Source: Thermogutta terrifontis (GTDB taxonomy: Bacteria; Planctomycetota; Planctomycetia; Pirellulales; Thermoguttaceae). Taken from it: a DNA stretch of 64,000 bases. Shown here piece by piece: positions 1 through 64,000 of this stretch. Under the pieces are notes generated by a model that was given only the letters and a program-made list of their open reading frames with translations, ran no database searches and was not told the origin of the DNA. The DNA lies in NCBI RefSeq assembly GCF_002277955.1, contig NZ_CP018477.1:4051206-4115205 (forward strand), given 5' to 3'. Numbering within the stretch: position 1 is the stretch's first letter; each line of letters opens with the position of its first letter. Both the position numbers and the translations under genes were made by a program.

Positions 1-3000
1 GGTAGTCCAGATCGTTCTTAAAGACGATGCCGCCCCAATCGCCCGGCATGGGAATTGTGGTGTTATTGGGTTCGGCATCCCGGCCGAGAGACTCGTCATA
101 GTACGAAGTGAAATAGACCGAGTGGAATGGCGTGCCCAAGACCTGAAGAGCGCCGCCGCTTCGATCAATGCCTTCGGCAATGCTGCCCACCATGATGTTC
201 GAACGGAACAGTTTGATGACTGCCCCGGCGTCGATCATCACGGTGACGCCTTTGGGTACATCCATCCGCACACCGTCGGCAAGCGGCGCGTTATCCACCA
301 ACCGGCGCCCGATTTCATAGGGGACATTATCCCGAAGGGTTGCCGGGTTGTTTGGGTCGTCGTTGGCAAAGTTGTTACCCACAATGCGCACAATCGTGCC
401 CGGCTGTGCCGCAGCGAGTGCGCCGGCAATTGTGCTGAAAGGATTATCGATGGATCCCGTGGGTGAAGACGACCCGGAAAGCTTGTCGACAAAGATGGTC
501 TTGCTAGCTGGTTGGACGTTGAACCAAAAGTTGTAGTCGCCGCCAGGAACGCCGTCCATGTCGCCATCAAAGTAAACTCCGGTGGCGTCAATCAGATGGG
601 ATGGACGGGCCGTGTTCGGATCGCGGAACGTTTCTGGGTTGTTAGGATCCACGCCGCCGGGCCTGTACGTCACCCGAAGTTTGTACTCGCCCTGGGTCAC
701 GCCGCCGATTCCGGAGTTGTCCAGAGTTGGGTCGTACTGCGTGTTCCCGCTGGCGCTCACTCCGATGTAGTAACGTCCCGGGGTGAGATAAACTCTCAGT
801 GCCGAGTCGTCGCTGTAGAAGTCGTCATTGCGTGCCACGACCTCATAGGTTGTTTGGAGAAATTCCTTCTCGACGGGCACGCCATTCTCCATTACGATGT
901 ACTTCTGCGCGACCTGAACTTCGCGATAGAGTGTGACGGCTGCATTCAGGAGGCTGGAGTTCGTCATTCGCTCCGCCAGGACCTCGACATCCACCAGACC
1001 CCGCTCATTGAGGTCGAAGCGGTACATGTCGATGTCCATGTTGTCCGGCCGGAACATGTGGCGGCCGTGGATGATGTCGGCCACACCGGGGAACACCGGC
1101 TCAAATGAGCCGACGACGGCCTGGGCGTCTTCCGAACTGCCCATGATCACGAACGGAGGAAGATCGTAGCTGTGCCCATACCCCAGCAGGTGGCCGATTT
1201 CGTGCATCGCTACCTGGAACCAGGCGCCGCCGAATTCGCTGGCGCCCCAGTTCTCGGCGTAATCCATGACTGCCATGCCTCCTCCCGCCACACCGGCGAC
1301 ACCGCCCGGTGCAGACTGGAGGCCCATCAGCGCGAGGTCGCCGGTAACAATGGCCAGACCGCCCTGTTCCGATTCATAGAACTGAATTCCCAGATAGTGG
1401 CCAAAGATTTCGAAGATTTCCCGCGCCCGTTGCTTTTGTGCTTCGGTAATGAGATTCCAACTAGCCTTGGGGAAGGAATAGGGAATGGTCGGAATTTGCG
1501 TGGAACCGTCCGGGCTGGACTCGCCGGTTTGATAGTGGTCTTCAATCAAGATGCTATCGTAATCCGGTAGGTCTCGGTGGCCTGGTTCATCGATAGCGCC
1601 CGGCCATTCGAGGTTGTATGAAACCGAACTCGGAGTGACGATGGTGCCGCTGATGATAACGCTTTGACCAACCGTTCCGCTGCCGAATCCGTTCCCGATA
1701 ACTACGGCGTTATAGAAGGTAGACGGTGCGTCGCCACCTTCTGACATATTCCAGGTTTGAATTGGCCGATATTCACTGCCGATTCGCAACCGCGCGGCTC
1801 CGGTGCCGAAGTTCGCCAGATCCTGCCCAAAGTCCAGTCGGACCACATTCTTGTTGGCGTCGTACGTGACGGAGACCGGATTGACAACGACATCATCATC
1901 GGGAGAGGCCGTCTCCTTCGTGAAAATAAGCTGGTAAAACCGGGGATCCTGGGCTGCATTCCGATCGAGCTTGTCATCACTGAAGTAAACTTCGATGATG
2001 TTGCGTTCCTGATAGAGACTTTTTACGGCCAAAGAGCTGTTTTGTCGGTCAACGTAGACCTGATTGCCCCGCAATGTGATGACTGTACCGGCGAGCTGAA
2101 CAGTCAGGTTGAGACCCTGGCTCAAAATAGCGTTAGCGATTTTCTGCGCGATAACCTGAGCGCTATCTGAATTTGAATAGACAACGGGAACGTTGCCGCT
2201 GCGAACTCCGTTGCCGGTATCGAATTCGAAAGTGACTGCGATCGTCCCGTCGCTTACCCGGAATGTCTGTCCGTCGCTGATCTGATTGACCGCCGGGGCG
2301 GTGATTTGCCAGTCGCCGCGGTAGACCGGTTGCGGCACGACCGCCAGGACCTGAGGTCCAAGGTTTATGTCGAACTCCATTGTGAGATCCCGCCCCACCT
2401 TCAGATCCGGATCATACCGGAAAGGCAGCGGCGGCGAATCCAGGTTCATGAGCGGATTCGGGCCCGTTCCCTTGATAATGAGGCGATACTTGTCATCGGG
2501 AAGATTCTCGGCGAAGCGGACAATAACCTCGTTCGGCTTGTCGCCGATGCCGATATAGCCGATGGGAACCACGACCTCGTTGCCTTCATTGAACGAATCA
2601 TCCCCGCCGGCGCGGACGAACTGAATAGCGCCCAACGTTCGGGGATCGAGCCGCTGGCCCTCATTGAAGCGGAGGATGAGCTCTCGCGGGGCAACATTGA
2701 GCTCCGTACCTTCTTCGATCAGGCTTCCCTCGTTGGGGATGACGGCGACGAGATCCGGTGGAGTACCGGGAACTTGCTGACCGTACACGGTCAACCGCCA
2801 GGAATTGAGTCGGCCGACGATTCCGCCGACACGGTCCCGGACAATGAGGGTCCAGTCACCGCCCGAGGTTTCTCCCCAGTTACGATTGGTTGTGAACGTC
2901 CATCGAATACCCGTGTCAAACGGATTATGGATGTGCGGTGTGGCAAGGACAGACTGCGTTCCGGAGGGAGATACAAGGACGATTTCCAGATCCCCAGGGC

Positions 3001-4675
3001 TCAGGTGAGAGATGTCGACCGTTACCTCAACCCATTCGACTTTATTGATGTCCGGCGCCATGCTGATGACGCTGGAAATACCGGCCGGATTGTTGTCGGG
3101 GATATTCTGATTGACCTGGAAGACGCCGGAATCGAGGGCAACTTCCGGTCCAACGGGCTTCCAGTTCCTGGCAGCCTGCACCGCCGCGGCGGCATCAATA
3201 GCTCCGAATCCATACTTGTGATTGATGTGGTAACCGGCGGCGTTGACTGTCCAGTCGGGATCAGTGGGATCTACCTGCCGCGCTGTTTGGGCAAGAATGT
3301 ACTCGATATCCCGGTAGCTCAGGTTAGGATTCGCTTGGAGCATTAACGCGATGACGCCGGATACGACCGGGGCAGCGGCAGATGTACCAGCGAAGGTAGA
3401 GGTATAATCCGTGTTGACCAGCGGGTCACCATCCGCGTTGCCGGTGACGTTGTAGCCACTATCTCCCGTGATATCCGTTGTGGTGATGCCGTCGGCGTAA
3501 GCAGAAACAAAGAGATTAGCACCGGGCTCAGAATACCAGGCCTGGCGACCGTTAGCATCCAAGCTACCGACGGCGAGCGTGAATCGGGAGTTGGCATAGC
3601 CGTCGTAGTTGGAATTATCGCCGCCGGCTCCGCCGTTTCCTGCTGCCCAAACGTAGATTGTGCCAAGCCCGTTTCGACCGGTTGTCGCACCCTGCTGAAG
3701 CGCTGCGAGAGTCAACGGTCCGGGGCCAGCGAACATGGCAAACGGCAAGCCCACGCCCGCATCAGGAGGCCCCCAACTGTTATTGAACACCTGAATCGCA
3801 TCCAGGCGATGGGTCAGAGCCTGGGATTCCAGAAGATCACTCGTTGGCCCGGCGATAAGGCGCAAACCCGCAAGCTGAGCATCGAAAGCCACTCCGGCTA
3901 CTCCCAGGCCATTGTTGCCCGCGGCGGCACTCACCCCCGCCACCGCGGTGCCGTGAAAGTCCCCCGCGCCTGGTGCGGGATCCGCATCACCTTGATTAAA
4001 ATCGTAGCTGAGGTCGGGGCGGTAATTGGGGGCCAGGTCGGGATGGGTGTACTCGAGTCCGTCGTCAACGATTCCGATGACGACGTTGTCACCCTGGACA
4101 GAATCCCAAGCCGACACCACGTTGATATCCTGCCCCGGAGTGCCCCCGCCCTGTCCTGTGTTCAGTAAATGCCACTGATCAGTGAAGAATGGATCGTTCG
4201 GAATAAAGCGGGGCTGACGCTCCTGCGGCACCAGAGGATAGAAATACTGAACGACCCCGCCACTGTTTTCCATCCGGCTGACCGCGGTTTGCCAGTTCAC
4301 GCTGGAATCAAAGCGGAATACATACGCCCCTTTGATGCCGGTGGGCACCGCTACATACTGGGCCCCTAGAAGCGTGGCCACCTGGTTGGGGTTCAGGGAA
4401 TCGCCAATCCCCACGACCCAGTCGGTGGTCTGCGAGAGTTGGTAGTCGGAATAGCGGTTGAGGTCACTTGCCTGCTGAATTGCACGATTCAGCGTGTCCT
4501 GCCACACTTGCTCCAACGTGGAGGGACTGATGCTCAGGAGCAAGCGGTCTTCCACGCGTTCGACACGCAAGTCGCGAGGCCGATGGGCCTTTGATTTCCG
4601 TTCTCTCTTGGCAGATGACTTCTTTGCCTTGCGGGTTCGGGACGAGAACAAGCGCATCGCATCCCAAATCTTCAT
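1..4675 (-). CDS. Giant secreted S8 subtilisin with P domain and metzincin-type zinc site (partial, C-terminus off left edge)
   Basis: Reading from the ATG at 4675, 1558 codons are open and run off the window. Residues 36-48 (LRVERVEDRLLLS) match the N-terminal motif common on large extracellular planctomycete proteins. A subtilisin domain follows with catalytic Asp204 (VDDGLEYTHPDL), His241 (FHGTAVAG) and Ser432 (GTSAAAP), plus the oxyanion region AAGNGG. About residues 505-628 resemble a P/Homo B proprotein-convertase domain. A beta-sandwich-like stretch comes next. At residues 1158-1168 (nt 1172-1204) there is HEIGHLLGYGH, the HExxHxxGxxH zinc site of metzincins. It is followed by a PPC-like domain (roughly nt 740-980) and the start of a beta-helix-like region near nt 100-480. 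Export is inferred; there is no classical signal peptide, only the motif. Two peptidase active sites in one chain is the odd point. Confidence 0.9.
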   Translation of the reverse strand, partial: MKIWDAMRLFSSRTRKAKKSSAKRERKSKAHRPRDLRVERVEDRLLLSISPSTLEQVWQDTLNRAIQQASDLNRYSDYQLSQTTDWVVGIGDSLNPNQVATLLGAQYVAVPTGIKGAYVFRFDSSVNWQTAVSRMENSGGVVQYFYPLVPQERQPRFIPNDPFFTDQWHLLNTGQGGGTPGQDINVVSAWDSVQGDNVVIGIVDDGLEYTHPDLAPNYRPDLSYDFNQGDADPAPGAGDFHGTAVAGVSAAAGNNGLGVAGVAFDAQLAGLRLIAGPTSDLLESQALTHRLDAIQVFNNSWGPPDAGVGLPFAMFAGPGPLTLAALQQGATTGRNGLGTIYVWAAGNGGAGGDNSNYDGYANSRFTLAVGSLDANGRQAWYSEPGANLFVSAYADGITTTDITGDSGYNVTGNADGDPLVNTDYTSTFAGTSAAAPVVSGVIALMLQANPNLSYRDIEYILAQTARQVDPTDPDWTVNAAGYHINHKYGFGAIDAAAAVQAARNWKPVGPEVALDSGVFQVNQNIPDNNPAGISSVISMAPDINKVEWVEVTVDISHLSPGDLEIVLVSPSGTQSVLATPHIHNPFDTGIRWTFTTNRNWGETSGGDWTLIVRDRVGGIVGRLNSWRLTVYGQQVPGTPPDLVAVIPNEGSLIEEGTELNVAPRELILRFNEGQRLDPRTLGAIQFVRAGGDDSFNEGNEVVVPIGYIGIGDKPNEVIVRFAENLPDDKYRLIIKGTGPNPLMNLDSPPLPFRYDPDLKVGRDLTMEFDINLGPQVLAVVPQPVYRGDWQITAPAVNQISDGQTFRVSDGTIAVTFEFDTGNGVRSGNVPVVYSNSDSAQVIAQKIANAILSQGLNLTVQLAGTVITLRGNQVYVDRQNSSLAVKSLYQERNIIEVYFSDDKLDRNAAQDPRFYQLIFTKETASPDDDVVVNPVSVTYDANKNVVRLDFGQDLANFGTGAARLRIGSEYRPIQTWNMSEGGDAPSTFYNAVVIGNGFGSGTVGQSVIISGTIVTPSSVSYNLEWPGAIDEPGHRDLPDYDSILIEDHYQTGESSPDGSTQIPTIPYSFPKASWNLITEAQKQRAREIFEIFGHYLGIQFYESEQGGLAIVTGDLALMGLQSAPGGVAGVAGGGMAVMDYAENWGASEFGGAWFQVAMHEIGHLLGYGHSYDLPPFVIMGSSEDAQAVVGSFEPVFPGVADIIHGRHMFRPDNMDIDMYRFDLNERGLVDVEVLAERMTNSSLLNAAVTLYREVQVAQKYIVMENGVPVEKEFLQTTYEVVARNDDFYSDDSALRVYLTPGRYYIGVSASGNTQYDPTLDNSGIGGVTQGEYKLRVTYRPGGVDPNNPETFRDPNTARPSHLIDATGVYFDGDMDGVPGGDYNFWFNVQPASKTIFVDKLSGSSSPTGSIDNPFSTIAGALAAAQPGTIVRIVGNNFANDDPNNPATLRDNVPYEIGRRLVDNAPLADGVRMDVPKGVTVMIDAGAVIKLFRSNIMVGSIAEGIDRSGGALQVLGTPFHSVYFTSYYDESLGRDAEPNNTTIPMPGDWGGIVFKNDLDY

Positions 4676-5334
4676 TGCCGGTTCTCCCTCTCGCGGTGCC
4701 GGATCATGAATAAGAATGGCAGGATTGTTACCGTCGATTAATCCGAAAAAGTTACCTTTGCTAAGTGTTCACGAGTCCGGATTTGCAGCTGTATACCGAT
4801 TAAAATTGCCCGGTCTCCAAATTGCAACCAAAATCCTCCAGATTGCCTAAAACTCCGTTTTTCCCGAGCAATCATTAAATTCGCCTCTTAGCGCGCGGAC
4901 CATCCCAGGACTCCGTTTCGAACCATTTAGATGCGTTGACCGTTTCGCCAGTTCCCGCATTTCCCGCCAAATCGCCACAGTTGTTACGGAGTCGCCATTT
5001 TAATGGGGTCGGACGTACCCATTTGGTAGGGTTATAGCGGATTGGGCCGCCTGGATGGTCGGTTCGCGTCGGTGATACCCATTCGGGGCTTTGGGGAGGA
5101 GTGCGGACCGTCGAGGAGGGTCGAACCGCTGGTTGATGCCACCAGTCTTCCCGGTTTAAACTGATGGCGCCTGGGCGGTGTTTAGTCTGACAGTGCCCGG
5201 CCGGACGTGCAGGCTTATTGCCAGGGGTATGGGGCTACCTCGCAAAAGAGTGGATTTTTGTTGACGGCTAACTGGGTCGTTTTACAATGGAAAAGAGACG
5301 GCCCATCTGCGATTTTCCGAGGAAAGGACTTGTC
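4676..5334. other. Intergenic region between divergent genes
   Basis: This 659-base spacer separates the minus-strand giant protease from the plus-strand small anchored protein. No convincing coding frame or structured RNA is visible. The only recognisable element is the sigma-70-like promoter at 5261-5288. Confidence 0.6.
5261..5288 (+). promoter_or_regulatory. Sigma-70-like promoter
   Basis: TTGACG at 5261-5266 and TACAAT at 5283-5288 are separated by 16 bases. The element lies about 46 bases before the start codon at 5335, a sensible distance for transcribing the small anchored protein and probably the DNA-binding gene after it. Confidence 0.5.
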
Positions 5335-5679
5335 ATGAAGACGCACATTTTATTGGGGGTCGTCTTGGTTGTGGCGGTACTCGCCGGCACGGCGTTCCTT
5401 TGGGGTTCGAGTGAGTCGGGCGTGAGCCGTCGTGATTCGGGCACGCCCACGGCCGGGAGTGGTGGATGGATAACTCATTCCACGGCGACGGATCGGGTTC
5501 AGCAGATTGTTGTCATTGATCCATCCACTCAGGCCATGGCTGTGTACCACGTTGATCTGGCGAACGGCCGGATCAGCCTGAAGAGCGTACGGAATGTTCG
5601 GTACGACCTTCTGATGACGGAATTTAACACGGATGCGCCGTCGCCGCGGGAACTGGAGTCGCTTTGGAAAACACCCTGA
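5335..5679 (+). CDS. Small membrane-anchored protein of unknown function
   Basis: The protein has 114 residues. I chose the ATG at 5335 over the in-frame ATG at 5287 because GAGGAAAGGA lies just upstream and the product then begins with a clean hydrophobic segment (residues 4-24, ILLGVVLVVAVLAGTAFLW). The rest is a soluble domain, probably outside the cytoplasm, containing VQQIVVIDPSTQAMAVYHVD and a conserved-looking end PRELESLWKTP. The IDPSTQAMAVYHVD segment looks like one blade of a beta-propeller or a short beta domain. No known family is recognised. It sits 48 bases before the DNA-binding membrane protein gene and is probably cotranscribed with it. Confidence 0.7.
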   Translation: MKTHILLGVVLVVAVLAGTAFLWGSSESGVSRRDSGTPTAGSGGWITHSTATDRVQQIVVIDPSTQAMAVYHVDLANGRISLKSVRNVRYDLLMTEFNTDAPSPRELESLWKTP

Positions 5680-5727
5680 CTGGGAGACGGGAACGCGTCA
5701 ACACTCATCACGTCGAGGACGGCAATC

Positions 5728-6870
5728 ATGGCTCAGAAATTCTACACGACGAAAGAGGCTGCGGAGCTTTTGGGGCTCGCTCCGGCAGATTTGAATGCCA
5801 TGCGGGAGCGGAACGAGATTCGCGGATTCCGCGACGGCAACGACTGGAAATATCGGGCGGAGGACATCGAGGCGTTGAAGCTCAAGCTTCGCGCCGATGC
5901 GACGCGTCCAGCTCACCATACGCCGTCCAGCGATGACGAAATTGTCCTCCTTGATGAGGACCTTGCTCCGGCCGATCTGGGTACAAGTGGCTCGGGTACG
6001 GTGATCGGAGGAACGCCGACCCCCAAGGAGTCGGCCAGCGATGTGAAAGTTACGGGGAGTGACATTGCGGCCAAAGGTGGCGGAACTGTGACCGAGGGGA
6101 CGGACGGGCAGGGGATCGTATCACCGTTTGAGGACGAACTTCTCCCGCTGGAAGCCGAAACTTCTCCACCTGTCGCAGGCACGGATTCGGCAGTGAATTT
6201 GGGGGGTGAAAAGTTGGAAGACGACGATGTCGTCATCGGTGGCAGCGGCAGTGGAAGCGACATTACGCTGGGCAGTGACAGCGGGCTGTCGCTCATGGAC
6301 ACAAATGACAGCGGTATTTCACTGGAAAGCGAGCTGGAGCTGGTTCCCACCGACGATTCGCTGGAGCTTGATCATGACGACATGCTAGCGATAGATGAAT
6401 CGGTGGACACCGAGGCCCCGACACAGTTAAAAAGAGACGATGAGTTCCAGCTCACACCTTTCGACGAGATGGAAGAAGAAGAAACTGAGAGCGGATCGCA
6501 GGTCATCGCTCTGGATACGGAGCCGTCGACCGGGTCGTCCCCGGGGATGGCCGAGTTGCTGGGCCCCACAGCGGAGGCTCCCTTTGGGGTGGCCCCAGGT
6601 GTCCCACCGGTTCAGGCGGGTGTTCCCCCTGTGGGTGTTACGCCGGTGACGCCAGCTTTAGCCCCGACCGCGGCTGCCGTCGCCGCGATGCCAGCTGCCG
6701 AGGCTCCCTGGGGAACGTTGTGGGTCACGATGCTGATCGTCTGCACGGTCCTGCTCGGATTGTGCGGGATGATGTGCTTCGACCTCGTCCGCAACATGTG
6801 GAGCTGGCATGGGCCCTTTTCCCTGAACAGCTTCATTATGGATTCGATCCTGAGTGTGCTTCCCAAGTGA
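5728..6870 (+). CDS. Helix-turn-helix (excisionase/MerR-like) protein with C-terminal membrane segment
   Basis: This 380-residue protein starts with a winged-helix DNA-binding module of the excisionase type at about residues 4-53 (FYTTKEAAELLGLAPADLN, then GFRDGNDWKYRAEDIEAL). Residues about 60-300 are acidic and low in complexity, rich in Ser, Gly, Asp and Glu. A Pro/Ala/Val-rich stretch leads to one strong transmembrane helix near residues 328-352 (TLWVTMLIVCTVLLGLCGMM). The layout suggests a DNA-binding head held at the membrane by a long flexible linker. Domain assignments are from sequence pattern; the role, whether a membrane-tethered regulator or a nucleoid anchor, is inference. A terminator follows at 6930-6963. 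Confidence 0.8.
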   Translation: MAQKFYTTKEAAELLGLAPADLNAMRERNEIRGFRDGNDWKYRAEDIEALKLKLRADATRPAHHTPSSDDEIVLLDEDLAPADLGTSGSGTVIGGTPTPKESASDVKVTGSDIAAKGGGTVTEGTDGQGIVSPFEDELLPLEAETSPPVAGTDSAVNLGGEKLEDDDVVIGGSGSGSDITLGSDSGLSLMDTNDSGISLESELELVPTDDSLELDHDDMLAIDESVDTEAPTQLKRDDEFQLTPFDEMEEEETESGSQVIALDTEPSTGSSPGMAELLGPTAEAPFGVAPGVPPVQAGVPPVGVTPVTPALAPTAAAVAAMPAAEAPWGTLWVTMLIVCTVLLGLCGMMCFDLVRNMWSWHGPFSLNSFIMDSILSVLPK

Positions 6871-7288
6871 TGTAACAATTGCTCGACACTTTGAGGCAAT
6901 AAAGTTTCCGAAACAGTTCCTGCGATGGTGGCCCCTCGAAACGTGTTGAGAGGGGCCGATTTTGTGCGCAATCGCGAAGCGACGTCGCCGGGACCTTGTC
7001 AGCCCCATGTGTCGTGTCTTTTCTTGCCATCCGGCCTATAATCGCTAAGAAGGATGTGTCCAGCGCCTTTCAACCTTTGGCGAGGCGTTTGAAGACCAAC
7101 TCTGTGGCAGGCCTGGTTTTCACAAGAGTTCAGGACGCCGTCGATTGAGCCAAGGTGTGCCCGGCTGCGTACAGGAGAGGGAGATTCAGCCCGATAAATC
7201 GCTCTCCGGCTACCGCATGTTTTCCGAATGTACTTCCATATCATGTCGCACGTAACTGTGATTTACCCGGCGTGAGGGTTTTCCGGAG
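6871..7288. other. Intergenic region with terminator and possible -10 element
   Basis: This 418-base spacer holds the terminator at 6930-6963. A perfect TATAAT at 7037-7042 could be the -10 of a promoter for the ResB gene, but I cannot find a good -35 at the right distance. No gene is seen. Confidence 0.5.
6930..6963 (+). terminator. Rho-independent terminator
   Basis: The arms GGCCCCTC (6930-6937) and GAGGGGCC (6950-6957) pair perfectly over 8 GC-rich base pairs around a 12-base loop and are followed by GATTTT. It lies 60 bases after the stop codon of the membrane-anchored DNA-binding protein. Confidence 0.75.
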
Positions 7289-9478
7289 ATGCCGCGTCCC
7301 CGCTTACGTCGTCCCGACCAGCCGTTTGCAATCCAACTTCTCCTCGCAGGGGTAGAATTTCTTGCCTCACTGCGGTTGGCGGTGATTGTCATCGTGAGTC
7401 TGATCATTGTGCTGGCGACGGCGACGTTTATCGAAACAACTTTTGGGGCGCCGGCGGCGCGATTCGCCGTGTACCGATCGTGGTGGTTTGCACTCCTCGG
7501 GACGCTTTTGGGTGTCAACGTATTCTGCGCTGCGGCGGTTCGGTTTCCGTGGAAGCGCTACCAGACAGGATTTGTGATTACTCATGCAGGCATCCTTGTG
7601 CTTCTCACCGGCTCATTGCTGACAGCCCGGCACGGTATCGACGCCCAGCTTTCGGTCTATGAAGGGACGATGAACCACCTCGCGTTCGAGGACAACCTCC
7701 ACTTTGAGATTCAGCGCTTGCCGCCGTCGAACGCCGAGGGGGAACGAGTAGGGAAAGTGGTGCGTATCCCTTTTCGGGCAGGTCCATTCAATTGGCGGGA
7801 TTTCTCCACGTCGTGGACACATCTTCTGTGGGCTCCGCCGGGTAAGCTGCCGATGCTGCCGTGGAGCCTCGCACACCGGGATCATGGAGTTGTTTACCGC
7901 GCCGGTGAGATCACACTGGAAGTGCTGGATTACTACGCCGATTCGCGGCGGATTAAAGGAGGGTATCTGGGAGGATACGTCTCGGTTCCCACCGGCAACA
8001 CCTGGATCCGTCCTTGGCAACCATTGGAGTTGAACATTCAGCTTGGCCGTTTTCCGGGCGGAGAAAGCGCGGCCATCGGTTCGAGAATGTCCTTGCCGGA
8101 CGGGACTCGTGTCATTTTGTGTGCCGCTCTGGATGAGTTCGAGAAGGATGCGTTTCTCCTGAGCTATCCCGAGGGCGAGGTTAGCGAGGTCGGTCAGGTC
8201 GTTCTGGTGCACAACAGGACCCGCTACGTCGTACCAATCCCGGAGACTGAAAACTCGGAGCAGCGCTACACCTTGGGCGAGTCGGGGTTTGAGATCATCG
8301 CTCTGTCGCGGGATCCCCGGCTTCAGTCTGTCCAAATCCGACTGAGGAATTCCGAGGGACAGGAGGACGATCTAATCCTGTTTGCGGATTTGCCGGAGTT
8401 TAATCGACCTGCTCGAAAGCTTCGCGTTGCTGGAGCGTACTGGGTTGATTTTTCCAGCGTGTTTCGCGATCGCAGGCTCGCCTTTCAATTAAGGCCGGAG
8501 ACCACGGATGGCGCGGATCATCCCCGGATCGAAATTTGCCAGGGGCCCGAAGAAAAACTCTATTACCGGGCATGGCGTGCGCCACAGTTTTTGGGAACCG
8601 GCGTGGTGCCGCTGAATGGACGGGTTGTCTCGGTGGACACCGGCCGGGGCTATGCAGCACGAATTGTCGTCAATACTTTCCTCCCGTTTGACCCTTCCCG
8701 CCCAGATCAGGAAGTGGTCGTGCCGATGCCGTTCCGCAAGGGGGCTCGCATGACGGAGCCTAGGGTGAAGATTCGGCTCACAGCGGGCTCCAACACCCAG
8801 GAGATGTGGCTGGCGGTCTTGCCGCGTGGTGCTAGTGCTCCTCTCAATTTCGACGAAGCATGTCGGCTGGTACATGGCGGTGAACAAATTGAGCTAACCG
8901 CCAAGTATGATGCTGTGGATGTGGGGTTCTGGGTCAAATTGCTGGAATTTCAGCGGCGATTGGATCCCGGCACCAATCAACCGTCGCACTATGCTAGCCT
9001 GGTCGATCTGTATGTTCCAGAAAGAATTTTGAAGGCTACTGGGAAGGAGCTTGCCGGACCGGTCGAGATTGATCCCGAGACGGGGGAAACCTTGCGGCTT
9101 GTCCACTCCAAAGTTCTCATCACCCTGAATCATCCGATCAACGTGATCGATCCGCTTACGGGACGCAGTTACCGTCTTTATCAGGAAAGTTTCAGTGGGC
9201 CGTTTCGACCGGGAGATCCCATTTACGAGCGTGTCGTTGGGGGGCGCAATGCCCCCGATGAGCTCTATGTCTCGACGCTGAGTGTGAATTATGACCCGGG
9301 GCGGGGTTTCAAATACATGGGTTCTTTGTTGATTGTGGGGGGGATTATCGTCATGTATCTCATGAGGGCGTACATGTTTCGGCCTCGGAAAAAGGAAATC
9401 GAGCCAGAGTCTTCCGCTGGGAAGGCGACAATAGCGCGGGGCGAGCACTCAGATCGGGTGGCATTGCTTTCTTCGTGA
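7289..9478 (+). CDS. resB: Cytochrome c biogenesis protein ResB/Ccs1
   Basis: The product is a 729-residue membrane protein of the ResB family, which works with ResC/CcsA to bring heme across the membrane and attach it to apocytochrome c (system II). Three transmembrane helices cluster in the first 120 residues (LRLAVIVIVSLIIVLATATF; WWFALLGTLLGVNVFCAAAV; GFVITHAGILVLLTGSLL). A long periplasmic domain of about 560 residues follows, then a final helix near residue 680 (YMGSLLIVGGIIVMYLMRAY). This three-plus-one arrangement is the family's usual one. The resC/ccsA partner begins 58 bases downstream on the same strand, so the two are almost certainly one operon. The family call is firm; the details of heme ligation are not visible by eye. 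Confidence 0.9.
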   Translation: MPRPRLRRPDQPFAIQLLLAGVEFLASLRLAVIVIVSLIIVLATATFIETTFGAPAARFAVYRSWWFALLGTLLGVNVFCAAAVRFPWKRYQTGFVITHAGILVLLTGSLLTARHGIDAQLSVYEGTMNHLAFEDNLHFEIQRLPPSNAEGERVGKVVRIPFRAGPFNWRDFSTSWTHLLWAPPGKLPMLPWSLAHRDHGVVYRAGEITLEVLDYYADSRRIKGGYLGGYVSVPTGNTWIRPWQPLELNIQLGRFPGGESAAIGSRMSLPDGTRVILCAALDEFEKDAFLLSYPEGEVSEVGQVVLVHNRTRYVVPIPETENSEQRYTLGESGFEIIALSRDPRLQSVQIRLRNSEGQEDDLILFADLPEFNRPARKLRVAGAYWVDFSSVFRDRRLAFQLRPETTDGADHPRIEICQGPEEKLYYRAWRAPQFLGTGVVPLNGRVVSVDTGRGYAARIVVNTFLPFDPSRPDQEVVVPMPFRKGARMTEPRVKIRLTAGSNTQEMWLAVLPRGASAPLNFDEACRLVHGGEQIELTAKYDAVDVGFWVKLLEFQRRLDPGTNQPSHYASLVDLYVPERILKATGKELAGPVEIDPETGETLRLVHSKVLITLNHPINVIDPLTGRSYRLYQESFSGPFRPGDPIYERVVGGRNAPDELYVSTLSVNYDPGRGFKYMGSLLIVGGIIVMYLMRAYMFRPRKKEIEPESSAGKATIARGEHSDRVALLSS

Positions 9479-9536
9479 TAGGCGTGAAAAAACCTTCTTC
9501 GGGACGATATCAGTGTTTTCTCGGGAGCTTGTTCGA

Positions 9537-12518
9537 ATGAAAAAACGGGCCCTCACTGGTTTCTGCATTTTTACGTTGCTGCTACCGTTGGCGGCATTTG
9601 GACTCAGTGGGTCAGTTCGAGGGGCTGAGCCGACTCGAATTGACTGGTCGGCGTGGCAGAAACTACCTCTGTTCGAGGACGGGCGTATCAAGCCGATGGA
9701 TACCTTTGCCCGCCGAATTGTTGAGAAGATCACTGGTCGGGTCAATCCCACGTTGGCGCCCCCGGCAGGATTGTCCGACAACGAGGCGATGCGAAAGCTG
9801 TTTCCCGACGGGCGGCCGAGAACCTGGTCGGCCCCCGAATTGGTGTTTAGCTGGTTGGTCGAGCCGGAAAAGTGGGAGAATGTTCCTTTCCTCGCGGCAA
9901 CGCATGAAACCTTGCGGAGCCAGTTGCTGGGCGTGCCGCTGACGGATGTATCCGGTCACCGCCTCAAGTACGTCACTCCGCAAGACGTCGAGAAGTCAGT
10001 CGCGTTTGAAAACTATCTGCGTGACCTGAGCCGGCGCCGCAAAGAGGTCGAAGATCGCGGTGGGCGTTTTCGCATGACGGGGTTAGATCTGCACGTCGCC
10101 AGGTTGTGGGATGCTTATGCCACGTACCGGCTGTTGACGTTCATCCCCCGACCGGACTCTCGCGTGGGTTTTTCGCCGCCAATTAAAGTTGTGCACCCGG
10201 TTCCCCGGCGAGTGGAACGCTTGGTTGATTTGTGGGAGAGTGTGCAGCCCCAGATAACGCAACTGGCAGAGATGGGAGCTCTCCGACTCGGTGAGGATGC
10301 TGGACAGACCCAATCAACCGATGATGCCGCACGGAATGGGAAAGAGGCTCAGCAGTTCGTGGAGGAAGTTGCTCGAGAATTCGCCGCGCTGAGCAACTCG
10401 ATCGACACGATTTCCGTGAGTGAGCTTGATCGCCGCGTAGCGAGTCTCCAGCCAAAAGTACGGCGAATCGCCCTGGAGTTGGAGTCTCTCCGTCATCGAG
10501 CATTTCAGGTCAACGTGCGGAGTGAGGGTGATGCCCAGCGATTGGATTCGCTTCGCAGTCAGCTCCGCTTGCTGGCGAGTCGCGTGCATACCGTTGCCCA
10601 GGAACTGGAGGCCCTGGGACCGATGATCTACGACACGGGAAGCGTCCCGAATGTGCTGCCAGCGATGATTCCGGCGTGCCTCTCCACAGAGACGCAAACG
10701 GGAGAACCGGTGTCGCCGTGGTTGAGCCTTTGGGCGGTGCTCTATGGATCGCCCGACGTGTTGCGTGGCTATGACCTGGCTAGGATAAAGCAAGCTCGCC
10801 AGTGGTTTGAAAAGGCGGCGGCTGCGTACCGATCCCATGATCCGGCAGAAACGGACAACGTTTCGCAAAGTCTGGCCCAGTTCGCCGGGCTTTTGGCGGA
10901 TCTTGGACGCTCTATAGAGCCAGAACGTCGCAAACTTCCCGTGGACGAGGCCCATCACGACTTGCTGGCGCAAACGGCCTATCCGCCTTCCGGGTATACG
11001 GATTTGGAAGTCTTTTATAACGCCTTCGACCCGTTCCGCTGGGCATGGATCACGAATCTTTGCGCGTTTGGAATTCTACTGCTTAGCGTCGGCCGCGTGC
11101 GCCGGGTAGCTTTATTTGTGGGGCTGGGTGTGTTGGTGTTGGCGCAGGTGATCACGGCTGTGGGATTTGGAATGCGGGTGGCCATTTCCGGTTGGGCGCC
11201 CGTGACAAACATGTTCGAGTCGATTGTTTTTGTGTCGTTCGTTATCGGGATTTTGGGGATCTGGTTTGTCGTCCAGCCGGTGCTTGGGGAAGCGGTGCGC
11301 CGTGCGTGGAGTTTTGTCTCGCTTCGCTTTGAGCCTTTGGCACGCATCGCGCCGGATGAGAATCTCGGTTCCGGAGTGATGGGAAGAGCAATTAAAGGGG
11401 GGATCGTCGCCGGACGGCTGATCCTCGGCGGGGTGCTGTTTTACTACTTGGCAGTTGTCCCGTACGACGTGGGCAAGAGTCGCGCCATGTTCGACCTGGT
11501 TCCGGAGATCACGCGATCCCTCGGCACACCATCCCTCACTTCGGTAGTCATGAATATTCTGGGATGGCTGGTGGGGATGTGTATTCTTCTGTGCATTGTG
11601 TGGCTGGCACCACGGTTCCTAGCGGCTGCCGCCGTCGCTGCTCTGTCCACGATTCCCGCAGCTCTTCGGGGACCTGAACTCCGTGCAAAGATCGACCATG
11701 TCGTCCAGCGGTCGCCGTTCGCCATAGCAGCAGCCGGCCTGGCGTTTCTGACCGCTGTCATTGCGTACTTTTCACCGGTTTGGGATAAGGGCATCGAAGC
11801 CCTCCAGCCCGTGTTGCGAGATCGGCTCTGGTTGTTTGCCCATGTGCTGACAGTCACGGCCGGCTACGGGGCCGGCCTCCTTGCCTGGGGACTGGGAAAC
11901 ATCGCCCTCGGTTACTATCTTTTTGGGCGTTACCGCTACCTTGAGCCGGGAGAACGTCGCTTGAGGGGAGAACGGCATCGGGCACAGGGAGGAACGACCA
12001 CCACGGCCGCATTTGTCGAGGCACCGGAGCCTTGCTACACCCTTGCTCAGTACATTTACAAATGTGTGCAGGTGGCGGTCATCCTGCTCACAGCCGGCAC
12101 AATCCTGGGGGGTGTTTGGGCAGATCGCGCCTGGGGCCGTTTCTGGGGATGGGACCCGAAAGAAGTCTGGGCGTTGATTTCCATTCTGGTTTACATGGCG
12201 CTTCTGCACGGTCGCTACGCAGGCTGGGTGAACACCTTTGGAATGGCTGCCGGCTCTGTGTTTGGTATGATCTCGGTAGTCTGGGCCTGGTACGGCACGA
12301 ATTTCCTCATGCCTGCTGGGCTTCATGCCTACGCGGGTGAGGGCAGCGGGGGTGGTCTCTATGTGGTGGCAGCCTTCACCGCAAACTTGCTTTTTGTTGG
12401 CTTGGCCTGGGCGAGGTACCGTCGAGAAACCCATCGCGAACAAATGACCCCGCAGACGAGGGGCGCCTCCGCTGGTGAACAGCATCGCAAGCCGCACGAG
12501 GTTGGGGCGGTTTCCTAA
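9537..12518 (+). CDS. ccsA: Cytochrome c biogenesis protein ResC/CcsA, long form
   Basis: From the ATG at 9537 the product is 993 residues. This start gives a normal signal peptide (MKKRALTGFCIFTLLLPLAAFG) preceded by GGGAG; the frame is also open from an ATG at 9513. Residues about 25-480 form a large periplasmic region (FEDGRIKPMDTFARRIVEKI) with a helical, probably coiled-coil part. The remaining half is a multi-helix CcsA core with PVTNMFESIVF, a loop HVLTVTAGYGAG, and the tryptophan-rich heme-handling motif WGWDPKEVWALIS at about 870. CcsA proteins are normally 300-400 residues, so the N-terminal extension is notable; such long ResC proteins are known in planctomycetes and Bacteroidetes. 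It completes the system II pair with ResB. Confidence 0.9.
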   Translation: MKKRALTGFCIFTLLLPLAAFGLSGSVRGAEPTRIDWSAWQKLPLFEDGRIKPMDTFARRIVEKITGRVNPTLAPPAGLSDNEAMRKLFPDGRPRTWSAPELVFSWLVEPEKWENVPFLAATHETLRSQLLGVPLTDVSGHRLKYVTPQDVEKSVAFENYLRDLSRRRKEVEDRGGRFRMTGLDLHVARLWDAYATYRLLTFIPRPDSRVGFSPPIKVVHPVPRRVERLVDLWESVQPQITQLAEMGALRLGEDAGQTQSTDDAARNGKEAQQFVEEVAREFAALSNSIDTISVSELDRRVASLQPKVRRIALELESLRHRAFQVNVRSEGDAQRLDSLRSQLRLLASRVHTVAQELEALGPMIYDTGSVPNVLPAMIPACLSTETQTGEPVSPWLSLWAVLYGSPDVLRGYDLARIKQARQWFEKAAAAYRSHDPAETDNVSQSLAQFAGLLADLGRSIEPERRKLPVDEAHHDLLAQTAYPPSGYTDLEVFYNAFDPFRWAWITNLCAFGILLLSVGRVRRVALFVGLGVLVLAQVITAVGFGMRVAISGWAPVTNMFESIVFVSFVIGILGIWFVVQPVLGEAVRRAWSFVSLRFEPLARIAPDENLGSGVMGRAIKGGIVAGRLILGGVLFYYLAVVPYDVGKSRAMFDLVPEITRSLGTPSLTSVVMNILGWLVGMCILLCIVWLAPRFLAAAAVAALSTIPAALRGPELRAKIDHVVQRSPFAIAAAGLAFLTAVIAYFSPVWDKGIEALQPVLRDRLWLFAHVLTVTAGYGAGLLAWGLGNIALGYYLFGRYRYLEPGERRLRGERHRAQGGTTTTAAFVEAPEPCYTLAQYIYKCVQVAVILLTAGTILGGVWADRAWGRFWGWDPKEVWALISILVYMALLHGRYAGWVNTFGMAAGSVFGMISVVWAWYGTNFLMPAGLHAYAGEGSGGGLYVVAAFTANLLFVGLAWARYRRETHREQMTPQTRGASAGEQHRKPHEVGAVS

Positions 12519-12630
12519 AGCTGACACGTGGAGTTCAGTTGCAGCGGGAAGCCGCCTGGCGGAACGTCCAGTCGGGCACGGATAAAGTCCCGTGAAGTTC
12601 GGTGTGTCGTCGGTCGCTTCTGCTGGCCAT

Positions 12631-14190
12631 TCACCGCCCCCAAGATGACCCGGGCTCTCCCGACCTGGTCATTGCCTGTTGCAAAACCCAACCCCACGGA
12701 ATTCGTGAACCCAACGCCTCACCGTTGAGGGCCAGGACTGGAAGACCCTGCCAGCGGGCAACGATCCACGAGCTATCGCTCTCCGCTGAGGGCAGGAGCC
12801 GAATGCCATCGGCGTCCCAACTCACCCGCAGATCAAAAGAATCGAACGGAATACCGTCCCTGACGGAGAGTTTTCCGGTGTTCTCCCCTTCGAATGGTTG
12901 TTCTTCATCAATGAAGGGGAAGAATCCTGCTGCGGGGCGTTCTGTCACCTGGTTCCCGTCCTCAGATGAGCCAGGCGCACCATACTCCGTGAAAAGGACA
13001 CGACCCGGCCAAAAAACACCCTCTTCGAGCGAACCCGGCGTTGCGAACCACCGTTCTAAAAGTGCGCCCGTTGTGATTGCCTGGTCAGTCCTGAGCCATC
13101 CCGTCTCAAGGTGGATGAGGTAATCAGCGAAGGTTAACCTGTCATCAATCGCTTCCATACGCAGGATGTCCAACCTGCCCGATTGATGAGGAATTCCCCC
13201 GAGTATTCCACTGATGCCCGGGGATGCGTCGCGCCACGCTGATTGACCGGCGACAGCGACATGCCATTGAATCCTTCCCGGGGCAACTAGGGTGCCGGAG
13301 CTGACAATGTTTCCGAAAAAGCTAAGCTCTTTCAGTTGAAATAAGCCACCGAGAGCGAATGCTACGGTAGGACCCGCGAGGGCGAACGTCCCTCCGCGTT
13401 CTTTCGGCTGCCAGTACACTTGGGCTCTCTCCATGGCTATGGGAAGCCACGGCTCAACGAGAAAAAACGGAAGTGGGGCGTTGACGGCGAGACGTTCCGA
13501 AATCCCTTCGCGAGTTCCCAACAGACTCCACTCGAGGAGTGCAGTGGCGAGGGCGGGCATGCTCTGCGAATCGGGCGACTCGGCGGAGCCGCGGGGCGGT
13601 GCGTCCGCTACCCTGGCACTGCCACTCTTGTCGAACAATCTGACGTGAAGCGTGCTTGCGGTGGGATCACACTCAGCCTCGAGCCGTCCTCTCCAAACGG
13701 CGGTGCTCGGAATTTGCAGATTCGTTTCGCTCCGGGCACCATGTGGCGCATGCTGGCTTTTTCCGTTCTGAAGGACGAGTTCCTGGCACGAAACAGAAAT
13801 CCGGCGCCGCCCTGTGAGAGTGAATATGCGGTATTCGAGGGCTTGCCGGAGGAGGTTCAGGCCGTCGCAGGTCATCACGGCTTGGTCGACCAACCAGATT
13901 TCTTCCTCGGAGTGGGACGTTACCGTGAGAGTGCTCGCCTGGAACGCGGAAATGCGTGTACACGGGTCAATAAGGCATACGTTTTTTAAGCGCAGGACAC
14001 CCGGCCGGGGACGTTCCACTGAACCAATTTGGACATTTGTGCCGAAGAGCAGGGCCAGGCGATCGGCGAATGGCAAGGTGGAGGACGCGGTCCTGGTCAT
14101 CCACGCGCTGGTGCAAATGACGAGGGTAGGAATTATCCAGACGAAAAGGAGGCTGCTCGCCAGCACCTTCTTGACGAGGGTGTTCTTCAT
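12631..14190 (-). CDS. Membrane-anchored hypothetical protein, weakly AsmA-like
   Basis: The protein has 519 residues, from an ATG with a strong AAGGAGG site upstream. Residues 5-32 form a signal anchor (VLASSLLFVWIIPTLVICTS). The next segment (GVLRLKNVCLIDPCTRIS, about 60-80) resembles the start of AsmA/TamB-type proteins, where a layered beta structure follows a membrane anchor. No catalytic motif is seen. The gene stops 54 bases after chorismate synthase on the same strand, in the order aroC then this gene, so they may share a transcript. An envelope role is inference only. It converges on the resC gene. Confidence 0.65.
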   Translation of the reverse strand: MKNTLVKKVLASSLLFVWIIPTLVICTSAWMTRTASSTLPFADRLALLFGTNVQIGSVERPRPGVLRLKNVCLIDPCTRISAFQASTLTVTSHSEEEIWLVDQAVMTCDGLNLLRQALEYRIFTLTGRRRISVSCQELVLQNGKSQHAPHGARSETNLQIPSTAVWRGRLEAECDPTASTLHVRLFDKSGSARVADAPPRGSAESPDSQSMPALATALLEWSLLGTREGISERLAVNAPLPFFLVEPWLPIAMERAQVYWQPKERGGTFALAGPTVAFALGGLFQLKELSFFGNIVSSGTLVAPGRIQWHVAVAGQSAWRDASPGISGILGGIPHQSGRLDILRMEAIDDRLTFADYLIHLETGWLRTDQAITTGALLERWFATPGSLEEGVFWPGRVLFTEYGAPGSSEDGNQVTERPAAGFFPFIDEEQPFEGENTGKLSVRDGIPFDSFDLRVSWDADGIRLLPSAESDSSWIVARWQGLPVLALNGEALGSRIPWGWVLQQAMTRSGEPGSSWGR

Positions 14191-14243
14191 AATTGGCCTC
14201 CTTGCCCTGCCGTTTCCAGCTCCCTGTGAAGTTCCCGGCCGTA

Positions 14244-15416
14244 TTAGTGAGGAACCTCCGGGTGCTCCCCCAGTTGCAGCCGTTCGCGGACCATCTTTTC
14301 AAACAGTTGCATGCGCTGCTGGATTTCCTCGATATGGTCGCCACCGAACTTCTCGATCACGGCGGCAGCAATTTCAAAGGCCACGACGTTTTCCACGATC
14401 ACGCTGGCAGCAGAAATCGCACAGACGTCGCTCCGCTCGTAGGCTGCCTGCTCTGGCTGCTTGGTTCGCAGATTCACCGATTCCAGAGGCCGAGCGAGGG
14501 TGCTGATCGGTTTCATCGCGGCGCGGACAACCACCGGTTGACCATTGGTCATTCCCGCTTCAAGGCCTCCCGCATTGTTGGTTGGCCGAACGAACCCGAA
14601 GCACCGTTCGTGGATTCGCGCAGGATCAAACCGGATGGGGTCGTGGACCTCGGAGCCGAAGCGACGGGCAGCCTCGAAACCCAGTCCAATCTCGACCCCC
14701 TTGATTGCCTGAATCGCCATGACGGCTGCCGCCAGCCGGCCGTCTAATTTCCGATCCCACTGAGCATGGGTACCCAGCCCAAAAGGCAGGTTTTCCACGC
14801 GGACTTCCACAATTCCCCCCAGCGTGTCGCCACGTTTTTGGCAGGCGTCGATAAGCTGTTTGGCCTCGGGGTCCTTTTCTGGGCAAAGGGAATACAGTTC
14901 ACTGCCGTCTCGAATGCTGCGAAGTTCTGCCAGCGTTCCCGACCGAGGGGGCAGTTGCACTGGTCCAATCTGGACGACGTAACCCAAAACGTCGATTTGG
15001 AGCGCGGATAGGAGTTGGCGGGCAAGAGCGCCAGCAGCGACCCGGCCGACCGTCTCTCGAGCACTCGCTCGCTCGAGTATCCCCCGGATGGAGGAGTGGT
15101 ACTTGATACTACCGCTGAGATCGCCATGGCCAGGTCGAGGCCGATCTAGGTCCTCCATCTTCTCGATTTTGTAATCCCGATTGGGCACCCAAATGGCAAT
15201 CGGACTTCCCAGGGTTACACCTCGCCACGTCCCGCTGAGAATTTCGGCCTCGTCCTTTTCAATCCGTTGCCGGCCGCCGCGACCATATCCCCCCTGCCGC
15301 CGAGCGAGTTCCTGATTGATGACCGTCACATCGATTGATATTCCGGCGGGAAACCCGTCCACTAGCGCCAAAATGCCTTTCCCGTGAGATTCACCGGCGG
15401 TCCAGTACCTTAGCAT
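14244..15416 (-). CDS. aroC: Chorismate synthase
   Basis: The enzyme converts 5-enolpyruvylshikimate-3-phosphate to chorismate, the last step of the shikimate pathway, using reduced FMN. Signature segments are present: GESHGKGILALVDGFPAG at the N-terminus, RRQGGYGRGGRQRIEKDE, RPGHGDLSG and RASARETVGRVAAG. I place the start at the ATG at 15416 (MLRYWTAGESHG), where the family normally begins, giving 390 residues; an in-frame extension to 15467 adds 17 residues with no homology value. No other aro genes are nearby, as is usual where the pathway is dispersed. Confidence 0.95.
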   Translation of the reverse strand: MLRYWTAGESHGKGILALVDGFPAGISIDVTVINQELARRQGGYGRGGRQRIEKDEAEILSGTWRGVTLGSPIAIWVPNRDYKIEKMEDLDRPRPGHGDLSGSIKYHSSIRGILERASARETVGRVAAGALARQLLSALQIDVLGYVVQIGPVQLPPRSGTLAELRSIRDGSELYSLCPEKDPEAKQLIDACQKRGDTLGGIVEVRVENLPFGLGTHAQWDRKLDGRLAAAVMAIQAIKGVEIGLGFEAARRFGSEVHDPIRFDPARIHERCFGFVRPTNNAGGLEAGMTNGQPVVVRAAMKPISTLARPLESVNLRTKQPEQAAYERSDVCAISAASVIVENVVAFEIAAAVIEKFGGDHIEEIQQRMQLFEKMVRERLQLGEHPEVPH

Positions 15417-15910
15417 AGTGATATTCTTGCTGATATGGATCGAGTTATTCTGAGAGAAATAAACCAATTAGCTAGACTGCGTCAGTGCGGCAACTAAGGG
15501 CGTCTAGCCTATTCTGATCAACCTAATCAACTTGCACGCTGGAGCAGCTAATCGCGACGCAACCATGGCACGGAAATTTGCCATTCTGCCAGCATTTTAT
15601 CCGAAACATCTCGGAAGTCCCAGGCCAAAGGAGTTGTCGATCTCAGAACGTCAGCTCCTAAAAATTCCGAGCCGGAGGCAACAAGGGATTTCTCTCAGCC
15701 ATTTGCTTCACAAGCGGGAATAACTGCCCGTGCTGAAGTGTCCGATTAGATAGGGGCGATCAGAGCGGCTGCTGGTGAGCATCCGTCAAACGCAATCCCG
15801 CTTGACCAGTGGTCATGGCGGGCAACCCAAAAACTGTTTCCCGCAAAACAGGGGGCAGAGGGGCAACCGAGTATCCGGCGAATACCATCAAAGCGCGGAG
15901 TAACCCAACT
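15417..15910. other. Intergenic region between divergent genes
   Basis: This 494-base spacer lies between chorismate synthase (minus) and the DUF2784 gene (plus). A 63-codon frame at 15532-15723 has no ribosome site or recognisable protein features and is not called. No structured element stands out. Confidence 0.5.
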
Positions 15911-16342
15911 ATGGCAATTTACGGCTATCTTGCCGACCTTGTTGTGACACTGCACCTCGCTTACGTGCTCACAGTGATCGTCTTGCTTGTTCTTATTCCG
16001 GTGGGCAGGTTTTTGAACTGGAACTGGGTAAGATGGTTCTGGCTCCGCGTCGTCCATTTATTGATGATCGGGATAGTAGCCTTTCAGGCGTGGATCGGAG
16101 TCATCTGTCCCCTCACCCATCTGGAGAACTACCTTCGCTCCCTCGCCGGACAGGAGACCTACTCTGGGACATTTGTCGGTCGGCTGGTGGAATCGCTTCT
16201 GTATTACGAGTGCCCGAGCTGGGTCTTCTTAGTAGCCTATACGAGTGTGGCACTTTTGACCGCGCTCACCCTCATTCTCGTCCCGCCAATCCTTCCCGCG
16301 TGGCTGAGGCTTTCCGATCACCGGCCTGCCCTGAGGCATTGA
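15911..16342 (+). CDS. DUF2784 family membrane protein
   Basis: From the ATG at 15911 (MAIYGYLADLVVTLHLAYVL) the protein is 143 residues; the longer in-frame start at 15809 adds a hydrophilic stretch not typical of the family. Four transmembrane helices are visible. The family pattern is present: a histidine in the first helix, RVVHLLMIGIVAFQAW, then CPLTHLENYLR and an AGQETYSGTF loop. The function of DUF2784 proteins is unknown. The gene converges on the toroid-methyltransferase gene, with stops 36 bases apart. Confidence 0.85.
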   Translation: MAIYGYLADLVVTLHLAYVLTVIVLLVLIPVGRFLNWNWVRWFWLRVVHLLMIGIVAFQAWIGVICPLTHLENYLRSLAGQETYSGTFVGRLVESLLYYECPSWVFLVAYTSVALLTALTLILVPPILPAWLRLSDHRPALRH

Positions 16343-16377
16343 AATGCAGAATGTGTTGGATACGCGCCGCACTTCTG

Positions 16378-18009
16378 TCACGATCGCGGCATTTTTGTCG
16401 CACTAATGGCCGCGTAAGACCTGCTGGAAAAAGTTCCGCCCGATACAACAAACGTTTCCGCATGCGTCTGCTGGCAGGTTTCACGTAATAGCTTTTCGAC
16501 CTGCTGGAGGGTCACAGGCTCGGCCCATGGACTTTCCGGGCAAAGGCGCCCTTTTGCGACCGGTTCGATAATAAGCAGGCGACCCCCGGGACGGAGAATT
16601 CTGACCACCTCGAGAAGAGCCTGTTGGGGTAATAGAACATCGGCGAGTGTGTCGACCATGAGCACCCCGTGAAATGCCGCCTCTGGTACGGGGACGCGAA
16701 GAAGGCTGCCCTCGACGGTTTTGATCCCTTTTGGCACCCGCTCAAGGGCTTCAGGCAAGAAATCAATCCCCACCCACCGCAACTGCGGAAACCAGCTTGC
16801 CAAATAGCGCAAATAGCGGCCGGTTCCGCAGCCCAGGTCGGCCACAAACGCACCAGCGGGCAGCCCCTGTGCCCAACTCCTGGCTTTTTGCAATCGGGGA
16901 TCTGAAGCGTCTAAGGGGACCTCTTCGCGAAGCTTAGCGTGGGCAAAACATCGGACACGCCAAAGTGTGGCATCTAGGTAGTATTTGAGCGCCAGTGGAT
17001 CTTCTTCTTGATCCCTGTTTGTACCAGCGTTTACCGTTGCCGGAAGAGATCCATGCGGCATCAGATGGCGCTGCAAAAACCGCATGGCGTTTTCCCCCCG
17101 CGCCTGATTGTACAAACGAAACCAAATGAGGGCGGCTTGGGCCACCGTGGAAAGGTGCACCACACGCTGGCCTTCGCGCTCCGGGAGGGCTCCTGAAGCC
17201 AATTGGAGTCGATCCATTGTCTCGACCAGCGGAAGTGCCTCCTGTCGACGGTTCCACTCCAGGTACAGGAAGGCTCGCCGGACGAGAGCGGCGGTCGTTT
17301 CCGGTTGACTGTGGCGGTGTCCATGGGTCAACCAGTAGTCGATCCCCCGAAGGGCCGCCGTCGTCCAATCGGTGTCGGGCCAGCGACGTCCCGCGCGGAG
17401 AAGGGGGGTGAGGTCTGGAGGTTCCCGAAACGGATCAGCGCCCTCGTAATTCCAGCTTCTCGTCTTGGGTGGAACGACACGCCCCTCCCCACCAATCCAT
17501 TGACGAAGAAATTGAGCGGCCTTTTGCGCGCAGGACTCAAATTGGGCCAGTTCCGGCAGACACGCAAGCCACGCCCGAAGGGCCGCCGCCGTTACCGTAA
17601 AAACCGCTTCCGGTGCCCGGGATTCCGACACGGACCCATCCGCAAGCTGGCGTGCTTCCAGCCACCTCGCCGTTCGCCAGGCTGCCTCCCGCTGCCCATA
17701 CTCCATGAGCGTCTCGGTTGCGAGCCCGGCCAGCGTCACCACCGTGTGGGGAGCGCTACCTCGGTCTGCCCATTGCTGGCAGTGGTGTTGAAGTCTCTCG
17801 AGAGTTGTGGCCACCGTCACCGCGCGGCCACCAAGAAAGCCGAACAAGCGCCCGAGCCAGCTTGTATGCCGGTGGGGCTTTTCTACCGCTGCAGGCAATG
17901 TTTCGGGGGATTCGCCGTTAGCCATCACACCGTCAGTATCCACTAATAGCTTGCATCGTGTGCACCGGATGTGCCGCAGATCGGACGATGGCAAATCTTC
18001 AGCCAACAA
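16378..18009 (-). CDS. Helical-toroid (terpenoid-cyclase-like) domain fused to SAM methyltransferase
   Basis: The 543-residue product has two parts. Residues about 75-360 contain repeats of helical pairs with ARQLADGSVSESRAPEAVF, typical of alpha/alpha-toroid (squalene cyclase/prenyltransferase-like) folds. Residues about 395-520 are a class I methyltransferase: AFVADLGCGTGRYLRYLA binds SAM, followed by WVGIDFLPEAL, a DTLADVLLP segment and ILRPGGRLLIIEP. The N-terminus has a small CxxC pair (IRCTRC). The frame opens with TTG codons at 18009/18006 after a TAG, and the first ATG is at 17925, so the start is uncertain. The substrate is unknown. The two-domain arrangement is the interesting part. 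Confidence 0.8.
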   Translation of the reverse strand: MLAEDLPSSDLRHIRCTRCKLLVDTDGVMANGESPETLPAAVEKPHRHTSWLGRLFGFLGGRAVTVATTLERLQHHCQQWADRGSAPHTVVTLAGLATETLMEYGQREAAWRTARWLEARQLADGSVSESRAPEAVFTVTAAALRAWLACLPELAQFESCAQKAAQFLRQWIGGEGRVVPPKTRSWNYEGADPFREPPDLTPLLRAGRRWPDTDWTTAALRGIDYWLTHGHRHSQPETTAALVRRAFLYLEWNRRQEALPLVETMDRLQLASGALPEREGQRVVHLSTVAQAALIWFRLYNQARGENAMRFLQRHLMPHGSLPATVNAGTNRDQEEDPLALKYYLDATLWRVRCFAHAKLREEVPLDASDPRLQKARSWAQGLPAGAFVADLGCGTGRYLRYLASWFPQLRWVGIDFLPEALERVPKGIKTVEGSLLRVPVPEAAFHGVLMVDTLADVLLPQQALLEVVRILRPGGRLLIIEPVAKGRLCPESPWAEPVTLQQVEKLLRETCQQTHAETFVVSGGTFSSRSYAAISATKMPRS

Positions 18010-18298
18010 CGCTTTGATTCGCCGCCATTGCGCCTAACTGAAATAAGCGACGATCCGGATTTCACTCTTTCCAGGAGGTGTCGGACTCCGGAGTGCCTGG
18101 TCCTGGCTTCTGTGGGATCCCGTCCCATGAAGCGTCAGTCGCCGCATGGTCAGTAATGAGCCCCTCTCGCCAGGATCGCTGATCACTTTTCCGTCAAATT
18201 GCTCTTTGCGCGATCCCTCTCGATGCATATGATAAACACAGCAAAAAGGCGTCACAATCGGTGAAACCCGCACCGCTGCTGCCAGGGAAAGAAGGACC

Positions 18299-18901
18299 AT
18301 GAACGACTGGCAGAACGAAACGCAATCCGCTCCGCAGCTAGAAGGCCGCGCGAAAAGCTGGGTCATCCGTTTGGCCATTGTTGCCGTTCTGATCTTGCTC
18401 GCCATTGCCGGACTGGCCGTTGCCGGTCTAATGTTTCTTGCCCGGCTCGGCGGTGAGCCACTCCATCTGGCCCTGGAAACCCTTCGCAAAGACCAGACGG
18501 TGGTTTCCCGTTTAGGGGAGCCGATCCAGATGGCAAGTTGGTTTCCGGTGGGCAGCGTCAGGGTCAGTGGCGAGCGAGGGAACGCTAATCTAACCTTCCG
18601 GGTTAAGGGTTCGCGAGAACAAGCAGTCGTCAATGTTGTTGCCCAGAGAATTGCCGGAAAGTGGGGGCTTACCACGCTGGAAGTGAAGTATTCGAACGGA
18701 GAACGGCAGTTGGTTGACTTGAGTGAGCAGGCGGACAAAGAGCTTGAGGCCCCGAAGTGGACTCCTCCGGCTGCTTCGCCTGCCGTCCCCCAGAGCCCGG
18801 ATCAAGGGGATAAATCTTCGCCATCGGAGGAAACTCCCCCAAATGTTTCGATTCCCGCCCCATCCGTGGAGATAAAGATTCCCGAGCCACCGCAGAAATG
18901 A
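18299..18901 (+). CDS. Coa1-like membrane-anchored protein
   Basis: The protein has 200 residues, from an ATG preceded by AAAGAAGGACC. A transmembrane helix at about residues 22-50 (WVIRLAIVAVLILLAIAGLA) is followed by a domain (about 53-145) with the pattern LRKDQTVVSRLGEPI, then SGERGNANLTFRVKGS and GKWGLTTLEVKYSNG. This layout resembles Coa1/Tim21-type domains, known in mitochondria for cytochrome oxidase assembly and also found in bacteria with unclear roles. The C-terminal 55 residues are Pro/Ser-rich and probably unstructured. No oxidase genes are nearby, so a role in oxidase assembly is not supported by context. Confidence 0.7.
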   Translation: MNDWQNETQSAPQLEGRAKSWVIRLAIVAVLILLAIAGLAVAGLMFLARLGGEPLHLALETLRKDQTVVSRLGEPIQMASWFPVGSVRVSGERGNANLTFRVKGSREQAVVNVVAQRIAGKWGLTTLEVKYSNGERQLVDLSEQADKELEAPKWTPPAASPAVPQSPDQGDKSSPSEETPPNVSIPAPSVEIKIPEPPQK

Positions 18902-18977
18902 GCATCCCCTGCACCGGGGAAAAACAGATAGCTTATGGGGCGGTAACTGCCACGTCGAAACCATCGTGTTTCCGTTT

Positions 18978-20450
18978 TCAGCCTCCGCGAATTCGTCGCA
19001 GAGTGGCCTCGTACATCTCAACGTACCTCGGAGCACTGCGGGCCCAGGACCAGTCCTGACGCATTCCCGTGAGCACGAGTTGTCGCCAGATCTCAGGCTG
19101 TCGGTAGGCCTCGCATGCCCGTCTCAGTGTCTCGCTCAGTGCCTGAGGGCTCTCTTCCGTGAAACTGAAGCCATTGGCGGTGCCATTTGCCAGGGTTTCG
19201 GGCCGACAATCGGTGATGGTATCTGCTAGTCCGCCGATTGCCCTCACTACGGGAACAGTGCCATATTTAAGGGCCTGAAGCTGTGCCAGACCGCACGGCT
19301 CAAAGCGGCTGGGCATAAGAAACATGTCGGCTCCACCTTGGATACGATGGGCCAGGGGGAGATTGAACTCGAAAATGACGGCCAGCTTATCGGGATATCG
19401 ATTGGCCAGTTCACGGAAGGTCGTCTCAAGCTGAGTCTCGCCAGTGCCTAAAATGACCCATTGTGTCTCCATCTGTTCAAGCCATTCGGGGAGAATCTTG
19501 GCCACAAGATCGAAGCCCTTCTGATGGGTCAGCCGTCCAATCATCGCAATAAGGGGGACGTGGGGACGCTGGGGCAGGCCGACTTCGCTCTGAAGTGCTG
19601 CCTTGCAGAACGGTTTCTGCTGCCATACGGTATGCTCGTCGTACGGAGCGGGAAGATGAGGATCTGTGGTGGGATTCCAGACAGTGTAATCGATTCCATT
19701 AAGAATCCCCCATAACACATCCCGCCGACTTTGAATGACTCCTTCCAGGCCGGCCCCGAATTCAGGTGTCTGGATCTCCTGGGCGTAGCGGGGACTAACG
19801 GTACTGACAGCATCTGCAAACACGATCCCCGTTTTCAGCAAATTGAGCTGGCCGTAGGCCTCCATCTGCTGCCAGTTGAAATACTTCCAATCCAGACCCG
19901 TCAGCAGCATGTCCCAGTGCCAGAACCGCCCCTGGTAGGCCATGTTGTGGATGGTGAAGACGCTACCCATCGAACGATAGAGCGGAGAAGACGCGTACTC
20001 GATCTTCAGGTAAGCGGGAACGAGACCCGTCTGCCAATCGTGGGCGTGAATGATATCGGGATAAAAATCGAGCAGGCGAATGGCTTCCAGGGTGGCTCGC
20101 GAGAAGAACACGAACCGCTCACAGTTGTCGGCGTAATCCTGGCCGTGAACACTGTACAGGGCGTCTCGGTCGTAATAGTAATCCTGCTGGACGAAATAAA
20201 ACGTAACGGACTCCGAACGGTGCTCAAGGAGCCGCCCGGAGACCGTCTTGCTTCCCACAGCCACGATGAATTCTACATTCAACGGTCGGATTTCCCGCCC
20301 CACGTACCAAACGCATCGGTAGGCCGGGAGAATGACTCGCACATCGTGGCCAAGGTCGGCCAGGGCAAACGGCAAACTCCCGCAGACGTCCCCCAGACCA
20401 CCAGTCGTGGCGAACGGGACAGCTTCACTCGTGGTGAACAAAATCTTCAC
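18978..20450 (-). CDS. glgA: Glycogen synthase (GT5), ADP-glucose type
   Basis: This GT5 enzyme adds glucose from ADP-glucose to growing glycogen. I chose the GTG at 20450 (VKILFTTSEAVPF) because GGGAGG lies 8 bases upstream; the frame extends to a TTG at 20471. The product is 490 residues, close to the usual size. Recognisable segments include DIIHAHDWQTGLVPAYLK, FTIHNMAYQGRF, NGIDYTVWNP, IGRLTHQKGFDL and RFEPCGLAQLQALKYGTVP, whose glutamate is catalytic in retaining GT-B enzymes. The N-terminal KTGGL signature reads TTGGL: Thr15 stands where E. coli GlgA has Lys15. No other glg genes are in the window. Confidence 0.92.
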   Translation of the reverse strand: MKILFTTSEAVPFATTGGLGDVCGSLPFALADLGHDVRVILPAYRCVWYVGREIRPLNVEFIVAVGSKTVSGRLLEHRSESVTFYFVQQDYYYDRDALYSVHGQDYADNCERFVFFSRATLEAIRLLDFYPDIIHAHDWQTGLVPAYLKIEYASSPLYRSMGSVFTIHNMAYQGRFWHWDMLLTGLDWKYFNWQQMEAYGQLNLLKTGIVFADAVSTVSPRYAQEIQTPEFGAGLEGVIQSRRDVLWGILNGIDYTVWNPTTDPHLPAPYDEHTVWQQKPFCKAALQSEVGLPQRPHVPLIAMIGRLTHQKGFDLVAKILPEWLEQMETQWVILGTGETQLETTFRELANRYPDKLAVIFEFNLPLAHRIQGGADMFLMPSRFEPCGLAQLQALKYGTVPVVRAIGGLADTITDCRPETLANGTANGFSFTEESPQALSETLRRACEAYRQPEIWRQLVLTGMRQDWSWARSAPRYVEMYEATLRRIRGG

Positions 20451-21293
20451 AGGACTGACCTCCCGGTACAAATCAATTTCGGCAATTCAGGAAGGGCGGT
20501 CACAGGCCCCGGCTGGCCCCGATGGAGAGATTGGTTCTTTGACTGCTGTTCCTCCCGATTGGTACGCCCAATATTAATCAGGGGTTCCCTACTAGTGTAG
20601 CTCACCGTTGAGTGAGAGGCGGTTCGGAAAAACGCGGCCTTCCGTCCTTATACGGGGCGGCTCGCTCGCCCCTTCATGTATAAAGCGGAACGCGTTGTGT
20701 AAACTCCCCTCCAAGCGCAGTTACGTAGGCGGCGGAGGCCACACAACCAACTGGCTGTGCCGAAATTGTGGGTGGGTGTGAACTCATCAGGCTTCGGAAA
20801 GCAATTTTGTCGGGTTTGTGGAAGAAAGTGATCCGAAGGATTATCGGCGTTGACGGTGCGATGGAAACCGTAACTGACGTATCGGGTGGAAGGACGATCG
20901 GGCGAAAAGTTTGGGAACCGTCTCCTCCACGCCGAATCAGTGAAGAAGGGGCGTCATGCCGCCCCCAGTTCCCGCCAAAGGATGGCTCTTTTCCTCCGCT
21001 CACGGCTGTGGAGGAGCACGGATGCCGCAGGGATGGCGAACCTTTGAATGAAACACCACGTGCGGCACACCGGCTCGATCATCCAGTGATGTCTCGGCCG
21101 GCACAAAACACCGCTCACGGAGCGCAACGGCATGGACCGTTCCGCACTCGCGCCAGGAGGCTGCCGCGGCTGACCGAACGAAGCTAAGCAGCGTAGGTTA
21201 CGATGTTCCAATTGCAGGTTCGAGCGTCGTGTGGGAGCGGTTTTCCGAGTCTGTTTTGAGCAGTCTTAGGAACTTTCGAGTGTCGGAATCAAT
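20451..21293. other. Long intergenic region between divergent genes
   Basis: This 843-base spacer separates glgA (minus) and the trypsin-like protease (plus). Open frames exist, for example 20768-21187, but none has a ribosome site with recognisable protein features. A short perfect hairpin (GGGGCG, loop TCATGC, CGCCCC) lies near 20949-20966 without a T-run. I looked for RNase P, tmRNA and SRP RNA signature stretches and did not see them. Confidence 0.5.
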
Positions 21294-23972
21294 GTGAAAG
21301 CACAGCGTGCAACCGGCTACCTGTTGATCGCCGTTTTGACCGTCGCGGGATGGGGACGTTCCGCGTCAGGTTGGTTCTGGAATATCGGAACCCCTGCTAC
21401 TCCCCATCCGGCGGTTGCCCGAGTGATTGCCCTCGATACACGCGGGGCTTCCCTGGGCACGGGCACCCTTGTGGCGGTCAACGAGTATCACGGCCTGGTG
21501 GTGACAAATTGGCACGTCGTGCGAGATGCTCGCGGGAGTATTCTTGTTCAATTTCCGGATGGATTCGCGTCACCGGCTACTGTTCTTAAGGTGGATCGGG
21601 AGTGGGATTTGGCAGCGCTCGCCATTTGGCGCCCCAGGGCCAGGCCCGTGCCGATCGCGGTTGAACCGCCGAAGCCAGGTGATGTCCTCATGATCGCTGG
21701 GTACGGCCAGGGGGATTATCGCATTTCTTACGGGCCGTGCACACAGTACTTATCGCCCAGTCCCGGTTTGCCTGCTGAATTGGTCGAGCTTCGAGCGACC
21801 GCCCGCCAGGGAGACTCAGGAGGCCCGATTTTCAACGGCCGGGGAGAATTGGCGGGCGTTCTTTTCGGATCGGGTTTCGGCGAGACAATGGGGGCCTACT
21901 GCGGCCGAGTGAGGAGCTTTCTTTTTCCACTCAAGGAAGTGTTTGACAAGTTGCCGCCCCCCGATCCTCTGTTGCTCGCTGCCAACAGTGTAGGACCGCC
22001 GGGGCGAACCGCAGCTAACGGTTTAACAACTCCGCAAGGACAAGGTCTTATTCCCGCTCAGCCAGCCTCCCCCGTTGGATCGCCGCCGGTGACTCTTCCT
22101 CTGACGGCTTCAAATAACACCCCGGAACGTGTGGAGGTGAACACATCCCAGGGGACCGGAACAAATGGGGCTTCTCCAACGTCCTGGCCCGGGTCGTCCC
22201 TCTCCCAATCCTCGCTTCCGAGCAAGAATTCGGAAAGGTCTTGGACGGATACGGGAACGCGCGAAGACGCGGCCAGCGACGTCAGCGCTTGGCGACCAGC
22301 GGAAACAGTGACCGACTCTCATTCCAGAACTGATCTTGCCGCCGGTGGTTATTCCTCCAGTAAAACACCGGGTGAAAGTGCGTCTTCCGGACTCGGTTCC
22401 GTGGCGGGGTCATCCAACTCACCGCGTTCCTCGACGGGATACAGCGATGACTCCAAAACAAACGCCGGCTTCGGAGATGGATATGCTCGTGCTCAGAGGG
22501 GCAAAGACGCATTGGACAATTCCTCGAACTATTATGGGCTGAGTGCTTTCCAAAAATCTGATGAAACGAATTCCAATTCTTGGCCGGACTACGAGCGGCG
22601 GTCCACATGTAATGACGCGGGAAATTCCGGGGATCTCTATGCCAAAGATGACGACTCGGGGGCATATTCGCCCGGGAAATGGGACGCCCTGAGCAGCGCG
22701 GGGACTGGGAAGGATACGGCGCAGCAGCAGGTTGAGAGTGGGCGTCGGCCGTACGAGGCCTGGAATAACTGGTCGAATGGACCCTACGAGTCTTCGGAAG
22801 AGCCATACGCCGACCGGAGAAGCGTGACTGAATGGGGCGATTCCGGCAAAAACTCCTCCAGCAGTGGGAACCGATACGCGCAAGATTCTCGCGAAGAACG
22901 GCGTTCCCGCGCAACGACGACCGCTAGCATCAACACGCACTCGCGCGGCATTGATTCTTCCTCGCAAAGTGCAGATACGGCGAGCGGAAAAGGTGCACGG
23001 GATTCTTACCGACAGGACCAGTTGACCGATAGTCTTACGGAAAAGCCGTCTGAGGACCTTTCGCGGACTATTAAAAGCCGAGAAGAAACTAAGAAATACA
23101 GCGATTCGGGCTCCAATTGGGACTATTCGCCGATCCCCGTGTATGATGCAAACTCTGATTCTGAGGAATCACAAGCTTTCGGGGACGGGTCTAAATTCGG
23201 AAGTTTGAACTGGTCTCGCGAGGGAAATACCGGGGCGGGTACTTCGGAGAAATATTCGGAATTCGCCGGTTCTCAGTCCGGCTCGTTTACAGGAACCAGC
23301 GGCGGGGGCGACAACATGAAGAAGAGGACCGGAGTATCTTCCTCAAGAAATTCAGCATCAAGCGGGGACGCCACATACAGGAATAGTGAGTATTACCGAG
23401 ACGGGACGAAAGAATACTCTTCGACAAGCGGGACTTATTCGGCCGGTAAGAACGACACATCATGGAATGATGGGGAAAATCACGCGGAAAATAAGATCAC
23501 AGGGCGAAATAGCATTATTGGATCGACGCAATCGGGCAGCGAGAATTCGCGAACGACTCCTGCAAGCGAGCGGAGTTCTGCCACAGTGGCAAAGGGAGTG
23601 GAACAAAAAAATAGCGACCAAGCCAATAGGCCGGCCTCCAGTACGCGATTCTCGAACGGCGACGAATCAACCAGTTCCAGGCAGTCTGGTTCCCCCGAGA
23701 CGAATGGCGATTCGAACATTATCAGTGGTGCCAACCCGACGACGGATGCTAAAGCCACTTCGGAGCAGCCGAGTGCAAGCACGAATAAACTCAACGTGGG
23801 ATGGGAAACAATGATCGGAATTCTCGGTTTGCTCGTCCTGTTCGTGCAAAGCATGCGCTGGCTGAGCCTGCTGTATGATCGAAGTTACTACCGGCGCCGA
23901 AGCTACCGCACCACCCGCCGGAGGACAACCTGGCCACCGCCACCGCCCTCTGGCTACCGCTGGTATTATTGA
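21294..23972 (+). CDS. Trypsin-like serine protease with long Ser-rich linker and C-terminal membrane anchor
   Basis: The 892-residue product starts at a GTG. Residues 1-26 form a signal peptide (ATGYLLIAVLTVAGWG). Residues about 37-225 are an S1C-like trypsin domain with His74 (TNWHVV), Asp105 (EWDLAAL) and Ser175 (QGDSGGPI). No PDZ domain follows. Instead about 600 residues are low complexity, dominated by Ser, Gly, Asn, Thr, Asp, Lys and Glu. A hydrophobic helix at about 840-858 (MIGILGLLVLFVQSMRWL) precedes a basic, Pro-rich tail (RRTTWPPPPPSGYRWYY). The picture is of a protease held at the membrane by a very long flexible tether. The protease call is firm; the target is unknown. Confidence 0.85.
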   Translation: MKAQRATGYLLIAVLTVAGWGRSASGWFWNIGTPATPHPAVARVIALDTRGASLGTGTLVAVNEYHGLVVTNWHVVRDARGSILVQFPDGFASPATVLKVDREWDLAALAIWRPRARPVPIAVEPPKPGDVLMIAGYGQGDYRISYGPCTQYLSPSPGLPAELVELRATARQGDSGGPIFNGRGELAGVLFGSGFGETMGAYCGRVRSFLFPLKEVFDKLPPPDPLLLAANSVGPPGRTAANGLTTPQGQGLIPAQPASPVGSPPVTLPLTASNNTPERVEVNTSQGTGTNGASPTSWPGSSLSQSSLPSKNSERSWTDTGTREDAASDVSAWRPAETVTDSHSRTDLAAGGYSSSKTPGESASSGLGSVAGSSNSPRSSTGYSDDSKTNAGFGDGYARAQRGKDALDNSSNYYGLSAFQKSDETNSNSWPDYERRSTCNDAGNSGDLYAKDDDSGAYSPGKWDALSSAGTGKDTAQQQVESGRRPYEAWNNWSNGPYESSEEPYADRRSVTEWGDSGKNSSSSGNRYAQDSREERRSRATTTASINTHSRGIDSSSQSADTASGKGARDSYRQDQLTDSLTEKPSEDLSRTIKSREETKKYSDSGSNWDYSPIPVYDANSDSEESQAFGDGSKFGSLNWSREGNTGAGTSEKYSEFAGSQSGSFTGTSGGGDNMKKRTGVSSSRNSASSGDATYRNSEYYRDGTKEYSSTSGTYSAGKNDTSWNDGENHAENKITGRNSIIGSTQSGSENSRTTPASERSSATVAKGVEQKNSDQANRPASSTRFSNGDESTSSRQSGSPETNGDSNIISGANPTTDAKATSEQPSASTNKLNVGWETMIGILGLLVLFVQSMRWLSLLYDRSYYRRRSYRTTRRRTTWPPPPPSGYRWYY

Positions 23973-24269
23973 CGGCGGCGTGAGCCGGGATCGACGGTTG
24001 GCCTCGGATGCAACTCGCAGTTCACCCGAGCCAACGCACTTGGTCGCGAACCGTTTTTCTGCCCACGTCTGATGCTTGGTTCCTGCATCGCGGGTCTCTC
24101 TCGGTGCGGATCCCGGCAAATGCTGAAAGAAACCTTGTTGATCGACGGCGAGAGCTTTGAGACAATCACATTTTTGACAGGTTCTGTGTGCTTTGACAGG
24201 TGTCTTGTGTCCACGGATGCAGGGCGGCTCGAGGCGCCGATGCAACGTACGAGCGTTTGGTAACTCCGC

Positions 24270-25232
24270 ATGACACTGCTGTACTACGACCCCATTTTTC
24301 TCCAGCACGAAACGGGAGCTCATCCAGAGCGGGCGGACCGGATTCGGGGGGCTCTGGAGCGCTTCGAAGCGAGAAATTTGCTTTCCCGATGCGCCCGACC
24401 CCAGGTCAAACCTGTGTCCCGAAGCCGGCTCACCCTGATCCACTCCCCGCGGTATATCGACGAGGTCTGGGCGGTTGCCAAATCCGGAGGCGGTGACCTC
24501 GATCATGACACCATTTGCAGCCCCGCTTCCTACGACGTTGCCCTGGCAGCCGTCGGAGCCGTATGCGATGCCGTGGAACGGGTGGTCAAAGGAGAAGATC
24601 GCCGGGCTTTCTGTCTGATCCGACCACCAGGGCATCATGCACTCCGCGAAAGGGCGATGGGCTTTTGCATCTTCAATAACATTGCGGTGGCGGCTGCCGT
24701 GGCGGTGTGGGAACTGGGGCTGGAGTCAGTGTTGATCGTGGATTGGGACATCCACCACGGAAACGGAACACAGGCGGCGTTCTGGGAGGATCCGCGGGTG
24801 GGATTTCTCTCGATCCACCGGTATCCCTTCTATCCCGGTACTGGTGCCGCGGACGAAATCGGCGAGGGTGCTGGACGCGGCTATACCAAGAATATTCCTG
24901 TCTCCTACGGGATATCGCGGCGGGAGTATTTCGCTGCCCTGGAATCAGCCCTGGACAAATTCGCTGCGTTCGTAAAACCTCAGTTGGTGCTGTTGAGTGC
25001 CGGATTTGACACCCACCGGCTGGATCCCATCGGCAATTTGGGGTTGGAAACCGAAGACTTCGGACCACTTACTGCTTTGGTCCTGGATGTGGCAGATACT
25101 TATGCGGAAGGGCGTTTTGTCAGCGTGCTGGAAGGTGGCTATAATCGTCTGGTCATGCCCGACTGCCTTGCCGTCCACCTTGAGGAAATTGTGCACAGGG
25201 ATGAGAAGAGCCGCCAGTCCGCAAATTCCTGA
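24270..25232 (+). CDS. Histone deacetylase family protein (AcuC/acetylpolyamine amidohydrolase-like)
   Basis: The product has 320 residues, the usual size for bacterial zinc-dependent deacetylases. Visible hallmarks are HPERADRI near the N-terminus, RPPGHHALRERAMGFCIFNN with the tandem His pair, the zinc-binding VDWDIHHGNGTQAAF, HRYPFYPGTGAADEIG, LLSAGFDTHRLDPIGNL with the second zinc aspartate, and SVLEGGYN. Family members remove acetyl groups from lysine side chains or polyamines; the substrate here is not determinable. The ABC importer ATPase starts 30 bases downstream on the same strand, suggesting cotranscription. Confidence 0.93.
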   Translation: MTLLYYDPIFLQHETGAHPERADRIRGALERFEARNLLSRCARPQVKPVSRSRLTLIHSPRYIDEVWAVAKSGGGDLDHDTICSPASYDVALAAVGAVCDAVERVVKGEDRRAFCLIRPPGHHALRERAMGFCIFNNIAVAAAVAVWELGLESVLIVDWDIHHGNGTQAAFWEDPRVGFLSIHRYPFYPGTGAADEIGEGAGRGYTKNIPVSYGISRREYFAALESALDKFAAFVKPQLVLLSAGFDTHRLDPIGNLGLETEDFGPLTALVLDVADTYAEGRFVSVLEGGYNRLVMPDCLAVHLEEIVHRDEKSRQSANS

Positions 25233-25262
25233 ATGCTCTCACCACTCGATCGACGATGCGAT

Positions 25263-26765
25263 ATGACGTCCATCGTTCGTGGACCTGTTCTCGAATGCCA
25301 TCGCATCGGCAAGCGTTTTGGCGGCATCGTTGCCCTGGAGAACGTGGATTTTGACCTTTATCCGGGCGAGGTCCACGGGGTTGTGGGCAGCAACGGGGCT
25401 GGAAAAAGCACTCTCATGAAGATCCTGGCGGGGGCGTTGGCTGATTATGAGGGCGAAATCTCCGTAGCCGGCCAGCCGGTGAAAATCACCAGCCCTCAGA
25501 TCGCATTCCATCTGGGCATGGCCATGGTGTACCAGGAGTTTTCGGGCGTCGGCCAACTTTCTGTGGCGGAAAACCTCTTTCTCGGACGCCAGCCGCTCAA
25601 CCGGCTGGGATTCGTGGATTGGCCTTTGATGCGGCAGAAAGCCCGCGAGTATTTGAAAGAACTGGGGCTTCATCTCGATGTTGATCGGCGGCTCGATACA
25701 TATCCACTCGTAGTGAGACAGATGGTGGAGATCGCCCGGGCAGCCCACCGGGGAGCCCGCATCCTTATCATGGATGAGCCCACCAGTGCTTTGAGCCCTC
25801 CGGAAGTGGAGCGACTTTTCGAATTGATCAAGACGCTTAAACAAAGAGGCGTGGCCATCGTTTTTATCAGCCACTTTTTGGAGGATGTTCTGGCAATTTC
25901 AGATCGGGTCACCGTCTTGCGGGAGGGACGACGTGTGCTCACGCTTCCCCGTGCAGAGTTGACCAAACACAAACTGGTGGAAGCGATGATTGGCCGTGGG
26001 GTTTCAACAGGTGCTGAACGCGAAGAATGGGCCGAGCTCCCTCCACGTGTCTCCGCACCGCCGGTGCTTATTGCGGAAAAACTCACGCTGCCGGGGATAT
26101 TCGAGGACGTGAGTTTGGCCGTCGCTCCCGGAGAAATCTTGGGGCTTTATGGATTCGTGGGAGCAGGGCACCAGGAAGTGGTTCAGGCTTTGGGGGGAGC
26201 GCTGGCACCACGTTCCGGGAAGATCATTCTTGGGGGGCGAACGATTCCCCTCGGCAGACCTCAGAAAGCGGTTCGTGCGGGGATGGTTCTCGTAACGGCG
26301 GATCGAGCTGCGGGACTATTTCTGCGGGGCGAGGTGTACAAAAACGTCACCATCGCCCATCTACGCCACGCCGTGGGAAATTGGGTCACTCTCGCGAAAG
26401 AACTTCGCGCGGTGCAACCGGTCCTGCAACAGGTAGGATGTCGGCCGGCGAATCCGCTGCTCAGAGTCGAGCATCTGTCCGGAGGCAACCAGCAGAAGGT
26501 GGTGTTTGCCAAATGGTTGCTGGGACCGGTTCGCGTGCTGCTTCTGGAAGAACCCACGCGGGGCATGGATATTGCGGCAAAGGCGGAGGTGATGCAATTG
26601 GTAGAGCGGCTTGCCAGGCAGGGGACGGCCGTGATCCTGGCGTCCACGGAGCCGGAACTCATTCTCGCGCATTCCCATCGCGTGATGGTCATGAGTCGAG
26701 GAAAAGTGACTGCGGAATGGGCGGGATGCCGGTTAGAAAAGGCCGAACTGCTCAGGGCGGCTTGA
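25263..26765 (+). CDS. Sugar-type ABC importer ATPase (RbsA/MglA-like, two nucleotide-binding domains)
   Basis: The 500-residue protein carries two fused ATPase domains, as in ribose/galactose importers. The first has Walker A GSNGAGKST and Walker B ILIMDEPTSAL. The second has a degenerate Walker A (GFVGAGHQEV), the signature LSGGNQQKVVFAKWL and Walker B VLLLEEPTRGMD. I start at the ATG at 25263 (MTSIVRGPVLECHRIGKRFGG), which matches the family start; an ATG at 25233 directly after the previous stop is also in frame. The permease follows 92 bases later. No periplasmic sugar-binding protein gene is adjacent, so the substrate cannot be inferred. Confidence 0.93.
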   Translation: MTSIVRGPVLECHRIGKRFGGIVALENVDFDLYPGEVHGVVGSNGAGKSTLMKILAGALADYEGEISVAGQPVKITSPQIAFHLGMAMVYQEFSGVGQLSVAENLFLGRQPLNRLGFVDWPLMRQKAREYLKELGLHLDVDRRLDTYPLVVRQMVEIARAAHRGARILIMDEPTSALSPPEVERLFELIKTLKQRGVAIVFISHFLEDVLAISDRVTVLREGRRVLTLPRAELTKHKLVEAMIGRGVSTGAEREEWAELPPRVSAPPVLIAEKLTLPGIFEDVSLAVAPGEILGLYGFVGAGHQEVVQALGGALAPRSGKIILGGRTIPLGRPQKAVRAGMVLVTADRAAGLFLRGEVYKNVTIAHLRHAVGNWVTLAKELRAVQPVLQQVGCRPANPLLRVEHLSGGNQQKVVFAKWLLGPVRVLLLEEPTRGMDIAAKAEVMQLVERLARQGTAVILASTEPELILAHSHRVMVMSRGKVTAEWAGCRLEKAELLRAA

Positions 26766-26857
26766 CCCCGAGAGCGACCCCGAGGTAACTGCCCCCTCCA
26801 CGCGTTGCACCAAAAGTAAGGAATTGGCTCGCCCAAGGCATCCGTAGGACTTTAGCA

Positions 26858-27865
26858 ATGGCAGCATTGGCAAAGGGATTCAAATTCCGCTGGGAACCGC
26901 AGGATATCGCACCGGTGGCGTCGCTTCTTGCGCTGATCGTCTTTTTTGGGATTGCCGCCCCTGGCTTCCTTCGGCTCTCTACCTTGGTGACCGCCTTGCA
27001 GCAAGGGGCGGTCCTCGCGATTGTCAGCACGGGATTAACGTTTGTCCTTTTGGCTGCGGAAATCGATCTGGCTGTCGGAACCGTGGCCCTGTGGACGGCC
27101 TGTTTTTGTGGGTGGCTTTACCAATCGTGGGCAATGCAAACCGCGGAAGGGCGTTTCGTAGCGTCGGCCGAAATCGTCGCAGCCGTCCTCATCCTGCCAT
27201 TGTGCACAAGCCTCTTGCTGGGAATTCTTTCCGGTATCTTAACGGTGAAGTCGCGACTGCCGAGCTTTATCATCACGCTGGCCATGATGTTCATCTCTCA
27301 GGGGGCTGCCCGATACATCACCCGCGGTCAAGCCTTTCGGGTCCCGGCCCTGTTGGGAGACATTGGAAATCGGGGCATCGAGCACGAGGGATTAACCGTC
27401 ATCCCTTACAGTGCCCTTTTGGCGGGTGCCATCATGATCGTGGGACATGTGGTGCTCCAGTACACGCGATTTGGTCGATACGTGTACATGACTGGGGGAA
27501 ACCGCCAGGCGGCCCGGCTGGCTGGGGTACCAACAGGGCTGGTCGTCACGGCGTGCTTGGCGATTTCGGCGGTCACCGCGGGTGTCGGCGGTCTGGTCAA
27601 TGCAGGACGCATGACGAGTGTGACTCTCGATCAGAACCAGGATCTTTTGCTCAGCGCTCTGGCGTGTATTGTGCTTGGGGGAACAAGTCTTTTTGGCGGT
27701 GAAGGAGGGATTGGCAAGACGCTCGTCGGCGTCGCCACGTTCACGGTCCTCAACATCGGGCTCAACTCGATTCGGCTGGACGATTTCGCGCGGCCTTTTG
27801 TGATGGGTGTGATATTGATGGCGGCGCTGCTTCTCAATGCGGCACTCGCTCGGCGGCGGCCGTGA
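26858..27865 (+). CDS. Sugar-type ABC importer permease (RbsC-like)
   Basis: A 335-residue integral membrane protein of the branched-chain/ribose permease family. Characteristic segments are GAVLAIVSTGLTFVLLAAEIDLAVG, with the conserved glycine and aspartate loop, LPSFIITLAMMFISQGAARY, YMTGGNRQAARLAGV and ACIVLGGTSLFGGEGGIGKTLVG. About nine to ten helices are visible. It pairs with the ATPase just upstream. Its stop codon ends only three bases before the end of the opposing MFS transporter gene, so the two operons converge tightly. Confidence 0.92.
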   Translation: MAALAKGFKFRWEPQDIAPVASLLALIVFFGIAAPGFLRLSTLVTALQQGAVLAIVSTGLTFVLLAAEIDLAVGTVALWTACFCGWLYQSWAMQTAEGRFVASAEIVAAVLILPLCTSLLLGILSGILTVKSRLPSFIITLAMMFISQGAARYITRGQAFRVPALLGDIGNRGIEHEGLTVIPYSALLAGAIMIVGHVVLQYTRFGRYVYMTGGNRQAARLAGVPTGLVVTACLAISAVTAGVGGLVNAGRMTSVTLDQNQDLLLSALACIVLGGTSLFGGEGGIGKTLVGVATFTVLNIGLNSIRLDDFARPFVMGVILMAALLLNAALARRRP

Positions 27866-27868
27866 TTC

Positions 27869-29293
27869 TCACGGAACGCACACCGACGGTGAGGGCTTGG
27901 CCAAAGATTGGGTCGCGGATCGCCTGATCAATTCCATGGACAGAATAAGGAGAAGCACTGCCAGAATAAAGGGACCAGCGGACAGGAAGGCCCTCACCTG
28001 AAATGCGAGGAGAACCCCCACAATTCGCGCAACGGCACTCAAACTGTTGGCGATCCCAAAAATCCGCCCCTGGTGATCCGCATCCACCCGTCGCGAGATG
28101 AGGGATTGTACGGCGGGCATGACGAAAGCCATTCCCGCTGCCACGATGCCACTGCCGATGATCACAATTGTTGCAGCCAGTTCAGCGCTCAATCGAATTG
28201 GCGGCAAAAAACGAGCTATCTGCGGATGTTGTACAGCCAAGCTGATTCCCAAAAAACCGGCTACCGCTGCCGTCAATCCAATATTGGAAAGTGTTTTTTC
28301 CGACAATCGAAGACTGAGCCGACGCACAAGGAAACCCTGAGTCAAAGCTTGCGTCAACCCGATCAGAACAAAGACCCACAAGATGTCTCGGCTCAGATGC
28401 AGCATGTGCAGATCTCCCTTGAGTTGCCGAAGATCGGCCAGGGTGACGGAGAGCGTGGCTTCAAACCCCGAAAGTGCGAAAACGATCAGAAACCCCGTCC
28501 AGAGCAGCGCCGCAAGTCCCGGATCCGCAAGGACTTCCTTCCACACTTTGGGGTTGAAAAGCAGGTGCCAATTAGCGTGTGATCGGGGTACATGTCGATG
28601 GGCGCCTTCAGCGGTTCTGCGGCGAAGTTGAGGGAGCGATTCTGGCAAAAACAACAATGCGGTGAGGAGAGCCATGGCTGAGAAGCCCGCTCCCATGAAC
28701 CCCGGCAGGGTACTTAACGCCGCCTGCTTTCCAGGAGCCACCGACATGGCGAGGGCGCCGAGAAGTGGTCCGAACGTGAGCCCCACTCCAAACGCAGTAC
28801 CGATGACAGCCATGCCACTTGCCCGATGTTCGGCTTTCGTCACGTCTGCAACGAAAGCCTGAGCGGTGGAAATCGTTGCGCCCATGATTCCTCCTCCGAT
28901 GCGTGCGAGGAACATCAGCCAAAGGGAGCTCCAGGCGCAGGCAAGAGCGAAAAGGGTGTAGCAAAAGGTTGAACCGGCCAGTCCGACCAGCAGAATCGGG
29001 CGTCTGCCGACCCGATCGGAAAGACTGCCCCAAAGCGGACTGAATAAAAACTGCATGAAAGAAAAACTGGTCATCAGAAAACCAAGAAGCATTCCCTGAA
29101 TCGTCGGGCTGTAGCCCGCCATGAGATGCTCGGCATAAACCGGCAGAAGGGGCAAAACAAGTCCAAACCCCAGCAAATCCACAGAGACGACAAGAAAGAC
29201 AATGCCTACACCGACGCGTCTGGGAGGCTGCAAACGTGGGGACAATCCATTCAGTGCGAAATCTTTTTTTTGCACAGTCGCTGTAAGCTTCAC
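27869..29293 (-). CDS. MFS transporter (TetA-like, 12 helices)
   Basis: I start at the GTG at 29293 because GTGAGGTC lies just upstream; the frame is open to a TTG at 29317. The 474-residue product has about twelve helices and the MFS motif A in the loop after helix 2 (GSLSDRVGRRPILLVG). The helix 1 segment VVSVDLLGFGLVLPLLPVYAE and RIGGGIMGATISTAQAFVADV are typical of TetA-type drug/proton antiporters and their relatives. The substrate is unknown and there is no adjacent regulator. It is transcribed away from the class-V aminotransferase gene, with a 367-base spacer. Confidence 0.88.
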   Translation of the reverse strand: MKLTATVQKKDFALNGLSPRLQPPRRVGVGIVFLVVSVDLLGFGLVLPLLPVYAEHLMAGYSPTIQGMLLGFLMTSFSFMQFLFSPLWGSLSDRVGRRPILLVGLAGSTFCYTLFALACAWSSLWLMFLARIGGGIMGATISTAQAFVADVTKAEHRASGMAVIGTAFGVGLTFGPLLGALAMSVAPGKQAALSTLPGFMGAGFSAMALLTALLFLPESLPQLRRRTAEGAHRHVPRSHANWHLLFNPKVWKEVLADPGLAALLWTGFLIVFALSGFEATLSVTLADLRQLKGDLHMLHLSRDILWVFVLIGLTQALTQGFLVRRLSLRLSEKTLSNIGLTAAVAGFLGISLAVQHPQIARFLPPIRLSAELAATIVIIGSGIVAAGMAFVMPAVQSLISRRVDADHQGRIFGIANSLSAVARIVGVLLAFQVRAFLSAGPFILAVLLLILSMELIRRSATQSLAKPSPSVCVP

Positions 29294-29660
29294 AATTGAC
29301 CTCACCAATTTTCCCAAAACGACGATTTCTTTACCAAAACGTGTAACAGTGTGCCAAGCTGCCTGCAGTTTGTGGTTTGGAAACCCGTCCAGCGCGTCAC
29401 ACCATTGCCTATACTAAGTGGTGTGGCCGACCAACCCTATAGCTGGAGTGAGACGGCATCGGACGGCGTAAACGCTGGGGCCGTTCAAGTCTGCCCTGCG
29501 AGAGGGCCAGCCTTGCGACCGATGTTAAGGCGTGACAATTTAGCGGCCCCACTTGGCTCAACGCGGTCGGAAACCCGTATGGTGAATTGTTCGCGGCTTG
29601 CCGACGGGAGACAATTGCCGAATACGGTTGAGCTTCGCAGGAAAAGGAGGTTTTACAGCT
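29294..29660. other. Intergenic region between divergent genes
   Basis: This 367-base spacer between the MFS gene and the aminotransferase gene ends in a strong ribosome site, AAAAGGAGG at 29642-29650, that fixes the aminotransferase start. No gene or RNA is seen. Confidence 0.5.
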
Positions 29661-30920
29661 ATGAGTCAAACGTCGGTTCGCCATCTGGATGTTCTGGAAT
29701 GTCGTCGACAGTTTCCGGCCCTCTTCCGCAAGCATGGCGGGCTCCCGGTCGTGTATTTCGACGGGGCTGCCGGCACCCAGGTGCCACACCGAGTCCTCGA
29801 CGCTGTCTGCCGGTATCTCGTGGAGACGAATGCCAACCGGCACGGTGTGTTTTCTACCAGTCAGGACACTGATCGGATGATTGAAGAGGCGCAGCAGGCC
29901 GTGGCCGATTTCCTTGGCACGGATGATCCGCAAACCGTCATTTTCGGTCCCAATATGACCAGCCTGACCTTTGCGTTGTCACGAGCTCTGATGAAAACCT
30001 GGAAACCGGGGGACGAGATTGTCCTGACCCGACTGGAGCACGATGCAAATTTCACGCCGTGGATTCTCGCTGCCCGAGAGGTAGGAGTGGTTCCCCGTAT
30101 CGTCGATATCCATCCTGAGGACTGCTCCCTGGACTTGGAGGACTTGGCGAGGCAATTGTCCCAAAAAACTCGACTCGTGGCTGTGACATGTGCTTCAAAC
30201 GCCGTGGGCACGATCACGCCGGTGGCTGAAATCGTCAAGCTGGCCCATCAGGTAGGCGCCATGGTGTTTCTCGACGCCGTGCACCTGGCCCCGCATCGGC
30301 GTATTGACGTGCAGGCCTGGGATTGCGACTTCCTGGTGTGCTCCGGTTATAAGTTCTTTGGCCCCCACGTGGGCGTCCTTTGGGGAAGGCGGGAGTGGCT
30401 GGTGTCGCTGCCTGCCTATAAGGTGCGACCCGCGCCAGACGATATTCCCGACCGCTGGATGACGGGTACGCAAAACCACGAGGGAATCGCCGGGCTTTAC
30501 GCCGCGGTGGAATATCTCGCCGAGATTGGGAAATCTGTGGCCCCCGAAGTGACGACCCGGCGGGAAGCCCTCGACGCCTGTTTTCAGGCCGTCCAGGTTC
30601 ACGAGGAAACTCTGACCAGGGAACTCATCGAGGGACTTCAGGCACTATCTGATGTGCGGATCTGGGGAATTACCCAACGTGAAAGGTTGCACCAGCGGTT
30701 GCCGACCATCGCCATCACCCATGCGCGGTTCTCTCCCCGCGAGTTGGCGGAATTTCTTGCCACCCGCGGAATCTTCGTGTGGCACGGGAATTTCTATGCC
30801 CTGCCTTTGACGGAGAGACTGGGCCTCGAACCCGAGGGCCTGCTGCGCATTTCAATGGTGCATTACAATACCGTGGATGAGGTCCGCCGGGTCCTTGCAG
30901 CCATGCGGGAGGTTGATTAG
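29661..30920 (+). CDS. Class-V aminotransferase, cysteine-desulfurase-like
   Basis: The ATG at 29661 follows AAAAGGAGG; the 63-base open extension upstream is untranslated leader. The 419-residue PLP enzyme has a clear SufS/NifS-type fold: YFDGAAGTQVPHRVLDAV near the start, TNANRHGVF, the cofactor segment FLDAVHLAPHRRIDV, and the PLP lysine in CSGYKFFGPHVGVLWG. Near residue 385, where SufS enzymes carry the catalytic cysteine, this protein reads FVWHGNFYALPL, with no cysteine. That pattern is shared with a subgroup annotated as cysteine desulfurase-like whose reaction is unproven. No suf or isc genes are adjacent. Confidence 0.87.
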   Translation: MSQTSVRHLDVLECRRQFPALFRKHGGLPVVYFDGAAGTQVPHRVLDAVCRYLVETNANRHGVFSTSQDTDRMIEEAQQAVADFLGTDDPQTVIFGPNMTSLTFALSRALMKTWKPGDEIVLTRLEHDANFTPWILAAREVGVVPRIVDIHPEDCSLDLEDLARQLSQKTRLVAVTCASNAVGTITPVAEIVKLAHQVGAMVFLDAVHLAPHRRIDVQAWDCDFLVCSGYKFFGPHVGVLWGRREWLVSLPAYKVRPAPDDIPDRWMTGTQNHEGIAGLYAAVEYLAEIGKSVAPEVTTRREALDACFQAVQVHEETLTRELIEGLQALSDVRIWGITQRERLHQRLPTIAITHARFSPRELAEFLATRGIFVWHGNFYALPLTERLGLEPEGLLRISMVHYNTVDEVRRVLAAMREVD

Positions 30921-31012
30921 CCTGTTGGCCCCGGTGTGTACGAGTTCAGAATAGAAACTGGGTAAACAGGCATTGTGTTATCAAGGCCAAAAGTGTAAAA
31001 AATCTGTCTTCA

Positions 31013-31792
31013 ATGGAAATCATTCGTGGTAATATTTACGACTATCCCAAATATTATGATGTTTTATTCGGTGCAGACTGCCAGGCCGAGATCAAGTTCT
31101 TGCGCGCTTGCTTTGAACGTTATGCGCGAATTCCCGTCCACCGCGTGTTCGAACCCGCATGCGGAACCGGCCGTCTTCTCATCCGTCTGGCGCGACAGGG
31201 ATTTGACGTCGCTGGTTTGGATATCAATCCCAAGGCCGTGGAGTTCTGCAATAAACGTCTCAATCGGTATGGATTTCCCTCCACGGTTTGGGTTGGGGAT
31301 ATGACCGACTTCCGCGTGAGAAGAAAATTTGAGGCGGCTTTTAACACGATTAATAGTTTTCGCCACTTACCCGATGACCGAGCGGCTATTTCGCATCTGC
31401 AATGCATGCGGCATGCCATCCGAAAAGGTGGGCTGTATGTCCTGGGGTTTCACCTCACTCCCAATCGTCCGCCAACCTGTACGGAGGAAGCATGGGTGGC
31501 CCGGAAAGGGTACCTTCAGGTCAACTCCTGGATGAAAACCATCAGCCTTGACCGAGAGCATCGCAAAGAACGAGTTTACCTGCAATTCGATATCTATACT
31601 CCCACCCGTAGCTTACGGATTGCTGACGAGTTCATCTTTCGTACCTACGACCGTCACCAGTTCTCACGACTTTTGAAAAAAGCCGGAGGGTGGGAGGTTG
31701 CGGCGACCTACGACTTCGCCTACCGCATTGACGATCCTATTGTTGTGGATGATCAGACAGAAGACGTCGTGTTTGTCTTGCGTGCTGTTTAG
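31013..31792 (+). CDS. Class I SAM-dependent methyltransferase
   Basis: The 259-residue protein binds SAM through VFEPACGTGRLLIRLARQG (about residues 45-63), followed by VAGLDINPKAVEFC and VWVGDMTDFRV. The segment NTINSFRHLPDD resembles methyltransferases acting on small molecules. The C-terminal half is a mixed beta domain (ERVYLQFDIYTPTRSLRIAD). No good ribosome site precedes the ATG. The substrate is unknown; it lies between the aminotransferase and inositol monophosphatase genes on the same strand, with gaps of 92 and 166 bases. Confidence 0.87.
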   Translation: MEIIRGNIYDYPKYYDVLFGADCQAEIKFLRACFERYARIPVHRVFEPACGTGRLLIRLARQGFDVAGLDINPKAVEFCNKRLNRYGFPSTVWVGDMTDFRVRRKFEAAFNTINSFRHLPDDRAAISHLQCMRHAIRKGGLYVLGFHLTPNRPPTCTEEAWVARKGYLQVNSWMKTISLDREHRKERVYLQFDIYTPTRSLRIADEFIFRTYDRHQFSRLLKKAGGWEVAATYDFAYRIDDPIVVDDQTEDVVFVLRAV

Positions 31793-31958
31793 GCTGCCAC
31801 CCGTTTAAATCTAATAAGCCTTGCGTTGTATGCTCATCCGGCAATTTCAAGTCAAGAGTTAACACAGGGGAGCAAGTAAAGAATTTAAAAGTAATTCGGT
31901 GTGGTTAGTGGCAGCGATAGCTGTACTCGATGAATAAAAGGAGGATTTGTAGCCAAAT

Positions 31959-32768
31959 ATGGAAGCCGCACGCGTGCAACCAAAGGAGCTTGAACATTTC
32001 TTGCGGATCGCAAACAAGGCGGTGGACCTTGCAGCGGAGGTCTTGCGGGATAAGTTCGGACGAGTGGAAGCGAGATTGAAGGGGCACGCGGATTTCGTCA
32101 CGGAAGCTGATACTGAATCGCAGCGGGTGGTGTGTGAAGTGATTCATGCAGAGTTTCCCGATCACGGTTTCCTGGGGGAGGAAGGAGGTAACTTTCCACC
32201 GGAGGAAGAAAGCACGTACTTTTGGATTCTCGATCCGCTTGACGGAACCACCAATTACATCCACGGCGTACCGTTTTTCTCCATCTCTTTGGCGCTGGCA
32301 TATAGGGATGAGGTTCTCGTAGGGGTTGTATTGGACCCGATGCTCAATGAGCGCTTTACAGCGGTACGCGGCGGCGGTGCATTTTTAAACGGAAGGCCCA
32401 TCCGCGTGAGCTCGGTAACGACCCTTGGGGAGGCCCTGGTGTCGATTGGTCTTCCGCCTCGGGTGATGGCCGATTCTGCCGATGTGCGCTGGATGGTGCA
32501 ATCCGCGGTCCACTGCCTTTCCTTACGGCGGACCGGTTCGGCTGCTTTGAACATGGCTTACCTGGCGGCAGGTCGGTTCGATGTCTCGTGGGCTTTGACC
32601 ACCAAGGTCTGGGACGTGGCGGCTGGAAGCCTCCTCATCGAAGAAGCCGGCGGTGTGGTGACCAACCTCAAGGGAGAGCCGCTCAGCGTGAAAGGGGGGC
32701 CGTACGTCGCTGCGGCGAACCGCGGATTACTTGAAGAGTTCTTTCGGGCAGTTGGATTTCGCTCCTGA
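31959..32768 (+). CDS. suhB: Inositol monophosphatase family protein
   Basis: The 269-residue protein has the family's metal-binding motifs: DFVTEADTESQ, GEEGG, the signature WILDPLDGTTNYIHG and WDVAAGSLLIEEAGGVVTN. Members are Mg-dependent, lithium-sensitive phosphatases acting on inositol-1-phosphate or related sugar phosphates such as fructose-1,6-bisphosphate or 3'-phosphoadenosine phosphate; which one cannot be told from sequence alone. An AAAGGAGG site precedes the ATG. The suhB name is given for family membership. Confidence 0.9.
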   Translation: MEAARVQPKELEHFLRIANKAVDLAAEVLRDKFGRVEARLKGHADFVTEADTESQRVVCEVIHAEFPDHGFLGEEGGNFPPEEESTYFWILDPLDGTTNYIHGVPFFSISLALAYRDEVLVGVVLDPMLNERFTAVRGGGAFLNGRPIRVSSVTTLGEALVSIGLPPRVMADSADVRWMVQSAVHCLSLRRTGSAALNMAYLAAGRFDVSWALTTKVWDVAAGSLLIEEAGGVVTNLKGEPLSVKGGPYVAAANRGLLEEFFRAVGFRS

Positions 32769-33012
32769 GTATCTTGTTGGGGCAGGACAGCCAAGGCAGC
32801 GGGCGCTCCGACTCGCATTGTCCGCCTATATTTGGTGCGCATTGCAAGCAGACTGCCGTGTTACCCCTCCGGGTATGGTGACGGAGAACTCGCGTCATCC
32901 CCGTGAGTTGCAGTACGGCCGGGCTGACGATATAACGGAGGCAAGCCTGGGACGGGACACCGGCCTCAAAAGAAAGGACGATGTTTAATCATTCTTCCGG
33001 GAGGTCTGAGTC

Positions 33013-34575
33013 ATGACGTATGAGCACGACTATTTGGCGGGTAAGGTGCATCCTCGTTGCTGCCCGTGTCATGAGACCAGCACTCTGAGTACCCTGGGAA
33101 CTCTAACACGACGGACCTTTTTGGGAAGTGCGGCAATTGGCTCGAGCATTCTTTCGGGTTTAAGCTGGGCCAGCCTGGCCGGTCAGGCCCCCGAAGTACC
33201 GATGCCACCTCCGCGACAGGCCCTCAAAGTAAAGCCCGTCTTCCTGTATCGCGTGTATCAACCGCGTCCCCAGACGAGTTGGCGAAACTGGGGTGGCATT
33301 CACACAGAGGAAGCGGCGGCCCAGGAGGTTGCGCGAATCCAGGAGGAGCTGAAGCAGCTTCAAGCCTCCGCGGACTTCCCTTTGGAACTCGCTCCTCTCA
33401 CGGCAACGAAGGACGCTCGCCAGTTGAGTGGTATGGAGGACGTCCAAAGTGCGGATGCGCTGCTGGTCTACGCTAATGATGGTGATCTCAATGCGATTGC
33501 AGCACTTAAGAAGGACACGATTTTCTTCATCCGCCACAAGTCTGGTCCACTTTATCTCTACTATGAAATCATCAGCCCACGTTTTCTCCGCCAGCACACG
33601 GATGAATTGCAAGTTCCGGGAATGGACAACGAGGATGTGGTGATTGACAAGTATGACGAAGTGCTTTGGCGGCTTCGCGCGCTCTGCGGCCTCAAGAACG
33701 CACGCAACCAGGGAATTGTGGCAATCGGTGGTGCTGGGGCGTGGGCGCAACCTCCCAAGGTGGTGCCCGAACTGGTCAAAAAAATCTGGGGGACGGAAAT
33801 CATTGATTTTTCCTACGAAGAACTCGGCAAGCTTATCAGGGCAGCTCGGGCGGATGAAGCCGCCGTCAAACTCGCGAAACAACGCACCGACGAATACTTG
33901 AAAGATTCCAACGTAACCTTAGAAACGGATCGCGCATTCCTGGAAAATGCGTTTTTACTGGACCACGTCTTCCGGAAGATCATGGCCCAGGCTAATTGCC
34001 GCATGATCACAATCAACGGGTGCATGGGGACGATCATGCCGATTGCGGAAACGTCCGCCTGCATGACTCTCAGCCTGCTCAATGACGACGGCTATCTGGC
34101 CTTCTGCGAGTCCGATTTCGTGGTCATACCGGCGGGAATGCTCTTGTGCGGAATTTCGGGGTTGCCGCCATTTCTCAATGATCCCACCTATCCGCATGAT
34201 GGGATCATCACCCTGGCGCACTGCACTGCACCGCGGAAATTGAATGGCCGTGAGCGGGAGCCGGCACGTATTCTCACCCATTTTGAGTCCGACTACGGTG
34301 CTGCGCCCAAAGTAGAAATGCGCAACGGCCAGATTGTGACCAACGTATTGCCGGACTTCAAATCGCAGCGCTGGGTGGGACTGCGCGGGGAAATCGTGGC
34401 ACATCCGTTCCTGCCCATTTGTCGTTCGCAGATTGATATCCGGTATACATGCGATGATAAACTCCTCGCTGACCGCATGCCCGGCTTCCACTGGATGACC
34501 ATTTACGGCGACTATCTCCGCGAGACCGGTTACGCCCTTAAACGCGTGGGAATTAAGTTCGAAGTCCTTGGTTAG
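33013..34575 (+). CDS. Tat-exported L-fucose isomerase-like protein
   Basis: The 520-residue protein starts at an ATG with GGGAGG upstream. Residues 33-60 are a twin-arginine signal (TRRTFLGSAAIGSSILSG). The mature part resembles the L-fucose/L-arabinose isomerase fold: an N-terminal Rossmann-like region (ALLVYANDGDLNAIAAL, YDEVLWRLRALCG, GIVAIGGAGAW), a middle metal-site-like region (CRMITINGCMG, AETSACMTLSLLNDDGYLAFCESDF) and a C-terminal barrel (ITLAHCTAPRK). Known isomerases of this fold are cytoplasmic, so export is unusual and an isomerase reaction is not assured. Large numbers of such Tat-exported relatives occur in planctomycetes. Confidence 0.75.
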   Translation: MTYEHDYLAGKVHPRCCPCHETSTLSTLGTLTRRTFLGSAAIGSSILSGLSWASLAGQAPEVPMPPPRQALKVKPVFLYRVYQPRPQTSWRNWGGIHTEEAAAQEVARIQEELKQLQASADFPLELAPLTATKDARQLSGMEDVQSADALLVYANDGDLNAIAALKKDTIFFIRHKSGPLYLYYEIISPRFLRQHTDELQVPGMDNEDVVIDKYDEVLWRLRALCGLKNARNQGIVAIGGAGAWAQPPKVVPELVKKIWGTEIIDFSYEELGKLIRAARADEAAVKLAKQRTDEYLKDSNVTLETDRAFLENAFLLDHVFRKIMAQANCRMITINGCMGTIMPIAETSACMTLSLLNDDGYLAFCESDFVVIPAGMLLCGISGLPPFLNDPTYPHDGIITLAHCTAPRKLNGREREPARILTHFESDYGAAPKVEMRNGQIVTNVLPDFKSQRWVGLRGEIVAHPFLPICRSQIDIRYTCDDKLLADRMPGFHWMTIYGDYLRETGYALKRVGIKFEVLG

Positions 34576-34655
34576 CGGGCAATAAAGCCTGCGGCGACAC
34601 GATCTGCCGAGATTCTGGCCACAAAGGCTGACTTCCTTCTGCGACTCGTTTCTGC

Positions 34656-34682
34656 CGGGCGGATTGCGTTCGGGTCCGCCCG
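34656..34682 (+). terminator. Possible terminator hairpin between convergent genes
   Basis: CGGGCGGA (34656-34663) and TCCGCCCG (34675-34682) form a perfect 8-bp stem around an 11-base loop, followed by TTGCGCTTTTA. It lies between the convergent isomerase-like and ATPase genes. The T-run is short and displaced, so this is tentative. Confidence 0.4.
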
Positions 34683-34713
34683 TTGCGCTTTTATGGTTCG
34701 GAGGACGGGGAGG

Positions 34714-35316
34714 CTAACGTGATCGCCGAAGTTCGTAGAGGTCGTAAAGGTCGAACAGCATTTCGCGGAGGTTGCCCTGGTGCCGGGCGAAGGATTCGTG
34801 AACGTCTTCCCGGCTGATGAGGGGTTCGCCACGTTGCAGAAGAAGCTGCACGATTTGCCAAGCGAGGTCTTCATTCGGTTCCGGGGCATAAAGAAGAGGA
34901 AGCTCTACGTCGGAATGGGCTGTTCCGATCAGTCCCAGACGCCGCTTCCGGCACAGCCGTCGTAACTGGTATCGTGCCCAGGCGCTGAGCTGCTCGTAGC
35001 CATCCACCGTGAGCACAATCTCGGATCGGTCTTCCAGTAAGTTCCAGGTTTCCTGGTCCAGTGTCCGCTGCCCATCATGGAGTTCGAGACGCAGACACGG
35101 AATCTGGTGCTGTTCCATCCAGTCTGCGAGGGCCGTGATTAGCGCGGATTTGCCCACGCCGTGCGGCCCGACCACGGCCCCCATTCTCTGCAGTCGTTCG
35201 AACGTCTGATAAAGCGACTCGGCGGAGCAGCCGGGGGGAAAAATGTAGGGAATCGCTCCCGGTCGAACGAATCGCGCGGAAAACGGATTTTCGACTTTTC
35301 CAGAAATTTCGGTCAC
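34714..35316 (-). CDS. P-loop ATPase, third gene of DUF3592/arrestin/ATPase module
   Basis: The 200-residue protein has Walker A GPHGVGKS (residues 50-57) and a Walker B-like strand EIVLTVDGYEQL. The layout is that of a small AAA/ExeA-like ATPase that senses or moves another component, but no partner domain is present. It starts with GTG overlapping the TGA of the arrestin-like gene (GTGA at 35313-35316), a sign of translational coupling. Together with the two upstream genes it forms a compact three-gene unit. The function is unknown. Confidence 0.75.
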   Translation of the reverse strand: MTEISGKVENPFSARFVRPGAIPYIFPPGCSAESLYQTFERLQRMGAVVGPHGVGKSALITALADWMEQHQIPCLRLELHDGQRTLDQETWNLLEDRSEIVLTVDGYEQLSAWARYQLRRLCRKRRLGLIGTAHSDVELPLLYAPEPNEDLAWQIVQLLLQRGEPLISREDVHESFARHQGNLREMLFDLYDLYELRRSR

Positions 35317-35714
35317 TGGATTCTCACTCTCGCCGGCGCGACGTGTCCCAATCGAAAAGTGATCTCTTCCACGATCTCACGACCTTTGACCGGAAATACC
35401 CGCACCCGCACACACCACCGAATACGGATGATCAGCCCGTCGTAGCTGAGAGGCGTCTGCGGAAGGATCGTTTGAAAGCGGAGAGGAGCCGAGATTGACA
35501 GGGGCGAGTCCCCGTCCTGCGACCAGCGCCGAAAATGGTGGACATGGAGATCCTGATCGCCCTTGCCATCCGTGTACCAGAGTATGGAAAGCTCGACCGC
35601 CTTGATCGCCTCACCACAGTCAGCAGGGGTAATAATGACCTTGCCGGAAAGAATCTCTCCGGGCTCGTAAACGGTCTTTCGATGGTCGAGATGGATGACA
35701 ATTCGCGGTTCCAT
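35313..35714 (-). CDS. Arrestin-like beta-sandwich protein
   Basis: The 133-residue protein has the pattern of an arrestin N-terminal beta-sandwich: IVIHLDHRKTVYEPGEILSG at the start, AIKAVELSILWYTDGKG, and LRFQTILPQTPLSYDG, where the proline-rich turns connect strands. Arrestin-fold proteins in bacteria include Spo0M-type proteins; no catalytic residues are expected. It overlaps the ATPase gene by four bases and lies 94 bases after the DUF3592 gene. The C-terminal half of that neighbour shows a similar pattern, suggesting related domains. Confidence 0.65.
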   Translation of the reverse strand: MEPRIVIHLDHRKTVYEPGEILSGKVIITPADCGEAIKAVELSILWYTDGKGDQDLHVHHFRRWSQDGDSPLSISAPLRFQTILPQTPLSYDGLIIRIRWCVRVRVFPVKGREIVEEITFRLGHVAPARVRIQ

Positions 35715-35808
35715 CGCTTTCCGGCAGGAGATAAATTTTTTGGAACCTCAACTCCTCAGGAGAAATTTCGGGACTGTTTGCGTATCACGGCGACCTTCCA
35801 GCTTCCCA

Positions 35809-37194
35809 CTAAACCGTTTCCGAGTTATCGTGGCTCGTGCCCTCGGAAGACGTCGCTCCGCCCATGCTTGTGGCCTGAACAGGCCGCCTGGGCCAGGATG
35901 CTGTGTCGGACTTCCTCGAAGGCTCCGGCAAAACAACGAGCGGGAAAATGCGCTCGAAAACGGGCCAGTCCTGCGCACTTCCCCGCACGCAGAGACGCCA
36001 TCGGACTTCGTTGTGTGGGGAACGGAAAGAGTGCATCATTCCCGACGGAATTTCGATTTCTGTTTCGATTTCAAAGGGGACGCTGTGGAAAATGTCGAAC
36101 TTCTCGTGCCGAGCAAGCGTCTTCTGCCAGATTCGGCGCGTTTCACGCCGGGTGTTGGTGCCGTGCTGAAAAGTGGCTTCTTCTTCGCACACAATGAGCA
36201 TTTCCAGCCAGTTCATCTTGAGCCAGCCGGTTTGTTTGAGGTACACTCGGTACCGCTGGCCGCAGATCAGGGGAAAGTCGGATATCTCCACAATGGTTTG
36301 TCCAATGGCCGTGGTTACCATCCACTGCCGGAAGAACGCGGCCACGAGCGTCAGGCCGATCATTAAGCACGGAATCAAAAATAGAGTGAAACTCCAATCG
36401 AATTTTCCCGAATGGTAAACTGCCAGGGCGAGGGCCAGCACGGATCCGTTCCAGAAAAGGGCGGCACCGAGCCAGCCCATCAGGGCTCGTGATGGAGTTC
36501 CCAGTACGGGGAGTCGATAAGGTAGATGCTCGCCCGGTTGTTGAATGCCGGAGGGAATTTCGGGGACAAACGGAAAGAGCGCCGCGTCCGGGTTGGCGCT
36601 CAGACTCAGCGCGAGGGGCTTGCCCTGAACTGCCAAACGTTCCACCGACTTACCCCACCGCCAAACATGGTAACTCACCCCGCCTGCCCCTAGAACCACA
36701 AAAGAGAACGGGATAAGAAGTACCAACCAGGTCCACCAACGAAACCCCCGTTCCAGCACCGCGATTTCCGGGTTGGTTGGATCGTACCACGCTGTTCTGC
36801 TTTCGCCGACTCGGTAATCGTTCAAGCACCGTTCCGCATGGCGGCGATCCACGGAGTACCCATTCCCGCGAACCGTATGGATATCGTAGGTCCAAAGCCG
36901 GTAGACACGCTCTCCCACGCGATACTCGATGCAGACCTCCGGCCGATAAAGCGTCTGGCCTTCTCGCAGCGTTGTTCCCAAACGCGTTTCCAAAACTTTA
37001 CAGGGGACAGGCAGAAAGTCCTTGCCGGAGCGCCACTCGGGCAAGAGCAGAAAACGCAATACAAGCCAAAAGCCCAGACAACCCAGGAGAAACAGGTTGG
37101 CAAAGAAACCTGCCTCCCAGAGTCCGGCAATCCTCTCTGAACCAGTTCGGCGATTGCCGCGTTTTTTCTCAAACAGGCGGAACCAGCGAGCCAA
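35809..37194 (-). CDS. DUF3592-type membrane protein with C-terminal arrestin-like region
   Basis: The 461-residue protein starts at a TTG (37194) preceded by GGGAAGGTG. It has transmembrane segments near residues 28-51 (FFANLFLLGCLGFWLVLRFLL), 150-180, and a pair at about 240-290. The first extracytoplasmic loop carries the DUF3592 pattern (VLETRLGTTLREGQTLYRPEVCIEYRVG, RLWTYDIHTVRGNG, YDPTNPEIAVLERG). The C-terminal domain (about 300-425) has WLKMNWLEMLIVCEEEATF and FEIETEIEIPSGMMHSF, resembling an arrestin-like sandwich. It heads the module with the arrestin-like and ATPase genes. Confidence 0.75.
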   Translation of the reverse strand: MARWFRLFEKKRGNRRTGSERIAGLWEAGFFANLFLLGCLGFWLVLRFLLLPEWRSGKDFLPVPCKVLETRLGTTLREGQTLYRPEVCIEYRVGERVYRLWTYDIHTVRGNGYSVDRRHAERCLNDYRVGESRTAWYDPTNPEIAVLERGFRWWTWLVLLIPFSFVVLGAGGVSYHVWRWGKSVERLAVQGKPLALSLSANPDAALFPFVPEIPSGIQQPGEHLPYRLPVLGTPSRALMGWLGAALFWNGSVLALALAVYHSGKFDWSFTLFLIPCLMIGLTLVAAFFRQWMVTTAIGQTIVEISDFPLICGQRYRVYLKQTGWLKMNWLEMLIVCEEEATFQHGTNTRRETRRIWQKTLARHEKFDIFHSVPFEIETEIEIPSGMMHSFRSPHNEVRWRLCVRGSAQDWPVFERIFPLVVLPEPSRKSDTASWPRRPVQATSMGGATSSEGTSHDNSETV

Positions 37195-37222
37195 CTGACA
37201 CCTTCCCGGTCAAGGTTAGAAT

Positions 37223-37331
37223 GCTGACTCCGCCGCTGGCCATGGGCGATTGCACAAAAACAGCCATTCGCGGCCCCTTGGGCAGGGCCCATTGAATTCG
37301 GTCGACCAAATCACAGAGGGGCGGAGTCAGC
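37223..37331. repeat. 12-bp inverted repeat flanking an internal hairpin
   Basis: GCTGACTCCGCC (37223-37234) is repeated in inverted orientation as GGCGGAGTCAGC (37320-37331), the latter covering the last codons of the alpha-CTD-like gene. A GC-rich mini-hairpin (GGCCC/GGGCC) lies between the arms. The structure may be chance. Confidence 0.4.
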
Positions 37332-37728
37332 CCGTCACACCTTCCTGTTTATTTTGCTCAAAAACCGGGACGGTTGTCGAGTCATCCATGACCACCCGGA
37401 ATTGAATAACACAGGAATCGGAGAGTTCGGGAACAAAAGGAGTCGGACGATCAGAAATTCCCAGGGCCTGCAGGCGACTCCTCCTGTAAAACCCCAGGCG
37501 TTCCAGTGCCTGGTACACTTCCTCCAAAGTTTTTTCGCCGAAATTGGCGATTTTGAGAAGATCCTCGGGCTTTGTGTTCAGCAACTGGGCCACCGTGAAA
37601 ATGCCTCGATCCTCGAGGCAGTTCGTCGTGCGGACCGAAAGCCCGATTTCCGCCGTGCTCATCTCCAACCGTTTCTGCAACTCGGCTTCGTAAACGGCGG
37701 CAGGGCTGATGCGAACGCGGGAACCCAT
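37327..37728 (-). CDS. Free-standing RNA polymerase alpha C-terminal-domain-like protein
   Basis: Residues about 20-82 of this 133-residue protein match the alpha subunit C-terminal domain (alpha-CTD) of RNA polymerase. Aligned without gaps to E. coli alpha, Arg33, Asn36, Cys37, Gly64, Lys66 and Glu70 occupy the positions of Arg265, Asn268, Cys269, Gly296, Lys298 and Glu302, and Thr67 replaces Ser299; these residues contact DNA in UP elements. There is no alpha N-terminal domain, so it is not a polymerase subunit in itself. The C-terminal 50 residues are unfamiliar. AAGGAGGG precedes the ATG. A role as a transcription factor is inference. Confidence 0.85.
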   Translation of the reverse strand: MGSRVRISPAAVYEAELQKRLEMSTAEIGLSVRTTNCLEDRGIFTVAQLLNTKPEDLLKIANFGEKTLEEVYQALERLGFYRRSRLQALGISDRPTPFVPELSDSCVIQFRVVMDDSTTVPVFEQNKQEGVTG

Positions 37729-38119
37729 CGCATTCCCTCCTTGGAGAGTTTGTCTGTGGCAATCCGTTGCCCGGGACAGCAGAAACCACCTCTTTTACAC
37801 CAGCACCAGAAGCCTTCTGGAGAACCGTCCGGCTACTCACTTCCACGACACCGAGAAGTGATTGCAACGGGATTGCCACGGGGTCAATAAATCGGTCTCC
37901 AGCCGGCCGTGGTGCAGACGACTTAGAATGCCCATACTATATCAAGTTTTCGGAATTTGCGGAAGATGCCGGTTACGCAGAGACGTATCCGGAGGCCCGT
38001 CCTGCGGAGGGGTTGGCCTGCCCTTCCCGATGGCTCGGCTCTCCTCCGCTCGCGGGATTTTAGAATTTCGTTTGGCCTGAATTGTGGCAGTTGGCATAGA
38101 GCATTTGTGAGGGACGGCA
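37729..38119. other. Intergenic region between divergent genes
   Basis: This 391-base spacer lies between the alpha-CTD-like gene (minus) and the anchored hypothetical protein (plus). It probably holds both promoters, but I see no convincing -35/-10 pair. No gene or RNA is recognised. Confidence 0.45.
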
Positions 38120-38701
38120 ATGGAGACTACTGGTTGGTTCCTTCCAGCCGCGGTGATGGTGGGGCTGATGGTGCTCATCTCTGCGGTGATGCTGGTCAGA
38201 CGTTGGCGGCAGCGCAGACGCAAGCCAAAATGGGTGGAGCCCGACCTCCGGATCGATGTCGCGCGGTTGGAATTGCGGCCGGTTCCAGAGGTCCCGATGC
38301 TTCTTTTCCATGGCGAGCCCGTTCGCCTGGACATCGTGGTTCTTGCACCTGCGGGTCGAACAGGTTCTCTGCCGCCTCCACAAAGCTGGCCGATGCTGAT
38401 GGAAGCCGTCGCCCCAGGACTGATGCGGGTGGTCCAGACACACGAGCCACAGTTTGTCCGGTGGCCATCGCAGCTGAGTGTCAACGGTTTCATTCATCAG
38501 TTCTTTCGCAACGTGGTGCTTCCAGGGGATCGCGGGCGTGGCACTCCGTTCTGCGCCGCCGTCGGTCCGGCGCGCGGCACAGACGGCCAGCTTTTCCTGG
38601 TAGGGATGATCATGCACGCCGACCATCCTCTGTTTCTGTCGTTTGAGGAAGTTGAATCCGAAACGATGTGGCGGAGACTCATCGAGGTTCGCACAAGCTG
38701 A
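38120..38701 (+). CDS. Membrane-anchored hypothetical protein
   Basis: The 193-residue protein begins at an ATG preceded by GAGGGACGG. One N-terminal helix (residues 6-25, WFLPAAVMVGLMVLISAVML) is followed by an Arg/Lys-rich stop-transfer stretch (RRWRQRRRKPK), so the C-terminal domain is predicted to be cytoplasmic. That domain is a soluble alpha/beta region (LRIDVARLELRPVP, PVRLDIVVLAPAGR, FEEVESETMWRRLIEV). No family is recognised. It lies upstream of the helicase gene on the same strand with a 352-base gap. Confidence 0.65.
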   Translation: METTGWFLPAAVMVGLMVLISAVMLVRRWRQRRRKPKWVEPDLRIDVARLELRPVPEVPMLLFHGEPVRLDIVVLAPAGRTGSLPPPQSWPMLMEAVAPGLMRVVQTHEPQFVRWPSQLSVNGFIHQFFRNVVLPGDRGRGTPFCAAVGPARGTDGQLFLVGMIMHADHPLFLSFEEVESETMWRRLIEVRTS

Positions 38702-39053
38702 CACATCCCCTCTTTTCCTCGGCCGATAGGCACCACGCCGACGTCCACACGGGCTCGCGTGGGTGCGGAATTCAACCCCGAGGCACGTGACGGTAGGGGC
38801 AATTCATGAATTGGCGCTACAATGAATTGCCCCCATGCCATTTCAGCGGCTTTATAAAAGTGGGACGTTGATCGGCCGCACAAGGCCTTGATGGAGCTCG
38901 CCAAGCCGACGAAACTTGAGAAATGCCCTCTTTGCAATTGAATCGTGTCGCTGAGCTCTATCCCGCTGTTTCTGACAAAGGACGCGGGTTCCGCAAAAGA
39001 GGCGCGAAGCATCTGGATGCGGAAGAGGGAGGACAACGTTTGAGGGAGCGTCT
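38702..39053. other. Intergenic region with operator-like repeat
   Basis: This 352-base spacer upstream of the helicase contains the repeat cluster at 38796-38833 and no recognisable gene. Confidence 0.5.
38796..38833. repeat. 12-bp inverted repeat containing a 14-bp palindrome (operator-like)
   Basis: GGGGCAATTCAT (38796-38807) and ATGAATTGCCCC (38822-38833) are exact inverted copies. The left arm also starts the perfect palindrome CAATTCATGAATTG (38800-38813), so the half-site TGAATTG occurs at 38807 and 38823, 16 bases apart. The pattern suggests a regulator binding site or an RNA hairpin; no T-run follows. Confidence 0.5.
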
Positions 39054-41441
39054 GTGACAGAACTGACCAGAGAAGAAATTGCCGAACGTTATTTTGCTCA
39101 ACTTCCTTTTACCCCGTATCCTGTTCAGGAAGATGCCCTGCTGGCCTGGTTCTCTTCCAAGCAGGGTGTTCTTGTGTGTGCCCCGACCGGCACCGGGAAG
39201 ACCCTGATTGCCGAGGCAGCCCTGTTCGAAGCTCTTCACACCAACACGGTGGCGTATTACACCACCCCGCTCATCGCGCTGACTGAGCAGAAATTTCGGG
39301 AAATGCAGGAGGCTGCGGTTCGTTGGGGATTTTCTGCCCGCGACGTGGGACTTGTCACCGGCAACCGCCGGGAGAACCCTGATGCTCAGATCCTCGTGGT
39401 TGTCGCCGAGATCCTCTTCAACCGGCTGCTTCACCCTGAAATATGGGATTTCAGCGTCGTCAGCGCTGTGGTCATGGATGAGTTTCACAGTTTCAACGAT
39501 CCCGAAAGGGGCATCGTTTGGGAATTTACACTGGGTTTGCTTCCCCCTCATATCCGCACTCTCCTCCTGTCTGCAACAGTCGGAAACGCGGTGGAGTTCC
39601 TGCATTGGTTACGGACAGCCCACAGACGGGATTTAGAATTGGTCATCAGCACGGAACGGAAGGTTCCGCTTGTCTTTCAGTGGGTACCGGACAGGTTGCT
39701 CACGGAGCAGATTGAAGAGATGACAGCGGGTGACGAAGAATCCCGCAAGACGCCGGCCCTGGTGTTCTGTTTCAACCGGGAGGAGTGCTGGACGATCGCT
39801 GAACAACTCAAGGGCCGGGACATGGTGACACGTGAGCAGCAGGCCGCCATTCAGGAGGCGCTCAAAGAGGCCGATCTTTCCCAGGGAGCCGGTCCGAAAC
39901 TCAAACAGCTTCTTTTGCGGGGTGTGGGGGTCCATCATGCGGGTGTGCTGCCCAAGTACCGGCGCCTTGTGGAAGACCTTTTTCAGCGCAAGCTGCTTTC
40001 GGTAGTGGTGTGCACCGAGACGCTCTCCGCAGGAATCAATTTGCCTGCCCGCTCGGTGGTTTTGCCAACTCTGGTGAAAGGGCCTCGCGAAAAACGCCGC
40101 CTCATTGATCCGAGTTCCGCGCACCAGATGTTCGGGCGGGCGGGGCGGCCTCAATACGACAAGCAGGGGTATGTGTTTGTGCTCGCTCATGAAGATGATG
40201 TGAAGCTCGCTCGATGGAAGGAAAAATACGACCAGATTCCCGAAGACACCAAGGACCCTCAACTTCTCAAGCTCAAGAAGGAACTGAAAAGAAAAATGCC
40301 GCAAAAGCGGCCTGACGAGGTGTACTGGACGGAAGCACAATTCTGGAAGTTAAAGAACTCACCACCGGCCAAGCTCATCAGCCGAGGACATGTTCCCTGG
40401 CGTCTGTTGGCTTACATGCTGCAGGCCTCGCCGGAAATAGAGCCCATCCGTCGGCTGGTCAGTAAGCGCTTGATGGAGAGCGGTCGCATCCAGGCGGAAC
40501 TCCGACATTTGGAGCGAATGCTGTTGACACTGTGGCGAGCTGGTTACGTTCAGCTCGAACCCCCTCCCCCCGCTTCCGCGCTAGTCGTGGACCGACCTAA
40601 AAGCACGGTGGACCGAAACCGGACGAGCTGGGATTTTCCCGCGCAAAACACGCCGGAACAGACTTCAGATGAGACTTCCGCCAACGAACAATCGAGTGAA
40701 GCCGTGCCCGGCTACAAACCAGAACGGGCGATACCGACGGAGCATATCTGGAAGATTTCTGCGTTTCGAAGCGTCAATCCACTTTATGGAGTCTTTCTGG
40801 TCAACCAACTGGGTGTGGCGGACCAGGCCGAGCTCCTCCAGGCTATGGAAAGTGTTCTCGAAATGCCCCGCTCGTTGCTTTCCGCCGTCAGAGTCCCGAG
40901 CTACGACGAAATGCCGCCGGGCCCCTTGGCCACCACGCGGCTCGATCCCCTCCTTTTGGAGCATGGGTTGGCCCTCCCAGAACAGCTCACAGGGCGCCGC
41001 GAAGATGAGGATGAGGAAGAAAGAGAAGAACGGCGACGGCGACAGCGTCGCGGGTTTGTCGAAGATCGGCCACGCGTTTTCACTCTGGCCGAGAAACTCG
41101 AACTGCTCTTCCGCTATGATTTTCCGGATGTCACGGACGTCAAGATCACTCCAGTCTGGGCTGCCGGCGAGATTTTGGAGTTCGGGGGCGACTTCAATAA
41201 GTACATCACCAGCAAGTCGCTCCAGAAGCAAGAGGGGATCATCTTCCGACACCTCCTGCGGCTGATCCTTTTGCTCGGAGAGTTCAAGCAGTTGTGTCCC
41301 GTGGAGCTGACCCCGGAAGTTTGGCAGGGCCAGCTTGACGAGTTGATTGCTCGATTCAGCGAGTGCTGCCGCCGAGTGGATCCCACCAGCACAGAAAAAG
41401 CCCTCGAACAGGTGGAAGGTGAGGAAGTAATCGACGATTGA
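39054..41441 (+). CDS. Ski2-like DExH-box helicase
   Basis: The 795-residue protein starts at a GTG with GAGGGAG upstream. It has the full superfamily 2 helicase core: Q-like region FTPYPVQEDALLAW, motif I APTGTGKT, motif II DEFH, motif III LLLSATVGN, and in the second RecA domain GVGVHHAGVLPKYRRLVED, ETLSAGINLPARSVV and HQMFGRAGRPQYD. The motif set is that of the Ski2/Mtr4 group, which unwind RNA in RNA decay, or Hel308-type DNA helicases. The C-terminal 300 residues contain a long acidic/basic linker (EDEEEREERRRRQRR) and no recognised domain. No exosome or RNase gene is adjacent. Confidence 0.9.
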   Translation: MTELTREEIAERYFAQLPFTPYPVQEDALLAWFSSKQGVLVCAPTGTGKTLIAEAALFEALHTNTVAYYTTPLIALTEQKFREMQEAAVRWGFSARDVGLVTGNRRENPDAQILVVVAEILFNRLLHPEIWDFSVVSAVVMDEFHSFNDPERGIVWEFTLGLLPPHIRTLLLSATVGNAVEFLHWLRTAHRRDLELVISTERKVPLVFQWVPDRLLTEQIEEMTAGDEESRKTPALVFCFNREECWTIAEQLKGRDMVTREQQAAIQEALKEADLSQGAGPKLKQLLLRGVGVHHAGVLPKYRRLVEDLFQRKLLSVVVCTETLSAGINLPARSVVLPTLVKGPREKRRLIDPSSAHQMFGRAGRPQYDKQGYVFVLAHEDDVKLARWKEKYDQIPEDTKDPQLLKLKKELKRKMPQKRPDEVYWTEAQFWKLKNSPPAKLISRGHVPWRLLAYMLQASPEIEPIRRLVSKRLMESGRIQAELRHLERMLLTLWRAGYVQLEPPPPASALVVDRPKSTVDRNRTSWDFPAQNTPEQTSDETSANEQSSEAVPGYKPERAIPTEHIWKISAFRSVNPLYGVFLVNQLGVADQAELLQAMESVLEMPRSLLSAVRVPSYDEMPPGPLATTRLDPLLLEHGLALPEQLTGRREDEDEEEREERRRRQRRGFVEDRPRVFTLAEKLELLFRYDFPDVTDVKITPVWAAGEILEFGGDFNKYITSKSLQKQEGIIFRHLLRLILLLGEFKQLCPVELTPEVWQGQLDELIARFSECCRRVDPTSTEKALEQVEGEEVIDD

Positions 41442-41569
41442 ACCGCTCGAAGGGAATTCCCGTCGCGCAGTAGTTGTTGACAGACTGAAACCCCCGGGCA
41501 GTTGCTCGCTTCAGATCATCCAAACCATGTTTGTGTTACTGCGACCTGGGTTCTGCACTGGCAGCCCAA

Positions 41570-44500
41570 TCACCACCTGAAGAAACGGTAGGGATCATCC
41601 CACTCTTGTGGCCGGTCCAGGTAGAGCCCGTGCAACCATCGGCCCTCTGTCGGAGGATCGCACGGCACAATCGCGACATCCGCAAGGTACAGTTTGCCAC
41701 TCCCTTCGAACCAGAGCTGGAGCCGAGTATTTTTCGATTCTGTTCCCCGGCCGACCAGGAGATACGTGTAACGCTTCCATTCCTGGCCGGGGACAAATCG
41801 CTGATACTCAAGCAATGCCCGCCACTTTGTGGTTTCCTGGACGGCGATCCAGGCTTGGCGTCCGGAAAGATTCTCTGCCCGGGCCAAGAACGATACTCGG
41901 TACCACTGCCCTTCTTGAATCGGGACGTCATGCTGGGCCAGCATTGCCGTGGTCCGACGATCACTGGTTCCCGCGGGCACGTCAACGCACACTACGGTCT
42001 TCCCGGGGACGTCTTCTTCATGCTCGAGAGTGCACGAAGCCTGGGGTACCTCGCACGAGAAGGTCCAACCATCAGGCATCTTGTCGTGATCCTGATCCTC
42101 GGAAAAATTCCCGTTTTTCACCAGTGATTTCTGGTTCCCCTGCTGGACGGGTTGGCTGAACCACTCAAGCAGCGGTGTTGTCGGCCGAAGCCCCATATTG
42201 GCGAGAACTCGGCTGAACATGACGGCCGTCCGGCGGAACGTCTTCCGCAGGTTCTGTTGCTCGGTTGTCCAATTGAAGTACCAGGGGTTTGTTCCATCTT
42301 CGAAGTCGCCGTTGACAAACAGGTTTTTCGAGGTCCCAGCTCGCGACTTGGGATCTCCAGATTCTTCAACAAGCCGCATCGTGTCCACGCGGAGACGTGC
42401 TTCCGGTTGGCCCACATGGAGATAAGCCTGCCAGCCTTCTGGATAAGCATTCGTCACTGTGAAACTGAGCCGGACTTCCGACCACTGATCCGGTGGGAGG
42501 ATCACGTCTTTACCCCGGGCCAGTCGAGTCCACGGTGGCCCAGCCTGCTCCACTTCCAGACGCACAGACGCGGGTTTTCCTAGCGGTTTGACCCACGCGC
42601 TGAAGGTGTACGTCTTTCCTACGGATCCGCTGGCTATTTTTTGTCCGAGTTGCGCCCAAGGTACGGTGGCCATGGTAATTTCGGCACAGGCACGACCCTC
42701 GTGGTGGTCGACCGTGACGACCCGGAAGTCGGGTACAGCGGCAGGTTCCTTTACAAAGTCGAAGGGGAGAAGCTGGCAGAACACGATTCGTCCTTGTTTG
42801 GTTTCCCCAAGGACATCGCTTAATTTTTCCACCCCGTCAGAAAGGACTGGAATGTTTCGGGGATCCCGATTGTGAACGTCTGCCGGGGCAATTCCAGCAA
42901 AAACGCTTGAAAAGGATGGTTGGGTGAAAAAGGAATTGATGTATTCCCTGGATTCCGTTCTTACCATAACCGGGAGGAACGAGTTCGCCTCGTCCCCTTC
43001 CATCCCCAAGAGGAGTATGCGACCGCCAGCCGCCATCCAGCTTGCGAGAATGTCTCGCTTTTCCAGGAGCTGCTTCCCCGCATCTCGTCCGACAACCAGC
43101 ACGTCTTCAGAAGTGAGTTTTTCCACCGGAACTTCAGCAAGTGGGACTCCCAGTCGGGTCAGGTACACCCTGCCGGACTGGTCGCCCACATAGACGGCGC
43201 GCCGTTCCGGAGGTGTTGAAAAGTCGGCTGCGGTGAGGTAGCGAAGCATATTTACAACTATCTGTTCCGCGACGGGGTCACGTTCCGTCCGGCCGGTCAC
43301 ATCCAGTTGGCAGAACAGCACGCACCCTTTGCCTTCGCGATATTCCACAAGCGGGGTGTACTGCAGGGCGAAACCACCATCCAGAATTGGAAGGAAGTCA
43401 CCACGCTGCGGCTTTTCCAGGAGGACGGAGGCGACGATCCCGCGGTTGCCGCAGCGCCAAAGCCTGGTGACCTCCAGGCCGCACCATCGGACGGTCGGCG
43501 CCCCCGCGTAGCGGTCGCTGGGAATATATTCCAGTCGAGGCGGAAGTAGGGTGGCGCTGCCGCGCCAATCGCGGAGGTGCTGCTCGCTGAGTCCTTTCAG
43601 GACGGGGTGGTCAGGTACCCGCGGAAACACCTGACGCAGTCCATATTCGGCGATTCGAAAGCCCAAGCGCTTTTCCATGACTTCGGCCGTCTGTTCGAAG
43701 ACGAGCACCCTCAAGCCGTCGCGGACAGCCCGGATTGAGGGCGCGGGTCCATCCACGGTAAGGGCCTTCTTTCCGATGATCAGCAGATCGAGTGCCGAGG
43801 GATCGTCGTCTGCCGAAATCGTCTGAAATCCAATTCCGAGGCGTTTCAAAAGCTCACTCGTCTCTCCCACCGGGTCAAACACCCCGATCTTTGCCCCTTT
43901 TGCTTTCATTTCGTTTGCCAGGGTTTGCTTTTCTGGTGATGGAATCACCTCCAGTGGAAACACGTCAGTTTGACGCTCGCCGGTGCTGAAAATAAACTCG
44001 GCAGAAAGGAGATAAGGTCCAGGGGGTGACGTTGGCGGGAGGGACACCTCAACAGATTGACGACTCTGGCGGCCGGTCTCAATCTCCACCTCACCCGATT
44101 GCTCCGTGTGGAACACAGAGCCGACCGCCGCGCTGTTGCTGGGACCGTCCGATTGCGGGCCGGAGAGTGCCCATCGCCACTTGCAGGTGACTTTTTGCCG
44201 GCAGTTGTTGATGATAACGAGCTGTTTGCGCAGGGTTTCTCCGGGACTAAACACGTGGTCCCGACTGGTCACTGAGGATTGGGGACCCGCGATATACGCA
44301 AGCAGAGGCATATTGTTCCGATACATCGCCTCAGCGGCCAGGGTGGGCACCCAATCCTCTCTACCGTACGCGAGGTCCATTCGCTCATAGCGATCTTCCA
44401 GATAATCAGGGCTGTAGCCTGGTCGCTGAAGGTTCTCCCAATCGGTGGGAAGCTCTGTGCGTTTATTACGGTCCAGGCCGGGACGCATTTTCCAGTAGAT

Positions 44501-46507
44501 GTGGTGCTCCCATGGGGAAATGGCCGACAGCTCCCAGGTCCGAAACGCGCGCCAGGCATCTTCCAGATACTTGGCCAGAATTGGGTACCGTTCATCAAAA
44601 TCGCTGGATCCAAGCTGGTGGGGATAATCCCAACGATGCCACAACCGACCCTCTCGGAATTGCCGAGCTTCCCACCGGAGATTCCGTTTTTCCTGTTCGC
44701 TGATTTGGTAGGCACGGTCGCCAAGAAACTGAGCGTTCCATTCGGCAAGACAGATATCCCATGGTACAACAGCGCTACCAAATTCGCGTTGACCTTTGTA
44801 CCATCCTCGATACATGGCCCAGTCCCACGTGAAGGGAGCCCCGTATTCACACGCGAAGAACGGCTTCACCCCTGTGGTGGACCAGTGCTCGAACCAGTCG
44901 CAAAGCTCCTGAATGGGTACCCAATTGGGGTAAAAGTTGCTGGTGTGCATGGTGCCCAGATTACCCGAGGAATGGTGGTAAACTGGGCGAGTGGGATCCA
45001 GCTCCCGAATAATCGCCTCGGCCCGCAGTGCCCGTCGCGCGTTGTTGAGTGACCAACCGTCGCGTGGATCGTGAATGCCGTCGATAAGGTCGGGATTCAT
45101 ATCCTCGTTGTAGCCCGTCGCGTTGTGACTGGTAGCGTACATCACAACGGAGGGATGGGAGCCCGCCACGCGGGTATAGAATTCCGCGTGCTGGCGATAT
45201 CCGTTTGTCTTTTCAGCGTCGGGCGATTGCCAATCGTAATGGGAAAAATGCGGTTGAGAGAGCGCCACCAGCATTCCCACATCGTCCGCCGCCCGGAGAA
45301 GCTCCTCGAAACTCAGGTGGGAGCCCGGTAAACAGTCGTAATTGTGAGTATAAACAAAGTTGATGCCAAAGCTCTTCAAACGACGAAGGCTTTCACAGGC
45401 TGCCTCGTAGGTACACCATGCCGCACCCACCTGGGCGTTGTCGAGCGGGACGGCCGACAGAAAGATTCGCGTTCCATTGAGATAAAAATCCCGCCCGTCA
45501 ATCCAGAATTCACGGAATCCCCAGCGCATGGGCCACCACTCGTCAAGCACCGTGTTGTGCTCGTCGAGCAGCGATAGCCCCACATCGTACTGATTTTGAG
45601 GTGTGTGGATGTCCCATACTTTGCTCGGCCGCCACATGTCGTCGAAAGCAAGAAGGTTGTTATCGAGCTGTGCGGCCTGGAAAAGTGGTGAAAGGGCCTC
45701 GTGCACCGTCTCGCCGCCATCTCGGTAAACAACCTTAATGCGGTACTGCTGATCGCGGTTGGGACGCTGCACGGAGGCCACCACGCGAACGCTTCCATGT
45801 CGGTAGGAACTCTCAAGCCGGGCGAATCGAATGATCGGACCCCTGGGACGGCTCACCAAAAAAACGTCGCCGCACAGTCCGCGGCGAGCGACACTCCCCC
45901 GGACCTGCCTCGCCGCGTTGCTGTCTGTGTAGGCCATTAACACTCCCTTGAGAGGTATCGCCTCGACAAGGATGGAGAGCGTGTAAGTTTTTCCGGGCTC
46001 GCAGAACTGGGTGAGGTTGACTTCCCCGCCCGGAAAAACAATCTCATCTACTTTTTGGCCGTTAATGAAAACTGTGGCCAAGGAGTTGACGTATTCCGCT
46101 TGAAGTACGATCTCGCGATCGACCCACTCTGTGGGGATTGTGAAAGTTCGCTGGTACCAGGCCGCGGCAATATCCCGCAATCGGACGTTGGCCCATCTCG
46201 GATGCGGATACACTACTTGGCAGTCCTTCTGCATGTAATCCGTGATCCCAGGCCAGGGGCCGGGAACCTTAAAATAGCCCCACCCTTGGGTAGGGACGCT
46301 TTCCGCGGTTCCTGTTGCCGGTTGCCATTGCCATAGACCGTTGAGAGAAACCCGTTCGCGAGTTGCCGTATTCTGCTTGTAAGCCTTTTCGATATCCCAG
46401 ACCGCTTTGACCCCCGGAGGGAGCACTGCGACTTCCGCTTTCCCCAGGCAAACACCGACCCCGAGCAGAGAAATAATGACTGGCCAGAGAACGTGCCGGG
46501 ACGCCAT
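41570..46507 (-). CDS. Secreted GH2-type glycoside hydrolase-like protein, 1645 residues, with C-terminal carbohydrate-binding-like domains
   Basis: The ATG at 46507 has AAGGAGG upstream and opens a signal peptide (VLWPVIISLLGVGVCLG); the frame is open to 46531. A GH2 sugar-binding beta-sandwich (RVSLNGLWQWQPATG, AAWYQRTFTIPTEW) and barrel follow. The likely nucleophile is Glu554 in FACEYGAPFTWDW. At the acid/base position, GH2 enzymes read Asn-Glu; here it is Asn462-Ala463 (YATSHNATGY). The C-terminal third has two similar beta-sandwich modules (GKTYTFSAWVKPLG; GQWYRVSFLARAENLSG) resembling carbohydrate-binding modules, and a middle region resembling a glutamine-amidotransferase-like fold (VFDPVGETSELLKRLGI). 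Substrate unknown; polysaccharide use is inferred. Confidence 0.88.
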   Translation of the reverse strand: MASRHVLWPVIISLLGVGVCLGKAEVAVLPPGVKAVWDIEKAYKQNTATRERVSLNGLWQWQPATGTAESVPTQGWGYFKVPGPWPGITDYMQKDCQVVYPHPRWANVRLRDIAAAWYQRTFTIPTEWVDREIVLQAEYVNSLATVFINGQKVDEIVFPGGEVNLTQFCEPGKTYTLSILVEAIPLKGVLMAYTDSNAARQVRGSVARRGLCGDVFLVSRPRGPIIRFARLESSYRHGSVRVVASVQRPNRDQQYRIKVVYRDGGETVHEALSPLFQAAQLDNNLLAFDDMWRPSKVWDIHTPQNQYDVGLSLLDEHNTVLDEWWPMRWGFREFWIDGRDFYLNGTRIFLSAVPLDNAQVGAAWCTYEAACESLRRLKSFGINFVYTHNYDCLPGSHLSFEELLRAADDVGMLVALSQPHFSHYDWQSPDAEKTNGYRQHAEFYTRVAGSHPSVVMYATSHNATGYNEDMNPDLIDGIHDPRDGWSLNNARRALRAEAIIRELDPTRPVYHHSSGNLGTMHTSNFYPNWVPIQELCDWFEHWSTTGVKPFFACEYGAPFTWDWAMYRGWYKGQREFGSAVVPWDICLAEWNAQFLGDRAYQISEQEKRNLRWEARQFREGRLWHRWDYPHQLGSSDFDERYPILAKYLEDAWRAFRTWELSAISPWEHHIYWKMRPGLDRNKRTELPTDWENLQRPGYSPDYLEDRYERMDLAYGREDWVPTLAAEAMYRNNMPLLAYIAGPQSSVTSRDHVFSPGETLRKQLVIINNCRQKVTCKWRWALSGPQSDGPSNSAAVGSVFHTEQSGEVEIETGRQSRQSVEVSLPPTSPPGPYLLSAEFIFSTGERQTDVFPLEVIPSPEKQTLANEMKAKGAKIGVFDPVGETSELLKRLGIGFQTISADDDPSALDLLIIGKKALTVDGPAPSIRAVRDGLRVLVFEQTAEVMEKRLGFRIAEYGLRQVFPRVPDHPVLKGLSEQHLRDWRGSATLLPPRLEYIPSDRYAGAPTVRWCGLEVTRLWRCGNRGIVASVLLEKPQRGDFLPILDGGFALQYTPLVEYREGKGCVLFCQLDVTGRTERDPVAEQIVVNMLRYLTAADFSTPPERRAVYVGDQSGRVYLTRLGVPLAEVPVEKLTSEDVLVVGRDAGKQLLEKRDILASWMAAGGRILLLGMEGDEANSFLPVMVRTESREYINSFFTQPSFSSVFAGIAPADVHNRDPRNIPVLSDGVEKLSDVLGETKQGRIVFCQLLPFDFVKEPAAVPDFRVVTVDHHEGRACAEITMATVPWAQLGQKIASGSVGKTYTFSAWVKPLGKPASVRLEVEQAGPPWTRLARGKDVILPPDQWSEVRLSFTVTNAYPEGWQAYLHVGQPEARLRVDTMRLVEESGDPKSRAGTSKNLFVNGDFEDGTNPWYFNWTTEQQNLRKTFRRTAVMFSRVLANMGLRPTTPLLEWFSQPVQQGNQKSLVKNGNFSEDQDHDKMPDGWTFSCEVPQASCTLEHEEDVPGKTVVCVDVPAGTSDRRTTAMLAQHDVPIQEGQWYRVSFLARAENLSGRQAWIAVQETTKWRALLEYQRFVPGQEWKRYTYLLVGRGTESKNTRLQLWFEGSGKLYLADVAIVPCDPPTEGRWLHGLYLDRPQEWDDPYRFFRW

Positions 46508-46817
46508 GGAAGACCTCCTTCGAAGGACCATCTGGTGTGTTGCGGCGAGATAGCGGCGAGAACGTCAATCTGCCCAGTTAAGCTAACCTCCGGATTGTGT
46601 TCACACAACTGGTACCACGCGGTGGCAATTTTCTAAAGGCGACTTGGGTGAGTGGGTGAACGTCAAAGCAATTGGCATTGAAAGAAAAACAGCCGCACGT
46701 TTACAATGACGTCCTGTCATCGGGAGGGGAATTGAGCACTTCACGCAAACCTAAACGCAAACGCTGAGGGAAGCCAACACCCCGACTTTAGATGGGCGGG
46801 GCCAATGACACCCTGGC
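46508..46817. other. Intergenic region between divergent genes
   Basis: This 310-base spacer separates the GH2-type gene (minus) from the FlgI-like gene (plus). Apart from the plus-strand promoter at 46678-46707 and the GH2 ribosome site near 46512-46521, nothing is recognised. Confidence 0.5.
46678..46707 (+). promoter_or_regulatory. Sigma-70-like promoter
   Basis: TTGAAA (46678-46683) and TACAAT (46702-46707) are 18 bases apart, about 110 bases before the FlgI-like gene start. Confidence 0.45.
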
Positions 46818-48539
46818 ATGGATGCCGTTATGAGAACTCGTTCGTTGTGGTTCATCATGGCAATTCCGGTGATTATGGGGTTGGCCCCCTGCATCATCGG
46901 ATGCTCTCTCTGGATGACGGGGTCAAAAACTCCCGTGCTCGGTGAAACAGCCGAGGTCAAAACCCCGCGACTGGTGGGGGACCTTGCTGTTCCCTACGGG
47001 CTGCATTCGATCGTCGTGGAGGCGATCGGTCTGGTGACCGGTCTCAATGGAACCGGGAGCGATCCCTTACCGTCGCCTGAGAGACAGTTTTTGCTGGCAG
47101 AAATGCAACGCCGCGGCGTGCAAAATCCCAACACGGTGCTGGCTTCCAAGAATACATCGCTCGTTTTGGTTCGGGGTTACCTCCGGCCGGGGATCCAAAA
47201 AGGGGACGTGTTCGACGTCGAAGTCCGGGTGCCTTCGCGTAGCGAGACCACCAGTCTTCGCGGAGGGTTTCTACTCGAAGTTCCTCTCCGAGAAATGATG
47301 ATTCTTCGCGGAGCTGTTCGGGAGGGCCACATCCTGGCCAAGGCGTCCGGGCCTGTGCTTGTGGATCCCTCCGCCGATCCCGAGAAGGATCCGGTTTATG
47401 CGACGCGCGGACGGATTCTGGGTGGCGGCGTGGCTGAACGCTCGCGGACTCTCGGGCTGCTGCTGAAGCCCGAACACCACTCGGTGGCCAATGCAGCCCG
47501 GATTGAAAGTGCCATCAACCGCCGTTTTTATATCGTGCAGCGGGGGCTTCAGGAAGGTGTGGCCAGGGCAAAGACGAACGAATATGTGGAGCTGAAACTT
47601 CATCCGCGATATAAGAATAACATTCCTCGATATGTGGCGGTTGTCCGGGCGATTCCCTTGCGTGACAACGAACAAATTCGCCTTCAGCGATTGCGGGAGC
47701 TTGAGTCCGAGTTGCTCAATCCGGCCACCGCATCACAGGCAGCGCTGGAACTGGAGGCACTGGGGGGACCTGCGGTCGATGTTCTCAAAAAGGGCCTCAC
47801 CGCCTCGTCGCCGGTTGTACGATTCCACGCAGCGGAAGCACTTGCTTACCTGGACTGTCCGGAAGCAGCGCCTGTTTTGGGGCAGATCGCACGGGATGAA
47901 CCCGCGTTTCGGGTGTACGCCCTTGCCGCTCTGAGCGCACTCAACGATTTGGAATCGGTGGAGATCCTCCGTGAACTGCTTAAATCTCCCAGTGCGGAAA
48001 CCCGTTACGGCGCTTTCCGGGCGCTTGTCGAGTTGAATCCCAACGACGCGGCCGTCGCTGGCGAGAAACTGGGAGATCAATTCTGGTATCATGTTGTGCG
48101 GACGGAAGGGCCGCCGATGGTCCATGTGACGAAGAATCGCCGGGCTGAGGTGGTCCTTTTTGGGGACAACATTCGTCTGAAAGGACCATTTGCGGTGGAG
48201 GCGGGCAACCGCATCATGGTCACCAGCCAGGAACCCGGAAAGGTTACCGTTTCCCGATTTGCCGTCAATGAAGCGGATCAGAAACGATTTGTTAGCGATA
48301 GCCTGGACGAAATCATTCGGGCTGTCGTGGAATTGGGGGGCACGTACCCCGACGTCGTCCAGATGCTTCAGGAAGCCCGTGTGGCAGGAGCCTTGGAGGC
48401 ACGCTTCGAAGTGGACGCTGTGCCGGAAGCAGGACGACGGTATGAAGAAAAAAATGCTCCCAACGAGTCGGACGTTGCCCCCAGCACGGTCGCCGACCAT
48501 GACGTGAGTGATGACGATTCTGGTGGCACAGGTGGTTAA
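46818..48539 (+). CDS. FlgI-like (flagellar P-ring domain) protein with HEAT repeats
   Basis: The 573-residue product has an N-terminal hydrophobic segment (FIMAIPVIMGLAPCIIGC), with a cysteine that could be lipidated. Residues about 55-300 match FlgI, the flagellar P-ring subunit: VEAIGLVTGLNGTGSD, LLAEMQRRGV, NTSLVLVRGYLRPGIQKGD and VEVRVPSRSETTSLRGGFLL. HEAT repeats follow at about 300-400 (LEALGGPAVDVLKKGL, VRFHAAEALAYLDCPEAAP). No flagellar genes are in the window, so the protein probably forms a different envelope ring or scaffold; this is inference. An alternative ATG at 46830 would shorten it by four residues. Confidence 0.8.
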   Translation: MDAVMRTRSLWFIMAIPVIMGLAPCIIGCSLWMTGSKTPVLGETAEVKTPRLVGDLAVPYGLHSIVVEAIGLVTGLNGTGSDPLPSPERQFLLAEMQRRGVQNPNTVLASKNTSLVLVRGYLRPGIQKGDVFDVEVRVPSRSETTSLRGGFLLEVPLREMMILRGAVREGHILAKASGPVLVDPSADPEKDPVYATRGRILGGGVAERSRTLGLLLKPEHHSVANAARIESAINRRFYIVQRGLQEGVARAKTNEYVELKLHPRYKNNIPRYVAVVRAIPLRDNEQIRLQRLRELESELLNPATASQAALELEALGGPAVDVLKKGLTASSPVVRFHAAEALAYLDCPEAAPVLGQIARDEPAFRVYALAALSALNDLESVEILRELLKSPSAETRYGAFRALVELNPNDAAVAGEKLGDQFWYHVVRTEGPPMVHVTKNRRAEVVLFGDNIRLKGPFAVEAGNRIMVTSQEPGKVTVSRFAVNEADQKRFVSDSLDEIIRAVVELGGTYPDVVQMLQEARVAGALEARFEVDAVPEAGRRYEEKNAPNESDVAPSTVADHDVSDDDSGGTGG

Positions 48540-48862
48540 AACGGCGGAAGAGACGGCAATACAAAAAAGCTATTGTTGGCCAAGGGTGAGGTGGTTCTGA
48601 GAGAAGTCGAAAAGCGACCATCGACCAACGGGTGGAGTCGGACTGACGGCTCAAGCGGTGACAAGCCAAGACGTGGAGATTGTGGCGAAAATGTCAAAAG
48701 AGGTCGGAACTAGACTGAACTACGCAGGGAGGCCAATCCGATACATTCTCACGAGACCCTACAATCGATACTTTCGGTAAGCTTGGATGCGATCGGATCG
48801 GCATCCCTATCGCCGAGGAATAGTTCACGGCCCACCGGGATCGGGAGGACACGGAGGTCAAC
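48540..48862. other. Intergenic region upstream of lpxA
   Basis: This 323-base spacer lies between the FlgI-like gene and lpxA. A TACAAT at 48760-48765 could be a -10 element but lacks a good -35. No gene is seen. Confidence 0.4.
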
Positions 48863-49732
48863 ATGGCAACACGGATACACCCAACAGCGGTGATCAGCCC
48901 GCTGGCTGCGATCGGCTGCGACGTGGAAATAGGTCCTTTTTGCGTCGTGGAGGAAGACACCCAAATCGGCGACGGTTGCCGACTGGAGGCGCGGGTTACA
49001 ATCAAGAAAGGCACCGTCCTCGGCGATAACAACTGGATCTTCGAAGGTGCGGTTCTCGGCGGGATCCCGCAGCATGTTCACATTCCGGAGCGGCCGGGTA
49101 AGGTGATTATTGGCTCCGGCAATGTGATTCGCGAGAATGTCACGATTCACCGCGCGCTCGACGAAGAAGATGCAACTTTGGTGGGCGATAATAATCTCCT
49201 TATGGTCAACGTCCATATCGCCCACGATTGTCGCATCGGTAACAACACCATTTTCGCCAACAACGTCATGCTCGCTGGACACGTTACCGTGGGCGATCGG
49301 GCCTACGTTTCCGGCGCGGTGGCCGTCCACCAGTTTTGTCGCATCGGCTCGTTCGCCATGGTTGGCGGACAGGCCCATATCAACAAAGATGTGCCTCCCT
49401 ATGTCACGGTGGACGGTTTGAGCAGCTACGTTGTGGGGCTCAATCAGATTGGCCTTCGACGGGCGGGGTTCTCCACGGAGGCCATCGAGGAGCTAAAACG
49501 AGCCTATCGCGTTATCTATCGAAGTGGGCTACTCTGGAACGACATCCTGGAACAGTTGCGGATCAACTTTTCCACCGGTCCGGCTGCCCTCTTCTATCAA
49601 TTCCTGGCGACGACCACCCGGGGGATCATTCCCGAGCGGCGGACGCCCACGGGGGCAACCCTGAAGTTGCACAGGGCGGACGATCAGGCCGATGAAGACG
49701 AAGGCCAGCGGCGAATCCGGGTGACAGGCTGA
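48863..49732 (+). CDS. lpxA: Acyl-ACP--UDP-N-acetylglucosamine O-acyltransferase
   Basis: LpxA adds the first acyl chain to UDP-GlcNAc in lipid A synthesis, which implies an outer membrane with lipid A-type glycolipid. The 289-residue protein is a left-handed beta-helix built from hexapeptide repeats (IHPTAVI, IGCDVEIGPFCVV, IGDGCRLEA). NVHIAHDCRIGNNTIFANN includes the catalytic His (E. coli His125 region), and GGQAHINKDVPPY and SSYVVGLNQIGLRRAGF are family signatures. GGAGG lies seven bases before the ATG. The last 30 residues (ADDQADEDEGQRR) are an acidic extension. No other lpx gene is adjacent. Confidence 0.95.
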   Translation: MATRIHPTAVISPLAAIGCDVEIGPFCVVEEDTQIGDGCRLEARVTIKKGTVLGDNNWIFEGAVLGGIPQHVHIPERPGKVIIGSGNVIRENVTIHRALDEEDATLVGDNNLLMVNVHIAHDCRIGNNTIFANNVMLAGHVTVGDRAYVSGAVAVHQFCRIGSFAMVGGQAHINKDVPPYVTVDGLSSYVVGLNQIGLRRAGFSTEAIEELKRAYRVIYRSGLLWNDILEQLRINFSTGPAALFYQFLATTTRGIIPERRTPTGATLKLHRADDQADEDEGQRRIRVTG

Positions 49733-49806
49733 TTGCTGTAAACTGCCGGCACGGAGTTGACGCACCCACGGCGGAGCCCGAGCCTGCTTCATTCAGCCCA
49801 ATTCTG

Positions 49807-50382
49807 TTAGCCTCTCAACTCCGCGTGGCCCATCGGTTCGTAGACCGGACCCGTCGGAAGGAGTTCACTCGAGAAGATCACCAGTTGATCGACGGTGGTG
49901 GGACCGAATTCCACGTCCTGGTACTCGCGGAGCATGGCGACCAGGTGTTCCACTGCCCGCCCACTCTTGCGGACGCGTCCCAGAGTGAGATGGGCATGAA
50001 ACTTTCTACCTTCGCGGGGGAAACCGATTGCACTCAGAGCAGACTCGACCCGCTCATTGAGGGCCTCCATCTCCGCGGCACCGAGATCCACCCCAAGCCA
50101 GATGACCCGCGGCCGTTCCAGTGATGGAAATGCACCCACGCCCCTAATTTCCACGGTGAACGGCTCCACGGTGGCCACGCACTCTTCCACGGCCCGGCAC
50201 ACGTGATAGACATCCCGGTAGTCCACGTCACCCAAAAACTTGATCGTCAAATGCATGTTTTCGGGGGCGACCCACGTCACGTCTGCTCCCGATTGTCGAA
50301 GCTGCTTGATCAACTTCGACGCGCGGCTGCGGACTCCCTCGTCCACTTCCACTGCAATGAAGGTCCGAACTTTGCTCTTCAT
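49807..50382 (-). CDS. thpR: RNA 2',3'-cyclic phosphodiesterase (2'-5' RNA ligase family)
   Basis: The 191-residue protein has the two HxT motifs of the 2H phosphoesterase superfamily: MHLTIKFLGDVDYRD near residue 43 and FHAHLTLGRVRKSGR near residue 129. Members hydrolyse 2',3'-cyclic phosphate ends on RNA and can ligate tRNA halves in vitro. The start at 50382 (MKSKVRTFIAVEVDE) has GAGGAGGG upstream and matches the family start; the frame is open to 50424. It is the only gene between lpxA and the GlmM-type gene, on the minus strand. Confidence 0.92.
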   Translation of the reverse strand: MKSKVRTFIAVEVDEGVRSRASKLIKQLRQSGADVTWVAPENMHLTIKFLGDVDYRDVYHVCRAVEECVATVEPFTVEIRGVGAFPSLERPRVIWLGVDLGAAEMEALNERVESALSAIGFPREGRKFHAHLTLGRVRKSGRAVEHLVAMLREYQDVEFGPTTVDQLVIFSSELLPTGPVYEPMGHAELRG

Positions 50383-50661
50383 TGACGTTGTGCCCTCCTC
50401 GCTTGACGCCGTAGGCCTCTCCAAAACGGTAAAATTTCACCTCATGCGGCTTTCCAAAAGCTCTATTTTCACTCCACCCTCACCGTGCAAATGCTCGGCG
50501 GTTTGCCTTAGTTACTCCATTTGAGGTGGAACATACTTCAATAGCGGTACCGAGAAGCCTCCCGGTAGGCAAATCTGCCCTCAGACCCGATAGAAAAACC
50601 AGCGGCCTTTGTTGTCCCATTTTTTGTATTTTACGCATTATCTTCAGATTTCGAATACAAC

Positions 50662-52011
50662 TCAGTCAATCAGCGGCGTCACGGCCTGCTTGACACTTTC
50701 GCACAGTTCCATCGCTTCCTCTTCGCGCGGGGCTTCAGCGATGATCCGGATGATTGGCTCGGTATTACTGGGCCGGATAAGCACCCACCGATTGGGGAAG
50801 TCGATTCGGAGCCCGTCCATACGGTCTGTCCGGCCGTCGCGAAACCGGCGTGTCACCGCCTGATAAGCCGCCTCCAGTTTCTCGGGGGGAAAGCTCATTT
50901 TTGTCTTGACGATAGCGTACCTTGGTAACTGAGCGACCAGGTCTGCGACAGTGCATCCTTCCTCCGCCATCGCATCGAGGACGCACGCCATCCCTACAAA
51001 ACTATCTCGAATGAGAACCACGCGGGGGTCAATCGGGCCTCCGTTTCCTTCACCGCCGAAAACGGCATCGTGGGCCAGCATTGCGTCCACAACGTTGGCC
51101 TCGCCCACCGGGGATCGAAAGAAGGGCACACCATACTTGGCTGCGATATCCTGATTCATGCGACTGCTGGCGCAGTTGGTAACGACGGGGCCTTTACGTG
51201 ACTTCAAGCGGTGGTGAAGACACAGGGCCAGCGTGTATTCTTCGCCGATGTAGCGCCCTGATCCGTCGATGATCGCCAGCCGGTCCGCGTCGGGGTCTTG
51301 ACAGAATCCGACGTCAGCCTGGCACTCACGTACGACCTGGCAAATGCCGACAAGGTTTTCCGCGAGCGGCTCCGGTGGGTGCTCAAAGGCACCGTTGGGA
51401 ATTTCGCCCCTCGGAACAACCTCGCAGCCGAGTTCTTTCAGGAGAGCCAGGCCAAGCTGGCTGCCCGCCCCGTGATTGGAGTCCAGTACCACTCGGAATC
51501 GCCTCCGCGATATCTTTTCCACGTCGACGGTACTGAGAATCGCATTGAGATGGGGGCTGATCGTGTCCGGACATGTTTCGACGCTGCCAATTCGATTGAA
51601 CCGCACCCAATCGAATTTTCCGCTCCGGAAACGTTCCAGCACCTCCTTGCCCGCCCGATCTGGAATCACGCGGCCTTCCGGGCTGAGAAGCTTAAGACCG
51701 TTATATTCGGCTGGGTTATGGCTCGCTGTGATCTGAATGGCACCTGCAGCCCGATAGTGCTGCACCAGGACACCAACTGTCGGTGTTGCGGCGATGCCCA
51801 CGTCCAGAACGCTCCTCCCGGCAGCGGTGAGCCCGGCAATGACGGCGGCATGAAGCATTTTTCCACTTGGCCGGCCGTCTCGTGAAACCAGAATCATCCC
51901 CGGAGGAGCGGAAGCTGCCCAGGCCGCCGCGAATTTCAGAGCGACCTCTGGCGTTAAAGATTCTCCCACGACTCCGCGGACTCCGGAAACACTCACGATA
52001 AGCTCACTCAC
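50662..52011 (-). CDS. glmM: Phosphoglucosamine mutase (GlmM-type phosphohexomutase)
   Basis: The 449-residue protein belongs to the alpha-D-phosphohexomutase family, whose members move a phosphate between C1 and C6 of a sugar. Visible motifs are ITASHNPAEYNGLK with the phosphoserine, QDPDADRLAIID for the metal, FGGEGNGGPI for sugar binding, and IRPSNTEPIIRI for phosphate binding. The overall pattern is closest to GlmM, making glucosamine-1-phosphate for cell wall and lipid A precursors, but phosphomannomutase activity is possible. It starts at a GTG with GGAGG upstream. Confidence 0.85.
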   Translation of the reverse strand: MSELIVSVSGVRGVVGESLTPEVALKFAAAWAASAPPGMILVSRDGRPSGKMLHAAVIAGLTAAGRSVLDVGIAATPTVGVLVQHYRAAGAIQITASHNPAEYNGLKLLSPEGRVIPDRAGKEVLERFRSGKFDWVRFNRIGSVETCPDTISPHLNAILSTVDVEKISRRRFRVVLDSNHGAGSQLGLALLKELGCEVVPRGEIPNGAFEHPPEPLAENLVGICQVVRECQADVGFCQDPDADRLAIIDGSGRYIGEEYTLALCLHHRLKSRKGPVVTNCASSRMNQDIAAKYGVPFFRSPVGEANVVDAMLAHDAVFGGEGNGGPIDPRVVLIRDSFVGMACVLDAMAEEGCTVADLVAQLPRYAIVKTKMSFPPEKLEAAYQAVTRRFRDGRTDRMDGLRIDFPNRWVLIRPSNTEPIIRIIAEAPREEEAMELCESVKQAVTPLID

Positions 52012-52915
52012 GGGAGCCTCCCCTCCAAAAGACCGGTGAATTCACCATGCAAACACCCATCCCGAACTCGCTTCGGCCACCAGCCAACTTGTTCCCCGGC
52101 CTGGTTCCACTTAAAATGCGGTGAGTGGCCTGGGGACAAAAGCAGGGCCTATGCAAGACGCTGTAGACTCATGTTATACGAAAAAAGGTGGATGGTTGTA
52201 CAGTTCAGAAAACTTGGCTGGGGAGGTCAAAAAAAGTCCGACCGATACGTTGATTTTAAGGCCGCGACCAAACATCAACCAGTTACATCGAGCTAATGCC
52301 TCAAGAGTGGTAATTCGGATCGAAAAGAAGGGGCACTGGAACGGTCTCACAGGGAGGGATTGCGCGTCCGGACAGGCGGGAGCGATGTGCGATTGAAGGA
52401 GCACGGCCAGGGGAGGAGTTAACGATTTCTCGCGAGTGAAGATCGGTACCGGTGCGTTCGCCAGTAGGTGCGTTAATCCAGGGGGCATCGTGAGGTCTTC
52501 AGCAACTCTGGCGGGGGCAGCAATTAAAATGGATTGCGTAATTTAAGCCAAACCAGCATAACGTTGTAAAAAGGATCGCGGACGATGGCTTGCAATATTA
52601 GGTTGTTCCGTCGCGGGTTGGCTAACACTGCCCGGCAGCCATCGCTTCTTCTTGCCCCAAAAAGGCAGACCGGAATAAGTGGGGCTCTCAAACGGAAGCG
52701 ATCTAAGCTCTTCGTCCAGGTTCCTCAGTCCAGCCGGCTTCGTGCGGTTGCCGGCCGAGAATGGAACATCTCGATTTGCTTCCTCGGATAAGTCTCACTG
52801 CGAGAGAGTTTTTGCTCGATCGGAGTAGGGGTGCCATTTCACCTCACGTGAGACCATAGTCTGAGGAAATGGCAAGACATACTGACTCAAGAAGGTAAAC
52901 GTTGAGGTGGTCACC
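52012..52915. other. Long intergenic region between two phosphohexomutase genes
   Basis: This 904-base spacer lies between the divergent GlmM-type and phosphoglucomutase-type genes. Short open frames (for example 52585-52791) lack ribosome sites and recognisable features. The palindrome and inverted repeat at 52832-52874 are the only ordered elements I see; no riboswitch class is recognised. Confidence 0.5.
52832..52874. repeat. Inverted repeat enclosing a 10-bp palindrome before the phosphoglucomutase gene
   Basis: TGCCATTTC (52832-52840) and GAAATGGCA (52866-52874) are exact inverted copies around a 25-base loop that contains the perfect palindrome CTCACGTGAG (52843-52852). It lies about 42 bases before the ATG at 52916. 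It could be an operator or a leader hairpin. Confidence 0.45.
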
Positions 52916-54739
52916 ATGACGTTGGCGCAGGACGTCGTCCAGAAGTATTTGAGTCAACTTCAGCAGGCGTTATCGGAAGGAAAGATTTCTCAATCCGCGG
53001 CCAGTAACATCGAGCGATGGCTGGTGGAGCCACGATATGCCGAGTACGCCCCGCAGGTCGCTCAATTGATTGACGAGGGACAATGGAAACTGCTTGACGA
53101 CGTATTCTGGCAGGTCATACCGTTTGGCACCGGGGGCCGGCGCGGGCGGATGTTCCCGGTTGGCTGCAATGCCATCAACGACCGCACAATTGGGGAAAGT
53201 GCCCAGGGGGTAGCGGACTACGTGAAGAGTGTTTTCGCCGGACAGCAACTGGCCTGTGCCATCGCGTATGACACGCGGCATCGTTCGCGACAGTTTGCCG
53301 AGCTTTGCGCGGGCGTCATGGCGGCCAGCGGCTACAAGGTTTATTTTCTGGACGGCTTCCGCAGCACGCCTGAACTTTCATTTGCCGTCCGTTACAAGGG
53401 CTGCCAGTGCGGCATCATGGTCACCGCGAGTCACAATCCCCCAAGTGACAACGCCGTGAAGGTCTATTGGTCCAGCGGCGGTCAGGTGCTGCCGCCGCAC
53501 GACGAGCGGATGATCAAGGCGGTGATGGCTGTTCAGGACATCAAGAGAATGCCATTTGAGGAAGGAGTCCGCTCGGGCCAGATCGTTTGCTGTCAGGAGG
53601 AGGTTGATCGGGCATTTGTGGAGGCCATTCTTCGGCAAAGCCAGCCCGGGCCGCGCAACTTGCGAATCCTCTATTCGCCCTTGCATGGGGTGGGTGCCAC
53701 GGCAGTGGTGCCGGCCCTTAAAGCGGCCGGTTTTGAGGATGTTCACATTTACGGTCCTCATGCCGAACCCAACGGTGACTTCCCGAATGTTCCGGATCAC
53801 ATCGCGAACCCGGAAAACAAGGCGGTCTTCGAGCCGTTGATTGCCGAGGCTGTTAAAATCGGCGCGGACATCGCTCTGGCCACGGATCCCGATTGCGACC
53901 GGCTCGGATGCGCGGTTCCAATTCACCCAGATCGTGAATCGCCGTGGACGACGCTCACCGGAAACCAGATCGGTGCCCTTCTCACCGATTACGTCATTCG
54001 CAAAGCACAGGAACAGGGGCGACTCAGTGCGCGTCACTATGTCGTGGAAACACTCGTCACGACGCGACTGATCGGAAGGATTGCGCGGAAGTTTGGGGTG
54101 CGGGTCATAGACGACCTCATGGTGGGTTTTAAGTGGATTGGGGCGACCATCGATTACGAAGGGCCGGAATACTTCTTACTCGGCGCGGAGGAGTCGTATG
54201 GTTTTCTCATCGGCGACCATGCTCGGGACAAGGACGGGGCTGTCGCCGCCATGGTGCTGTGTGAGCTCGCCGCGGAGCTGAAAGCCAGCGAAAAAACGCT
54301 TGCCATGCGACTCGATGAGTTGTTTACCACTTATGGGTTGCACGAGGAGACGGCTTTTTCCATCGCCCTCCCGGGCCAGGAGGGGATGCAGAGAATGTTC
54401 GAACTGATGAACCGGTTCCGTACCGATCCGCCGAAGTCTCTAGGGGGGAAAACCGTGGCTCGGGTACGGGATCTCAATCAGCCGCTCGGGCAATATGAAG
54501 ATGAAATGGAACTGGCGATGGCGGCCGCACGCCGGGGCAACGTGGTTGTTCTCGAGCTTGACCAGCATGGTCATCAGTATGTCGCGGTGAGGCCCTCCGG
54601 CACCGAACCCAAGTGCAAGTTTTACATTTTCAGTTACATCCCACCGGAGGACCTGACAGACCTCGCGAAAGACAAGATCACGTTGCGCCAGCAACTGGAC
54701 GCCATTGCCGGTGATCTCCGATCTTACGCCACACGCTGA
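52916..54739 (+). CDS. Phosphoglucomutase/phosphomannomutase family protein (607 residues)
   Basis: I chose the ATG at 52916, with GAGGTGG directly upstream, over the in-frame GTG at 52907. The long form of the phosphohexomutase family is recognised from PFGTGGRRGRMFPVGCNAIN, VTASHNPPSDNAVKVYW with the phosphoserine, ATDPDCDRLGC for the metal, GAEESYGFLIGDHARDKDG and RPSGTEPKCKFYI for phosphate. Length and motif set match the PgcA/phosphoglucomutase-2 type, which interconverts glucose-1- and glucose-6-phosphate. Together with the glgA gene in this window it could supply glycogen synthesis, but this is inference. Confidence 0.92.
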   Translation: MTLAQDVVQKYLSQLQQALSEGKISQSAASNIERWLVEPRYAEYAPQVAQLIDEGQWKLLDDVFWQVIPFGTGGRRGRMFPVGCNAINDRTIGESAQGVADYVKSVFAGQQLACAIAYDTRHRSRQFAELCAGVMAASGYKVYFLDGFRSTPELSFAVRYKGCQCGIMVTASHNPPSDNAVKVYWSSGGQVLPPHDERMIKAVMAVQDIKRMPFEEGVRSGQIVCCQEEVDRAFVEAILRQSQPGPRNLRILYSPLHGVGATAVVPALKAAGFEDVHIYGPHAEPNGDFPNVPDHIANPENKAVFEPLIAEAVKIGADIALATDPDCDRLGCAVPIHPDRESPWTTLTGNQIGALLTDYVIRKAQEQGRLSARHYVVETLVTTRLIGRIARKFGVRVIDDLMVGFKWIGATIDYEGPEYFLLGAEESYGFLIGDHARDKDGAVAAMVLCELAAELKASEKTLAMRLDELFTTYGLHEETAFSIALPGQEGMQRMFELMNRFRTDPPKSLGGKTVARVRDLNQPLGQYEDEMELAMAAARRGNVVVLELDQHGHQYVAVRPSGTEPKCKFYIFSYIPPEDLTDLAKDKITLRQQLDAIAGDLRSYATR

Positions 54740-54812
54740 GATCGCGTGGGGGCGAGGCCCCTGTCCAGCACCACGCGGCACTGCGAAACCATTCCTTGGT
54801 GAAAGACGACCA

Positions 54813-56186
54813 TCAGTTACCGAGGGATTGAAGCGGGGCTGGGATGCGCCCTCCGAATTGAATGAACCGGGCAGAAGCGCCCGCGTTACGGACCTCGATG
54901 ACCGGCGCCGCCCCAAACAAGCCGCCAAAGTCCACCCAATCACCAGCCTTTGCTCCCGGCACCGGAATGAGGCGGCACGCAGTGGTCTTGTCGTTGATGA
55001 CTCCGATGGCCATCTCGTCGGCAATCAGAGCAGAAATCGTCTCTGGTGGGGTGTCACCCGGGATGGCTACCATGTCCAGACCCACTGAACACACCGACGT
55101 CATGGCCTCGAGTTTTTCCAGGACGAGAGACCCCGAGCGCACCGCTTCCGCGAGGGCCGCATCTTCACTGACCGGGATAAACGCGCCACTCAGGCCCCCT
55201 ACTGAGCTGGAAGCGAAGAGCCCGCCTTTCTTGACGGCGTCATTGAGCATCGCCACAGCCGCGGTCGAACCAGGAGCACCAATGCGATCGATGCCCAGCG
55301 TCCTGATGATCTCGCCCACACTGTCACCCACCATGGGAGTCGGCGCGAGTGAAAGGTCCACGATTCCAAAGGCCACGCCGAGTTCTGCCGCCACTTCACG
55401 GCCGATGAGTTCCCCTACCCGGGTGACGCGGAAGCTCGTGATTTTGATCTCCTCTGCCAGGTCGCCCAGCGTGACTTTGTCTCCCCGTTCCAGCCTGCGT
55501 TTGAGGGCGCTTCCCACAACCCCGGGGCCCGAGACGCCAATATTCACCGTGGCTTCTGGTTCCCCTGAACCCAAATAAGCACCGGCCATAAAAGGATTAT
55601 CTTCCGGAATATTCGCAAATACGACCAGTTTGGCGCAACCGAAGCCCTTTCGGTCGGCGGTGAGCTCGGCCGTTCGTACGATGATCCGGCCCATTTCTCG
55701 CACGGCATCCATATTGATACCGGCTTTACGCGAGGCCACGTTGACCGAGGCGCACACTTTTTGGGTGGAGGCGAGAACTTCGGGAAGACTATCGAGGACC
55801 ACCTGGTCGCCCGACGAGATTCCCTTGTGCACCAGGGCCGTGTATCCTCCCACAAAGTCCACGCCGCAGGCGGCGGCCGCCGCATCAAGGGTTCTGGCCA
55901 CTTGTAGCGCGGCTCCTTTCCCATGACCCGCCAGGAGCGTGGAAACCGGTGAAATGGCAAGACGCTTATTGACCACCGGGATTCCATACTTGGCCCCCAC
56001 GCGGTCGCATATGTCTACCAGTCGGGATGCCCGGGCCGTGATCTTTTCTTTGAGTTTGCGGCACATGTGATCAACATTGGGAGCCGCGCAGTCTTCCACG
56101 TTTAAAGCCAGAGTGACCGCCCGGACGTCAAGATGCTCCGCGTGAAGCATCCGTATGGTGGATAGGATTTCGTCAGTCCGCAACAT
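54813..56186 (-). CDS. PFL/UPF0210 family protein (DUF711)
   Basis: From the ATG at 56186 (MLRTDEILSTIRMLHAEHLD) the protein is 457 residues, matching the UPF0210 family in size and sequence. Conserved segments are VRAVTLALNVEDCAAPN, PVVNKRLAISPVSTLLAGHG, FANIPEDNPFMAGAY, SGPGVVGSALK and FGGLFGAAPVIEVRN. Structures of the family resemble glycyl-radical enzymes (pyruvate formate-lyase-like), but no radical activase gene is near and the function is not established. The frame is open to 56285 but this adds a region with no family match. It converges on the phosphoglucomutase-type gene. Confidence 0.9.
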   Translation of the reverse strand: MLRTDEILSTIRMLHAEHLDVRAVTLALNVEDCAAPNVDHMCRKLKEKITARASRLVDICDRVGAKYGIPVVNKRLAISPVSTLLAGHGKGAALQVARTLDAAAAACGVDFVGGYTALVHKGISSGDQVVLDSLPEVLASTQKVCASVNVASRKAGINMDAVREMGRIIVRTAELTADRKGFGCAKLVVFANIPEDNPFMAGAYLGSGEPEATVNIGVSGPGVVGSALKRRLERGDKVTLGDLAEEIKITSFRVTRVGELIGREVAAELGVAFGIVDLSLAPTPMVGDSVGEIIRTLGIDRIGAPGSTAAVAMLNDAVKKGGLFASSSVGGLSGAFIPVSEDAALAEAVRSGSLVLEKLEAMTSVCSVGLDMVAIPGDTPPETISALIADEMAIGVINDKTTACRLIPVPGAKAGDWVDFGGLFGAAPVIEVRNAGASARFIQFGGRIPAPLQSLGN

Positions 56187-56239
56187 GGAAGTTCGTTCCC
56201 CAGGCCCTGGACAATCGTTGAGAATCGTCGTCAACAAGG

Positions 56240-56273
56240 GAGGGGAACCCAGGACAAGCCCCGGGCTCCCCTC
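56240..56273 (-). terminator. Possible terminator hairpin after the oxidoreductase gene
   Basis: On the minus strand, GAGGGGAGCCC (from 56273) pairs with GGGTTCCCCTC (to 56240) over 11 base pairs with one G-T wobble and a 12-base loop. It lies after the stop of the oxidoreductase gene (56314) and before the PFL-family start. Only a weak T-rich stretch follows. Confidence 0.45.
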
Positions 56274-56313
56274 GATTGAGTACACTCTTTTGCTCTGTCT
56301 TTAATATGCAGTT

Positions 56314-57675
56314 TCAGAATGCCTTTGTGAAGCCAGGCATCGCGACGGGGTACCGCCCGTTTTCATCCGGCTGAACAGGAGCGGGATCATCCAGGCTGGT
56401 CCACTTTTCCAGATCCGGTGCCAGGACGAGATTGGAATTGAGGGCCTGCTCCCAGGTCACCTCCTGACCCGATTCCACTGCCATCCGCCCCATGATTGCC
56501 GTGAGGCAGGACTTGGCACAGCGTTCCGTCTCGTTGTAAGGTTTGTCGTTTCGAATGGCGTCGAAGAGCAGGTCGAGTTCCCGCTGGTAGTGATTGCAGG
56601 GTGGCCCTTCGTATTTCCAGATTTCATTGTCTGCCGTTCGCAGATGACCTTTATAAAGCCGCGGATCAGGAATTCCCTCGCCGAGCACGGCTGACCCGCT
56701 GGCCCCATGGATCACGTCTCCGAAGAAGCCCCAGCAATTGGCCATGTGCCGTCCCTGGGCAAACATCCGCGTACCGTCTTTGAAGGTGTACTCGGCAGCA
56801 TAGTGGTCGAAGAGTTGGTCTGGCTCTGTCCGCACCTGACGTCCTCCCTGACCCTGACAGGAGACTGGCCAATCTCCTTTGACCCAGCAGCATACGTCAA
56901 TATTATGGATGAGCCAGTCCACCAGAAAGCTTCCGTTGAGCCAGGTGAAGCAACTGTAATTGCGAATCTGATGGGCCAGTTCGCTTTCGCCGGGCTGTTT
57001 CGGCCGGAATCCCACCGGGCCATGCATCCGGTACGCCCAGGCGGTGACCACTGTGCCGATGGCTCCATCGTGAATCTTTTCGATGATCTGTTCCAGCGGC
57101 AGATAGTGCCGGCTCATCAGACCGCCTGCAATTTTCAGATTCTTTTGATCGGCAAGCTTACCCGCTGCAAGCACCCGCCGAATTCCAGGGGCATCCACAG
57201 CGAATGATTTTTCCATGAATACATGTCGGCCCTGCTGAACCGCGTATTCCAGGTGGATCGGTCGAAACGCAGGCGGCGTGGCCAGCAGGACCACGTCTCC
57301 CGGATTGAGGGCGTCGATGGCTTTTTTATATGCGTCAAATCCCAGAAACTGCCGCTCCGGAGGAACATCGACTTTGTCGGCAAAACTCTGTTTGAGGTTG
57401 TTCAGGCTGGCCTTGAGGCGGTCCTCAAACACGTCTGCCATGGCAATTAGTTTGACCGGACCGGGGGTCGAGAGGGCGTTGGCAGCGGCCCCAGTTCCTC
57501 GCCCTCCACATCCTACCAGGGCCACCTGAATGAGGTGACTTTCCCCTGCGTGCACCATCCGGGCGAGGGATCCGGTTGTCAGGAGCGCCGAGGCGAGCGC
57601 CGAAGTCTTCAAGAAGGTTCGTCGGTCGGGACCACTGGTGTGGCACTGCGTGATGTTGGGGGCGCGAGTACTCAT
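56314..57675 (-). CDS. Tat-exported Gfo/Idh/MocA oxidoreductase
   Basis: The ATG at 57675 has AAAGGA upstream; the open frame upstream to 58236 has no ribosome site or family match. The 453-residue protein begins with a Tat signal (DRRTFLKTSALASALLTTGS), then a Rossmann domain (VALVGCGGRGTGAAANAL) and the segment VFMEKSFAVDAPGIR, where the family's EKP reads EKS. FLVDWLIHNIDVCCWVKG belongs to the C-terminal substrate domain. Family members use NAD(P) on sugars; Tat-exported forms are frequent in planctomycetes and suggest oxidation of sugars outside the cytoplasm. Substrate unknown. Confidence 0.9.
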   Translation of the reverse strand: MSTRAPNITQCHTSGPDRRTFLKTSALASALLTTGSLARMVHAGESHLIQVALVGCGGRGTGAAANALSTPGPVKLIAMADVFEDRLKASLNNLKQSFADKVDVPPERQFLGFDAYKKAIDALNPGDVVLLATPPAFRPIHLEYAVQQGRHVFMEKSFAVDAPGIRRVLAAGKLADQKNLKIAGGLMSRHYLPLEQIIEKIHDGAIGTVVTAWAYRMHGPVGFRPKQPGESELAHQIRNYSCFTWLNGSFLVDWLIHNIDVCCWVKGDWPVSCQGQGGRQVRTEPDQLFDHYAAEYTFKDGTRMFAQGRHMANCWGFFGDVIHGASGSAVLGEGIPDPRLYKGHLRTADNEIWKYEGPPCNHYQRELDLLFDAIRNDKPYNETERCAKSCLTAIMGRMAVESGQEVTWEQALNSNLVLAPDLEKWTSLDDPAPVQPDENGRYPVAMPGFTKAF

Positions 57676-57867
57676 GAATGGTATCCTTTCTGACGCAGAC
57701 AACAAAAAACGGGAGACGGCACGTCCAAGCGAATCCACAGAATGTTTGGCATTCTGAGAATACTTATTCAGCCGGTGCGCGTCAACGCGCCGAGATTTTG
57801 ACTTGATTTTTGTCGTGACCAACTGGAAAATACTTGGTGAGTTGGTGGCGTTCACCGGTGCTTGCAA

Positions 57868-58308
57868 ATGAACAGTGAATTTCGACCACGTGGACTGATC
57901 TGGGTAACTTTGCTGCTGTATTTGGGCAGCACCGGTCTCGTATTTGAACACGCCGCATCGGTGACCACGGCTCTCCCCATTTGCGTAACGAGGCTGCTTG
58001 AAAAAGATCATTTGCTTTTTGAATGTCAGGAGTCGTGTGGTTCTGGCGAGAAAAACTCGGGACGTGCGTGGCAACGGGCCGTGGCCGCGGTAGGTCAAAA
58101 GCAGTTTGCTGATCGAGATGGGGTAGATCGCGCTCATTGTTCCTGTACATGTGGCGTGTGTGTGGTGGCCACATGCCTCTATACTCCCGCGGCGGCTGCA
58201 GCAGTGAGCTTTCCCCTTGAAATCCACTGGGCTCATCTCGTCTTGAGGGAGCGACGCACTGATATTCGAGCCGAAGAGCTTCTGCGGCCTCCACGGTCTC
58301 TTTTCTGA
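57868..58308 (+). CDS. Possible small secreted Cys-rich protein of the metal efflux locus
   Basis: This 146-codon frame (ATG at 57868) begins with a signal-peptide-like segment (GLIWVTLLLYLGSTGLVFEHA, about residues 8-28). It contains a cluster of cysteines near residues 91-101 (HCSCTCGVCVVATC) and ends with RPPRSLF. Small exported Cys/His proteins with similar endings often precede heavy-metal efflux operons. It lies 378 bases before the first adaptor gene on the same strand. Against it: no good ribosome site, and no family match. Presented as tentative. Confidence 0.4.
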   Translation: MNSEFRPRGLIWVTLLLYLGSTGLVFEHAASVTTALPICVTRLLEKDHLLFECQESCGSGEKNSGRAWQRAVAAVGQKQFADRDGVDRAHCSCTCGVCVVATCLYTPAAAAAVSFPLEIHWAHLVLRERRTDIRAEELLRPPRSLF

Positions 58309-58685
58309 ATGGACGCCGTGAGAGGGGACTACTCTGCGAGCGTCTTGATCGTCCGGTCAATGCACCTTCATTCTGCGCCGGAATGCTCTTACCCTGTGGA
58401 CATCGCTGATGTCAGCGTGGTGGCGGCTCGGCCCCATAGTCTGAATTAATCGGCACTGCCCACGAGCGCTTACCCAGTCACCACGTAGTCGGCTTGAGAA
58501 TGGCGAAGGCGGCATGCAGTGCCGTAGTAGTTCGCGTTCCTTTCGGTAGCCAGGCGGTGATTCCTGGCCAAGCACGGCGTGAGGCAACTCCATTTTCAAC
58601 TTGAAATACCGCTCATAGCTGCCCCTTTGGTGATACTCAAAACATATCGGCGTAAATTCGTACCAAGCTGATAGGGAAACATTCT
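58309..58685. other. Intergenic region upstream of the efflux adaptor genes
   Basis: This 377-base gap lies before the first RND adaptor gene. It contains a 9-bp inverted repeat (58451-58459 and 58516-58524) that could easily be chance. No regulator gene or clear promoter is seen. Confidence 0.45.
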
Positions 58686-60272
58686 GTGACCGAGAAAGCG
58701 ATGCCATCGGACTCATCGGGGACTACGGTTCGACGATGGGCTTCCCGAGTGATGCGGGTGGCACTTCATTTGCTCGTACTGGGAGGCCTTGCCGTCCTCG
58801 GAATCTGGGGCCATGAGACGGGATGGCAATTTCAAATTCAATCAGCACAACCACAGCAGCCCAACGTCACGCGATATGCAGAGACCTCGCGGCTTAAGGT
58901 GCACTGGGTGCCTCGCGACGTTTTGGCTGCGAAATACTGCGCAACTCATGCCCTGTATTTGTGTCCCTGTCCGGGCCAGGAAAAGAGTTCGCATGATCTG
59001 CACACCCACGCTCAAGGTCAGCCCGCGCCAGGTCATCCGGACCCTTTCCAGACGAACGCACACGGAGCCGACGCTGACCCGCCCGCGTGGGTGGGAGCTA
59101 TTCTGGAGCTTGAGTCCCCTGGCCAGTTGGAGGGACGCACCATTTCGACGGAAATAGTCACGGCCCAGCCGTTTCGCGAAGTGGTGCACGGCTACGGACG
59201 ACTATCCTTTTTTCCCGCCGATGAGGCGGAGCTGAGGACGCCCCTGTTCGGGACAGTGTGGCAACGACGAAAGAACCCGTATGAGTGGGTCAACGCAGGG
59301 GAGGTCATCGCGCTGATTGATTCCCCGGAATTGGTTCGATTGAAGGGGGAGTATCTCCAGGCCTGGATCGAGCACAAAACAGCCAAACAAAAGGCGGAGA
59401 GCCTGGCGCAGGCACCTGTTTCGCATCAGGAAAAGCAATTAGCGGCAGCGGAGTTGACGGAAGCGAACCTCCGGCTCCGGGCGGCCGCGGAAACCCTCAT
59501 CAGTTACGGTTTCCCGCGTCCCGATCCTTTGCCCGACACGGAAGACTGGACCCAGGTCCGCGAAGGCCTGTGTTCGCTGGGTTTGGAAGATTGCGGGCGA
59601 GAGCTGGGTGACAGTCCTCCGGCCTCTTTGCTGCCGCTGCGGGCCCCATTTTCTGGTATTCTGGTCGAATTTCCCGTGACTGTGGGGCAAGTGGTTGAAC
59701 AAAACGCGCTGGTGTGTCGTTTGGTGAACCCGGCACGGCTGCTGCTTGTGCTTTCCTTACCAGGAGAGGACGCTGTTCGTGTTCGTCCAGGCCAAAGGGC
59801 GGTCGTGCATACCGAGGGGTCACAAAAACCAGAAGAAGGCTCCGTCGTCTGGATAGAGCCTGTGGACAATCCTGACAAAGCTAAGGTCTCTGTCCATCTC
59901 GAGGTGAAAAACCAGCAAAAAATCTTTAAGGCGGGTGCCTGGGGAGAAGCGGAGATCCTCGTCGGCGAGGCGAGTCAGGTTCTGTGTGTGCCAAAAGAGG
60001 CTCTCCATCGCGATGGGGCAGCGTGGTGTGTGTTTGTGGTCGACCACAGCTCCGGGGAACCGCCAGGAGGAAAACGTTTTCAGGCTCGCATGGTTCGGGT
60101 GGGCAAGTCGTGGGGAGATCGCTGGCCAATCGTCGCCGGGATTCTGCCAGGGGAACGCGTGGTTGTGCAGGGAAGTGACGTGCTCTGGAATGAGCTACGC
60201 CACATGCTAACTTCCCGGTCTCAGCAGGATGGAGAAGGTCGCGAACGCCTGGCAACCGGCGAGACGGACTGA
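58686..60272 (+). CDS. RND efflux periplasmic adaptor with His/Cys-rich N-terminal segment (first of two)
   Basis: The 528-residue protein is a membrane fusion (adaptor) protein of the CusB/CzcB type that links an RND pump to an outer-membrane channel. After an N-terminal helix (ALHLLVLGGLAVLGIWG) comes a metal-ligand-rich stretch at about residues 81-130: KYCATHALYLCPCPG, then HDLHTHAQG and NAHGADAD. The adaptor core follows, with a lipoyl-like half (TPLFGTVWQRRKNPYEWVNAGEVIALIDSPELV), a helical hairpin, the second half (LRAPFSGILVEFPVTVGQVV) and a beta-barrel (VRVRPGQRAVVHTEG). It starts at a GTG; an ATG at 58701 is also possible. The second adaptor begins 17 bases downstream. Confidence 0.88.
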   Translation: MTEKAMPSDSSGTTVRRWASRVMRVALHLLVLGGLAVLGIWGHETGWQFQIQSAQPQQPNVTRYAETSRLKVHWVPRDVLAAKYCATHALYLCPCPGQEKSSHDLHTHAQGQPAPGHPDPFQTNAHGADADPPAWVGAILELESPGQLEGRTISTEIVTAQPFREVVHGYGRLSFFPADEAELRTPLFGTVWQRRKNPYEWVNAGEVIALIDSPELVRLKGEYLQAWIEHKTAKQKAESLAQAPVSHQEKQLAAAELTEANLRLRAAAETLISYGFPRPDPLPDTEDWTQVREGLCSLGLEDCGRELGDSPPASLLPLRAPFSGILVEFPVTVGQVVEQNALVCRLVNPARLLLVLSLPGEDAVRVRPGQRAVVHTEGSQKPEEGSVVWIEPVDNPDKAKVSVHLEVKNQQKIFKAGAWGEAEILVGEASQVLCVPKEALHRDGAAWCVFVVDHSSGEPPGGKRFQARMVRVGKSWGDRWPIVAGILPGERVVVQGSDVLWNELRHMLTSRSQQDGEGRERLATGETD

Positions 60273-60289
60273 AGCGAGAGGCGGGAAGC

Positions 60290-61942
60290 ATGAAACTCCA
60301 GCACAGTACGTCCGATTCAATGGGAACCGAACGTGATCAAAAAGCGCGGGTGCGTCAGGCACACCGAAGGCGGACGATCCCGGCAATTCTGAGCTTTGCA
60401 GGACTCTTTATCCTGGGACTGACGATTTCAGCAGTGCTGCTCCGAAGCGGCATCGGCCCCCACGTAATCCGGCAACTCCAGATCGTGGTGACCCGCATAA
60501 GTCACGAAAGGAGTGACGTGGACCATGCACACGGGGGATGGTGCGCAGAGCACCACGTTCCAGAAGAACTCTGTCTGGGGTGTTCACCTCACCTTTGGCC
60601 GAAGCCGCGCTTCGAGGGACCATGGTGTGCGAAACATCGTGTTCCTGAGTGTCCCCTCTGCCATCCTGAGGTCTCTGAACTGTCCACCACTTCGGATGTT
60701 TTGCCGGTAGACTTTGAGAGGGCCTCTCGGGAGTCAGATAGTCCGATCAACCCTGACTGTACCCTTCATCGTCGTCTAGTTCAGATTGCCTCTGCAGACG
60801 TGTTGATGCGATTGGGTGTGGAGGTCGCGCCGGTAACCCGAGGCACGCTGCGAGAGGCCATCGAGGCCCAAGGACGCGTGGAACTCGGTTTCGGAAGCGC
60901 AGTGTGTATTAGCGCACCTTTTTCAGGTATAGTTCGCCACATCACCCGGCAGGAGGGAGATTCTGTGAGAAGAGGTGACCCCCTCCTCGAGCTGGAAGCC
61001 CCTGAGTTGGCTAACTGGCGCGGCGATGGGCGGAAGGCTGCTCAACTGGTGCAATTGCGGCGTGCTCAGATGGAACGATTCACGTCGCTCAAGGGACTCA
61101 CGATTTCAGCGCGCACAGTGGATGAAGCCATCGCGCAATGGGAGCAGGCGTGTTTGACGCAGTGGATCATTCAGGAAAAACTCAACTGGGTTTCCAGGAC
61201 TGCCGCTCAACCCGAGGATGATCCATCCCGTACCACGCAGCTTGGGGTTGGCCCGAGGCCGATGTCGGCTTCTTCTCAGTTTCTTCCCCCAAGCGAACAT
61301 TCATCGGGCGGAGATCCATTGCTGTCGCTTCATTCGCCGTTGGACGGTCGGGTGTTGTCATGCTTTGTGGGCCCGGGGCAGCATGTCGTTGCGGGGCAGC
61401 CCTTGATGACCGTGGGTGATCCAAACCAGCTCATGCTCACCGTGTGGATTCGTCCGGAAGATGTCTCCCGGGTTCGCCCAGGCCAGCAGGTCATTTTCCA
61501 GCACAGTGGTCATGTTACACCGGACAGGGGTGAGGTTGTCGCAGTGAGTCCTTTAATCGACGAGCGCACCCGCTTGGTGGCCGTGTGGACAACGCTGGAT
61601 CCAGCCGAAAAGGAGAATCACGTGGGAACAGCAGGTCGGGCGGAAATTCTCATTGCCGAAGAGCGGGACGTCATCATGGTGCCGGAATCGGCCATCCACT
61701 GGGAGGGTGACTGTTTTGTCGTGTTTGTTCGCGACCTAGATTTCGACCAATTGCCTTACAAAGTCTTCCATGTCCGCAAGGTTCGCATTGGAAGAAAAAC
61801 TTGGCACGGGGGGCAGGAAATGAGGGAAATCCTCGCGGGGCTGCTGCCGGGCGAAGTTGTTGCCACCACTCGTAGCTTTGTGCTGCGGGGGGCGCTCTTG
61901 GAAGAGCGACTGGGGGCCGGTTGCGCCGAGCACAACGACTGA
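60290..61942 (+). CDS. RND efflux periplasmic adaptor with tandem Cys/His motifs (second of two)
   Basis: The 550-residue adaptor follows the first with a 17-base gap. An N-terminal helix (LSFAGLFILGLTISAVLLRSG) leads to two similar short modules at about residues 84-124: WCAEHHVPEELCLGCSP and WCAKHRVPECPLCHPEV. Each places two or three cysteines and a histidine close together, as in small metal-binding modules. The adaptor core then appears (ISAPFSGIVRHITRQEGDSVRRGDPLLELEAPEL; LHSPLDGRVLSCFVGPGQHV; EDVSRVRPGQQVIFQHSG). The core is clearly of the CusB family but differs from the first adaptor, so these are paralogs rather than a split gene. The pump gene starts 62 bases on. Confidence 0.9.
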   Translation: MKLQHSTSDSMGTERDQKARVRQAHRRRTIPAILSFAGLFILGLTISAVLLRSGIGPHVIRQLQIVVTRISHERSDVDHAHGGWCAEHHVPEELCLGCSPHLWPKPRFEGPWCAKHRVPECPLCHPEVSELSTTSDVLPVDFERASRESDSPINPDCTLHRRLVQIASADVLMRLGVEVAPVTRGTLREAIEAQGRVELGFGSAVCISAPFSGIVRHITRQEGDSVRRGDPLLELEAPELANWRGDGRKAAQLVQLRRAQMERFTSLKGLTISARTVDEAIAQWEQACLTQWIIQEKLNWVSRTAAQPEDDPSRTTQLGVGPRPMSASSQFLPPSEHSSGGDPLLSLHSPLDGRVLSCFVGPGQHVVAGQPLMTVGDPNQLMLTVWIRPEDVSRVRPGQQVIFQHSGHVTPDRGEVVAVSPLIDERTRLVAVWTTLDPAEKENHVGTAGRAEILIAEERDVIMVPESAIHWEGDCFVVFVRDLDFDQLPYKVFHVRKVRIGRKTWHGGQEMREILAGLLPGEVVATTRSFVLRGALLEERLGAGCAEHND

Positions 61943-62003
61943 TTCCGGGGACAAACGGATCACCGGGACGCGCCAGGAGCGGAGATTGACAAGGTAGAAT
62001 CAC

Positions 62004-64000
62004 ATGCTTGAGCGGCTCATAACATGGTGCCTGCAAAACCGTTTTCTTGTGGTACTGGCCGGAGTTGTGATCGCCGGTGTGGGCAGCTTTTCGCTGCTCC
62101 ATTTGGACGTCGATGCCTTTCCCGACACAACCCCAGTTCAGGTTCAGGTGAACACGGTGGCTCCCGCCCTTGGCCCCGAAGAGGTGGAACGTCAAATCAC
62201 AATCCCGCTGGAGCAGGTATTTGCCGGTCTTCCGCAGTTGCAGCTCCTGCGATCAATCTCCAAGTTCGGCCTTTCCCAAATTGTGCTCACTTTTCGGGAC
62301 GGAACAGACATGAAGTGGGCACGCCAGATGGTCGCCGAGCGGTTGACCATGGTTGAGCTTCCCGAGGGAATCGAGCGTCCCACGCTGGGGCCGATCTCCA
62401 CCGGATTGGGAGAGATCTTCCATTATGTGGTCACCCTTAAGAATTGGGATCCGGCAAATGCCACGCCGGATGAGCGAGTCCAAAAACTCACGTACCTGCG
62501 GACACTCCAGGACTGGGTGATCAAACCCAAGCTGCTGGCGGTTCCCGGCGTGACTGAAGTTAACTCCTGGGGAGGATATAAGAAGCAATACGAAGTCCGC
62601 CCTGATCCCCAGAAACTTCTTCATTTCAATGTCACACTGGAGGACGTCATTCGAGCCCTCGAAGCCAACAATCAGAATGTTGGAGCCGGCGTCGTCCGCC
62701 AGTACGGGGAGAGCGTCTTGGTCCAGGGCATAGGCCGGATTACAAACGAAGAACAACTCCGGCAGATTGGCGTGATTTCTCGAGATGGCGTGCCCGTTCG
62801 TATTGGCGATATCGCCGAGGTCACAGTCGGTTACGAAATTCGCCGCGGAGCGGTTACGGCGAATGGTAAGGGAGAGGCTGTCCTCGGCCTGTGTTTCATG
62901 CTGATGGGAGAAAACAGCCACGAAGTGTGCGCTGCCATTCGGAAACGGCTGGAGGAGATAAAGGCCATTTTGCCCCCGGACGTCGATGTCCACACTGTTT
63001 ACGACCGTACGGAATTAGTCAATTACGTCCTCGAAACTGTGCGGAAAAACGCGTTTGAGGGCGCTCTGCTGGTAATTGCCGTGCTGTTCCTTTTTCTGGG
63101 CAATCTCCGGGCGGCCGCTATCGTGGCTCTGGCCATCCCCCTTTCCATGCTGGTTGCGTTTACAGGAATGCTTAAATTCGGAATCGCGATCAGTCTTCTC
63201 AGCCTGGGAGCGATCGACTTCGGCATGGTGGTGGACAGTTCCGTGGTGATGGTGGAAAACTGCGTCCGCCATGTCGCCAAGGGCGATCTCGGGCGTGGGT
63301 CGATGGTGGATCTCGTTCGGCAGGCTGCCATTGAAGTCCGGAAACCCACGCTGTTTGGCGAGATGATCATCATGATCGTTTATCTTCCGATTCTTGCTCT
63401 CGAGGGGATAGAAGGAAAAATGTTCCGCCCCATGGCTCTGACGGTCATATTTTGTTTGTTTGGAGCCCTCGTGCTGTCTCTGACGTTGATGCCCGTGTTG
63501 GCGAGCATCGTGCTCCCGCACCGCATCCAGCATCGAGAGCCGCTGGCGATCCGCTTGGTGAAGCTTGTCTATAGGCCTTTTCTCAGCTTTTCCACCCATT
63601 ATCCGGGCGTGGTGTTGGCCATCGCGATTCCGTTTGTGGTTTTCGTGCTGGCTGGAATCGGCCCACGACTGGGCAGCGAGTTTTTGCCGAAGTTGTCCGA
63701 AGGGTCTTTTACCATCAATGTGGTGCGGTTGACTGGCACAAGCCTGGAAGACTCCATTTCGCTCAACACACGTATGGAAAAAATGCTTCTTGAGACATTC
63801 CCCGACGAGATCAGGGAGGTCTGGAGCCGCATCGGAACAGCCGAAGTTGCAACCGATCCCATGGGCATTGAACTGACGGATATCTACGTGATGTTGCGAC
63901 CACGTACGCAATGGAAAAAAGCCCGTACCCAAGACGAATTGCGTCAAAAAATCGAAGAAGTGCTGCGCGTCATCCCCGGTCAGCGATTGGCGTTTTCTCA
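62004..64000 (+). CDS. Heavy-metal RND efflux pump, CzcA/CusA-like (partial, C-terminus off right edge)
   Basis: The frame is open from the ATG at 62004 to the window edge (665 codons; full-length pumps have about 1030-1060). The N-terminus (FLVVLAGVVIAGVGSFSLLH) is the first helix, and DAFPDTTPVQVQVNTVAPAL and EEVERQITIPLEQVFAGLP are signatures of the metal-pump branch. Helices 2-6 follow the first periplasmic domain, with the proton-relay region GAIDFGMVVDSSVVMVEN (an aspartate at the usual place, though CzcA has DG where this has DS). The second periplasmic domain begins near residue 560 (GSEFLPKLSEGSFTINVVR). The metal specificity, Cu/Ag or Co/Zn/Cd, cannot be read from the visible part. 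Confidence 0.95.
   Translation, partial: MLERLITWCLQNRFLVVLAGVVIAGVGSFSLLHLDVDAFPDTTPVQVQVNTVAPALGPEEVERQITIPLEQVFAGLPQLQLLRSISKFGLSQIVLTFRDGTDMKWARQMVAERLTMVELPEGIERPTLGPISTGLGEIFHYVVTLKNWDPANATPDERVQKLTYLRTLQDWVIKPKLLAVPGVTEVNSWGGYKKQYEVRPDPQKLLHFNVTLEDVIRALEANNQNVGAGVVRQYGESVLVQGIGRITNEEQLRQIGVISRDGVPVRIGDIAEVTVGYEIRRGAVTANGKGEAVLGLCFMLMGENSHEVCAAIRKRLEEIKAILPPDVDVHTVYDRTELVNYVLETVRKNAFEGALLVIAVLFLFLGNLRAAAIVALAIPLSMLVAFTGMLKFGIAISLLSLGAIDFGMVVDSSVVMVENCVRHVAKGDLGRGSMVDLVRQAAIEVRKPTLFGEMIIMIVYLPILALEGIEGKMFRPMALTVIFCLFGALVLSLTLMPVLASIVLPHRIQHREPLAIRLVKLVYRPFLSFSTHYPGVVLAIAIPFVVFVLAGIGPRLGSEFLPKLSEGSFTINVVRLTGTSLEDSISLNTRMEKMLLETFPDEIREVWSRIGTAEVATDPMGIELTDIYVMLRPRTQWKKARTQDELRQKIEEVLRVIPGQRLAFS

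Follow-up and report, generated by a model that had tools for sequence, protein, structure and literature searches.

Six adaptors sit on an RND pump, distributed over two non-equivalent kinds of site; mostly one protein occupies both, making the roles of the sites hard to separate. The window, a 64,000-nucleotide stretch of Pirellulales planctomycete DNA (4051206-4115205 of a single 4,810,751-base contig), holds two different adaptor genes ahead of one heavy-metal pump and raises the question of what each adaptor does. The initial annotation proposed that both adaptors are CusB-type, that each has its own Cys/His-rich N-terminal segment, and that the two segments load metal onto one pump in sequence. 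The genes for adaptor 1 (A1), adaptor 2 (A2), the pump, and an outer-membrane factor are neighbors on the same strand (Table 1). The spacing of 17 bases between the adaptor genes was given correctly; that between A2 and the pump, first reported as 62, is counted as 61. Reading on past the window, we found no second pump directly downstream of the first. Instead, a TolC-type outer-membrane factor of 487 aa (OEP, 139 bits) lies 148 bases 3' of the pump, followed by a sulfatase-like gene, and the proposal of two adaptors for one pump is borne out. Having the outer-membrane factor in an operon with pump and adaptors is the layout of a tripartite HME-RND efflux system. A search of phage DNA gave no match. 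The small protein upstream had no match in Pfam or NCBIfam; it aligns over its full length with an ORF at the equivalent place in a congeneric genome, G001. By inspection, small Cys-rich ORFs stand just 5' of the adaptor in most of 26 homologous loci, many with a similar hydrophobic tail at the end, e.g., VVLRV or CALLI.

Table 1. Features of the two-adaptor locus, in window coordinates.
Feature	Position	Strand	Remarks
Small Cys-rich protein, accessory gene	57868..58308	+	146 aa; hydrophobic segment at N-terminus; precedes adaptors
Adaptor 1 (A1)	58686..60272	+	GTG start, 528 aa; first-type RND periplasmic adaptor; TIGR01730
Relic of module 2 in A1 (by alignment), CATHALYLCPC	58938..58970	+	C85, H88, C93 invariant (29-sequence alignment)
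Adaptor 2 (A2)	60290..61942	+	ATG start, 550 aa; second-type RND adaptor, tandem Cys/His modules
Module 1 of A2, WCAEHHVPEELCLGC	60539..60583	+	W84, C85, H88, C95, C98 invariant (29 sequences)
Module 2 of A2, WCAKHRVPECPLC	60623..60661	+	C113, H116, C121 invariant (29-sequence alignment)
CzcA/ZneA-like heavy-metal RND pump	62004..64000 (window end)	+	ATG start; 1103 aa; ends at the equivalent of 65315, outside the window

The pump belongs to the heavy-metal (HME-RND, CusA/CzcA) family, scoring 1168 bits against TIGR00914 with a cut-off of 701. Among solved relatives, ZneA (4k0e, E 4e-189) is the best match, with CusA behind it. The fourth transmembrane helix reads IDFGMVVDSSVVMVEN, an IDFGxxVD...EN motif that follows the DFG..VD...EN pattern of ZneA as opposed to the AVG..VD...EN of CusA. 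The CzcA/ZneA-type pattern is linked to divalent cations, not Cu(I), and therefore divalent cations are indicated here. Judged from this motif, the substrate is probably Zn, Cd, Co, or Ni.

Both upstream proteins are recognizable RND adaptors, although they are only 26% identical. They score 105.5 (A1) and 101.5 bits (A2) against TIGR01730 (cut-off 94.9) and exceed the cut-offs of HlyD_3 and HlyD_D23. The CzcB/NccB-type model TIGR00999 gives 98.7 and 84.8 bits, respectively, below its curated cut-off of 319.3, and the CusB model PRK09783 (cut-off 390) gives only 13.8 bits for A2, with A1 absent from the listed matches. The nearest solved relative of A2 is ZneB (CzcB-like, PDB 3lnn; E 2.9e-18). 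Therefore, the assignment to RND adaptors stands, but CusB is not the nearest solved relative, at least for A2. AlphaFold2 models (pLDDT 79 for A1 and 82 for A2) both comprise an N-terminal membrane helix, paired long hairpin helices, lipoyl, barrel, and membrane-proximal strands, where domain names were given from the order of structural elements. Hairpin, lipoyl, and beta-barrel domains, as in the periplasmic adaptors of HME-RND systems, are thus predicted in each protein, all adaptor domains being present in the A1 model. In Foldseek, both models match MexA, AcrA, ZneB, and CusB, and on these predictions neither looks like a remnant.

The N-termini are where the two proteins part. The motifs CATHALYLCPC, WCAEHxVPExxC, and WCAKHxVPExxC, as well as the His run of A1, are present as originally quoted. 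Alignments place a tandem consensus, WCxEHxVPExxCxxC ... CxxHGVxECxxxHPE, at the N-terminus of single adaptors in related planctomycete systems. By pattern count, module 1 occurs in 52/53 and module 2 in 48/53 of these single-adaptor homologues; because of such counterparts, WCAEHHVPEELCLGC and WCAKHRVPECPLC of A2 are not chance. Residues 81-130 of A2, spanning the modules, have block means of about 75-94 pLDDT, and residues 111-140 average 91-94. In A1, the membrane helix is followed by a GHETGW motif (GHETGWQF) and then the full adaptor body. Its segment KYCATHALYLCPC aligns C85, H88, and C93 with module 2 in 29/29 rows and is kept in G001 as CATHAIYLCPC; on this alignment, we read CATHALYLCPC as a relic of module 2. 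The region behind it, residues 96-137, is disordered in the model. The His-rich run of A1 is partly deleted in G001 and, on that comparison, is not a conserved feature.

Most planctomycete relatives have one module-bearing adaptor, then the pump, and usually after it a gene for a small lipoprotein that bears two modules of a similar kind. That twin-module lipoprotein is absent from the window genome, where the best match of its search is A2 itself. No model specific to the Cys/His module exists in Pfam or NCBIfam, and none of the solved structures matches the module or the lipoprotein. A profile built on the lipoprotein matches in 55/392 genomes of the phylum, mostly in adaptor-sized or small lipoprotein-sized frames, making the module a widespread candidate for a periplasmic metal carrier in planctomycetes. 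Three related adaptors (L077:6880-8688, L179:4977-7256, and L172:3642-6371) bear three to six N-terminal copies, the count by pattern reaching six at L077; therefore, the copy number is free to vary. Another related adaptor, CP036351.1:43838-45364, sits on a 70-kb planctomycete plasmid, the one such plasmid in our plasmid search, and for this reason the system may be mobile.

The modules could instead be structural zinc knuckles that mediate adaptor–adaptor or adaptor–lipoprotein contacts, without carrying metal. The fixed Cx2H...Cx2C spacing, the confident prediction of the module region in A2, and a weak match of one six-module adaptor segment to the B-box zinc-binding model (28.8 against a cut-off of 27 bits) speak for such a role, which is also compatible with a heteromeric ring. 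However, the modules are associated with metal-efflux operons, are found again in a free-standing lipoprotein whose position is chaperone-like, and differ in number between adaptors, all of which fits metal capture more readily than a rigid structural joint. We consider the knuckle reading unlikely, though worth keeping in view, and metal loading by A2 plausible from its motifs.

Next to the modules, the recurrence of the pair bears on its function. An initial sample comprised about 50 homologous loci, in which every locus but the window's had one adaptor beside the pump, and an early conclusion that two adaptors are confined to the window's genus was overturned by pairs in wider scans. One of these, run with an alignment query (a single-protein query over the genomes' contigs gave no match), returned adjacent pairs in 7/80 named loci. 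With a first adaptor as query, adjacent pairs appeared in at least 16/397 genomes of the class, in several families. Nearly all pairs are built alike: in the first adaptor, the membrane helix is followed by a GHxTxW motif and the N-terminus is reduced; both modules are present in the second adaptor. Module 1 was counted in 19/20 and module 2 in 18/20 second adaptors; one of them, at L308, was missed because the wrong stretch was scored, and its module is visible on inspection. The search for the module in adaptor N-termini that the initial annotation had called for thus succeeds in single and second adaptors alike. The window pair fits this pattern, with GHETGWQF and the relic in A1 and both modules in A2. 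At four loci of one subgroup (L226, L251, L259, and L262), the second adaptor is separated from the pump by about 3 kb of inserted genes, among them an ABC-transporter permease-like ORF, an arrangement that weighs against a heteromeric ring. Within the genus, the system is patchy, since two other congeneric genomes have no pump of the window's type.

Pump phylogeny ties these loci together. The pumps of the window and G001 are sister to all sampled pumps from two-adaptor loci except that of L249 (bootstrap/SH-aLRT 100/99), and a second pump tree recovers a two-adaptor clade that includes the window's pump with a support of 99. In these trees, one pump clade conserves the two-adaptor arrangement, and the order of the two adaptors, whose conservation had been put up for checking, is kept throughout it. 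L249 stands apart. Its two adaptors are sister to each other (97/90), and on that topology they are a second, independent duplication. At L249 / L298 3632-7085, both copies have two modules, in contrast to the asymmetric pairs.

The adaptor trees are less decisive. The branches of A1 and A2 are at least five times the median (2.3-3.1 changes per column for A1), while the pump branch is not long. With few two-adaptor taxa, A1 and A2 join each other. In the best tree, with many such taxa, A2 groups with all second adaptors (63/100) and A1 with all first adaptors (51/99.8); the bootstraps of 63 and 51 are weak because both branches are very long. Forcing A1 and A2 together as sisters costs 7.8 log units, a difference too small for rejection (p-AU 0.275). 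The profiles give A2 278 bits against second adaptors, 250 against single ones, and 178 against first ones, in line with the best tree; for A1, the scores are 221 (single), 200 (first), and 185 (second), nearer to single than to first adaptors, and do not discriminate. Leave-one-out controls of these profiles were right in 26/26 cases, though near relatives stayed in the profiles. A recent lineage-specific duplication, at one time our leading reading, lost that place when more two-adaptor taxa drew A1 and A2 into separate groups. In that reading, the duplicates would form alternative homomeric rings on the same pump, e.g., under different metals, and never mix. The unrejected sister placement, the smaller trees, and the local duplication at L249 lend it some weight. 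However, with the genes 17 bases apart, switching between A1 and A2 is unlikely. The unequal pair also recurs in the same order across genomes of several families whose pumps form one clade, and A1 and A2 diverge much faster than the pump, which suggests divided roles. We regard alternative rings as rather improbable.

Serial loading, in which the N-terminal segments of both adaptors bind metal and pass it on, would explain why A1 and its G001 counterpart retain C85, H88, and C93 and why A1 has several His residues. By pattern count, however, first adaptors contain module 1 in 0/20 and module 2 in 8/20 cases, and 12/20 have no module at all, so that first adaptors can in general do without a metal site. 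A Cys/His-rich segment of its own in each adaptor, as initially claimed, is not supported by these counts, nor by the partial loss of the A1 His run in G001. With the module relic or gone in first adaptors and the A1 His run not conserved, loading through both adaptors in series is improbable as a general mechanism, and we give it little credence. That A1 is merely a decaying, functionless copy, as its long branch, relic module, and GTG start might suggest, is very improbable given its open frame, its complete predicted fold, its 73% identity to the G001 copy over the ~238 residues present on that genome's contig (the C-terminus of A2 and the pump lie on another contig there, and the junction of the two adaptors is unassembled), and the retention of first adaptors in the whole two-adaptor clade.

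Taken together, gene content, gene order, module loss, and pump monophyly lead us to favor, by a little more than an even chance, a tripartite heavy-metal RND exporter with a ring of two different adaptors, in which A2 captures metal and A1 is structural or activating. Because the unequal pair recurs with the same pump branch in many related bacteria, the pump probably uses its two adaptor slots for different tasks. Analogy is the basis on which we infer the stoichiometry, the binding of metal, and the split of roles. In TriABC, both adaptors are needed and have unequal roles, and a 3:(3+3):3 model is supported (PMC4338810, PMC13328181). If TriABC and the two non-equivalent adaptor sites per RND protomer are a guide, A1 and A2 would form heterodimers, placing three of each on the pump trimer. 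In Cus, metal is handed from CusF to CusB within the complex (PMC6235853). The modules of A2 would lie near its membrane-proximal end, take up periplasmic metal, and pass it to the pump, doing the work of CusF plus the CusB N-terminus, while A1 would occupy the other site as a structural or activating partner. In the window lineage, A2 would work without the separate twin-module lipoprotein present in most relatives. More tentatively, and with somewhat less than even confidence, we suggest an obligate 3+3 mixed ring with a metal-capturing arm at one position only, the arm being the tandem Cys/His module also found as a free small lipoprotein, and the whole being the first system of the heavy-metal RND family to use two adaptors; a literature search that covered few subscription papers found no other in that family. 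A conserved clade with different proteins apparently at the two sites, one of them bearing a metal-ligand arm, would make each site genetically testable in a metal pump.

Among the closest known systems is TriABC-OpmH of Pseudomonas aeruginosa. TriC is a drug (HAE-type) pump, and we know of no metal modules in TriA or TriB. The window pump, by contrast, is of the heavy-metal family, its second adaptor is ZneB-like, and the two members of its adaptor pair differ in that one has lost a metal-ligand module. What the two loci share is a pair of different adaptor genes with one RND pump; TriA and TriB are 36% identical, and both are required (PMC4338810, PMC13328181). In pump and second adaptor, the nearest relatives are instead the ZneCBA and CzcCBA systems of Cupriavidus metallidurans: the pump is closest to ZneA (4k0e), with the same acidic motif in TM4, and A2 to ZneB (3lnn). 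ZneCBA and CzcCBA have one adaptor only, and they lack the tandem WCxEHxVPExxCxxC module of A2.

CusCFBA of Escherichia coli, in which the pump receives metal from its adaptor and from a small periplasmic protein, is a functional parallel. It handles Cu(I)/Ag(I) through Met ligands with one adaptor, and CusA has AVG at TM4 where the window pump has DFG. The planctomycete twin-module lipoprotein may, by analogy, play the part of CusF, although the window genome does not have this possible counterpart. The single-adaptor planctomycete RND systems (L072, L074, L183, and others) share with the window the pump family, the tandem module, and the small Cys-rich ORF upstream, and they differ in having one adaptor and a twin-module lipoprotein 3' of the pump. 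A two-adaptor RND pump is therefore a known kind of system; what is new here is its occurrence in the heavy-metal family, its conservation within a clade, and, as the alignments indicate, the asymmetric loss of the metal-ligand module.
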